In this document: positions 1-38,050 of the stretch, one piece after another
Layout of the letters: each line of letters starts with the position of its first letter
Position numbering within the stretch: the first letter of the stretch is position 1
Assembly: GCA_024644745.1 (NCBI GenBank)
Contig: JAHEHF010000026.1
Coordinates: forward strand, 1 to 38,050
DNA: 38,050 bases
Reading direction: 5' to 3'
From: Flavobacteriaceae bacterium
GTDB lineage: Bacteria > Bacteroidota > Bacteroidia > Flavobacteriales > Flavobacteriaceae
Notes under the pieces: model-generated
The model's database searches: none
Told to the model about the DNA's origin: nothing
What the model saw: only the letters and a program-made list of their open reading frames with translations
Position numbers and translations under genes: made by a program

Positions 1-128
1 ATAAGGCCAGCTTTGAAATAACCGATGACCTGCTCTTTGTAAGATCTAAAATCATTTCCTCAAAATTACAGGACAACCCCATTGAAGATCTGCTTTATGA
101 AACCGCCTGGACACAACCGGTGAATTAA
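1..128 (+). CDS. C-terminal end of an unidentified protein (partial)
   Basis: An open frame runs from the left edge to a TAA at 126-128 and gives 41 residues ending in ETAWTQPVN. The frame is set by the codon starting at position 3. The upstream part lies outside the window, so neither family nor function can be assigned. The visible tail is mixed acidic and hydrophobic, with no membrane segment. No clear terminator follows it; the nearest structure is a weak 6-bp hairpin at 205-220. Confidence 0.5.
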   Translation, partial: KASFEITDDLLFVRSKIISSKLQDNPIEDLLYETAWTQPVN

Positions 129-404
129 AACGTTTCTCTGCTATTATTTACTGATCAATTCATCTGTCAAAACTTATAAGAACTTTTTCTTTTACTGAAA
201 GGCATACCCTCGTCAGGGTACATTATTGATTTTCAAATATTTATAAAATTCTCTTCGGAAACTATTAGTTCCCTTTGGGACAATATATGGGTGCTTTGGT
301 CCTGTTTTGATCAGGACCGTACATCAATTAAAGTACCTTTAAGATGGTTCATCATTTTTTTGTGAATCCTTTCTAATTATTAACCCCTAAAACCAAACCC
401 CCTT
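129..404. other. 276-bp AT-rich intergenic region with three inverted repeats
   Basis: No gene is visible here. Three short inverted repeats lie between the partial gene and the lipoprotein gene: taccct/agggta at 205-220, ggtcctg/caggacc at 298-318 (7-bp perfect arms, 7-nt loop), and ttaaag-tac-ctttaa at 328-342. None is followed by a clear T-run, so they look more like operators or leader structures than terminators. No full TTTG-N19-TAnnTTTG promoter was recognised. Confidence 0.4.
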
Positions 405-2150
405 ATGAAAACAACAAAACCAAACTTGGTAAAAATGATCTCTCAGCTGGCAATGGCTATGTTGCTTGTAAGTCTCTTTTCCTGTAGCGAGGATGTTAAA
501 CTGGATGATGTGAGTGCCAATGCTAAAAATGGACAAAATTCTGATTTAAAAGTGTTCGCCCGTGGTGCAACTTTGAAAGGAGCCAATGGTATCGACATCG
601 GACCAGATGGCAATCTTTACATCGCCAGTGTCAATGGTCAGGAAATAATCGTAATGAATAAGAATAGCGGGAAGATCATCGACCGGATTACTCACGAAAA
701 CGGAGTGGATGCACCTGACGATCTTGTGTTTGGCCCTGACGGATCAATATATTGGACAGATATACTTACCGGATTTGTAAGACGAATGACCCCTGACGGA
801 ATAATGACCGAACGGTTTGTTGCCCCTGGTGTTAATCCGATTACATTCTCGCGTGATGGAACACGTCTTTTTGTAGGGCTAGATTTCCTAGGTGATGGGC
901 TTTATGAGCTTAAACCCGATCTAAGTGACCTTAAACCTATAATTAAATGTGATCCAATAAATAACCCATTCTGTCTTGGTTTTCTCAATGCATTTGAGGT
1001 CGGTCCTGACGATCGCCTTTACGGACCATTGTTCCTGTTTAATCAGGTTGTTGCCGTAGATGTAGATTTAGGAACCGTTGAAGTAATTGCAGGATTCACA
1101 CCTGGAGAATTTGACAATCCTGCATCTGCAAAATTCGGACCGGATGGCTTGCTTTATGTGCTCGATCAGGGAGGCCAAGTTGTTACAATAGATATTGATA
1201 ACAATAATAAAGTAACCCCCTTCACCACCCTTCAACCAGGGCTGGATAATATGGCCTTTGACTCGGATGGAACCCTATACATGACTAATAATGACGAAGG
1301 CTGGGTGGCAGAGATACTTCCAAACAGGCAAGCCCGAATTATCAGTCCTGGTGGGATGATAGCACCTCAAGGCCTGGCCGTTTTAGAAGGTTCAAACGGT
1401 AAGGATGCTGTGTTCGTTGCAGACATATTCAAATTGAGGGAATTCGATGGACGTAATGGCAAGCAGGTAAATAGTTCTAAAGGGTATTTGATCCCAGGGA
1501 TAAATACTTTGAATTTACCTTTTACACTGTCAGCGAAAGGAGAAGAATTAGTGGTTTCTTCCTGGTTTAGTGGAGATGTTCAAATCTGGAATCCTCAAAC
1601 TGAAAATGTCAGTGTAGTGTATGGACCTGGAGAAATTCCAATTAATGCCATCGCCTTCCAAGATGAAATTGTAGTATCAGATTTAGTGAAGGGCCTCGTA
1701 TGGGCCAGTGACAATTCATCACCTCTAATCAGTTTGGTATCACCCAGTGGCTTGGCTACAGATGGCAATGACTTATTTGTGGCTGATCATGACACGGGCA
1801 TTATATGGCAGATTAGTTTTGATGGTAAAACTCCTAAGACAAAGAATGAGCTTACAACTGGTCTTTCTTCTCCAGAAGGATTGGCATATGACAAAGAAGG
1901 AAGAAGCTTGGTAGTTTATGAAACAGGCTTGGGTAGCGATGGTTTTGAGGGTCGTCTAACTCGTATTGACCTGCCAACCGGAGATACAACTCCGATTGTG
2001 GATGGCCTTGAAATAAGTGGTCCCGGTCTGGATATATATCCTCCAACCTGGTTCTTTGACGGTGTAACCATTGGTCCTTCAGGTGATATCTATGCATCAG
2101 GTGGGCGTAATAATGTCATTTATCGCGTCCCTTCAAATAAGGCAAATTAA
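405..2150 (+). CDS. SMP-30/NHL-type beta-propeller lipoprotein
   Basis: This 581-residue protein has a lipoprotein signal peptide with a lipobox ending at Cys27 (LFSC), so it should be membrane-anchored. The rest carries repeated beta-propeller blades marked by GPDGxLY-like motifs (GPDGNLYIAS, GPDGSIYWTD, GPDGLLYVLD, SDGTLYMTNN, GPSGDIYASG), as in the SMP-30/gluconolactonase/LRE and NHL superfamily. Such proteins either hydrolyse lactones or act as binding scaffolds. No substrate can be read from the sequence, and the metal-binding residues of true SMP-30 enzymes could not be checked by eye. The gene stands alone, with an intrinsic terminator at 2206-2246. The start at 405 directly precedes the signal peptide, behind an A/C-rich stretch with no Shine-Dalgarno sequence. 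Confidence 0.8.
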   Translation: MKTTKPNLVKMISQLAMAMLLVSLFSCSEDVKLDDVSANAKNGQNSDLKVFARGATLKGANGIDIGPDGNLYIASVNGQEIIVMNKNSGKIIDRITHENGVDAPDDLVFGPDGSIYWTDILTGFVRRMTPDGIMTERFVAPGVNPITFSRDGTRLFVGLDFLGDGLYELKPDLSDLKPIIKCDPINNPFCLGFLNAFEVGPDDRLYGPLFLFNQVVAVDVDLGTVEVIAGFTPGEFDNPASAKFGPDGLLYVLDQGGQVVTIDIDNNNKVTPFTTLQPGLDNMAFDSDGTLYMTNNDEGWVAEILPNRQARIISPGGMIAPQGLAVLEGSNGKDAVFVADIFKLREFDGRNGKQVNSSKGYLIPGINTLNLPFTLSAKGEELVVSSWFSGDVQIWNPQTENVSVVYGPGEIPINAIAFQDEIVVSDLVKGLVWASDNSSPLISLVSPSGLATDGNDLFVADHDTGIIWQISFDGKTPKTKNELTTGLSSPEGLAYDKEGRSLVVYETGLGSDGFEGRLTRIDLPTGDTTPIVDGLEISGPGLDIYPPTWFFDGVTIGPSGDIYASGGRNNVIYRVPSNKAN

Positions 2151-2205
2151 GATCATTAAAATTGGCGTTTCCCGCCGAATGCGCTAAAGATCACCTTTAT
2201 AAAAG

Positions 2206-2246
2206 AAAACTTTCCTGCAGTTTTATACACTATGGGAAAGTTTTTT
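2206..2246 (+). terminator. Intrinsic terminator after the beta-propeller lipoprotein gene
   Basis: The arms aaaactttcc (2206-2215) and ggaaagtttt (2235-2244) form a perfect 10-bp stem with a 19-nt loop. The right arm runs into a T6 tract at 2241-2246. It lies 56 nt past the stop codon at 2150. Confidence 0.75.
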
Positions 2247-2303
2247 GTTTGAACTAAAATAATTGAATGTTTGAATGCGTGAATGATTCTTAAATCTTCA
2301 TTC

Positions 2304-2323
2304 CCTGCCTGCCGGCAGGCAGG
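2304..2323. repeat. 20-bp perfect GC-rich palindrome
   Basis: The sequence cctgcctgcc followed by ggcaggcagg is a perfect 20-bp palindrome built on CCTG/CAGG steps, set in AT-rich surroundings. Such palindromes resemble dispersed intergenic REP-like elements. Its copy number in this genome cannot be seen from this window; only one copy was noticed. Confidence 0.7.
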
Positions 2324-2356
2324 TCAAATCGTAAATCTGCATTCAATCCTACCAGG

Positions 2357-2403
2357 GGGATTACTCCGTGATCCCTACAATGACCAAGACTGCAATTATA
2401 ATC
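2357..2403. repeat. Degenerate copy of the ~105-bp intergenic repeat (unit 0)
   Basis: The stretch gggattactccgtgatccc and the following about 27 bases, ending near tgcaattataatc, match the core of the two better copies downstream with several substitutions. It lies about 104 bp before the equivalent point of the next copy, so three units follow one another. Confidence 0.55.
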
Positions 2404-2417
2404 ATATCTAGATACCC

Positions 2418-2522
2418 ATTCGATATTCTCAATTCGATATTCGATATTCGATGTTCCCATGGGATTACTGGCGTGATCCCTGAATCGACCACGGCTGCAA
2501 CTAAAATCCTCACAAAAAACTC
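2418..2522. repeat. 105-bp repeat unit 1 with ATTCGAT heptads
   Basis: The unit opens with five phase-locked heptads at 2418-2452, four exact ATTCGAT and one degenerate (attctca). A core follows: gttcccatgggattactg and then gcgtgatccctgaatcgacc. Positions 2437-2509 match 2542-2614 with a single substitution over 73 bp, at a period of exactly 105 bp. No ORF is conserved in it. Confidence 0.8.
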
Positions 2523-2627
2523 ATTCGCCATTCAATATTAAATATTCGATATTCGATGTTCCCATGGGATTACTGGCGTGATCCCTGAATCGACCACGAC
2601 TGCAACTAAAATCCCAATGCGCTGAAG
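2523..2627. repeat. 105-bp repeat unit 2 with ATTCGAT heptads
   Basis: This is the second copy of the same unit. Its five heptads lie at 2523-2557, with the last two exact ATTCGAT. The core at 2542-2614 is 72/73 identical to unit 1. The unit runs directly into the stack of hairpins that separates the plus-strand gene from the minus-strand tRNA. Confidence 0.8.
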
Positions 2628-2643
2628 CGCATTGCAGGATTTT
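2608..2643 (+). terminator. Terminator-like hairpin at the end of the repeat array
   Basis: caatgcgct (2615-2623) pairs with agcgcattg (2626-2634) across a 2-nt turn. Outside this, aaaatcc (2608-2614) pairs with ggatttt (2637-2643) after a 2-nt bulge. A run of six T follows at 2640-2645. It could end plus-strand transcription that escapes the terminator at 2206. Confidence 0.5.
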
Positions 2644-2698
2644 TTAATTTCCACAAGGTTTAAGCGCAGGCGCTGACCTTGTGGAAATTAAAAAATCC
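2637..2698. repeat. 23-bp perfect inverted repeat (long hairpin)
   Basis: The arms 2637-2659 and 2676-2698 are perfect reverse complements over 23 bp, with a 16-nt loop that itself contains agcg/cgct. The structure shares bases with the hairpin on each side (2637-2643 on the left, 2692-2698 on the right), so the three stems are mutually exclusive in RNA or DNA. Confidence 0.8.
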
Positions 2699-2725
2699 CG
2701 ATGAATTTTCATTCATCGGGATTTT
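2686..2725 (-). terminator. Intrinsic terminator of tRNA-Val
   Basis: The arms 2692-2705 and 2712-2725 (aaaatcccgatgaa / ttcatcgggatttt) form a perfect 14-bp stem with a 6-nt loop. Read on the minus strand, a U-rich TTTTTAATT stretch follows. It begins just downstream of the tRNA 3' end. Confidence 0.75.
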
Positions 2726-2733
2726 GATTGATG

Positions 2734-2808
2734 TGGGCAATGAGGGATTCGAACCCCCGACCCCCTCGGTGTAAACGAGGTGCTCTGAACCAACTGAGCT
2801 AATTGCCC
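2734..2808 (-). tRNA. tRNA-Val (anticodon UAC)
   Basis: This is a 75-nt tRNA cloverleaf on the minus strand. The acceptor arms GGGCAAT (plus strand 2802-2808) and ATTGCCC (2735-2741) pair over 7 bp, with discriminator A at 2734. The D-arm contains AGCTCAGTTGGT. The anticodon stem CCTCG/CGAGG encloses a loop TTTACAC, giving anticodon TAC (valine). The T-arm contains GGTTCGAATCC. The 3' CCA is not encoded. A consensus promoter lies just upstream and a terminator just downstream, so it is a single-gene transcription unit. Confidence 0.96.
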
Positions 2809-2818
2809 TAAGCGGATG

Positions 2819-2849
2819 CAAATATAATTTAGTTTTTAATATTGACAAA
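2819..2849 (-). promoter_or_regulatory. Consensus Bacteroidetes promoter for tRNA-Val
   Basis: On the minus strand, TTTG (2846-2849) is followed by a 19-nt spacer and TATATTTG (2819-2826). This matches the -33 TTTG / -7 TAnnTTTG consensus of the Bacteroidetes primary sigma factor exactly. The predicted start lies a few nt before the tRNA 5' end at 2808. The palindrome aattattgaataatt at 2851-2865 borders the -33 box. Confidence 0.75.
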
Positions 2850-2893
2850 CAATTATTGAATAATTTTTAGTGTCTGTAAGAGAATGATAATAC

Positions 2894-3706
2894 CTATTTT
2901 GACAGGGAAGGAACATTTCTGTAAAAAGAGGTTTCCTGACTTTCAATGGCACTGAAAAGTGAGGATAAAAATTGTCTTCTGTCATTTTCATTCGGATACA
3001 TTTTTGACAAAAGGGCATGGCTCTCATATTGAGATAATTCAGCATCCGAAAACGAATCCATCACAAATATTTCGATAAATTCCCTGCTGTCATCCCCCCA
3101 GAAATGTCTGAAGGGCTGATAAGCCAGAATTTTCCTGTTGTTCATGATCACCTTATCAAAATACAACCTGTAATTGGCATAGGAATCTTGATCTTCATAA
3201 TCTGATAAAATATTTGTTTTGATCATGAAGGTAAATGGATGGTTCTGCCCTGCCTCTTTTTCACGATCTTTCGAATAGGGAGATGTCAGGAAAATCTCAT
3301 CGGAATGTTTGCTTTTATAAAAACTGTTTTGCTTTTCAAAAAAGGCCTTTCTCTCCTCTTCATCAGGCCATGCCTCTTCAATAAGCGCACGTCTTGACTC
3401 ATTGATGGCCATGATATCTTCCCATGAATCGATGACGTTGACCACTTTAATTTCTCCATACTGTGGGGCAAAATAATCAAACAGGACCTCGTGAGAGATG
3501 ATCTGGTCGATCTTACTTGTTACTTTTTCAAAAAATTCTCTTTCCACTTCTTTCCATTCCTCAAAATCAAAGTCATCGACCCCATGAAGGGTGGTCAAAG
3601 TGACATACATGGGTTCAAAGTCTTCCTCGCCTTCCTGTCCTGACAGGGGAGCGGCAAATAAAAATAAAATGCAAATTAAGGTCGTGGGGATAACTTTAAA
3701 TTTCAT
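2894..3706 (-). CDS. Secreted protein of unknown function with internal duplication
   Basis: I do not recognise a characterised family. The 270-residue product starts at the ATG at 3704-3706, because that start gives a clean signal peptide (about residues 1-23, probable cut after LSG); the frame stays open nine codons further upstream. The mature part holds two related modules, about residues 31-130 and 166-262. Each has a beta-rich stretch, then an acidic helix, then a closing motif: WPDEEERKAFFEKQNSFY in the first and YPNENDRRQFLSSLF...TSFY in the second. The pattern recalls duplicated dimeric alpha/beta-barrel (ABM/NIPSNAP-like) modules, but that is inference. It lies 51 nt after folC on the same strand and may have its own promoter. 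Confidence 0.75.
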   Translation of the reverse strand: MKFKVIPTTLICILFLFAAPLSGQEGEEDFEPMYVTLTTLHGVDDFDFEEWKEVEREFFEKVTSKIDQIISHEVLFDYFAPQYGEIKVVNVIDSWEDIMAINESRRALIEEAWPDEEERKAFFEKQNSFYKSKHSDEIFLTSPYSKDREKEAGQNHPFTFMIKTNILSDYEDQDSYANYRLYFDKVIMNNRKILAYQPFRHFWGDDSREFIEIFVMDSFSDAELSQYESHALLSKMYPNENDRRQFLSSLFSAIESQETSFYRNVPSLSK

Positions 3707-3730
3707 AGTACATGATAAAAATGACACTAT

Positions 3731-3756
3731 CAAATTTAAGGTTTTTTCAGCACAAA
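3731..3756 (-). promoter_or_regulatory. Possible promoter for the duplicated-module secreted protein
   Basis: On the minus strand TAAATTTG (3731-3738) fits the TAnnTTTG -7 element. A TTTG (3753-3756) sits 14 nt upstream of it, shorter than the usual 17-23. The start codon would follow about 24 nt downstream of the -7 element. The gene may instead be read through from folC. Confidence 0.35.
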
Positions 3757-3757
3757 A

Positions 3758-4978
3758 TTAAACCGGTAATTCTGCCACGACAAAGGTACTGCCACCCGCA
3801 TAGATAAGATCATCTTTAGCAGCTTTAGCCAGCGCCGCGGCGTATGCCTCGTGAACTGATTTATACACGGTTCCCGTCAATTTGAATTCCTTTGCCTTTT
3901 TCATAAGCACTTCGGCATCCAGGCCCCGCGGTATATCAGGTCTGCAAAAATAATAAGTTGCTTCCCTTGGAAAGTATCCCAATACCGATCCAAGATCCTT
4001 GTCATTGACCATGCCAAGAACAACATGTAATTTTCTGAATGACTCCTGTGCCAATTGCTTCATGACCAATTGAAGACCCTCCTTGTTATGGGCCGTGTCG
4101 CATATGACCTTCGGATGAAATTGCAATACCTGCCAGCGCCCCTTCAGGCCTGTATTACGGGTTACATTTTTGAACCCGTCCAACAGAGCTTGCTTTGTAA
4201 TCTTATAATTCATGCCGTCCAGAAGTCTGAGGGTCTGCTGCACGGTAATCCTATTTTTTTTCTGGTAGTCTCCCTTCAGGTCCGATTCATAGGTGTGAAA
4301 AGACATCTGATCGGCAAAATAAATAGGTGCCTGACGTTCTTGTGCCAACTTTTGAAATACATGAGCCACTTCGACCTGGGTCTCCCCTATGACCACCGGG
4401 GTCTCTGGCTTGATAATGCCTCCTTTTTCTACAGCAATTTCAGGCAGGCTGTTGCCCAAAAATTGCATGTGGTCATATCCGATATTCGTGATGACCGAAA
4501 CCAGAGGTTTTAAAATATTTGTAGAGTCCAGCCTACCGCCCAGTCCTACCTCCACAATGGCTATGTCGACTTGCTCCCTGTTAAAATGGTCAAAAGCCAT
4601 TCCTACCGTAAGTTCAAAAAAAGACAATTTCTGACGCTCTAAAAACGCCTTGTGCAATTCAATGAACTCAACTACGGATTCTTTGGATATGGGTTGACCA
4701 TTCACCCTGATCCTTTCCCTGAAATCTTTCAGGTGAGGCGATGTATACAGGCCTGTTTTGTATCCTGCGGCTTGTAAAACTGAGGCGAACATGTGTGATA
4801 CAGACCCCTTGCCGTTCGTACCTGCCACGTGCACACTTTCAAAGCCCAGTTCGGGTCGGCCAAGGTGATCGGAAAAAGCCTTGATATTGGTGAGGTCTTT
4901 TTTAAATGCGGTACTGCCCTGCCTTTGGTACATGGGTAGCCTGGAAAACATCCAATCCAAGGTTTCTTGATAATTCAA
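3758..4978 (-). CDS. folC: Bifunctional folylpolyglutamate synthase/dihydrofolate synthase
   Basis: This 406-residue Mur-ligase-superfamily enzyme adds L-glutamate to dihydropteroate or tetrahydrofolate using ATP, in cytosolic folate biosynthesis. The N-terminal FolC signature is clear: the P-loop AGTNGKGS at residues 52-59, followed by the SPHL...RIRVNG segment. The central IVEVGLGGRLDSTN motif and a C-terminal CDTAHNKEG motif complete the catalytic set. Length matches the family. The start is 2 nt after the stop of the upstream TonB-like gene, so the two are almost certainly co-transcribed. FolC is not a substitute for MurC or MurD even though it shares their fold. Confidence 0.96.
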   Translation of the reverse strand: MNYQETLDWMFSRLPMYQRQGSTAFKKDLTNIKAFSDHLGRPELGFESVHVAGTNGKGSVSHMFASVLQAAGYKTGLYTSPHLKDFRERIRVNGQPISKESVVEFIELHKAFLERQKLSFFELTVGMAFDHFNREQVDIAIVEVGLGGRLDSTNILKPLVSVITNIGYDHMQFLGNSLPEIAVEKGGIIKPETPVVIGETQVEVAHVFQKLAQERQAPIYFADQMSFHTYESDLKGDYQKKNRITVQQTLRLLDGMNYKITKQALLDGFKNVTRNTGLKGRWQVLQFHPKVICDTAHNKEGLQLVMKQLAQESFRKLHVVLGMVNDKDLGSVLGYFPREATYYFCRPDIPRGLDAEVLMKKAKEFKLTGTVYKSVHEAYAAALAKAAKDDLIYAGGSTFVVAELPV

Positions 4979-4980
4979 AA

Positions 4981-5952
4981 TTATTCTGATAAAGAAAAAT
5001 TATAGATAATGGCTCCAACCTGTTTGCTGGGCGCCTTGCTGTCTGCGTTGAATCTGGTCTTCAGTGCCGCCTCCTTTGCTTCATCCAGTAAGCATGGTGC
5101 TGAATTGGTAGTGCCTTGCACACCGGGTTGTGCAGCAATCACGCGCCCCGATTGATCCACTGAAATACTTACCACTACCCTACCTTCTTCATTGCACGGA
5201 TAGTCTGGCTTGGGTTTGCTCAGGGCTTTTCGGTTGCCCAGCCGGTAATTTCCACCGCTGCCGTCTCCCCCGACTCCATAGTAACCACTGGCATTCGGGT
5301 CTCCTGTTTGTTTTCCTTTGTCTCCGGCCTTATTATCATCTCCTTCTCCTCCCTCAGCTTTTCCGTCGCTGTCACTAAATCCCCCCATCAATGCGTCAAG
5401 ATTCTTTTTCTTAGCTTCTTGGGCAGCCTTTTCCTCAGCTGCTCTTTTTGCTTCCGCGATTCTTTCGCGTTCAATCTTTGCCTGGCGTTCCGCCTCGGCT
5501 TTTCTTTTAGCCTCTTTCTCTTCAGCAACTCTTCGTTCTTCTGCCTTTCTTTTGGCTTCAGCCTGTCTTTTTGCCTCTGCCTCCGCCTTTTTTATGGCAA
5601 TAGCTTCCTTGTCGGCCTGAGTCATAACTTCCTCAGCACTTTCTTCTTGAACTGCAGCCGGTTCGGACAACTCTTCAGCGACCTCCTCAACAATTTCTTC
5701 TTTGGGTTCTTCAATGACTTCCTCGATCGGTTCCGATTCTTCAGAAGCCTGACTCGCAGGCTTCAGTGCTTCCACGGGCTGAACATTACCGCTGCCATAG
5801 TCATTCGTTCCGAAATTTACGGCAATCCCAAATTCTTCCGGCGGATCCAGATAGGTAAGCCCGAACATAAAAATCAGCAGCAGGATCAACACCCCGATAA
5901 TCGAAGTGAGTACGGCAGATTTTCTTTTATATGTGGTATCTAATATGGGCAA
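4981..5952 (-). CDS. TonB/TolA-like energy transducer
   Basis: The 323-residue protein has an N-terminal membrane anchor (about residues 13-33), then an acidic Glu/Pro/Val-rich segment. A long Ala/Lys/Glu/Arg-rich helix resembling TolA spans roughly residues 110-185. A Gly/Asp-rich linker and a C-terminal TonB-like domain (from about residue 245) follow. The C-terminal domain has two cysteines (YPCNEEG and SAPCLLDEA) that could form a disulfide, as in many Bacteroidetes homologues. It should span the periplasm and pass proton-motive energy from the ExbB/ExbD pair just upstream to an outer-membrane partner. Whether it acts as TonB or TolA cannot be decided here; no TonB-dependent receptor or TolB/Pal gene is adjacent. 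The exbD stop lies 23 nt upstream. Confidence 0.85.
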   Translation of the reverse strand: MPILDTTYKRKSAVLTSIIGVLILLLIFMFGLTYLDPPEEFGIAVNFGTNDYGSGNVQPVEALKPASQASEESEPIEEVIEEPKEEIVEEVAEELSEPAAVQEESAEEVMTQADKEAIAIKKAEAEAKRQAEAKRKAEERRVAEEKEAKRKAEAERQAKIERERIAEAKRAAEEKAAQEAKKKNLDALMGGFSDSDGKAEGGEGDDNKAGDKGKQTGDPNASGYYGVGGDGSGGNYRLGNRKALSKPKPDYPCNEEGRVVVSISVDQSGRVIAAQPGVQGTTNSAPCLLDEAKEAALKTRFNADSKAPSKQVGAIIYNFSLSE

Positions 5953-5975
5953 CTATTCAATCTCTTTCGTGATGA

Positions 5976-6368
5976 TTATTTTGGCCTTACCGCCAGCACA
6001 ACTTTTATTTTATTGCGATTTGCGATATCAAGGACCTTAACTGCTTTTTCAATGGGCACACCTTCTTCGGCTCTCAGCACAATAGTGGGCTGGTCACTAT
6101 TTTTCAGGTTGTCCAATAAATATTGTTCGATCTCTCCTTCCTTCACTTTCTTTTTATCGATATAAAAATCCAGCTTTTTGGTGATGCTTACCGCGGTGGA
6201 TTTATTGTTCTCGGTTTTACCCTGTGCCTTTGGTAAAATGATATCAAGGGCATTAACGGTAACCAGGGTAGATGTCAGCATAAAAAAGATCAGCAGCAAA
6301 AAAACAATATCCGTCATAGACGACATATTGAAATTTGGATTTATTTTATTTCTTCCTCTGATGTTCAT
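5976..6368 (-). CDS. exbD: ExbD/TolR family biopolymer transporter
   Basis: This 130-residue single-span inner-membrane protein has one N-terminal transmembrane helix (about residues 20-40). The helix carries the conserved Asp20 in MSSMTDIVFLLL, the residue needed for proton coupling. A periplasmic domain follows and ends in the KVVLAVRPK strand. Length and motif are typical of ExbD/TolR. It is the second gene of the set: exbB ends 17 nt upstream and the TonB-like gene begins 23 nt downstream. It forms the proton channel with ExbB. The TolR name is equally possible from sequence alone. Confidence 0.92.
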   Translation of the reverse strand: MNIRGRNKINPNFNMSSMTDIVFLLLIFFMLTSTLVTVNALDIILPKAQGKTENNKSTAVSITKKLDFYIDKKKVKEGEIEQYLLDNLKNSDQPTIVLRAEEGVPIEKAVKVLDIANRNKIKVVLAVRPK

Positions 6369-6385
6369 GTTAAAATGGCAATTTG

Positions 6386-7087
6386 TTAAACCGGTTCATT
6401 GAGCAAGTCAAGGAATTCAAGTGAATTCGCCTCCATTTGATAAACCACCTTGTTGGTTCTCACGATAAGGTGATTGTAAGCGATATATGCAATGATCCCT
6501 ACGATAAGACCGGCAACCGTTGTGGTCATGGCGGTGTACAAACCGTCACTCAGCATTTTTATATCGATCTGACCTCCTGAATTGGCTATTTCATGAATCG
6601 CAATGATCATTCCGATAACGGTTCCTAAAAATCCAATCATGGGTGCCGCTCCGGCGATGGTCGCCAAAACACTTACGTTTTTTTCAAGCTTATAGATCTC
6701 AAGTTTACCCGCATTTTCAATGGCGGTATTGATGTCATCCAGTGGTTTGCCAATTCTTGAAATTCCTTTTTCGATCAATTTTGCCACAGGCGAATCATTG
6801 TTGCGGCTCAGGATCTTGGCAGCTTCCAGATTGCCGTTGAGAATATTGTCTCTGATCTGATTCATATAATTCTTATCGATCTTACTGGCGGCTTTGATCG
6901 CCAGAAATCTTTCAAAATAAATGTACAAACCAATCAAAAGCAGAACGAATAATAAGGCGATGATGATCTGCCCGCCCAGTCCTCCTTCCATGATCAGATT
7001 AAAGATGGAAAGCGTTTTTTCTTCTGAAACAGCTGCTTCAACGTTATCAGGCATATTTTCAGTATCCTGAAGTAAAAATAATGACAT
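6386..7087 (-). CDS. exbB: ExbB/TolQ/MotA family proton channel
   Basis: The 233-residue protein has three membrane segments, at about residues 38-62, 137-160 and 180-205. The conserved MotA/TolQ/ExbB region is GAAPMIGFLGTVIGMI, followed by the third helix containing TAMTTTVAGLIVGI. It makes the proton channel with the downstream ExbD and powers the TonB-like protein. The N-terminus, with about 35 residues before the first helix, is typical of the Bacteroidetes forms. It is the first gene of the exbB-exbD-tonB-folC run. The 82-bp gap to nhaD carries only a weak TTCGTTTG match to a -7 element on this strand, so its promoter is not established. Confidence 0.93.
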   Translation of the reverse strand: MSLFLLQDTENMPDNVEAAVSEEKTLSIFNLIMEGGLGGQIIIALLFVLLLIGLYIYFERFLAIKAASKIDKNYMNQIRDNILNGNLEAAKILSRNNDSPVAKLIEKGISRIGKPLDDINTAIENAGKLEIYKLEKNVSVLATIAGAAPMIGFLGTVIGMIIAIHEIANSGGQIDIKMLSDGLYTAMTTTVAGLIVGIIAYIAYNHLIVRTNKVVYQMEANSLEFLDLLNEPV

Positions 7088-7169
7088 ATTTTTTAATTAA
7101 TGAATATTAAAACCCAACGAATCAAACGAACTAAAATTGTGCCGAAAATGTGAAAGTTTACTTAAAGTT

Positions 7170-8531
7170 TTAAAATAATACCCTAAGGGCCATAAAACCA
7201 AGTGATCCCGCTAAAAATCCTATGAGGGCCAACCATCCAATTTTCTTAAAATACCAGAAAAAATTAATTTTTTCCATACCCATTGCGACTACACCGGCAG
7301 CAGATCCGATGATCAGCATACTACCTCCCGTTCCGGCCGCAAATGCAATGAAGTGCCATAGCGGGCTGTCAACCGGATCAGAAAACATTCCAATACTTGC
7401 CGCTACCAAAGGTACGTTGTCAATAACAGCTGAAGATACGCCCAGGAGCAGCACCACCAGATCAGAAACCTTGTATCCTGCTATGGCAGGTTCAGTACCT
7501 ATCATCGGAATGGTTTCATTCATGCCCTGCGCAAAATTGAACAGTACGCCCAGTGATTCCAGTGCGGCAACAGCCATCAGAATCCCAAGAAAAAACAGGA
7601 TACTCGGCAACTCTATTCCTGACAAGGCACTGTGAACGGGACTGTATTGTGAAGCTTCATCTGAATCAGAATCTATTTGCGTTAAAGAGATCCTGGCATT
7701 AGAAAAGATTTCCGCAAAGATGGCCACAACAGCCAAAGACAGCATCATACCAACGTATGGAGGAAGATGCGTTATGGTTTTAAAAATAGGGACAAAAACA
7801 ATGGACCCCAGTCCCAGGTATAACATAATGCCGCTGTATCCATCTCCTTTTTCTTCTTCCACCTCTTCTATCTGCTCAATATTGCCTTTAAAGGCTGGCA
7901 ATCTTGAAGCAAATAAAACGGGAATCACCATGGCCAGCAAAGAAGGAATGAAAAGATATTTGATCAGGTTCAGCGTGGTTACTTTTTTACCGATCCAAAG
8001 CATTGTGGTTGTAACATCACCGATGGGTGACCAGGCACCCCCGGCATTCGCACCGATCACGATCATACCTGCAAACCACAACCTGTCTTCTCTTTTCAAA
8101 ATGATTTTTCTCAAGATGGTGATCAGAACGATGGTCGCTGTCAAATTGTCTATGATAGCGGAAAGAATAAAAGCCAGGATAGAAAATATCCATAGCAGTT
8201 TTACTCTTGAATTGGTTTTTACAAAAGACTTGATGGCCGAAAAGCCATTAAAATAATCGATGATCTCGACAATGGTCATCGCCCCGATCAAAAAGATCAG
8301 TATTTCGGCTGTTTTACCCAAATGATGCAACAGGATCTCATCCAAATGGGTGGGTTCGAGCTGAAGCAATTCTGTATTGACATCAAAAACATTCAGGTGA
8401 CCCAGGGAGATCAATGCCCAACTCACAGCCATCATCCCCAAAGCAGGGATCATTTTATCAATTTTTAAATTATGTTCTAAGGTAATTGCAAGATATCCTA
8501 ATACGAAAATGATGATGACGATTGACTCCAT
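7170..8531 (-). CDS. nhaD: NhaD-type sodium/proton antiporter
   Basis: This 453-residue polytopic inner-membrane protein has about a dozen hydrophobic helices. It carries the landmarks of NhaD and the ion transporter superfamily: an early IMTIVEIIDYFNGF segment, SAIIDNLTATIVL, ANAGGAWSPIGDVTTTMLW, and near the C-terminus SSAVIDNVPLVAAS and AGTGGSMLIIGSAAGV. NhaD exchanges internal Na+ or Li+ for external H+. That suits a salt-exposed organism. The gene is upstream of exbB on the same strand, with an 82-bp gap. No regulatory site was recognised before it. Confidence 0.93.
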   Translation of the reverse strand: MESIVIIIFVLGYLAITLEHNLKIDKMIPALGMMAVSWALISLGHLNVFDVNTELLQLEPTHLDEILLHHLGKTAEILIFLIGAMTIVEIIDYFNGFSAIKSFVKTNSRVKLLWIFSILAFILSAIIDNLTATIVLITILRKIILKREDRLWFAGMIVIGANAGGAWSPIGDVTTTMLWIGKKVTTLNLIKYLFIPSLLAMVIPVLFASRLPAFKGNIEQIEEVEEEKGDGYSGIMLYLGLGSIVFVPIFKTITHLPPYVGMMLSLAVVAIFAEIFSNARISLTQIDSDSDEASQYSPVHSALSGIELPSILFFLGILMAVAALESLGVLFNFAQGMNETIPMIGTEPAIAGYKVSDLVVLLLGVSSAVIDNVPLVAASIGMFSDPVDSPLWHFIAFAAGTGGSMLIIGSAAGVVAMGMEKINFFWYFKKIGWLALIGFLAGSLGFMALRVLF

Positions 8532-8686
8532 TGATTTTGTTTAAAGGCCTAAATATAATAATTTATCATATTCAAGTCGTCTAAATACAATAAAATTATT
8601 GAAACAGTAACAGGGTCATGGCACTGGTGTCAAGTCTCAATTTTTTCAATTTGATGCTTGTAGTTCAGTTGTCTCATTTAAGATGG

Positions 8687-9922
8687 TCATCCTATCAATT
8701 CCTGCAAGGCAATCTCAAAGGCAGTTTTACAAATATTGGTTTTATACGGATGAAGACGATAGGTTTTTTCAAGTGCAATTCGGATCGTATCGGAAGTGTC
8801 CTGAAAAATAGAGTGATCGCTCATGGGGAGTTCCCGCTGGTCCTCCATCAAATAAGCAAACAGTCGGGCAATTCCACAGTTGGAGATAAAATCAGGAAGC
8901 AGGCTCACTTTTTGATCCGTAAACTCCATGATGGCACCAAAGAAAATTTCAACGTCCGCAAAAGGCACATTGGCTCCGGGAGAGATAACTTCAAGACCCG
9001 CGTCAATCATCTGTTCAACCTGCTTTTTGGTGACCAGTCGCGAAGCAGCAGCAGGAATAAAGATCTCTGCAGGAACTGACCAGATCTTCTGGTTGATCTC
9101 ATCAAAAGGGATCATTTTTTCAGCAACAAGCATGTTCCCTCTTTTATTGAGAAACATGGTACGAACTTCCTCGGTGTCAAATCCTTCTTCTTTGATCACT
9201 CCTCCTACCCTGTCAATGATTCCAACAACCTTGGCTCCCAGTTGGTTCAGATAATAAGCCGCTGCTGACCCCACATTCCCGAACCCCTGAACAATGGCTC
9301 TTTTACCTTCGATGTCGCCACCATAAATATCATAATAATGCTTTACCGCCTGCGCTACTCCAAAGCCTGTAAGCATATCTGCAATGGTGTATTTTTTACT
9401 CAGCTCTGGAGAATAATTTTTATTTTCAATGACCTTGATCACCCCGTGTCTCAATTGTCCAATCCTATTGATCTTTTCAGCTTCAGTAGGCTTAAAATGT
9501 CCGTTAAAAACACCTTCCTGAGGGTGCCAGACTCCTGAATTCTCAGTCAGTGGAATCACATCATTGATCTCATCCACATTCAGATCGCCACCGGTGCCAT
9601 AATAATATTTTAACAAGGGAGTAACCGCCTTGTACCACCTTTCCAATACCCCCCTTTTTCTGGGATCATTCGGATCAAAATTGATACCGGATTTTGCACC
9701 TCCGATCTTGGGTCCTGATACAGTAAATTTGACCTCCATTGTTTTGGCAAGCGACAATACCTCATTCATATCCAGTCCTTTACGCATTCTCGTTCCTCCC
9801 CCGGCAGCCCCACCCCTCAGGGAGTTGATAACGGTCCAACCTTCGGCTTCAGTTTCCTGATCTCTCCAGTGAAATACGATCTCGGGTAACTTATTTTCAT
9901 ATTTTTTTAAAAGTTCTTTCAT
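8687..9922 (-). CDS. Glu/Leu/Phe/Val family amino-acid dehydrogenase
   Basis: This 411-residue enzyme of the glutamate/leucine/phenylalanine/valine dehydrogenase superfamily carries out NAD(P)-linked oxidative deamination or the reverse. The dimerisation and substrate domain has GGAAGGGTRM and the lysine motif GPKIGGAKSGINFDP (Lys77). GTGGDLNVDE follows, with Asp113 in the place of the catalytic aspartate. The Rossmann domain opens with VQGFGNVGSAAAYYL. The motif spacing differs from classical hexameric GdhA, so the substrate (glutamate or a branched-chain amino acid) cannot be stated. The start is 18 nt after the anmK stop and the two are probably co-transcribed. The 155 bp between this gene and nhaD show no clear terminator. 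Confidence 0.87.
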   Translation of the reverse strand: MKELLKKYENKLPEIVFHWRDQETEAEGWTVINSLRGGAAGGGTRMRKGLDMNEVLSLAKTMEVKFTVSGPKIGGAKSGINFDPNDPRKRGVLERWYKAVTPLLKYYYGTGGDLNVDEINDVIPLTENSGVWHPQEGVFNGHFKPTEAEKINRIGQLRHGVIKVIENKNYSPELSKKYTIADMLTGFGVAQAVKHYYDIYGGDIEGKRAIVQGFGNVGSAAAYYLNQLGAKVVGIIDRVGGVIKEEGFDTEEVRTMFLNKRGNMLVAEKMIPFDEINQKIWSVPAEIFIPAAASRLVTKKQVEQMIDAGLEVISPGANVPFADVEIFFGAIMEFTDQKVSLLPDFISNCGIARLFAYLMEDQRELPMSDHSIFQDTSDTIRIALEKTYRLHPYKTNICKTAFEIALQELIG

Positions 9923-9940
9923 AATATATCTGATTACTTT

Positions 9941-11023
9941 TTACACATTGTAGACAATTCCGCTGCTGTGGTCTTTTGAGGCCCCGGTGACACTGCTGAG
10001 GCAATTCACTTCGTTCCTCTCACGCAGCAATCCTAAAAAGGCAAAAATGAGTGATTCTTTAAACTCGATGATTTCATCCGACGGGATAACCATTTCTGAT
10101 GCTGAAAAAGCAGCAATTCGCTGGATCAGAAAATCATTGAATGCGCCCCCTCCCGTGACCAGGGTTTTATGATGCGTCTTTTTACTTGATAGCGCAACCC
10201 TGTTGATCACCATGGCAATCTGCCCGGCTATATGCTCTATAAAAGTTCTGAGAATATCTGCTGGCTTCAGACCAAATCGATCGATCAAGGGCAAAATTGT
10301 TTCCACAACAAATTCATAACCCAGAGATTTTGGTTGTTTTAGTGTATAAAAAGGCAAAGCATCAAGGGACTTCAGCAATCCTTTGTGCAGGACACCCCCG
10401 GATGCCATGAGGCCTTTGTCATCATATTCCAGACCGATCTGCCTTGTATAATGATTCAACACAATATTCGCCGGACCAATGTCGAAGGCAAGCCTTTGCC
10501 CTTTTTTTTGATATGAAATATTCGCAAAACCACCCAGATTCAGGCAAAAATCATAATTCTGAAAAAGCAATTGGTCCCCGATCGGGACCAATGGGGCACC
10601 CTGTCCGCCCAGTGCAATATCCTGTGTCCTGAAATCACAAATCACCTTGCATCCTGATACGGCAGACAAACAGGCTCCATTTCCAATTTGAAGGGTATAT
10701 CCCTGTTCCGGACGGTGAAAAACAGTATGTCCGTGAGAGGCGATGAAATCCGGATTTTTGATCTCATACCTATCCATGAAATCAAGAACAAGCTCTCCAA
10801 GAAATTTACCGTAATCAGCGTTGAGTTTCGTCAATTTTTCTCCCGACAGTGTAAAGGCATCCTGCAGCTTTTTTTTCCATAATTCGGAATATTTTATGCC
10901 TTCTTTTTCTAATATTACAAAATCATAAGCCTGATCAAAGGTAAATTTAACATATGTTAAATCTACGCCATCGAGAGACGTTCCGCTCATCAATCCGATC
11001 ACGTGCCACTTTTTATTTGCCAT
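9941..11023 (-). CDS. anmK: Anhydro-N-acetylmuramic acid kinase
   Basis: The 360-residue sugar kinase of the ASKHA fold begins with the diagnostic AnmK motif GLMSGTSLDGVD (residues 10-21). It also has the LGGFANIS and AFDIGPAN segments and the C-terminal VTGGGAFNDFL motif. AnmK converts 1,6-anhydro-MurNAc from cell-wall turnover to MurNAc-6-phosphate, so it belongs to peptidoglycan recycling. Length fits the family. It is divergent from the acyl-CoA dehydrogenase gene (82-bp gap). A weak -7 (TGTATTTG on the minus strand, 11038-11045) precedes it. Recycling is notable here because two de novo Mur ligases are missing or broken in the dcw operon further along the window. Confidence 0.95.
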   Translation of the reverse strand: MANKKWHVIGLMSGTSLDGVDLTYVKFTFDQAYDFVILEKEGIKYSELWKKKLQDAFTLSGEKLTKLNADYGKFLGELVLDFMDRYEIKNPDFIASHGHTVFHRPEQGYTLQIGNGACLSAVSGCKVICDFRTQDIALGGQGAPLVPIGDQLLFQNYDFCLNLGGFANISYQKKGQRLAFDIGPANIVLNHYTRQIGLEYDDKGLMASGGVLHKGLLKSLDALPFYTLKQPKSLGYEFVVETILPLIDRFGLKPADILRTFIEHIAGQIAMVINRVALSSKKTHHKTLVTGGGAFNDFLIQRIAAFSASEMVIPSDEIIEFKESLIFAFLGLLRERNEVNCLSSVTGASKDHSSGIVYNV

Positions 11024-11060
11024 ATTGTGTAAAATTACAAATACATTTTGAGATTTTAAC

Positions 11061-11068
11061 TATCTTTG
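11061..11068 (+). promoter_or_regulatory. -7 promoter element for the acyl-CoA dehydrogenase gene
   Basis: TATCTTTG matches the TAnnTTTG -7 consensus 37 nt before the start codon at 11106. No TTG lies at the right distance upstream, so the -33 part is weak or absent. Confidence 0.5.
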
Positions 11069-11105
11069 GGCAATTCAGTTTATTATTAATTATTTCAATT
11101 TTTCC

Positions 11106-12245
11106 ATGGATTTCAACCTTACAGAAGAACAGATCATGATCAGAGATGCCGCTCGTGATTTTGCAAAAAATGAATTATTGCCAGGCGTTATTGAACGAGA
11201 TGAAAAACAGATATTCCCGCATGAACAGATCAAAAAAATGGGAGAACTCGGATTCATGGGCATGATGACTGATCCTGAATACGGAGGTGGCGGTATGGAT
11301 ACCATTTCATATGTGCTGGCCATGGAAGAAATATCTAAAATTGATGCTTCGGCCTCAGTAGTGATGTCGGTCAACAACTCTTTGGTTTGCTGGGGACTTG
11401 AAACTTATGGAACTGAAGCACAAAAACAGAAATATCTGGTCCCGCTGGCGACGGGTGAGATCATTGGGGCCTTCTGTCTCAGTGAACCGGAAGCCGGAAG
11501 TGATGCCACCTCACAAAAGACAACGGCAATTGACAAAGGAGATCATTACCTGGTCAATGGAACCAAAAATTGGATCACCAATGGAAATAATGCCTCGGTA
11601 TACCTGGTGATTTGTCAGACACATCCCGAAAAAGGACACAAGGGGATCAATGCCCTGATCATTGAAAAAGGTGCCGAAGGCTTCGTGGTGGGTCCAAAAG
11701 AAAACAAACTGGGGATCCGCGGATCAGACACGCACTCATTGATGTTCAATGACGTCAAGGTGCCCAAGGAGAACAGGATTGGTGAAGATGGTTTTGGGTT
11801 TACCTTTGCCATGAAAACCCTGGCAGGAGGGAGAATCGGAATCGCTTCGCAAGCCTTGGGTATCGCATCTGGTGCCTATGAACTGGCCCTGCAGTATTCC
11901 AAAGAAAGAAAAGCTTTTGGGAAAGAGATCAGCAAACACCAGGCCATTGCCTTTAAATTGGCTGATATGGCTACCGAAATTGAAGTGGCCCGATTATTAT
12001 GTTTCAGAGCCGCCTGGGACAAAGACAATAAAAAGGACTATACCCAATCTGGTGCCATGGCCAAACTGTATGCCGCTGAGATGGCCATGAGAAATACTGT
12101 AGAGGCCGTCCAAATTCATGGAGGTTACGGTTTTGTCAAGGAGTATCATGTAGAGCGTTTGATGCGGGACGCCAAAATAACCCAGATCTATGAGGGTACC
12201 TCTGAAATCCAGAAAATCGTAATTTCCAGAGCCCTGCTGAAATAA
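11106..12245 (+). CDS. Acyl-CoA dehydrogenase (short-chain type)
   Basis: This 379-residue FAD-dependent enzyme removes two hydrogens from an acyl-CoA, the first step of beta-oxidation or of branched-chain amino acid breakdown. The N-terminal helical domain is followed by CLSEPEAGSDA and the NGTKNWITNG loop (FAD contacts). The C-terminal domain contains ERKAFGKEISKHQA and ends in YEGTSEIQ, where Glu363 is the usual catalytic base of short-chain acyl-CoA dehydrogenases. Length is standard. Butyryl-CoA-like specificity is likely, but isobutyryl- or methylbutyryl-CoA cannot be excluded. No ETF gene is adjacent. The epimerase gene begins 18 nt downstream and may be co-transcribed. Confidence 0.92.
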   Translation: MDFNLTEEQIMIRDAARDFAKNELLPGVIERDEKQIFPHEQIKKMGELGFMGMMTDPEYGGGGMDTISYVLAMEEISKIDASASVVMSVNNSLVCWGLETYGTEAQKQKYLVPLATGEIIGAFCLSEPEAGSDATSQKTTAIDKGDHYLVNGTKNWITNGNNASVYLVICQTHPEKGHKGINALIIEKGAEGFVVGPKENKLGIRGSDTHSLMFNDVKVPKENRIGEDGFGFTFAMKTLAGGRIGIASQALGIASGAYELALQYSKERKAFGKEISKHQAIAFKLADMATEIEVARLLCFRAAWDKDNKKDYTQSGAMAKLYAAEMAMRNTVEAVQIHGGYGFVKEYHVERLMRDAKITQIYEGTSEIQKIVISRALLK

Positions 12246-12263
12246 GATTCAAATAAATTGATC

Positions 12264-13169
12264 ATGCCAAAAGTTCTCATTACCGGTGGTACGGGTTCTA
12301 TAGGAACCTATTTATCCCATTTTCTGGAAGAAAATGGGTATGAAGTAGCCGTTCTGAGCAGAAGTCGAAGCACAAGTTCAAAATTCAAAACTTATTTATG
12401 GAATTATAAAGAGAATTTCATAGAACCCGAGGCCCTTGAAACTTCTGACTATATCGTGCACATGGCAGGCGCCGGAATCGCCGATAAAAGGTGGACCAAC
12501 AAGAGAAAAAAAGAAATTATTGAAAGTCGTGTAGCCACTTCCGAGCTGCTTTACAGGGCCTTGTCCAAATGCAAAAAAAAGCCAGAAGCATTCATTTCAG
12601 CATCAGGAATTGGTTATTACGGACAGCAAACCACTGACAAAATCTTTGAAGAGACCGATGGGGCTGGAAAAGACTTCGTTGGTGAAACCTGCAGGCTTTG
12701 GGAAGCATCGGTCAATAAAATCAATGACCTGGGCATTAAAACGATCAATCTGAGAATAGGGGTGGTCATGATGAAAAACGGAGGGGCTCTTGATAAAATG
12801 GCACAACCGATTCGGTTGGGGGTAGGCGCTGCCCTTGGCACCGGCAAACAAATGATTCCCTGGATACACATTGCAGATCTCAACAGGATCATTCTTCATG
12901 CGATCAACAATAGTTCATTGGAAGGACCTTATAATGCATGCGCCCCTGAATCTGTCACAAACCTTGAACTGACAAATACCCTTGCAAAAGTGCTCCGAAA
13001 AAAATTACTGCTCCCCAACACGCCCTCATGGGTTCTCAAAATGATCCTGGGAGAGCGGTCGGTCCTGCTTACTGAGGGCAGCCGTGTTTCTTCGGATAAA
13101 ATATTGAGTACCGGATTCGAATTTAAATACACCAATCTGGAGAATGCACTGCGCGATATTTTAGATTAA
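12264..13169 (+). CDS. TIGR01777-type NAD-dependent epimerase/dehydratase
   Basis: The product is 301 residues from the ATG at 12264; a TTG two codons earlier is a less likely start. The N-terminal Rossmann motif is ITGGTGSIGTYL. The order ISASGIGYYGQ, GKDFVGETCRLWE and RIGVVMMKNGGALDKM, followed by a C-terminal helical region, is that of the YfcH/SDR39U1 (TIGR01777) group of extended short-chain dehydrogenases. The physiological substrate of this group is unknown. The active-site Tyr is likely in GYYG. It follows the acyl-CoA dehydrogenase by 18 nt. The gap of 165 bp to gltB contains gltB's promoter. Confidence 0.88.
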   Translation: MPKVLITGGTGSIGTYLSHFLEENGYEVAVLSRSRSTSSKFKTYLWNYKENFIEPEALETSDYIVHMAGAGIADKRWTNKRKKEIIESRVATSELLYRALSKCKKKPEAFISASGIGYYGQQTTDKIFEETDGAGKDFVGETCRLWEASVNKINDLGIKTINLRIGVVMMKNGGALDKMAQPIRLGVGAALGTGKQMIPWIHIADLNRIILHAINNSSLEGPYNACAPESVTNLELTNTLAKVLRKKLLLPNTPSWVLKMILGERSVLLTEGSRVSSDKILSTGFEFKYTNLENALRDILD

Positions 13170-13208
13170 GACAGGTTTATTTTTCTTTTCATATCGTCAA
13201 AAATCAAA

Positions 13209-13257
13209 GGTGAAATTATAATATTCCCATTTTTTGTTGGTGTAAAATTATGATATT
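13209..13257 (+). repeat. Two imperfect direct repeats upstream of gltB
   Basis: ggtgaaattataatatt (13209-13225) and ggtgtaaaattatgatatt (13239-13257) are near-copies about 30 bp apart, roughly three helical turns. They lie upstream of the gltB promoter and could be paired regulator sites. The AT content is high, so chance similarity is possible. Confidence 0.35.
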
Positions 13258-13286
13258 GCATTTCTTCTTTGGTTTAACAATTTTTG

Positions 13287-13318
13287 TTGAATAATATCTA
13301 TGGATTTCGCTATTTTTG
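13287..13318 (+). promoter_or_regulatory. Promoter of gltBD
   Basis: TTG (13287-13289), a 21-nt spacer and TATTTTTG (13311-13318) match the Bacteroidetes consensus. The predicted start would lie about 10 nt before the ATG at 13335. This also argues against the longer TTG start at 13284, which would place the start codon inside the promoter. Confidence 0.65.
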
Positions 13319-13334
13319 TGAAAATTTATTAATT

Positions 13335-16300
13335 ATGGCGTACGAAAAGCAAGGAGTATATATACCGGAATTCGAACACGACAACTGTGGAGCAGGGTTT
13401 ATCTGTAGCTTAAATGGAGAAAAAACCAACAGCATCATCCACGATGCGCTGGAAATTCTGATCAAACTTGAGCACAGGGGCGCAGTGAGCGCAGACGGAA
13501 AGACCGGTGACGGAGCAGGGATCCTTATTGATTTGCCGCATCAGTTTTTTAATAAAGTATGTGATTTCAGTTTACCCGAGCCAGGGGAATATGCCGTGGG
13601 CATGATCTTTATGCCTCAGGGAATCAACCAATACAAATATTGTATTGAAGTGTTGGAATCCGAAATCAAAAACCAGAACCTGAATATCCTGGGCTGGAGA
13701 GATGTACCTGTCAATGCGGAACACCTTGGAGAAATTGCAGCTGCTTCCGAGCCTTTTATCAAACAGGTCTTTGTTGGAAAAAACGGTCAGGAGCTCAGCC
13801 CTCTTGAATTCAACGCAAAAATCTATTCGGCAAGAAAAATCGCCGAACACAAAATATATGATTCGCGTCTAAAGCATGCAAAACAATTCTACATACCTAG
13901 CTTTTCGACCACAACACTGATCTATAAAGGACTTTTGATTCCGGAAGACATCAGGAATTATTATGCTGATCTATCAGATCCTGATCTGGTCACTCGTCTC
14001 GCACTGGTTCACCAGCGGTTTTCTACCAATACTGCACCATCATGGGACCTGGCTCAACCCTTCAGGTTCATGTGCCACAATGGAGAGATCAACACCCTTA
14101 GAGGCAATGTGAGTCGTATGAAAGCCAGAGAAGAGCTCATGAAAAGTGATCTTTTTGGAAGTGACATCAAGAAGCTGTATCCGATCATACTTGAAAAAAA
14201 ATCTGACTCTGCCTCGATGGATATGGCAGTAGAACTATTATTGATGACCGGTCGCTCTTTGCCAGAAGTGATGATGATGCTGGTTCCGGAGGCCTGGGAA
14301 AAAGACCTCACCATGCCCGATGAGAAAAAGGCATTTTATGAATACAACTCCTGTATCATGGAACCCTGGGACGGTCCTGCCTCCGTACCCTTTACTGACG
14401 GAAATTACATCGGTGCCCTGCTCGATCGAAACGGACTGCGTCCTTCTCGGTTTACTGTGACCAAGGGAGGTTATGTGATCATGTCTTCAGAAATAGGGGT
14501 GCTTGACATCAAACCTGAAGATGTCGTAAGACACGGCAGACTTGAGCCGGGTAAAATGTTCCTGGTAGACATGAACCAGGGAAAGATCATTGAAGACGAA
14601 GAAGTTAAAAATGAAGTGACCAAAAAACATCCTTACAGAAAATGGCTCAACGAGAATTTGCTGCCACTCTCTAAGGTTCCGTATACGGGCAATACCTGCC
14701 CGGTCGAACTGACCCCCTATAAAACCAGGCAAAGAATGTTTGGATATACCATGGAAGACATTGATACGATCATCAGCCCAATGTCAAAAACAGGTAAAGA
14801 AGGCATTGGATCCATGGGAACCGATACCCCCTTGGCCATCTTGTCGGATCAGCACCAGTTATTGTATAATTACTTCAAACAATTGTTTGCCCAGGTCACC
14901 AATCCACCGCTTGACGGAATTCGGGAAGAGATCATAACAGATATCAGCCTTGCCGTTGGAGAAGACAGGAACGTTTTTGAAACCGCACCGGGCCATTGTA
15001 AAAAATTGAAAATTCAAAATCCGGTGATCTCCAATGACGATCTCGACAAAATAAAAAATATTGACCACCCGGATTATAAGGCGCGTGAAATACCCATGCT
15101 TTATGATATCAAAAGAGGACTCAATGCCCTGGAAAAGGCCCTTGACCAAATCGTCCAGGATGCATCGAAAGCAGTTGACGAAAACTGTAATATCATCATC
15201 TTAAGTGATCGCGGAGCAAATAAAGCCAATGGCCCCATTCCGGCGCTTTTGGCCTGTTCTTATTTGCACCATTCACTGAACAAATTAAAAAAACGTTCGA
15301 AATTCGGAATCATCATAGAATCTGCAGAACCACGTGAGCCGCATCATTTTGCAACTTTGTTCGGATATGGCGCCAGTGCCATTAATCCGTATATGGTGAA
15401 TGAGATCATCCGTGAAAAAGTAAATAACGGTTCGATTTCAGGTATCGATTCTGAAGAGGCAGTGAAGAATTTCAACAAGGCCATAGGTAAGGGAATCCTT
15501 AAGATCATGAATAAAATTGGGATCTCGACACTTCATTCTTACAGGGCGTCGCAGATCTTTGAGATCCTGGGGCTGAACAGTAAATTTACCAATAAATACT
15601 TCCCGAACACACCTTCAAGAATCGAAGGTATCGGCTTGTACGAAATTGAAAGAGAAATATCGAAAAGACATAAAAATGCCTTTTTCAACAATAAAGTTGA
15701 TAAAAATCTTAAACTCGATATCGGAGGAGATTACAGATGGAGAAGAAATGGTGAAAGGCACATGTTCAACCCGACCACCATTTCAAAATTGCAGCAGGCG
15801 GTTCGTATGAACAATACTGAAAGCTATGACCAGTATTCAAAAATGATCAATGAACAAAGCGAAAATCTGATGACCCTAAGAGGGCTTTTTGAATTCAAAA
15901 ACCTTGATCCGATCCCCGTTGAGGAAGTTGAGCCCTGGACAGAGATCGTAAAAAGATTTAAAACCGGCGCCATGTCTTATGGCTCCATATCCAAAGAAGC
16001 ACATGAAAACCTTGCGATTGCAATGAATCGTATAGGAGGAAAAAGCAACTCCGGAGAAGGAGGTGAAGACCTCAAAAGGTTTAGAAAGGATCTCAACGGT
16101 GACAGCCGGAACAGCGCCATCAAGCAAGTGGCCTCGGGCAGGTTTGGTGTGTCAAGCAATTACCTGACCAATGCAGCGGAAATACAGATCAAAATGGCTC
16201 AGGGGGCCAAACCCGGAGAGGGAGGACAGCTTCCCGGTGAAAAGGTATTTCCATGGATCGCTGAGGTGAGAAACTCAACTCCTTATGTTGGGCTTATATC

Positions 16301-17846
16301 TCCCCCCCCGCACCATGATATTTATTCTATTGAAGATCTGTCTCAGCTGATCTTTGACCTGAAGAATGCCAATCGGGATGCGAGGATCAACGTGAAACTG
16401 GTTTCTGAAGTTGGTGTGGGAACCATTGCTGCCGGGGTAGCCAAAGCCAAAGCAGACGTCATCCTTATCTCAGGCTATGACGGAGGAACAGGCGCCTCGC
16501 CACTGACTTCCTTGAAACATGCAGGACTCCCATGGGAACTTGGTATTGCAGAGGCCCAGCAAACCCTGGTTTTAAATAACCTGAGAAGCAGGGTCATTCT
16601 GGAATGTGACGGCCAATTGAAAACAGGACGGGATGTTGCCATCGCCTGCCTCCTGGGTGCCGAGGAATTCGGTTTTGCAACGGCACCATTGGTGGCTTCA
16701 GGATGTATCATGATGAGAAAATGCCATCTGAACACCTGTCCGGTTGGAATTGCAACCCAGGACCCTGAACTGAGAAAGAACTTTAAAGGTACCCCGGAAC
16801 ACGTGATCAATTTCATGTATTTCGTAGCAGAGGAATTAAGACATATCATGGCTTCTCTTGGGTTCAGAACAGTGAAAGAAATGATCGGTCAGTCACAGAA
16901 AATAAATGCCAAAACGGCCATAGAGCAATACAAGGCACAAGGTATCGATCTGTCTAAGATATTGTACCAACCATCCGATTACCATCAAAAGGTGATACGC
17001 AACACAGAAATTCAGCATCATGATATTGAAGGTGCCCTTGATTTTGAGATCATCAAAGATGCCCACCCGGCCATCTATCGAAAAGAGAAAATGCAGCTGC
17101 ATTATCCCATTGCCAATACAGACCGGTCTGTTGGGGCCATCATCAGCAATGAGATCTCAAAAATTTACGGGGCCAACGGCTTGCCTAAAAACACTTTACA
17201 GGTGAATTTTACAGGGTCGGCAGGACAGAGTTTTGGTGCTTTTGCAACAAAGGGTCTGACGCTGAAGATCGAAGGAAATTCGAACGATTATCTTGGAAAG
17301 GGGCTTTCAGGAGCCAAACTGATCGTTAAAAAACCGGAGAAGGCAACTTTTATCGCTGACGAGAACATCATTATTGGAAATGTGTGCTTTTACGGTGCCA
17401 CAAAGGGAGAGGCTTATATCAATGGTGTTGCGGGAGAAAGATTTTGCGTGAGGAATTCGGGCATAACAGCAGTAGTTGAAGGCGTGGGTGACCATGGTTG
17501 CGAATACATGACAGGCGGAAAAGTTGTTGTGCTGGGTAAAACAGGTCGCAATTTTGGAGCCGGTATGAGCGGAGGCATTGCATATGTTTATGATCCTGAA
17601 AACCGGTTTGTCAATGGTTTGTGCAACACTGAAATGGTGGAACTTGAAAAACCGACTGATGAAGATTCTCAAGGACTCTTTGCCCTGATACAGAATCATT
17701 ACCACGCCACTGAAAGTTCAAAGGCACTTGAAATACTCGAAGATTGGGACAAGCATGCGGAAAGATTTATTAAAGTAATCCCCACAGATTACAAGAAAGC
17801 ATTGGAGAGATTAGCTGAAGAAAAAGCAGCACAACAAACAGTTTAA
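13335..17846 (+). CDS. gltB: Glutamate synthase large subunit
   Basis: This is a 1503-residue glutamate synthase (GOGAT) alpha subunit. The N-terminal class II glutaminase domain has its catalytic Cys at residue 18 (HDNCGAGFI), exposed after removal of a short propeptide. Central and FMN-binding synthase domains follow, with GEGGED, the [13 protein letters not shown] segment and [11 protein letters not shown]. The 3Fe-4S cluster motif CHLNTCPVG lies near residue 1130. The C-terminal GXGXG beta-helix domain includes [21 protein letters not shown]. With GltD it makes two glutamates from glutamine and 2-oxoglutarate, using NADPH. The start at 13335 is chosen because it gives the correct distance to the catalytic Cys and follows the promoter. 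gltD begins 2 nt after the stop. Confidence 0.97.
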
Positions 17847-17848
17847 TT

Positions 17849-19306
17849 ATGGGAAAAATAACAGGATTTATTGAGTTTGACAGGGTTGATGAAAAAAACA
17901 GAGCAGTAAAAGAAAGGCTCAAAGATTTCAAAGAATTTACCCTTCCCTTAAACACCAAAGAACAGGAAAGGCAAGGTGCCAGGTGCATGGATTGCGGAAT
18001 TCCATTTTGCCACAGCGGATGTCCGCTTGGAAATTTAATCCCTGATTTCAACGATCTGATCTACAAGGGTGAATGGAAAAAAGCCCTTGAAATACTGCAT
18101 TCTACCAATAATTTCCCTGAATTCACAGGAAGGCTATGCCCGGCACCTTGCGAAAAAGCATGTGTGCTTGGATTGATAGAAGATCCTGTTTCCATCGAGA
18201 ATATTGAAAAGAATATTGTGGAAAAAGGATTCGAAGAAGGATGGATCGTAGCCTCCCCTCCTTTAGAAAGAACAGGTAAAAAAGTTGCCGTGGTTGGATC
18301 AGGACCTGCAGGTCTCGCAGCCGCCCAACAACTCAACAGGGCTGGTCATCTGGTAACCGTTTTTGAAAGAGATGATGCCGTGGGTGGTTTACTGCGATAT
18401 GGTATTCCCAATTTCAAACTGGAAAAAGAGGTTATTGACCGCAGAATCAAAATTTTAGAGGAAGAAGGAATTGGCTTCAAAACAAATGCCCACATTGGCG
18501 TGAACTATCCTGTTGATCAGTTGAACGAATTTGATGCGGTGGTGCTTTGTGGAGGGGCAACAAAAAAGAGAGACCTGCCCACCAAGGGTTCCGATGCCAA
18601 AGGAGTAGAGCAGGCCATGGATTTTCTGACCCAGCAAACCAAATCCCTGTATGGAAGTGCATACAAGCAGGAAACAATTTCGGCAAAAGATAAAGACGTC
18701 ATTGTTATCGGTGGCGGAGACACGGGTTCAGATTGTATAGGAACCTCCAACAGGCAGGGGGCAAAATCTGTGACAAACTTTGAGATCATGCCCAAGCCTC
18801 CACTTTCAAGAAGTGAAAAAACGCCTTGGCCCTTCTGGCCTCTTCAGCTCAAAACCTCCTCTTCGCATGAAGAAGGTTGTGAGAGAAACTGGCTGATCAA
18901 TACCAAAGAATTTGTCACCAATGACAAAAATGAACTGGTTGCCCTTAAAACGGTTGAAGTAGAATGGAAACTGGTTCCCGGACAACGACCACAGCTGATT
19001 GAAAAGGAAGGTACAGAGAAAACATGGCCCTGTGATCTTGTTCTTTTGGCTCTCGGCTTTACAGGTCCCGAAAACACTTTAAGTGACCAGCTGGGTCTGG
19101 AACTTGATGAAAGAACCAATTTTAAAGCCCATAATTACCAGACCAATGTGCCTCATATTTTTACGGCCGGAGACATGAGGAGAGGACAATCGCTCATTGT
19201 CTGGGCCATAAATGAAGGAAGAGAAGCTGCCCGCGAAGTAGACCTGTATCTGATGGGAGAAAGTAACCTGCCAGTCAAAGGCCAGGGAGATCTTCCGGGT
19301 GTATAA
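17849..19306 (+). CDS. gltD: Glutamate synthase small subunit
   Basis: The 485-residue beta subunit passes electrons from NADPH to GltB. The N-terminus has the cysteine-rich 4Fe-4S region (CMDCGIPFCHSGCP and CPAPCEKAC). An FAD-binding motif VVGSGPAGLAAAQQ follows, then an NADPH-binding motif VIVIGGGDTGSDC. The C-terminal FAD contact is FTAGDMRRGQSLIVWAI. Length is normal. It lies 2 nt after gltB and is translated from the same message. The hairpin terminator at 19331 closes the operon. Confidence 0.97.
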   Translation: MGKITGFIEFDRVDEKNRAVKERLKDFKEFTLPLNTKEQERQGARCMDCGIPFCHSGCPLGNLIPDFNDLIYKGEWKKALEILHSTNNFPEFTGRLCPAPCEKACVLGLIEDPVSIENIEKNIVEKGFEEGWIVASPPLERTGKKVAVVGSGPAGLAAAQQLNRAGHLVTVFERDDAVGGLLRYGIPNFKLEKEVIDRRIKILEEEGIGFKTNAHIGVNYPVDQLNEFDAVVLCGGATKKRDLPTKGSDAKGVEQAMDFLTQQTKSLYGSAYKQETISAKDKDVIVIGGGDTGSDCIGTSNRQGAKSVTNFEIMPKPPLSRSEKTPWPFWPLQLKTSSSHEEGCERNWLINTKEFVTNDKNELVALKTVEVEWKLVPGQRPQLIEKEGTEKTWPCDLVLLALGFTGPENTLSDQLGLELDERTNFKAHNYQTNVPHIFTAGDMRRGQSLIVWAINEGREAAREVDLYLMGESNLPVKGQGDLPGV

Positions 19307-19330
19307 ACATGTCAGAATTACCAAAACAAT

Positions 19331-19365
19331 AAAATGGACAGTGAAATTCACCGTCCATTTTTTTT
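19331..19365 (+). terminator. Intrinsic terminator of gltBD
   Basis: aaaatggac-a-gtgaa (19331-19345) pairs with ttcac-c-gtccatttt, with one A/C mismatch in the stem. It runs into a tract of T through 19365. It lies 25 nt past the gltD stop. Confidence 0.8.
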
Positions 19366-19463
19366 CGAAATAGCTTGTATAACTTGTATACCCTGCTCAT
19401 TATCAGTTGTAAATCTTTCAACATTTTTTCATTTTTTTTCGCAGAATCTGCCAAATATTAAGA

Positions 19464-19491
19464 TTGTCTTCAGATTTCAACCTTAGTTTTG
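19464..19491 (+). promoter_or_regulatory. Promoter of the OmpA-family lipoprotein gene
   Basis: TTG (19464-19466), a 17-nt spacer and TAGTTTTG (19484-19491) fit the Bacteroidetes consensus. The transcript would have a leader of about 65-85 nt before the start codon. Confidence 0.65.
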
Positions 19492-19584
19492 GAGCGATTT
19501 AAAAAAGAAGAGGCTCATGTCGGGCCTGTTCCCAAACTAAAAATAAATTATTAATAACACTAAATGAACTTAAAATTAAAAACT

Positions 19585-20460
19585 ATGATCAAAAAAGGCT
19601 TGGCATTGGTGGTTGCAGCAACGTTGCTGACATCATGCGTATCGAAAAAGAAGTATGTACAATTAGAAGAAGATTTAATGGAAACCAGAGGTGATCTTCA
19701 GAAGACCACTGTTGAAAAAGAAGCCCTGGAGGCAAAATTTGCTAAAATTGAGAAAAGAGTTGAGGTCTACAACTCTCAAATCAATTCTTTGCAGGCTGAC
19801 AACCAAAACCTGCAGGACAGCAATAATCAGAAAATGGAGTTTTTGGCAGACAATTCAACCGTCATGTCGGCAAATATGAAAGCCAATTTAGAAGCAGCCT
19901 TAGCCAAATTGCCTGCCGAGGCACTGGCCGATGCCAAAACGCTTAAAGATTCAATGAACATTGCGATTTCTTATAATCTAAAACAATCTATTGATGAAAA
20001 TAACATGGACAATGAAGGAGAAATAGAAGTTGAGATAGACCAAACAGTAGTGATGATATCTGTTGCAGACAGTCTATTATTCAATTCCGGAAGCTATACG
20101 GTAAGTAGAAACGCACATCCGTTATTGTCAAAATTGGCAGACGTGATCAATGCAGAACCAAGCATTGATGTGATGATAGAAGGTCACACAGATTCAAAGG
20201 GTATACATACAGAAACAATCGTTGACAACTGGGATTTAAGTGTTAAAAGATCCACTGCAATTGTAAGGTTATTGCAAAATAAATACAAAGTGGATCCTGC
20301 AAGGTTAATTCCAGCAGGCCGTAGCAGCTACGTTCCATTGACCGATAACTCTTCTTACAAGAACAGAGCGAGAAACAGACGAACTAATATTATTATCATG
20401 CCTAATCTCAACAAATTCTTCGCCCTTATGGCACAGGAAGAGGTTGTGAGTCTTGACTAA
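19585..20460 (+). CDS. OmpA-family peptidoglycan-binding lipoprotein
   Basis: The protein starts either at 19564 (298 residues) or at 19585 (291 residues). The second start is preferred because it gives a compact lipoprotein signal with lipobox LTSC (Cys18). A charged coiled-coil follows, rich in leucine and with heptad character up to about residue 90. A linker leads to a C-terminal OmpA-like domain with MIEGHTDSKG and a closing NRARNRRTNIII; its Asp and Arg are the usual contacts to diaminopimelate in peptidoglycan. It should tie the outer membrane to the cell wall. It is a single-gene unit with a consensus promoter and a strong terminator. Confidence 0.88.
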   Translation: MIKKGLALVVAATLLTSCVSKKKYVQLEEDLMETRGDLQKTTVEKEALEAKFAKIEKRVEVYNSQINSLQADNQNLQDSNNQKMEFLADNSTVMSANMKANLEAALAKLPAEALADAKTLKDSMNIAISYNLKQSIDENNMDNEGEIEVEIDQTVVMISVADSLLFNSGSYTVSRNAHPLLSKLADVINAEPSIDVMIEGHTDSKGIHTETIVDNWDLSVKRSTAIVRLLQNKYKVDPARLIPAGRSSYVPLTDNSSYKNRARNRRTNIIIMPNLNKFFALMAQEEVVSLD

Positions 20461-20476
20461 ATAAAAATTTCGTAAA

Positions 20477-20511
20477 TGCAAAAAGCGACCTTCCCTGGTC
20501 GCTTTTTTTTT
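20477..20511 (+). terminator. Intrinsic terminator of the OmpA-family gene
   Basis: aaaagcgacc (20481-20490) and ggtcgctttt (20497-20506) form a perfect 10-bp stem with a 6-nt loop, followed by a T-run to 20511. It could also work weakly in the opposite direction against transcripts from ftsZ. Confidence 0.85.
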
Positions 20512-20587
20512 GCATCTCTTCTAAGATCATGTCATGAAAAATATGATTTCTTCCCTTTGATAAAAATTTATCTGTTTCATTCCATTC

Positions 20588-20626
20588 AAAATAAAAATCC
20601 GGAGTAAAATGAAATCTTACTCCGGA
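20588..20626 (-). terminator. Intrinsic terminator of the dcw operon
   Basis: tccggagtaa (20598-20607) and ttactccgga (20617-20626) form a perfect 10-bp stem. On the minus strand it is followed by TTTTTATTTTG. It lies 26 nt past the ftsZ stop and ends the 13-kb cell-wall operon. Confidence 0.8.
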
Positions 20627-20651
20627 CTTTCCCACTAACTAAAACTAAAAA

Positions 20652-22562
20652 CTAATCAACATTATCGTGCAAGAAAGAATTATTGGATCTGAATTGAATT
20701 TCATCATTGTCATCAGTTCCTAATGTCATTCTTGAATTATTCTTATCGTTTTCCGACGAAGTAGGCACATCATCCAGGTCTACACCCATGCGCTTATAAG
20801 CAGGCTGACTTTCTATATCGTCAATATTCTGATTGAATTTATTAACAAATTTATAATTGAAATCCTTCATTTTTTTCCTTCTGATCTCTGCCCTGTTCCT
20901 CAATTCTTCTATGGTTAAATTCATCGGAGATATATCCTTGTCTTCCAAGACCTCTTCCACATTGTTGTCGATGGCATCACTTTTCTTTACCCTGAGTTCA
21001 AAATTAAGATTCTCATCCTCTTCTTTTACTTGTTCTTCTTCAGATATATTTCTGAGCGTTTTTAATTCGGCCGCAAATTCATCCTCAAGAGTGTAACGTA
21101 CAGTATCCTGATCCTGATTTGGTGCAGGCTCCGGCTTGATCACCTCAAGGCCCACAATCTCAATATCATTTATGTTCATTTTTTTGGCCACATTGACATT
21201 CTGAGCCTCTTTTTTCTCAGCATTCTGTATGGGCAGGTCAAAGGTGAATGAAATTTGATTCTTACTTTCTTCTTCTTCTGTCTCCTCAGATAATTGGGGC
21301 TCAGGGGTCACATTGGTAATTTCAAAATCGGCCTCATCGTTAGTGACCTCCTCATAGGTCACATTCATATTGTTCAGTATCTCTTTATCTGCTTCTTTTT
21401 GAACCCCTTCTTTTTGGACCGCCTCTTTTTCCGCTGTAAAATCTTCTTCCTTTAACTCATACCTTGTAACTTCAGGCTTTTTTGCAACCGGATTTTCTTT
21501 CTTCGGCAACATTCTTTGTTCTCTTTCTTCAACCAGTTTATGTACAATCTTCTGAGATTCGGTCTTTGAAATCTCATTTTGCATTTCAGGATTAAAACCG
21601 GTAGCTATAATGGTAACAGAAATGGCGTCTCCCAGAGCCTCGTCCTCACCAACACCCATGATGATGTCTACATTGGTTTTTGCTTCAGACTGAATATAAT
21701 CATTGATCTCACCGATCTCATCAATGGTCACTTCTGAAGTCCCCGAAACGATGAGCAACAGCACATTCTTGGCACCTTCTATCTTATTGTCATTTAGCAA
21801 TGGTGAATCGAGTGCTTTGGTAATGGCATTTTGAGCTCTGTTCGATCCTGATGACTGAGCAGATCCCATGATCGCCGTTCCGCTGTTTGACAAGACTGTC
21901 TTTGCATCTCGAAGATCTATGTTTTGAGTATAATGGTGGGTGATCACTTCGGCAATACCTGTAGCAGCCGTAGAAAGAACCTCATCCGCCTTTGAGAAAC
22001 CGGCTTTGAAACCCAGGTTCCCATAGACCTCTCTGAGCTTGTTGTTATTAATCACTACCAAAGAATCTACGTGTGCACGCAATTTCTCGATCCCTTGCTG
22101 TGCCTGTTCATTTCGCATCTTTCCCTCAAAAGAAAATGGTATGGTTACAATACCGACCGTCAAAATATCAAGATCCTGTGCTATCTTGGCAATCACCGGG
22201 GCCGCACCTGTACCGGTACCGCCACCCATTCCGACCGTGATAAAGAGCATTTTAGATTTAGTATTGAGCATATTTTTGATATCCTCCATGCTTTCCATGG
22301 CAGATTGCTCTCCGATTTCCGGATTCGCTCCTGCACCCAACCCTTCCGTCAAAGTTGCACCCAATTGAATTTTATAAGGAACCGGGCTGCTTTGAAGCGC
22401 CTGAGCATCTGTGTTGCAAACCACAAAATCAACTCCTTTGATGCCTTTGTTGTACATATGATTTATAGCATTACTCCCGCCTCCGCCGACGCCAATCACT
22501 TTAATGACATTGGATTGATTTTTTGGTAAATCAAAAGATAAATTACTAAATTCTAAACTCAT
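20652..22562 (-). CDS. ftsZ: Cell division GTPase FtsZ
   Basis: The 636-residue tubulin homologue forms the division ring. The N-terminal GTPase domain has GVGGGGSNAINHM and the tubulin signature GGGTGTG at residues 113-119. Synergy-loop and T7-loop regions follow (SFEGKMRNEQA, KAGFSKADEVLS). From about residue 330 there is a long acidic Glu/Lys/Asn-rich linker of roughly 250 residues. It ends in a conserved-looking tail (FRSNNSFLHDNVD) that should recruit FtsA. Total length far exceeds that of E. coli FtsZ but is normal for Flavobacteriia. It is the last gene of the dcw operon, 29 nt after ftsA. Confidence 0.97.
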   Translation of the reverse strand: MSLEFSNLSFDLPKNQSNVIKVIGVGGGGSNAINHMYNKGIKGVDFVVCNTDAQALQSSPVPYKIQLGATLTEGLGAGANPEIGEQSAMESMEDIKNMLNTKSKMLFITVGMGGGTGTGAAPVIAKIAQDLDILTVGIVTIPFSFEGKMRNEQAQQGIEKLRAHVDSLVVINNNKLREVYGNLGFKAGFSKADEVLSTAATGIAEVITHHYTQNIDLRDAKTVLSNSGTAIMGSAQSSGSNRAQNAITKALDSPLLNDNKIEGAKNVLLLIVSGTSEVTIDEIGEINDYIQSEAKTNVDIIMGVGEDEALGDAISVTIIATGFNPEMQNEISKTESQKIVHKLVEEREQRMLPKKENPVAKKPEVTRYELKEEDFTAEKEAVQKEGVQKEADKEILNNMNVTYEEVTNDEADFEITNVTPEPQLSEETEEEESKNQISFTFDLPIQNAEKKEAQNVNVAKKMNINDIEIVGLEVIKPEPAPNQDQDTVRYTLEDEFAAELKTLRNISEEEQVKEEDENLNFELRVKKSDAIDNNVEEVLEDKDISPMNLTIEELRNRAEIRRKKMKDFNYKFVNKFNQNIDDIESQPAYKRMGVDLDDVPTSSENDKNNSRMTLGTDDNDEIQFRSNNSFLHDNVD

Positions 22563-22591
22563 AACTTTATTTTATTTTTCGGGTTGTATTG

Positions 22592-23890
22592 TTATTCAGC
22601 GTTATCTAAAAAATCTCTAAACTTCTCGCCCCATTTCTCAAAAATTGTTTTCTTCGTTTCTTTTTCTGCCGTTGGTGCTTTCTTCAGGGAATCTGCTTCA
22701 ATTTCAGTGCGGATCTTCTCACTTTTCTCATTTTCTTTCAAACCTTTCATCAAAAGACCCACTACCGTGGCGTACAACGGGCTTGACAATTCACTGTCAG
22801 AATTACTGGCCAGATGCTCGTTCGGGTATCCAATTCGCGTATCCATTCCGGTGATGTATTCCACCAGCTGCTTGATATGTTTCAACTGAGCGCCTCCCCC
22901 GGTCAGCACAATTCCCGCGATCAGTTTTTTCTTACTTTCTTCATGACCGTAGTTCTTGATTTCAAGAAAAACTTGTTCCACGATCTCAACGACCCTCGCA
23001 TGAATGATCTTTGAAAGGTTTTTCAGGGTAATCTCCTTTGGCTCCCTGCCCCGCAAACCGGGAATGGATACAATTTCATTTTCTTTATTTTCACCGGGCC
23101 ATGCAGATCCAAACTTTGTTTTTAACAATTCCGCCTGCTTTTCTATAATGGAACATCCTTCCTTAATGTCTTCAGTGATGACGTTTCCTCCAAAGGAGAT
23201 GACAGAAGTATGCCTGATAATACCATCTTTGAATATGGCAAGATCTGTGGTTCCGCCACCAATATCAATCAAGGCAACACCTGCTTCTTTTTCTTCCTGG
23301 CTCAATACCGCATCCGCAGAAGCCAAAGGCTCCAGGGTGATGCTGCCTAACTCTAATCCGGCACTTTTAATGCATCTGCCTATATTTCTGATAGAGGATA
23401 CCTGGCCCACAACTACATGAAAATTAGCCTCAAGCCGTCCTCCGTACATTCCAATGGGTGTCTTGATCTCCGCCTGACCGTCAACTTTAAAATCCTGAGG
23501 CAGCACGTGTATGATTTCTTCACCGGGGAGCATGACAAGCTTGTATACCTGATTGATCAGTCTTTCGATGTCGTTCTCATCAATTACCTTATCTGAATTT
23601 GATCTTGTAATATAGTCGCTGTGATGCAGGCTTCTGATGTGCTGGCCGGCAATCCCGACCACTACAGTACCGATTTTTTCACCTGAGGCACTTTCGGCCT
23701 CATCAACTGCTTGCTGTATAGATTGAATGGTCTGTGTGATATTGTTTACCACCCCTCTGTGGACCCCTAAGCTCTTGGCCTTTCCGGTACCCAATACTTC
23801 TATCTTGCCATAAGCATCCTGCCTGCCAACCATCGCAACGATCTTGGTTGTTCCGATGTCTAATCCTACTGCAATATTGTTATTGTTCAT
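22592..23890 (-). CDS. ftsA: Cell division protein FtsA
   Basis: This 432-residue actin-like ATPase anchors FtsZ to the membrane. The phosphate-1 motif GLDIGTTKIVAMVG is at the N-terminus. The SHS2/1C region precedes the second phosphate motif DIGGGTTDLAIF, and the adenosine motif IVLTGGGAQLKHI comes late in the protein. It ends in an amphipathic helix (about EKWGEKFRDFLDNAE) expected to bind the inner membrane. The start is 5 nt after the ftsQ stop; ftsZ follows after 29 nt. Confidence 0.97.
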   Translation of the reverse strand: MNNNNIAVGLDIGTTKIVAMVGRQDAYGKIEVLGTGKAKSLGVHRGVVNNITQTIQSIQQAVDEAESASGEKIGTVVVGIAGQHIRSLHHSDYITRSNSDKVIDENDIERLINQVYKLVMLPGEEIIHVLPQDFKVDGQAEIKTPIGMYGGRLEANFHVVVGQVSSIRNIGRCIKSAGLELGSITLEPLASADAVLSQEEKEAGVALIDIGGGTTDLAIFKDGIIRHTSVISFGGNVITEDIKEGCSIIEKQAELLKTKFGSAWPGENKENEIVSIPGLRGREPKEITLKNLSKIIHARVVEIVEQVFLEIKNYGHEESKKKLIAGIVLTGGGAQLKHIKQLVEYITGMDTRIGYPNEHLASNSDSELSSPLYATVVGLLMKGLKENEKSEKIRTEIEADSLKKAPTAEKETKKTIFEKWGEKFRDFLDNAE

Positions 23891-23895
23891 AATTT

Positions 23896-24624
23896 TTATT
23901 TTTCACAAACAATCTGGTTATGAAATTTTAGGTTTATCGATTTATAATCATTTATGGTACTGTCCAACATCATTTTTTGATAAAAAACTTTCAGTTTCGC
24001 AATTTTTTCTTCCATCCGGGACAAATCCCCGAAAATAATTCTTTGATCCCCTATTCTGGTCTGTAATTCAAATTGGATATTAGGTGACCCTTTAACCTGG
24101 TCTACACCAATAATTTGCTTTCTTAGGAAATCATCATTCCTGATGATATTTGACAAAATAATAATGTCTAATTCTCCTTGACCCGAAATTGTATCAGTGG
24201 TTATAGGAACCCTTGCAGAATAATTATCAGATAATGGCATTTTTATGCCTAACTTATCGTAATAATAGGTTTCCGTCTCATTAGCTACTCTTAAAACAGG
24301 TGTTCTTTGTGTAATTATTGCCCCTAATTCCCCACTTAATGTTAGAAATATTTCTGCATTTTCAATCATTTCATTGCTTCGCAAAAACTGTTCTAAATTA
24401 TTCAAATTTATATTTTCTTTCGATTGTTTAGAGTTACTCTCCAATTTTTGTATTAACAACTTATTAACCGTTTCATAACTTACAAACAGATTATCACCAT
24501 TCTCAAAAATCACCTGTACGTCCTTACTTTCTTTAAGGGAATTTCTGTGCGCGGCAAAACCATACAACAAGACAATGACAAAAAGAGAAAGTATAAATTT
24601 AATGACGTTGATGTATTTTTTCAT
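23896..24624 (-). CDS. ftsQ: Cell division protein FtsQ/DivIB
   Basis: The 242-residue protein is a bitopic divisome protein. It has a short cytoplasmic N-terminus, one transmembrane helix (about residues 6-24) and a periplasmic region of about 215 residues with POTRA/beta-like organisation (EMIENAEIFLTLSGELGAIITQRTP region). Sequence conservation of FtsQ is low. The assignment rests on topology, length and position directly before ftsA. In Bacteroidetes dcw clusters the gene before ftsQ is normally murC. Here it is murG, with a 96-bp spacer holding a stem-loop. Confidence 0.9.
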   Translation of the reverse strand: MKKYINVIKFILSLFVIVLLYGFAAHRNSLKESKDVQVIFENGDNLFVSYETVNKLLIQKLESNSKQSKENINLNNLEQFLRSNEMIENAEIFLTLSGELGAIITQRTPVLRVANETETYYYDKLGIKMPLSDNYSARVPITTDTISGQGELDIIILSNIIRNDDFLRKQIIGVDQVKGSPNIQFELQTRIGDQRIIFGDLSRMEEKIAKLKVFYQKMMLDSTINDYKSINLKFHNQIVCEK

Positions 24625-24642
24625 GTTCTTACATTTTATTAA

Positions 24643-24697
24643 AACTATGACAACCTTTTAAATAATCCCCTCACTATCCAATAAGGTTGCCATAGTT
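24643..24697 (-). repeat. 15-bp stem-loop in the murG-ftsQ spacer, where murC is expected
   Basis: aactatgacaacctt (24643-24657) and aaggttgccatagtt (24683-24697) are inverted repeats with 14 of 15 matches and a 25-nt loop. In the minus-strand transcript the single mismatch becomes a G-U pair, so the RNA stem is continuous. No strong U-run follows it. It is therefore more likely an mRNA processing or stability element, or the scar of a rearrangement, than a full terminator. Confidence 0.7.
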
Positions 24698-24720
24698 ACC
24701 AAAGTATTTAGCACATAATT

Positions 24721-25812
24721 CTATTTTAATATTTTTTCGACCTCATCAACGATGCGCTTCGTAGCATCAGGCAAGGCGAGTTTTTTAATGTTTTTTCCTA
24801 AAGAAATCTGAACTTCCTCATCGTCAACAAGGTCTCCAACAACCTTTACAAATTGACTTATATCACTTTCTTTCAATAATATAGCCGCATCCTGATCGGA
24901 TACAGCAGCTGCATTTTTGGTCTGATGGTCTTCCGCCACATTGGGAGATGGAATAAAGACCACAGGCTTACCGACAATGCACAATTCTGATATGGTACCG
25001 GCACCAGCCCTGCTGATGATGATGTCAGCAGCCGCGTATAGCAGGTCCATTTTCTCAATAAACTCATGGACCTGTACTCCTTTGGTATTGTTATGTCTCT
25101 TGTACTCCTCATAATATAACTTTCCCGACTGCCAAATGACCTGCACATTAAACTTTAAAATCGCACTCAGATATGTTTCAACGGCCTGGTTAATGGCCCT
25201 TGCACCAAGGCTGCCACCCAAGACCACGATCGTCTTCTTATTTTTGTCAAGCTGGAAATGAACCAGCGCTTCTGTTCTTTTTGTATTGATATCAAGCAGG
25301 TCCTGACGCACTGGGTTGCCTGTTTTGATCAGCTTCTCTGCAGGAAAATATTTCTCAAGTCCATCATATGCCACGCAGATCCTGTTTGCCTTTTTGGCCA
25401 GGAGTTTATTGGTAATGCCCGGATAAGAATTTTGTTCCTGTATCAGGCTTGGTATTTTTCTTTTGTTCGCCATATAAAGCGTCGGTCCGGATGCAAATCC
25501 GCCTGTTCCAATCACAACATTGGGTTTAAATTTCTTCAAGATCCTGTTTGCCCTGATCAGGCTTTGGATCAATTTAAAGGGAAAAGATAAATTTTTCAAA
25601 CTAAGGCTTCTCTGCAAACCACTGATGTTCAATCCTTGTATCGTATAACCCAATTGGGGTATTTTCTCCATCTCCATTCTTCCCTTGGCACCCACAAACA
25701 AGAATTTAGACTGAGGGTTTCTCAACTTCAATTCATTGGCAATGGCTACAGCCGGGTATATGTGACCACCCGTGCCTCCCCCGCTTAATAATATGTTAAC
25801 CGACTGCTTCAT
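24721..25812 (-). CDS. murG: Undecaprenyldiphospho-muramoylpentapeptide GlcNAc transferase
   Basis: This 363-residue GT-B glycosyltransferase converts lipid I to lipid II on the inner face of the inner membrane. The N-terminal glycine loop [14 protein letters not shown] (GGGTGGH at residues 11-17) binds the lipid-linked acceptor. The C-terminal donor half has [14 protein letters not shown], and [13 protein letters not shown] with the [10 protein letters not shown] loop that binds UDP-GlcNAc. Length is normal. The start overlaps the end of ftsW by 17 nt. Confidence 0.97.
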
Positions 25813-27004
25813 GTAATATATCCAATGGGTTTTCTAATTCTTTTTTTGGTTTCCCAAGCTCCTCTGCCGATGGGTTGGCCGCACTTACACTCAAAACAAT
25901 TCCAATCGCAAAACAGGTCATCCAAATGGATGTGCCCCCTGTGCTGATCAGTGGCAAAGGTTGTCCCGTTACCGGGAAAAGTCCAACTGCGACACTCATA
26001 TTGATCATCGCCTGAAAAACAATGGGCAGTCCTACTCCAAGAGCGAGCAGGGTGCCGAATATAGTGGATGCCTTTGTGGCAATGATGACAAACCGGAACA
26101 ACAAGCCCAGGAAAAAAATGAGGATCAGGATGGCACCGATCAAACCGAACTCTTCGCCAATAATCGCATAAATAAAATCGGATGATGACTGGGGTAAAAA
26201 ATTCTTTTGAACACTCTTGCCCGGTCCCTTCCCATAAATCTCTCCGGACGCAATGGCAATCTTGGCCTTTTCGGCCTGATAATTGTCTTCGGAATCGCCT
26301 GAAACAAAATTTTCAATCCTGTTGGACCAGGTACTGATCCTGCTTCCTTTCATCGCATCAGGAAAAGCCTTTGCGGTTAAAATGAACAAGGCCAGACTCA
26401 AAATTCCGACGCCCAGTATCGACGCGAGATATTTTAAAGGATAGCCACCCAGAAACGACAGTAACATGACCATGCTGAAGGTAATGGCCGTGGTTGAAAA
26501 ATTTGCTGGCAGGATCAGTGCCAGAACAAAACCAATTGGCAGCCACAGATACAAAAAGCTCTCTTTGAACCTGATTTCTTTTTCCTTGTTTCTTGCCAGA
26601 TATCTGGCCACATAGATCATGAGAACCACCGAAGCCAGTGTTGAGGTTTGAAATCCTATTCCCACGAAGGGGATGCTGATCCACCTGCTTGCATTGGCAC
26701 CGTCAATTACCGTTCCCTGGGTAAGTGTGTAGATGAGCAACAATATGACAACGGGCATCATCAATACCGACAATCCGCTGAAATACCTGTAGGGTATCTT
26801 GTGGGTGGTATAAACAATAACAAAACCCAGTAACAAAAGGATGGCATGCTTTAGTAAATAGCCAAGCGTTGACCCCTTTCCGGCCACATACACCAAATTG
26901 GTGCTCGCACTGTAAACGGGAAGAAATGAAAATATGGCGAGCACGGCAATGATCGCCCAGATGGTTTTATCTCCTTTTATATTTTCAAAAAATCTTGACA
27001 GCAT
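25796..27004 (-). CDS. ftsW: SEDS-family peptidoglycan polymerase FtsW
   Basis: The 402-residue polytopic protein has about ten membrane helices and belongs to the SEDS family (FtsW/RodA/SpoVE). Recognisable segments are [20 protein letters not shown], the loop [22 protein letters not shown] with its conserved Ser/Asp/Phe and Glu residues, and [12 protein letters not shown] near the end. It polymerises lipid II at the septum together with the PBP FtsI encoded upstream. Its position in the dcw operon points to FtsW rather than RodA. It begins 15 nt after the truncated murD and overlaps murG by 17 nt. Confidence 0.95.
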
Positions 27005-27019
27005 ACGATTCCTTTATGA

Positions 27020-27562
27020 TTACAATTGTCTTACAGCCTGTTTGAATTTATTACCGCAGCTTTCGTAATTTTCGCAGAGATCAGTGCCGGCTGCGGGTGA
27101 ATAAAGCACTGATTCAGCATCTCTGCATAATTTATATGCAATTTTCACTGCATCCTCTATGGCATCCGTTTCGATCATAAAATCAACGACGTTCCCGAAA
27201 GTCTCAATCAATTTATCATTATTTTTCCCCAGGCAAATGATGGCCTTCACCTTTTCATTGACAAGGGGGAGCAAAATATCGTAATCATTCACATTGCTTC
27301 CCCACACGATCCATACCGTTTCCTGCTCCATGCTCTCGAGTGCATAATAGGTGGCATTCACATTGCCGGCTTGTGCATCATTGATATACTGCGACCCATT
27401 GATCTTCAGTACCTTTTCGAGTCTGTGTTCCTCATTTTCAAAATCAGCAAGACAATTCCTTATGGTCTCTTTTCTGACCCTCATCAAATCGGACAGGGTA
27501 TTGGAGGCCATCGCGTTTTTAACGTTGAAATTTGTTTGTGATGCAAAAGATGCTATACTCAT
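27020..27562 (-). CDS. MurD-like protein reduced to the C-terminal domain, catalytic motifs altered
   Basis: This 180-residue frame sits exactly where murD belongs, between mraY and ftsW. It matches only the last part of flavobacterial MurD (normally about 445 residues): NAMASNTLSDLMRVRKETIR, EHRLEKVLKING and KVKAIICLG are well kept. The N-terminal UDP-binding domain and central ATPase domain are missing. The remaining active-site motifs are changed. The usual NDSKATN reads NDAQAGN (residues 61-67), the GGVDKGNDY loop reads WGSNVNDY, and SPACASFDLFENYEDRG reads SPAAGTDLCENYESCG (155-170). The Lys, Ser and Phe that hold D-glutamate in MurD are thus lost. A TAA lies directly upstream in frame, the start context is A-rich, and there are no internal stops. 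It is either a decaying remnant or a repurposed domain; it cannot be a D-glutamate ligase alone. Confidence 0.85.
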   Translation of the reverse strand: MSIASFASQTNFNVKNAMASNTLSDLMRVRKETIRNCLADFENEEHRLEKVLKINGSQYINDAQAGNVNATYYALESMEQETVWIVWGSNVNDYDILLPLVNEKVKAIICLGKNNDKLIETFGNVVDFMIETDAIEDAVKIAYKLCRDAESVLYSPAAGTDLCENYESCGNKFKQAVRQL

Positions 27563-27588
27563 TTACTTATGATTTATTATGAATTGAC

Positions 27589-28821
27589 TTATCTTACTTT
27601 TAATGTTAATATGGATATCACCGCCAGCAAAATGCCAACGATCCAGAATCTGGTCACGATCTTGCTTTCATGGTATCCTCTTTTTTGATAGTGATGATGC
27701 AGGGGTGACATTAGAAAAATTCTTTTCCCCTGACCCGTTTTTTTTCTGGTGTACTTGAAATATGAAACCTGAAGGACGACAGAAAGGTTCTCGGCTAAAA
27801 AGATCCCCGCCAGAATGGGAATAAGAAATTCCTTGCGGACCGACAAGGCCAGAACAGCGATCACTGCCCCAATCGTCAAACTTCCGGTATCTCCCATAAA
27901 AACTTGCGCTGGAAAAGTGTTGTACCATAAGAATCCCACCAATCCGCCCACAAAGGCACTAATGAAAATGGTCATTTCTCCTGAATTGGGTATGTACATG
28001 ACATTGAGGTAATCCGAAAAGATGATATTACCCGACACCCATGCAAAAATGGCAAGGGTCAGTACGATGATTGCCGAACTTCCTGCAGCAAGACCATCAA
28101 TTCCATCCGTAAGGTTGGCTCCGTTCGATACCGCGGTGATAATAAAAATAACCGCCAGCACGAAAATCAGCCAGACATAATCCTTGGCCTTATCACCCAT
28201 CCAGGTGATGAGTGTGGCATAATCGAATTCGTTGTTCTTTACAAAAGGAATTGTTGTTTTTGTCGATTTTTCAGCCTCCCCAAAACGGTTGGACGATACA
28301 GTCTGCGCCTGGCTGATCACGACTTCACCCTGGGGTAATTTTTCTTTGATCACCACATCAGGATTAAAATAAAGGACCAGCCCGACAAAAGTCCCGAGGG
28401 TGATCTGGCCAACGATCTTGAACCTGCCTTTGAGACCTTCCTTATTCTTTTTAAATATTTTGATATAATCATCTATGAAGCCTATGGCGCCCATCCAAAC
28501 CGTTGTAACGATCAAAATGATGATATAAATATTATCGAGTTTGGCCAACAAAAAGACTGGTATCAGTGTCGCCATGATAATGATCAATCCTCCCATGGTT
28601 GGGGTGCCCTTTTTTTGAACCTGCCCCTCAAGTCCGAGGTCCCGAATACTCTCACCAACCTGACGCCTCCTCAAAATATCAATGATCTTTCTTCCAAAAA
28701 TAGTGGAGATGAGCAGAGAGAACGCAAAAGCCATGGCAGACCTGAAGGATATGTATTGAAACAAACCGGCTCCGGGTATGCTGAAGTTTTCGTCTAAGAA
28801 TTCAAATAAATAATATAGCAT
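27589..28821 (-). CDS. mraY: Phospho-MurNAc-pentapeptide translocase MraY
   Basis: This 410-residue polytopic inner-membrane enzyme transfers phospho-MurNAc-pentapeptide from UDP to undecaprenyl phosphate, making lipid I. The aspartate motif GFIDDYIK, the [15 protein letters not shown] segment and the [12 protein letters not shown] histidine motif are all present. A long insertion (about residues 150-200, including [18 protein letters not shown]) is typical of Bacteroidetes MraY and makes it longer than the E. coli protein. It starts 9 nt after murE and is followed by the truncated murD after 26 nt. Its substrate requires MurC and MurD activity from elsewhere. Confidence 0.96.
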
Positions 28822-28830
28822 TCTCTCGTT

Positions 28831-30294
28831 CTATTTGTTTAGTTCGGTTAAAATTTCGTTGGCAATTTTGTAATCGTCAAAATCAGCCCTTTGGTCGCCT
28901 ATGATCTGATAGGTTTCATGCCCCTTGCCTGCCACGAGTATGATATCCCCCGATTGAGCCAGTTTGCATGCTGTCTTTATGGCCTGTTTTCTATCTGTGA
29001 TCGAAATGGTCTTTTTATAATTCTCCGGCCTGACGCCGGCTTCCACCTCCTTGATAATGAGCTCAGGATCCTCTCCTCTCGGGTTATCCGAGGTAAAAAC
29101 CACTACATCACTCATACTCGAGGCAATATTTCCCATTTTCGGCCTTTTGGCCCTGTCTCTTTCTCCTCCGCATCCCACAACCGTGATCACTTGCTCATTA
29201 TAGGTTCTTATGGCATTGATCGTCTCCAGGACATTCTTCAGGGCATCCGGGGTATGTGCATAGTCAATGATGGCATTGATCCCTGATTTTGAAATCGCAT
29301 GTTGAAACCTTCCGTCAACATTGTCGAGATCACTTAGAATTCTAAGGTTATCTATTTTTTCCATGCCCATCAGATCCGCGGCAGCATAAATGGCCAAAAG
29401 ATTATAGGCATTGAATGTCCCAATAAGTTTGGTCCAGATCTCCTGCCCGTCAATATTCAATAAGAGCCCCTGAAATTGATTTTCCAGGATCTTGGCTTTA
29501 TAATCGGCTTGCGTTTTCAAGGCATAACCGTACTTTTTTGCATGAGTGTTCTGGAGCATGAAAGCACCGTTTTTATCGTCGAGATTGACCAGGGCAAATG
29601 CCTCAGAAGGCAACTGATCAAAAAATGTTTTTTTAACGTTGCGGTATTCGGCGAAACTCTTGTGGTAATCTAAATGATCATGGGTCAAATTGGTAAAAAT
29701 CCCTCCTTTAAAAGAAAGGCCGGCTGTTCTCTTCTGATGAATACCATGCGAACTCACCTCCATAAAGCAATGACTCACCTTCTGACTGACCATGTCACGC
29801 AAAACCCTGTTGATCGTCACAGAATCAGGAGTGGTATGGGTTGTGGGTAAAATTGTTCCCCCGATTTTTATTTTAATGGTTGAGATCAGACCACTTTTGT
29901 AACCTGCTTTTTCAAATTGATGGGCAAGAAGGGTGGCGATGGTAGTCTTTCCATTGGTTCCCGTGACCCCGATCAGTTCCAGCTCATCCGACGGATTGTC
30001 ATAAAAATTGGAGGCTACAATAGCCAGGGCCTCATTGCTGTCGGCAACCTCTGCATAGGTCACTCCCGGAGCAGTATGATCTGGCATCTCTTCGCATATG
30101 ACCACTGTGGCGCCTTTGGATATGGCCTTGTCAATAAAATCATGCCCGTCGAACTCAATTCCTTTCTGGGCCACGAACAAACCGTGTGGTGCCAGCTTCC
30201 GCGAATCGAATTCCACCGCCGAAACCAGCACATCCGTCGATCCTTTGACTGACATTACAGCTACTCCGTACAATATGTCCTTTAATTTTTTCAA
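28831..30294 (-). CDS. murE: UDP-MurNAc-L-Ala-D-Glu:meso-diaminopimelate ligase
   Basis: The 487-residue cytosolic Mur ligase adds the third amino acid to the UDP-MurNAc peptide. The ATP-binding loop TGTNGKTT is at residues 111-118, followed by the central TTHTTPDS and HDHLDYHKSF segments. The C-terminal domain has the DNPR motif (FTSDNPRGEDP), which in MurE marks specificity for meso-diaminopimelate over lysine. Length is normal and all motifs look intact, in contrast to the MurD remnant two genes downstream. It starts 1 nt after the ftsI stop. Confidence 0.97.
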   Translation of the reverse strand: MKKLKDILYGVAVMSVKGSTDVLVSAVEFDSRKLAPHGLFVAQKGIEFDGHDFIDKAISKGATVVICEEMPDHTAPGVTYAEVADSNEALAIVASNFYDNPSDELELIGVTGTNGKTTIATLLAHQFEKAGYKSGLISTIKIKIGGTILPTTHTTPDSVTINRVLRDMVSQKVSHCFMEVSSHGIHQKRTAGLSFKGGIFTNLTHDHLDYHKSFAEYRNVKKTFFDQLPSEAFALVNLDDKNGAFMLQNTHAKKYGYALKTQADYKAKILENQFQGLLLNIDGQEIWTKLIGTFNAYNLLAIYAAADLMGMEKIDNLRILSDLDNVDGRFQHAISKSGINAIIDYAHTPDALKNVLETINAIRTYNEQVITVVGCGGERDRAKRPKMGNIASSMSDVVVFTSDNPRGEDPELIIKEVEAGVRPENYKKTISITDRKQAIKTACKLAQSGDIILVAGKGHETYQIIGDQRADFDDYKIANEILTELNK

Positions 30295-30295
30295 A

Positions 30296-32272
30296 TTATG
30301 ACAATTCCAGTTTAATGACCTCCCCCTTTTTCAAAGGCGAGCCCGCTTTGACAGATTGGTTCTTCACCTTTCCTATTCCTTTAATACTCACCCGGTAACC
30401 CATATTCTCAAGTAAGGAAACAGCATCCATTCCTGCCATATTCCTCACGTCAGGAACCTTGCTGTGTGCTGCATTTGCCTTTTTATAATAGGCTTCGTAT
30501 TCCTGATCTACGTCCTGAACATTTGCTGCGTAATCCACTTCTTCGACCACGGGTGTATCCGAATATATTTTTCTTGCGATGCTTTGAAAAACCGGAGCTG
30601 CCACAATATTTCCGTAATAACCGGTCTTCTTGTTTGGTTTGTGGATCACGACGATACAACTGTACTTCGGTTCATCGGCCGGAAAGTAACCCACAAAGGA
30701 AGATATGTACTGGGTCTCATCAGTCCAGTATTCAGTCTGACAAGTGCCTGTTTTTCCAGCCATGGAGAAATTCTTGTCATATATATTGTCAGCCGTGCCC
30801 CTCTTTACAACATTGAGCATCATTTCCTTGACCTTATCGATCGTCTCCTGAGAACAGATTTTAGGATGCATTACTTCCTTTTCGAATTTTGTCACCGTAC
30901 TTCCCTGGGCCCTGATTTCTTTGACAAATCTTGGCTTAACCATTTCCCCGTTGTTGGCAATGGCATTGTAAAAAGTCAGGGTTTGCAAAGGAGTAAACGA
31001 AACTCCATAACCATAAGCCATCCAAGGCAAGGAAAGCCCGTTCCATGAATTCTTATCGCTGGGATCAGGAATTTTTGGCTGCCCCTCACCTTTGATCGGC
31101 AATCCGATTTTCTGGCCCACGTTCATTCGTTCAAGTCCGGCTATAAATTTTTCCGGCTGATCTGCGTAATGTTCGTTGATGATCTTTACGATGCCCACAT
31201 TCGAAGAAACCTCGAAAACCCTTGCAGCTGATATTTTTCCATAGCCGCCATGGTGCGAGTCCCTGACAGGTTTACCATGGAATCTGATCACTCCCTTTTC
31301 GGTATCAATGACCTCTGAGGTATCAATGACCTGATCCTCCAGGGCCACAACCATCCCCATTAGTTTAAAAGTAGATCCCGGTTCATGGGATTCATAAATG
31401 GCATAGTTACGCTGCTCAAAGTAAGTTCCTTTGCTGGTTCGTCCTAAATTAGAGATCGCCTTGACCTCTCCCGATTTGGAATCCATGACCACAACCGAAC
31501 CGTGATCAGCCTCAAATTTCTCAAGCTGCGCCAGCAAGGCATGATGCGCAACATCCTGAATTTTTAAATCAATGGTGGTTATGATATCCTTTCCGTCTAT
31601 AGGTTCTATTTCGTTGTTGTCATTGAGTGGTTTCCATTGCCCTTTGGCAATTTTTTGCTTGAGCCTTTTCCCTTTTTTACCACGTAAAAATTCATAAAAA
31701 CTGCCTTCTATGCCCACACGGCCTCGATAATCATCATAACCCACGGCGCGCTCTGCTATTTTACCTATGGGATGTTCTCTTACGGTTCGCTGCTCTACGA
31801 TGAAACCCCCGCGGTATGCCCCCAGTTTAAAAATCGGAAACTGCTTTAATTTTTGGTATTCAGTGTAGCTCAAGTTCCTTGTAATGAACAAATACCTGTT
31901 TTTGTTGGCCCTGGCCTTGCGAATTTTATTTTCGTAATACCCGGCTGATTTACCCAGCATTTCAGAAAGCGAAACACTCAGTCCTTTGATGCCATTTTCA
32001 AAATCTTCATCCGAAACGGTGACCACATCCATCCTGATGTCAAATCTGGATACTGAGGTAGCCAGCAAACTACCGTCGGCCGTATAAACACTACCCCTGT
32101 TGGCCGCTATTTCAAAGGTCTTTACGGTTCCCTGTTCAGCTTGAGCCCGATAAGCATCCCCGTCTACGTATTCAATCTGGATCAATTGGTAGATGATCGC
32201 CAGGGCAAACAAAAAAAGAAACCCGGTCAGGAGATAGAGTTTGTTTAATATTTGTTTCTTTTCAACAGCCAT
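30296..32272 (-). CDS. ftsI: Division-specific class B penicillin-binding protein with PASTA domain
   Basis: This 658-residue bitopic transpeptidase crosslinks septal peptidoglycan. An N-terminal membrane helix (about residues 13-33) precedes the dimerisation/pedestal domain. The transpeptidase domain has the active-site Ser300 in GSTFK (Lys303), the SSN motif at 356-358 and KTG at 507-509. A single PASTA domain occupies about residues 598-658 (VPDVRNMAGMDAVSLLENMG region). The C-terminal PASTA makes it resemble the division PBPs of Bacteroidetes and Gram-positives rather than E. coli FtsI. It works with FtsW. Tight spacing places it between ftsL (2 nt) and murE (1 nt). Confidence 0.96.
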   Translation of the reverse strand: MAVEKKQILNKLYLLTGFLFLFALAIIYQLIQIEYVDGDAYRAQAEQGTVKTFEIAANRGSVYTADGSLLATSVSRFDIRMDVVTVSDEDFENGIKGLSVSLSEMLGKSAGYYENKIRKARANKNRYLFITRNLSYTEYQKLKQFPIFKLGAYRGGFIVEQRTVREHPIGKIAERAVGYDDYRGRVGIEGSFYEFLRGKKGKRLKQKIAKGQWKPLNDNNEIEPIDGKDIITTIDLKIQDVAHHALLAQLEKFEADHGSVVVMDSKSGEVKAISNLGRTSKGTYFEQRNYAIYESHEPGSTFKLMGMVVALEDQVIDTSEVIDTEKGVIRFHGKPVRDSHHGGYGKISAARVFEVSSNVGIVKIINEHYADQPEKFIAGLERMNVGQKIGLPIKGEGQPKIPDPSDKNSWNGLSLPWMAYGYGVSFTPLQTLTFYNAIANNGEMVKPRFVKEIRAQGSTVTKFEKEVMHPKICSQETIDKVKEMMLNVVKRGTADNIYDKNFSMAGKTGTCQTEYWTDETQYISSFVGYFPADEPKYSCIVVIHKPNKKTGYYGNIVAAPVFQSIARKIYSDTPVVEEVDYAANVQDVDQEYEAYYKKANAAHSKVPDVRNMAGMDAVSLLENMGYRVSIKGIGKVKNQSVKAGSPLKKGEVIKLELS

Positions 32273-32274
32273 GA

Positions 32275-32601
32275 TTATTTGGTAATTCTTACTTTAATTT
32301 TTTGAGCAGGGGTCTGTGATACATACAATCCATTATCTGCAAGCCTTTTTGATATACTCGATTCCATTTTGAGTTTCATCAGATCAGACCGGGTTGCCAC
32401 AAACTGTGAATAAAGCTTTCTTTTCTCTTTGTTGAGCGTGGCGATCTTTTGTACTTTCCTGTCTATCTGATGGGAACTTGTGATCATCAGCAAGGCCAGA
32501 ACGGTGAGAAAGATGATAAAGCCCCAGTTCTTCTTCGCATCTTCATCAACCAGAAATTTACCTTTGAGTATGTTGTAAAGAGTTTGTTTGACTTTTGACA
32601 T
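32275..32601 (-). CDS. ftsL: FtsL-like divisome protein
   Basis: The 108-residue bitopic protein has an N-terminal cytoplasmic tail of about 26 residues and one transmembrane helix (about 27-42). A charged, coiled-coil-like periplasmic helix follows, up to about residue 85. Sequence similarity to other FtsL proteins is always low; size, topology and position between rsmH and ftsI support the call. It would pair with an FtsB-like protein and FtsQ to activate FtsW-FtsI. Confidence 0.85.
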   Translation of the reverse strand: MSKVKQTLYNILKGKFLVDEDAKKNWGFIIFLTVLALLMITSSHQIDRKVQKIATLNKEKRKLYSQFVATRSDLMKLKMESSISKRLADNGLYVSQTPAQKIKVRITK

Positions 32602-32622
32602 TTTTCTTTTGACCTGATTTGA

Positions 32623-33519
32623 TTAATTCTTTTCTGCTATTCTTAATTTGGCACTCCTGGCTCTGTTATTTAATTTGATTTCATCGGTTGTGGGCAGAAT
32701 CAACTTTCCCACTTTTTTAAAAGGAACACTTACGTTCCCGTAAAAATCCTTTTCCGGCTCTCCTTCAAACAACCCAAACTGAATAAATCTTTTTACCAGC
32801 CGGTCTTCCAGGGAATGGTAAGAGATTACACTTAACCTCCCTTTTTCATTGAGCAGCTCAGGCGTCTGCATTAAAAACTCCTTCAGGGCCTGCATCTCCT
32901 GATTCACCTCAATCCTGACGGCCTGAAATATCTGTGCCAGTATTTTATGTTCTTTGGGCTTGGGTAAAAATTTTTTCAAAACCTCTTTTAATTGAAAACT
33001 TGTTTTTATTTGATTTTCGGACCTTGACCTGACAATTGTACCCGCCAGTACCCGTGAATTCCTCAATTCACCATATTCAAACAACACCCGGGCCAATTCC
33101 TTTTCGTCATAATGATTGATTACCTCATAAGCAGAAACCCCGCCATCTGTATCCATTCTCATATCAAGGGCAGCATCAAATCGGGTTGAAAAGCCCCTCT
33201 CGGCACTATCAAACTGATGCGATGAGACACCAAGGTCAGCCAAAATCCCATCAACTTTTTTTATTCCGAACAAACGAAGAAATCTTTTGATATACCTGAA
33301 ATTCTGAGGGATCAGTGTAAACCTGCTGTCCTCAATCTCGTTTGCAAGGGCATCCTTGTCCTGATCAAAGGCAAACAATTTACCACCTGGCCCCAGGCGC
33401 CTGAGAATTTCCTTTGAATGACCCCCTCCGCCAAAAGTCACATCAACATAAACCCCATCTGGTTTGATTTTTAGACCATCAACACTTTCAAAGAGCAATA
33501 CCGGATCATGATAACTCAT
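32623..33519 (-). CDS. rsmH: 16S rRNA (cytosine1402-N4)-methyltransferase
   Basis: RsmH (MraW) methylates C1402 of 16S rRNA, using S-adenosylmethionine bound by VTFGGGGHSKEIL and FAFDQDKDA. The motifs DGILADLGVSSHQFD, RGFSTRFDAALDMRMD, and the late VISYHSLEDRLVKRF complete the family. The ATG at 33519 gives 298 residues with the usual MSYHDPVLL start. An ATG four codons upstream (33531) is also possible. Either start overlaps the end of mraZ, so the two are translationally coupled. Confidence 0.96.
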   Translation of the reverse strand: MSYHDPVLLFESVDGLKIKPDGVYVDVTFGGGGHSKEILRRLGPGGKLFAFDQDKDALANEIEDSRFTLIPQNFRYIKRFLRLFGIKKVDGILADLGVSSHQFDSAERGFSTRFDAALDMRMDTDGGVSAYEVINHYDEKELARVLFEYGELRNSRVLAGTIVRSRSENQIKTSFQLKEVLKKFLPKPKEHKILAQIFQAVRIEVNQEMQALKEFLMQTPELLNEKGRLSVISYHSLEDRLVKRFIQFGLFEGEPEKDFYGNVSVPFKKVGKLILPTTDEIKLNNRARSAKLRIAEKN

Positions 33520-33979
33520 TGTCGTCGTCATTTACATTTCCCATGACGTCTTCTGCCAGATCCGCAAAATCAATTGTAGCATCATCAATAGCCTTTTCAT
33601 ACTTTTGCTTATCCCATATCTCAATGATATTCACTGATGAGGAAAGAACAACTTCCTTGGAGATTCCAGAGAAAAGATGCAAATCTTTTGGTATCAGCAT
33701 CCTTCCTGACACATCCAGTTCAACCACTTTTACCCCGGCAGTAAACCTTCGAATAAAATCATTGTTCTTCTTCACGAATCTGTTCAACTTGTTTACCTTT
33801 GCCATCATGGCTTCCCATTCTTTCATCGGATACAATTCCAAACAGGGCTGAAAAACAGAGCGCTTTAACACAAAACCATCCTGTAGAATACTGGACAGCT
33901 GTTTCTTAAGAGGAGACGGCAGCATCAAACGTCCTTTGACGTCAGCTTTGCATTCATATGTGCCTATTAAATTTACCAC
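33506..33979 (-). CDS. mraZ: Transcriptional regulator MraZ
   Basis: This 157-residue DNA-binding regulator has two AbrB-like repeats: GTYECKADVKGRLMLPSPLK at the N-terminus and VELDVSGRMLIPKDLH in the second half. MraZ binds tandem GTGG-type boxes before its own gene and adjusts the dcw operon. The start codon appears to be GTG at 33977-33979, because an in-frame TAG lies only four codons upstream and no ATG fits the conserved N-terminus. The tail is acidic (NVNDDDNELS) and overlaps rsmH. Two boxes of the operator type overlap the start itself. Confidence 0.95.
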   Translation of the reverse strand: MVNLIGTYECKADVKGRLMLPSPLKKQLSSILQDGFVLKRSVFQPCLELYPMKEWEAMMAKVNKLNRFVKKNNDFIRRFTAGVKVVELDVSGRMLIPKDLHLFSGISKEVVLSSSVNIIEIWDKQKYEKAIDDATIDFADLAEDVMGNVNDDDNELS

Positions 33980-33989
33980 CGGATCCCAC
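33974..33989 (-). promoter_or_regulatory. Second pair of MraZ-type boxes over the mraZ start
   Basis: On the minus strand GTGGGATCCG is followed directly by GTGGTAAATT, two GTGG(T/G)A boxes exactly 10 bp apart; the second includes the GTG start codon. The spacing to the upstream triplet is 41 bp, about four helical turns. The boxes match the triplet in sequence, but their use is inferred. Confidence 0.45.
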
Positions 33990-34008
33990 TAAGTTTGATT
34001 AATTATGA

Positions 34009-34016
34009 CAAATATA
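34009..34016 (-). promoter_or_regulatory. -7 promoter element of the dcw operon
   Basis: On the minus strand TATATTTG matches TAnnTTTG, 29 nt before the GTG start of mraZ. No TTTG is found at -33. That position is covered by the GTGGTAAAAA boxes, so bound MraZ would lie over the -33 region. Confidence 0.6.
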
Positions 34017-34020
34017 AAGA

Positions 34021-34050
34021 ATTTTACCACTTTTTACCATTTTTTACCAC
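34021..34050 (-). promoter_or_regulatory. MraZ operator: three 10-bp repeats
   Basis: On the minus strand GTGGTAAAAA, ATGGTAAAAA and GTGGTAAAAT lie in tandem with an exact 10-bp period. Known MraZ operators are tandem GTGG/TGGG-type boxes at the same spacing just before mraZ, so autoregulation of the operon is likely. Confidence 0.75.
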
Positions 34051-34211
34051 TTTGTTGATAACTTTCTTTATATTCGTCTAAGTAATTGATTAAATGAGAC
34101 TTAAAATGATGAAGGATTTTTTATTCAAATTAATTTGAACTAATGAAGAGAAAATTAGTACTTTGAAACAAATTATATAAATTTGCAAATCGATAAGCAA
34201 TTAGATCGTAA

Positions 34212-34982
34212 ATGAAATATACCCTTAAAAAAGAAGGTGACTACTCCTACTTAGAATCTGGAACGGGTACACCTCTAATTATTCTTCATGGCCTAATGGG
34301 AAATTTAAGTAATTTCGACGGGGTTTTTGATCATTTTTCAGATTTGGGATACCAGGTAATCATGCCAGAACTCCCTTTGTATTCGATGCCGATTTTAAAA
34401 ACAAATGTCAAAAGTTTGTCGAAATTCATTAAGGATTTCGTCAAACACAAAGGTCTGGAACAATACATTTTAATGGGTAATTCACTGGGGGGTCACATCG
34501 CATTGTTTCACACCAAATTAAACCCGAAGAACGTCATTGGACTGGTTCTCACAGGCAGCTCGGGCCTTTATGAGAATTCCATGGGTGAAAGCTACCCTAA
34601 AAGAGGGGATTACGAGTATATCAAGAAAAAAACACAGGATGTTTTTTACGATCCTGAAATTGCGACCAAGAAAGTGGTTGACGATGTGTTTGAAACCCTG
34701 AACAACAGGAACAGACTGATCAGAACCATCGCCATTGCCAAAAGTGCCATCAGGCATAATATGGCCAAAGACCTTCCAAAAATGAAAGTCCCTACCTGCC
34801 TGATCTGGGGTAAAAACGACACGGTCACACCGCCTGAAGTTGCTAAAGAATTCCATAAATTGCTTCCGAATTCAGAACTGCACTGGATAGACAAATGTGG
34901 CCATGCTCCTATGATGGAGCGCCCCGATGAGTTCAATAATTCATTGGAGCCCTGGCTGACAAAAAATTTTATGGCAAAATAG
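34212..34982 (+). CDS. Alpha/beta-fold hydrolase
   Basis: The 256-residue cytosolic hydrolase has the oxyanion-hole motif HGLMG (residues 26-30), the nucleophile elbow GNSLGG with Ser91, the acid in GKNDTVTP (Asp203) and His231 in CGHAPMMERP. This is a complete catalytic triad of the family that includes carboxylesterases and C-C bond hydrolases. The substrate cannot be told. The gene is divergent from mraZ with a 232-bp gap. A weak promoter (TTTG 34134-34137, 20 nt, then TACTTTG ending at 34165) may serve it. A LytTR regulator follows after 43 bp on the same strand. Confidence 0.87.
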   Translation: MKYTLKKEGDYSYLESGTGTPLIILHGLMGNLSNFDGVFDHFSDLGYQVIMPELPLYSMPILKTNVKSLSKFIKDFVKHKGLEQYILMGNSLGGHIALFHTKLNPKNVIGLVLTGSSGLYENSMGESYPKRGDYEYIKKKTQDVFYDPEIATKKVVDDVFETLNNRNRLIRTIAIAKSAIRHNMAKDLPKMKVPTCLIWGKNDTVTPPEVAKEFHKLLPNSELHWIDKCGHAPMMERPDEFNNSLEPWLTKNFMAK

Positions 34983-35025
34983 TTTTTGCCTGTTTTTTGT
35001 TTGACTAATAGAACTTGTTGTACAG

Positions 35026-35790
35026 ATGACTTTGCCTTTTCGAAATGAAAAATGGATACTCGTAATGATAACGGGTTTATTCATGTTTTTAGTTCTTTTC
35101 TTTTACAAAGGGTTTAATATTGAGCAGGGCGATTCGTTCAGCGGCCACAACCTTTTTACGAGAAGTCTTGCTTTTGCAATCACAACCTCCCTTACGTTTT
35201 GGTTTAATGAATTTTTCATCGGGCTCCGAATTAAAAAACATAAAAAAATACACCTCTTCTTATGGCGCGTCTGGGAAATTTTTATAGCGGGAAACCTTGT
35301 TTTTCTTGTCTATAATTATTTTTGGCAAGGCACTGAATTTTACTGGTCCAGTTATTTCCTTCTGCTTTTTGAATTTTTTTTCGTCATGGTCGTCCCCTTG
35401 CTGATCTATGAAATCTGGCAGCGAAATATGCCACGCAAAACAAGTAAAGAAAGCTATACATTTAGATCACAAAACCAAAAGGAAAAGATTATGATCTTGA
35501 CTGATGATATCCTGTACCTGACTTCGGAGGACAACTACGTTGAAATTTTTTATCTGTCGGGGTCAGGCATCAAAAGTGAAATTCTCAGAAATACACTTAA
35601 AAACATCGAGGAACAACTTCCCGAAAACTCAGACCTTCACCGTTGTCACAGAAGCTACATGGTGAATTTCAGGCAAATCACAAAACTTCACGGTAAAAAC
35701 AGAAAACTGTTGCTGACCCTTAAAGGAGGTCTCGAAATACCGGTTTCAGACAAGTACAGGCAAAAATTCACAGATTGGATGAAAGACTGA
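35026..35790 (+). CDS. Membrane-anchored LytTR-domain transcriptional regulator
   Basis: This 254-residue protein has about four transmembrane helices in its first 130 residues (around 10-30, 45-65, 78-98 and 105-130). A short basic linker follows, then a C-terminal LytTR DNA-binding domain (about 150-252). The LytTR landmarks are DILYLTSEDNYVEIFY, ILRNTLKNIEEQLP, HRCHRSYMVNFRQI and PVSDKYRQKF. There is no response-receiver domain, so the signal presumably comes through the membrane part. The genes directly downstream (serine hydrolase and a secreted protein) are likely targets, by position only. Confidence 0.87.
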   Translation: MTLPFRNEKWILVMITGLFMFLVLFFYKGFNIEQGDSFSGHNLFTRSLAFAITTSLTFWFNEFFIGLRIKKHKKIHLFLWRVWEIFIAGNLVFLVYNYFWQGTEFYWSSYFLLLFEFFFVMVVPLLIYEIWQRNMPRKTSKESYTFRSQNQKEKIMILTDDILYLTSEDNYVEIFYLSGSGIKSEILRNTLKNIEEQLPENSDLHRCHRSYMVNFRQITKLHGKNRKLLLTLKGGLEIPVSDKYRQKFTDWMKD

Positions 35791-35877
35791 TTTAGACCTT
35801 ATTTGAATTTTTCATCCCTTTCAAGTAAACTTTTTTAGTTTTAATATGGGTTATTCTATCTTCGTAAAAAAGTTAAA

Positions 35878-37011
35878 ATGAAGTATTTCATGTACCTTTT
35901 AATGGGTCTGTTCCTGATTGGCTGCCTTGAAAACAATATCACGAGCCCTGACAAAGATACAGTGTCAGCTCTTGACAGCCTCATGCACGAGGTGGTTGAA
36001 AATCAAAAATTCAGCGGTGTCATTCTCCTCGGAAATCGTGAAAAAATAATCTTTAAAAAGGCATGGGGAACAGCAAACCGGGATTGGAACATTCCCATGT
36101 CAACCGAAAATCAATTTGACATTGCCTCCCTTAATAAATCTTTTATAGCCGTACTTGTTTTACTTGCAGAACAGGACGGAAAATGGAAACTTCAGGAACC
36201 TGTCACCAAATATTTCAGTGAAGGTATTGACAAAGGAAAATTCAGTGAAAAAATAACCTTTCATCATCTGCTGACCCATACTTCAGGCTTGGCAGACTAT
36301 AGCGGTGTTCCTAATGACCTCAAATTAAACAACTATCAAAAATTCAAACGGCTGAATTTTACAAATAAAGACTATATCAATTATATAGGTCAACTGAAAC
36401 CCCTTAGTGATCCCGGTACTGAATTCCATTACAGCAATTTCGGCTATCACTTGCTCGCACTGATGCTTGAAGATGTTTACCAGGAGAGTTTCAACCAACT
36501 GTTGCAAAGAAAAATTTGCCGGCCCCTTGATCTGAAAAATACCGTTTCCTATAGATCGAACACTGAGGTGAAAAAAGGTTTGGCAACCGGATATTCCTAT
36601 CATGCCGAAAAAGGCGTATGGAATTCCAATCAATTTATAGACCTTAGCCTGGGGAGGCGAATCTTCTCGAATGCCGACGACCTTTTTACCTGGGCAAAAG
36701 CCCTGGATCTTGGTACTTTGCTCAACGAAGAAATGAAACAGAGCATGCAAAGGAACCACCTCGAAGACCTCAATCCGAAACTGTCTTACAGCTATGGTCT
36801 TGTCATACACGACGGAATCAGTGACTTTGCCATGGGAAATTTAAAACTGAAGGCACCTTATTTTATTCACGGTGGAAAAACAGAGGGATATAAATCATTA
36901 ATGATCAACATTTCAGGCAGCGATCTCATTCTGATCCTGCTAACGAATTCAGGGGATCAGATTGACGAACTGAGGCTGGCCGAATCCATCATTAAAACCA
37001 TTAAAACTTAA
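35878..37011 (+). CDS. Beta-lactamase-family serine hydrolase lipoprotein
   Basis: This 377-residue protein belongs to the class C beta-lactamase / D-aminopeptidase / esterase superfamily. A lipoprotein signal ends at Cys16 (LIGC). The catalytic SxxK is SLNK (Ser84, Lys87), the YxN motif is YSN (185-187), and HGGKTEGYKS near the end replaces the KTG motif. The tetrad is complete, so the enzyme should be active on an ester or peptide at the cell surface. True beta-lactamase activity is unlikely from family knowledge. A TATCTTCG -7-like element at 35857-35864 lies close before the start. The next gene begins 4 nt after the stop, so the two form an operon. Confidence 0.87.
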   Translation: MKYFMYLLMGLFLIGCLENNITSPDKDTVSALDSLMHEVVENQKFSGVILLGNREKIIFKKAWGTANRDWNIPMSTENQFDIASLNKSFIAVLVLLAEQDGKWKLQEPVTKYFSEGIDKGKFSEKITFHHLLTHTSGLADYSGVPNDLKLNNYQKFKRLNFTNKDYINYIGQLKPLSDPGTEFHYSNFGYHLLALMLEDVYQESFNQLLQRKICRPLDLKNTVSYRSNTEVKKGLATGYSYHAEKGVWNSNQFIDLSLGRRIFSNADDLFTWAKALDLGTLLNEEMKQSMQRNHLEDLNPKLSYSYGLVIHDGISDFAMGNLKLKAPYFIHGGKTEGYKSLMINISGSDLILILLTNSGDQIDELRLAESIIKTIKT

Positions 37012-37015
37012 ATTC

Positions 37016-37726
37016 ATGAAACTGTATTCTTTCTTTATTCTTATTCATTTAATTTTAATTCAACAAGTCTCTCACTCGCAAAATCTAACAGGAATGTGGC
37101 TGGTGGAAAAGGTCCAGGTCGGCGATGAGCAGATGACCCCTGTATCAAAATGGTTCGAATTCCATGAGGACGGGACATACGAGTCTGGGAACGGGTGGTT
37201 GCAAAATACCATTGGAACCTGGTCCTATGATCAGGAAACACAGGAATTCTCAGCGACCAATAAACTCGGGATTAAAGATGAGGGAGAACCCTTTAAAATT
37301 GAGGTTTCAGACGAAACAATGGTTTGGTCGCGGTTAGAAGAAGGTTCGAATGTGAAAATACACCTGCAACAAATTCAAAGCATTCCGCCCTCCTATACCG
37401 ATCTGTTGCCCGGACTTTGGAAGCTGACAGAATCATCTTTGCCATCTGAACCCATCACATCCGGATCTTTGGCGAGTCTGAAACACATTTTTATAAGATG
37501 GGACAGAATCTACCGAGCGACTGATCAGGACAAGAACAGTAAAACAGGTTACTGGCACGTCAACGGACACAGGCCCGAGCTCACCTTGTTGCCTCACCAA
37601 GCAGACACTCCGGCAGAATCATGGCGCATTCAAGTAAGTGAAAAGGAATTGGAATTAACGGGAATCTCAGACAGCAACAAAGATCTGGTCAAAAAATTTG
37701 CAAGAATTCATGAGTTTCCGAAGTGA
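37016..37726 (+). CDS. Secreted protein with two lipocalin-like modules
   Basis: I do not recognise a named family. The 236-residue product has a signal peptide (about residues 1-21, cut near SHS). Two related halves follow, about 25-117 and 132-232. Each opens with a G-[LM]-W strand (LTGMWLVEKV and LPGLWKLTES) and contains a central FEFHEDGTYES or FIRWDRIYRAT strand, then a GTWSYDQ or GYWHVNG turn. This is the pattern of lipocalin-like domains in Bacteroidetes. It follows the serine hydrolase by 4 nt and is likely co-expressed and co-exported with it. Ligand unknown. Confidence 0.75.
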   Translation: MKLYSFFILIHLILIQQVSHSQNLTGMWLVEKVQVGDEQMTPVSKWFEFHEDGTYESGNGWLQNTIGTWSYDQETQEFSATNKLGIKDEGEPFKIEVSDETMVWSRLEEGSNVKIHLQQIQSIPPSYTDLLPGLWKLTESSLPSEPITSGSLASLKHIFIRWDRIYRATDQDKNSKTGYWHVNGHRPELTLLPHQADTPAESWRIQVSEKELELTGISDSNKDLVKKFARIHEFPK

Positions 37727-37788
37727 CCCTCCATATCCGTTAATTTTTTAAATTGAAATTAAGAAAGGGGCTAAGCTGTTTAAAATAG

Positions 37789-37796
37789 TATCTTTG
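37789..37796 (+). promoter_or_regulatory. -7 promoter element for engB
   Basis: TATCTTTG matches TAnnTTTG about 100 nt before the engB start. No good TTG is found 17-23 nt upstream. The resulting leader would contain a tiny ATG-CAT-TAG reading frame at 37814-37822 and no other recognised element. Confidence 0.45.
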
Positions 37797-37896
37797 CAAT
37801 GGAAATTAAAAAAATGCATTAGCCTTGGTTGAAACCCAACTTGCTTTTATAGAATAAAATAAGTTTTGCCAGGCGAAATCGGCCAATATTTTAATG

Positions 37897-38050
37897 ATGA
37901 AAATTAAATCTGCAGAATTCATAATCAGCAATACAGATGTTTCGAAATGTCCGAAAGAAAAACTTCCTGAATATGCCTTTATCGGGAGGTCCAATGTAGG
38001 AAAATCCTCTTTGATCAACATGCTGACCAATCATAAATCATTGGCCAAAA
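37897..38050 (+). CDS. engB: Ribosome-biogenesis GTPase EngB/YsxC (5' part)
   Basis: The first 51 residues are visible before the window ends. They begin [12 protein letters not shown], continue [20 protein letters not shown], and so contain the G1 P-loop GRSNVGKSS typical of EngB/YihA/YsxC. This GTPase is needed for assembly of the large ribosomal subunit. An ATG one codon earlier (37894) is an equal alternative start. Switch and later G motifs lie outside the window. Confidence 0.9.

Follow-up and report, generated by a model that had tools for sequence, protein, structure and literature searches.

A flavobacterial genus that seems to have lost MurC and MurD keeps the MurD C-terminal domain as a separate conserved protein

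Of the four enzymes with which the wall peptide normally begins, a little-studied genus of the Flavobacteriaceae appears to have lost two, MurC and MurD, yet it has kept the tail of MurD as a conserved protein in its own right. MurC to MurF form the textbook ladder by which the wall peptide is built, and MurC and MurD are drug targets. The genus-wide loss of murC and murD and the conservation of the stand-alone domain are nearly certain; the genus must therefore start its wall peptide by a novel route. The 22 species-level genomes searched keep mraY, murG, ftsW, ftsI and murE without MurC and MurD, and a second case was found in the order, in a family here called f9. The two cases suggest that the first two rungs of the ladder are replaceable, and the genus is a natural test of the role of the MurD C-terminal domain apart from catalysis.

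A MurD C-terminal domain between mraY and ftsW

The window, i.e. the whole stretch of 38,050 nucleotides that was analysed, contains a flavobacterial dcw cluster on the minus strand in the order mraZ, mraW, ftsL, ftsI, murE, mraY, MurDc, ftsW, murG, ftsQ, ftsA and ftsZ, in which MurDc denotes the stand-alone MurD C-terminal domain and the other genes were named by reading their translations. MurDc is a frame of 180 codons (27020..27562, minus strand) with an ATG start 26 nt past the stop codon of mraY (27589..28821, minus strand), as the preliminary description had placed it; mraY has the same position in the genus loci. The start codon corresponds to a Met within full-length MurD, and no RNA structure was found in the 26-nt spacer (27563..27588, minus strand; z +1.04). 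On the same strand lie the retained murE (28831..30294) on one side and ftsW (25796..27004), murG (24721..25812) and ftsQ (23896..24624) on the other.

Residues 9-179 of MurDc align to positions 269-441 of the 441 positions of the NCBIfam murD profile TIGR01087, with a score of 106.4 bits that is below the family cut-off of 211.95, the match not being full-length. The UDP-binding and ATPase domains are missing from the frame, and the earlier reading of a MurD reduced to its C-terminal part is borne out. A chance match was ruled out, since a 106-bit match in the exact gene slot is repeated in 20 genomes. The AlphaFold2 model had a mean pLDDT of 77.3 and was confident from residue 51 onward (block means 73-92) and weak before, and the best 33 Foldseek matches of this model were all MurD crystal structures (TMq 0.64-0.71). 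The structure modelling proposed beforehand thus predicts that MurDc keeps the MurD C-terminal fold, and MurDc shares with MurD this domain, in sequence and in modelled fold, as well as the position in the dcw cluster.

The preliminary description had dealt with murD only, but murC is absent as well. The junction between murG and ftsQ is 96 nt long in the window (24625..24720, minus strand), whereas two normal relatives (L072, L073) have a murC of 450-451 codons there. In 15 loci including the window both murG and ftsQ are near full, and there is no murC between them. A tblastn search (E < 0.05) with MurC and the N-terminal 258-262 residues of MurD as queries found no remnant of murC or of the N-terminal part of MurD in the window and 19 genus loci; the sole match was the murE gene, a paralogue. 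With murC lost too, what looked like a single unusual gene becomes a gap in the pathway.

Breadth of the loss of murC and murD

We searched 60 genomes, comprising the window genome, 21 others of its genus and 38 further relatives. MurD was found over the cut-off in 36 of them and MurC gave the same split; the 24 genomes without them were all 22 genus genomes, including that of the window, and both f9 genomes. The full-length MurD that might have been expected elsewhere in these genomes was therefore not found over the cut-off in any of the 22. The MurD C-terminal domain alone was present in 20 of the 22, and the two others, G005 and G007 (83% and 61% complete), gave no match even with a genus-specific profile. 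In all 19 genus loci fetched besides the window MurDc lies between mraY and ftsW. An assembly deletion, considered beforehand, is very unlikely, since the domain stands alone with near-constant length in 20 of 22 genomes.

A survey of 296 genomes of the order, each rated at least 90% complete, revealed MurD over the cut-off in 285. The remaining 11 were the window genome, three genomes of f9, six genomes of about 300 kb from one family (f16; G226, G238, G270, G274, G289 and G297) and one other. G273 (family f7) also lacks MurD over the cut-off. Among the best 80 loci of a longer name-search listing, seven had the short frame, all of them in MAGs of the genus, and 72 were counted as not short; L173 was rejected as an eighth short MurD, since its match starts 64 bases from the locus end and murC is present. 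A complete MurD frame of 443-474 aa was found in 70 of the 73 loci L161-L233, the exceptions being L173, L210 and L222.

Counts of proteins with the Mur-ligase central domain (Mur_ligase_M) agreed with this. There were four in the window genome (G000) and the same number in G011, a single contig, and in G013; these last two are rated 100% complete. The normal relatives G035 and G028 have six each. The four of the window genome were read, from their place, length and sequence, as MurE, MurF, FolC and an Mpl-type ligase. G004 has five, the extra one being a frame of 886 aa (G004:C17:194213-194845) that has the size of cyanophycin synthetase; a frame of 862 aa with this domain was seen in G007. 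A separate N-terminal or central half of MurD was found neither in the window genome nor by the counts in further genomes.

Could full murC and murD genes lie outside the assembled chromosome, on a plasmid or an unbinned contig? The seven genus records found by name are MAGs, which would allow it, but neither gene was over the cut-off in any of the 22 genomes, G011 and G013 included, and the loci contain no remnant. Further, the 71 plasmid records that match flavobacterial MurD all do so with less than 60% identity, and none of the 12 plasmid matches listed is from Flavobacteriaceae. We give this explanation a very slim chance.

The neighbouring steps are retained. A near-full MurE is present in 18 of 20 genus loci and its dN/dS is low. 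MurI was found over the cut-off in 19 of the 22 genus genomes, which suggests that free D-Glu is still used in the genus.

MurDc is maintained by selection, its D-Glu site is not

The copies of the genus are monophyletic in the tree (support 1.0). All 20 copies examined are open over 180-183 codons, with 182-183 codons in 18 of the 19 loci besides the window; L040 reads 209 codons from its first start codon, and the M-S-I-S start that it shares with the others lies 182 codons before its end. Stops in 10 of 20 rows of the genome search came from the match running upstream of the start codon. Random frameshifts or stops, which would have marked the syntenic genes of relatives as plain pseudogenes, were thus not observed. 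The dN/dS of MurDc amounted to 0.026-0.094 in 10 of 11 close pairs (the 11th was saturated), values that are rough because several dS values are near or above 1. They are within the range of MurG and MurE, lower than those of FtsQ in the six pairs with both measured, and mostly exceed those of MraY and FtsW. When rates were scaled to six neighbouring proteins, MurDc evolved about 1.4- to 2.5-fold faster than the corresponding domain of full MurD (the rate comparison and the tree exclude pairs with 99.5% identity or more), as expected if some constraints were dropped.

MurDc is under purifying selection and is a maintained protein, not a dying gene. The faster rate and the dN/dS above that of MraY and FtsW are what a decaying pseudogene would share, but open frames in all 20 copies, the low dN/dS and 49 columns at least 95% identical in both the MurDc and the full MurD group make such decay scarcely conceivable. 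The slowly decaying remnant of the preliminary description is likewise very unlikely, given 20 of 22 genomes and a near-constant length.

For the D-Glu site, residues were numbered by profile alignment of MurDc to E. coli MurD (1e0d), in which we take T321, K348 and S415 to be the D-Glu contact residues. K319 is the Lys of NDSK and T321 the Thr two residues further on; K348 belongs to the GGxxK stretch. In MurDc of the window K319 is replaced by Q64, T321 by G66, K348 by V91 and S415 by G159. The motifs had been read correctly beforehand as NDAQAGN and SPAAGTDLC, and the conclusion that D-Glu contacts are lost stands for G66, V91 and G159; the residues concerned are in part others than those named, and at the Phe position (F422) MurDc has Tyr166, as do other flavobacterial MurD. 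Across the genus, the T321 equivalent is Thr in 2 of 20 copies, the K348 equivalent is Lys in 8 of 20 and the S415 equivalent is Ser in 11 of 20, and the His of the GxHNxxN motif is replaced by Phe in 20 of 20. Each of these four columns is at least 97% conserved in 70 full MurD. Of the columns with 97% conservation or more in the 70 complete MurD, 19 altogether are relaxed or replaced in MurDc. Since the columns of the D-Glu site are relaxed or replaced and 49 others are kept, the D-Glu site is not the object of selection.

As judged from the alignment, the D-Glu contacts are lost in most MurDc copies. Unlike MurD, MurDc is predicted to have no D-Glu ligase activity and is most likely a non-catalytic protein. 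The proposal of a stand-alone pseudo-ligase domain kept among divisome genes is supported by the presence in 20 of 22 genomes, the near-constant length, the low dN/dS and the loss of the D-Glu site. MurDc could also be the D-Glu-binding half of a split ligase, with another Mur ligase providing the UDP/ATP domains in trans: the domain fold and the 49 columns are kept, MurI is kept, and motifs like NDSKA and SPACASYDLF are still readable in about half of the genus copies. Against this, the T321 equivalent is lost in 18 of 20 copies and the K348 equivalent in 12 of 20, a separate N-terminal or central half was not found, and f9 has no MurDc that could be detected. We regard the split ligase as highly unlikely, and the split MurD suggested earlier is not supported. 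The role of scaffold or regulator, also proposed beforehand, may still apply.

The Mpl-type ligase and a proposed dipeptide bypass

The most economical route, we infer, is a dipeptide bypass. In the ancestor of the genus murC would have been lost and murD cut to its last ~180 codons, starting at the internal Met. MurDc, encoded among mraY, ftsW and murG, would have survived as a small protein that folds but does not catalyse, and its most likely role is that of a docking or regulatory partner for cytoplasmic Mur or lipid-II proteins. The first two peptide steps would most likely be bypassed: in a single step, the sole remaining MurC/Mpl-type ligase would attach a preformed peptide containing L-Ala-D-Glu to UDP-MurNAc, after which MurE and MurF would finish as usual. 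Entry of a ready-made dipeptide in one step accounts for why MurC and MurD were lost together while MurE stayed; use of a tripeptide would make MurE needless. Since MurI is kept, AmpG-like transporters are rare and no common dipeptide ligase was found, we consider the combination of dipeptide bypass and non-catalytic partner possible rather than probable.

The Mpl-type ligase of the window genome (450 aa, contig C52) is 57-74% identical to counterparts in 13 genera of the same family that also have MurC, and only 25-26% identical to two MurC of those genera. It scored below the cut-offs of both the mpl model (TIGR01081, 174.1 of 388.7 bits) and the murC model (TIGR01082, 237.2 of 335.1 bits); its substrate is therefore not settled by family. 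By eye, it has SSPIDLRPK at the place of the Mpl motif (S/T)AFFDKRSK, and it has ELHTYSS where flavobacterial MurC has QPHLFTR or QPHLFSR. It is without the Arg of the MurC amino-acid site, going by the site residues given in PMC3060825. Its predicted activity in the bypass is the joining of L-Ala-D-Glu(-A2pm) to UDP-MurNAc. The same paper reports for Mpl of Psychrobacter rates of 1.4/min with L-Ala-D-Glu, 0.7/min with L-Ala and 260/min with the tripeptide, the dipeptide rate being ~200-fold below that of the tripeptide and assayed at 15 mM dipeptide, and it records that a murC(ts) mutant was complemented by multicopy E. coli mpl.

A shift of function in the Mpl-type ligase, MurE or their neighbours was rejected, since there was no excess of diagnostic positions. 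The Mpl-type ligase has nine loose lineage signatures, two of them at positions conserved in others, which is comparable with control genes. Arg145 is present in 17 of 17 genus copies, 2 of 2 from f9 and 3 of 29 others, the second frame of G021 and the frame of G047 being left out of these groups. G021 (9% contamination) has two Mpl-type frames (L120, L121), one of them with Val145 like some copies from outside the genus; this frame may be foreign. In five genus loci (L063-L067) an arginine deiminase/DDAH-like gene (family tested in L063) lies directly before the gene of the Mpl-type ligase, and it has no relative in three loci of other genera.

How a preformed dipeptide might be supplied was addressed at the level of candidate genes. 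An L-Ala-D/L-Glu-epimerase-like gene is located on the murI contig of the window genome; by BLAST it was found in 10 genus loci, chosen for an earlier match there, and in 7 of 8 fetched loci of genomes with MurC and MurD, and it does not explain the loss since it is also present in the latter. A gene of ~350 aa of the enolase superfamily, beside a CPBP protease and an AMP-ligase, was rejected as dipeptide epimerase because it is MenC-like. A BacD-type ATP-grasp ligase was rejected as well, since just six of the 22 genus genomes, and neither G044 nor G057 of f9, have strong PF13535 proteins; the six (G002, G005, G006, G007, G009 and G021) have a protein of ~390 aa with 204-214 bits to ATP-grasp_4, the next best value in the 60 genomes being 71. 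A second Ddl was dismissed since it is not genus-wide among the PF07478 matches listed.

If free D-Glu is still used, a further ligase is needed. A ligase so far unseen might do the missing step, with MurDc as its accessory subunit or as an independent protein. The retention of MurI (19 of 22 genomes), by which D-Glu is probably used, and of near-full MurE (18 of 20 loci) would agree with such an enzyme, and it would not be of the Mur type, as G000, G011 and G013 offer no candidate of that kind. We consider it unlikely, if well worth keeping in mind, because the PF13535 and listed PF07478 ATP-grasp proteins include no dipeptide ligase shared across the genus, and the loci examined showed no extra ligase gene, either in the dcw cluster or next to mpl and murI.

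Relation to known systems

The proposed bypass resembles murein peptide ligase, Mpl, in the one-step joining of an L-Ala-D-Glu peptide to UDP-MurNAc; in PMC3060825 Mpl is a salvage enzyme beside MurC and MurD, whereas the ligase of the genus would be the sole entry and scores below the mpl model. The MurD2/MurL route of Xanthomonas oryzae differs, according to PMC5808125, in that it starts from UDP-MurNAc-L-Ala and has a MurD-type ligase for L-Glu and an added epimerase. Loss of murC with murE/murF is already known: in the searched text of PMC9116674, walls of Buchnera of the aphid tribe Aphidini were labelled though murC, murE and/or murF are missing, and the term murD is absent from that text. 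The likeness is the loss of genes of the Mur ladder without loss of the wall; the difference is that those Buchnera are host-dependent symbionts with reduced genomes in which murE/murF were lost, whereas the genus keeps MurE. Among the literature matches listed, mostly titles and starts of abstracts, none was seen to describe bacteria that have MurE but lack both MurC and MurD, or a stand-alone MurD C-terminal domain.

MurT/GatD, a distant fold match to MurDc, is similar in that a Mur-ligase homologue was recruited outside the MurC-F series; unlike MurDc, MurT keeps the ATPase domain and is an enzyme. In Tannerella forsythia the sugar steps are reportedly missing, not MurC and MurD. In PMC6721243, on its N-acetylmuramic acid auxotrophy, it is described as a Bacteroidota lineage without common peptidoglycan biosynthesis genes.

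A parallel case in family f9

The dcw cluster of f9 (L059, L061) lacks murD and murC but is otherwise intact, and neither MurDc nor a MurD remnant was found. Both f9 genomes tested, G044 and G057, lack murI, keep an Mpl-type ligase and MurE, and have four Mur_ligase_M proteins each. Since the other 36 of the 60 genomes keep both genes, the losses in the genus and in f9 are probably independent. G070, a third f9 genome (94% complete), has three Mur_ligase_M proteins; MurD is missing and no MurE-like protein was found among the three, which may be due to incompleteness or may be a result against the model. The f9 loci concerned are L059, L061, L060, L062, L083 and L235.

Recycled or scavenged wall peptides may sustain the f9 lineage. 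Both genomes have an AmpG-like transporter (109-111 bits, cut-off 350), and its locus also contains GH3, SIS-domain and AnmK genes, families that were scanned in G044 only; by reading, the SIS-domain gene appears to be of the MurQ type. Further, G044 encodes an L-Ala-D/L-Glu-epimerase-like protein with an export-type N-terminus (by reading) beside an NlpC/P60 gene, an arrangement that fits peptide breakdown as well as supply. A similar stem-peptide auxotrophy, in which the Mpl-type ligase joins peptidoglycan peptides obtained by scavenging or recycling, would be an alternative for the genus too: the window carries a gene for AnmK, the anhydro-MurNAc kinase of peptidoglycan recycling (9941..11023, minus strand, family scan), and the seven genus records among the best 80 name-search loci are all MAGs. 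For the genus we hold it quite unlikely, given that MurI is kept and that only 2 of 22 genomes have an AmpG-like match above 100 bits, none of the 60 genomes reaching the family cut-off of 350; even within f9, no epimerase-like gene of this kind was found in G057. Of the two AmpG-like genus genomes, one (G016, L237) has the transporter gene beside genes for a NamZ exo-muramidase and a GH3/beta-lactamase-type protein.
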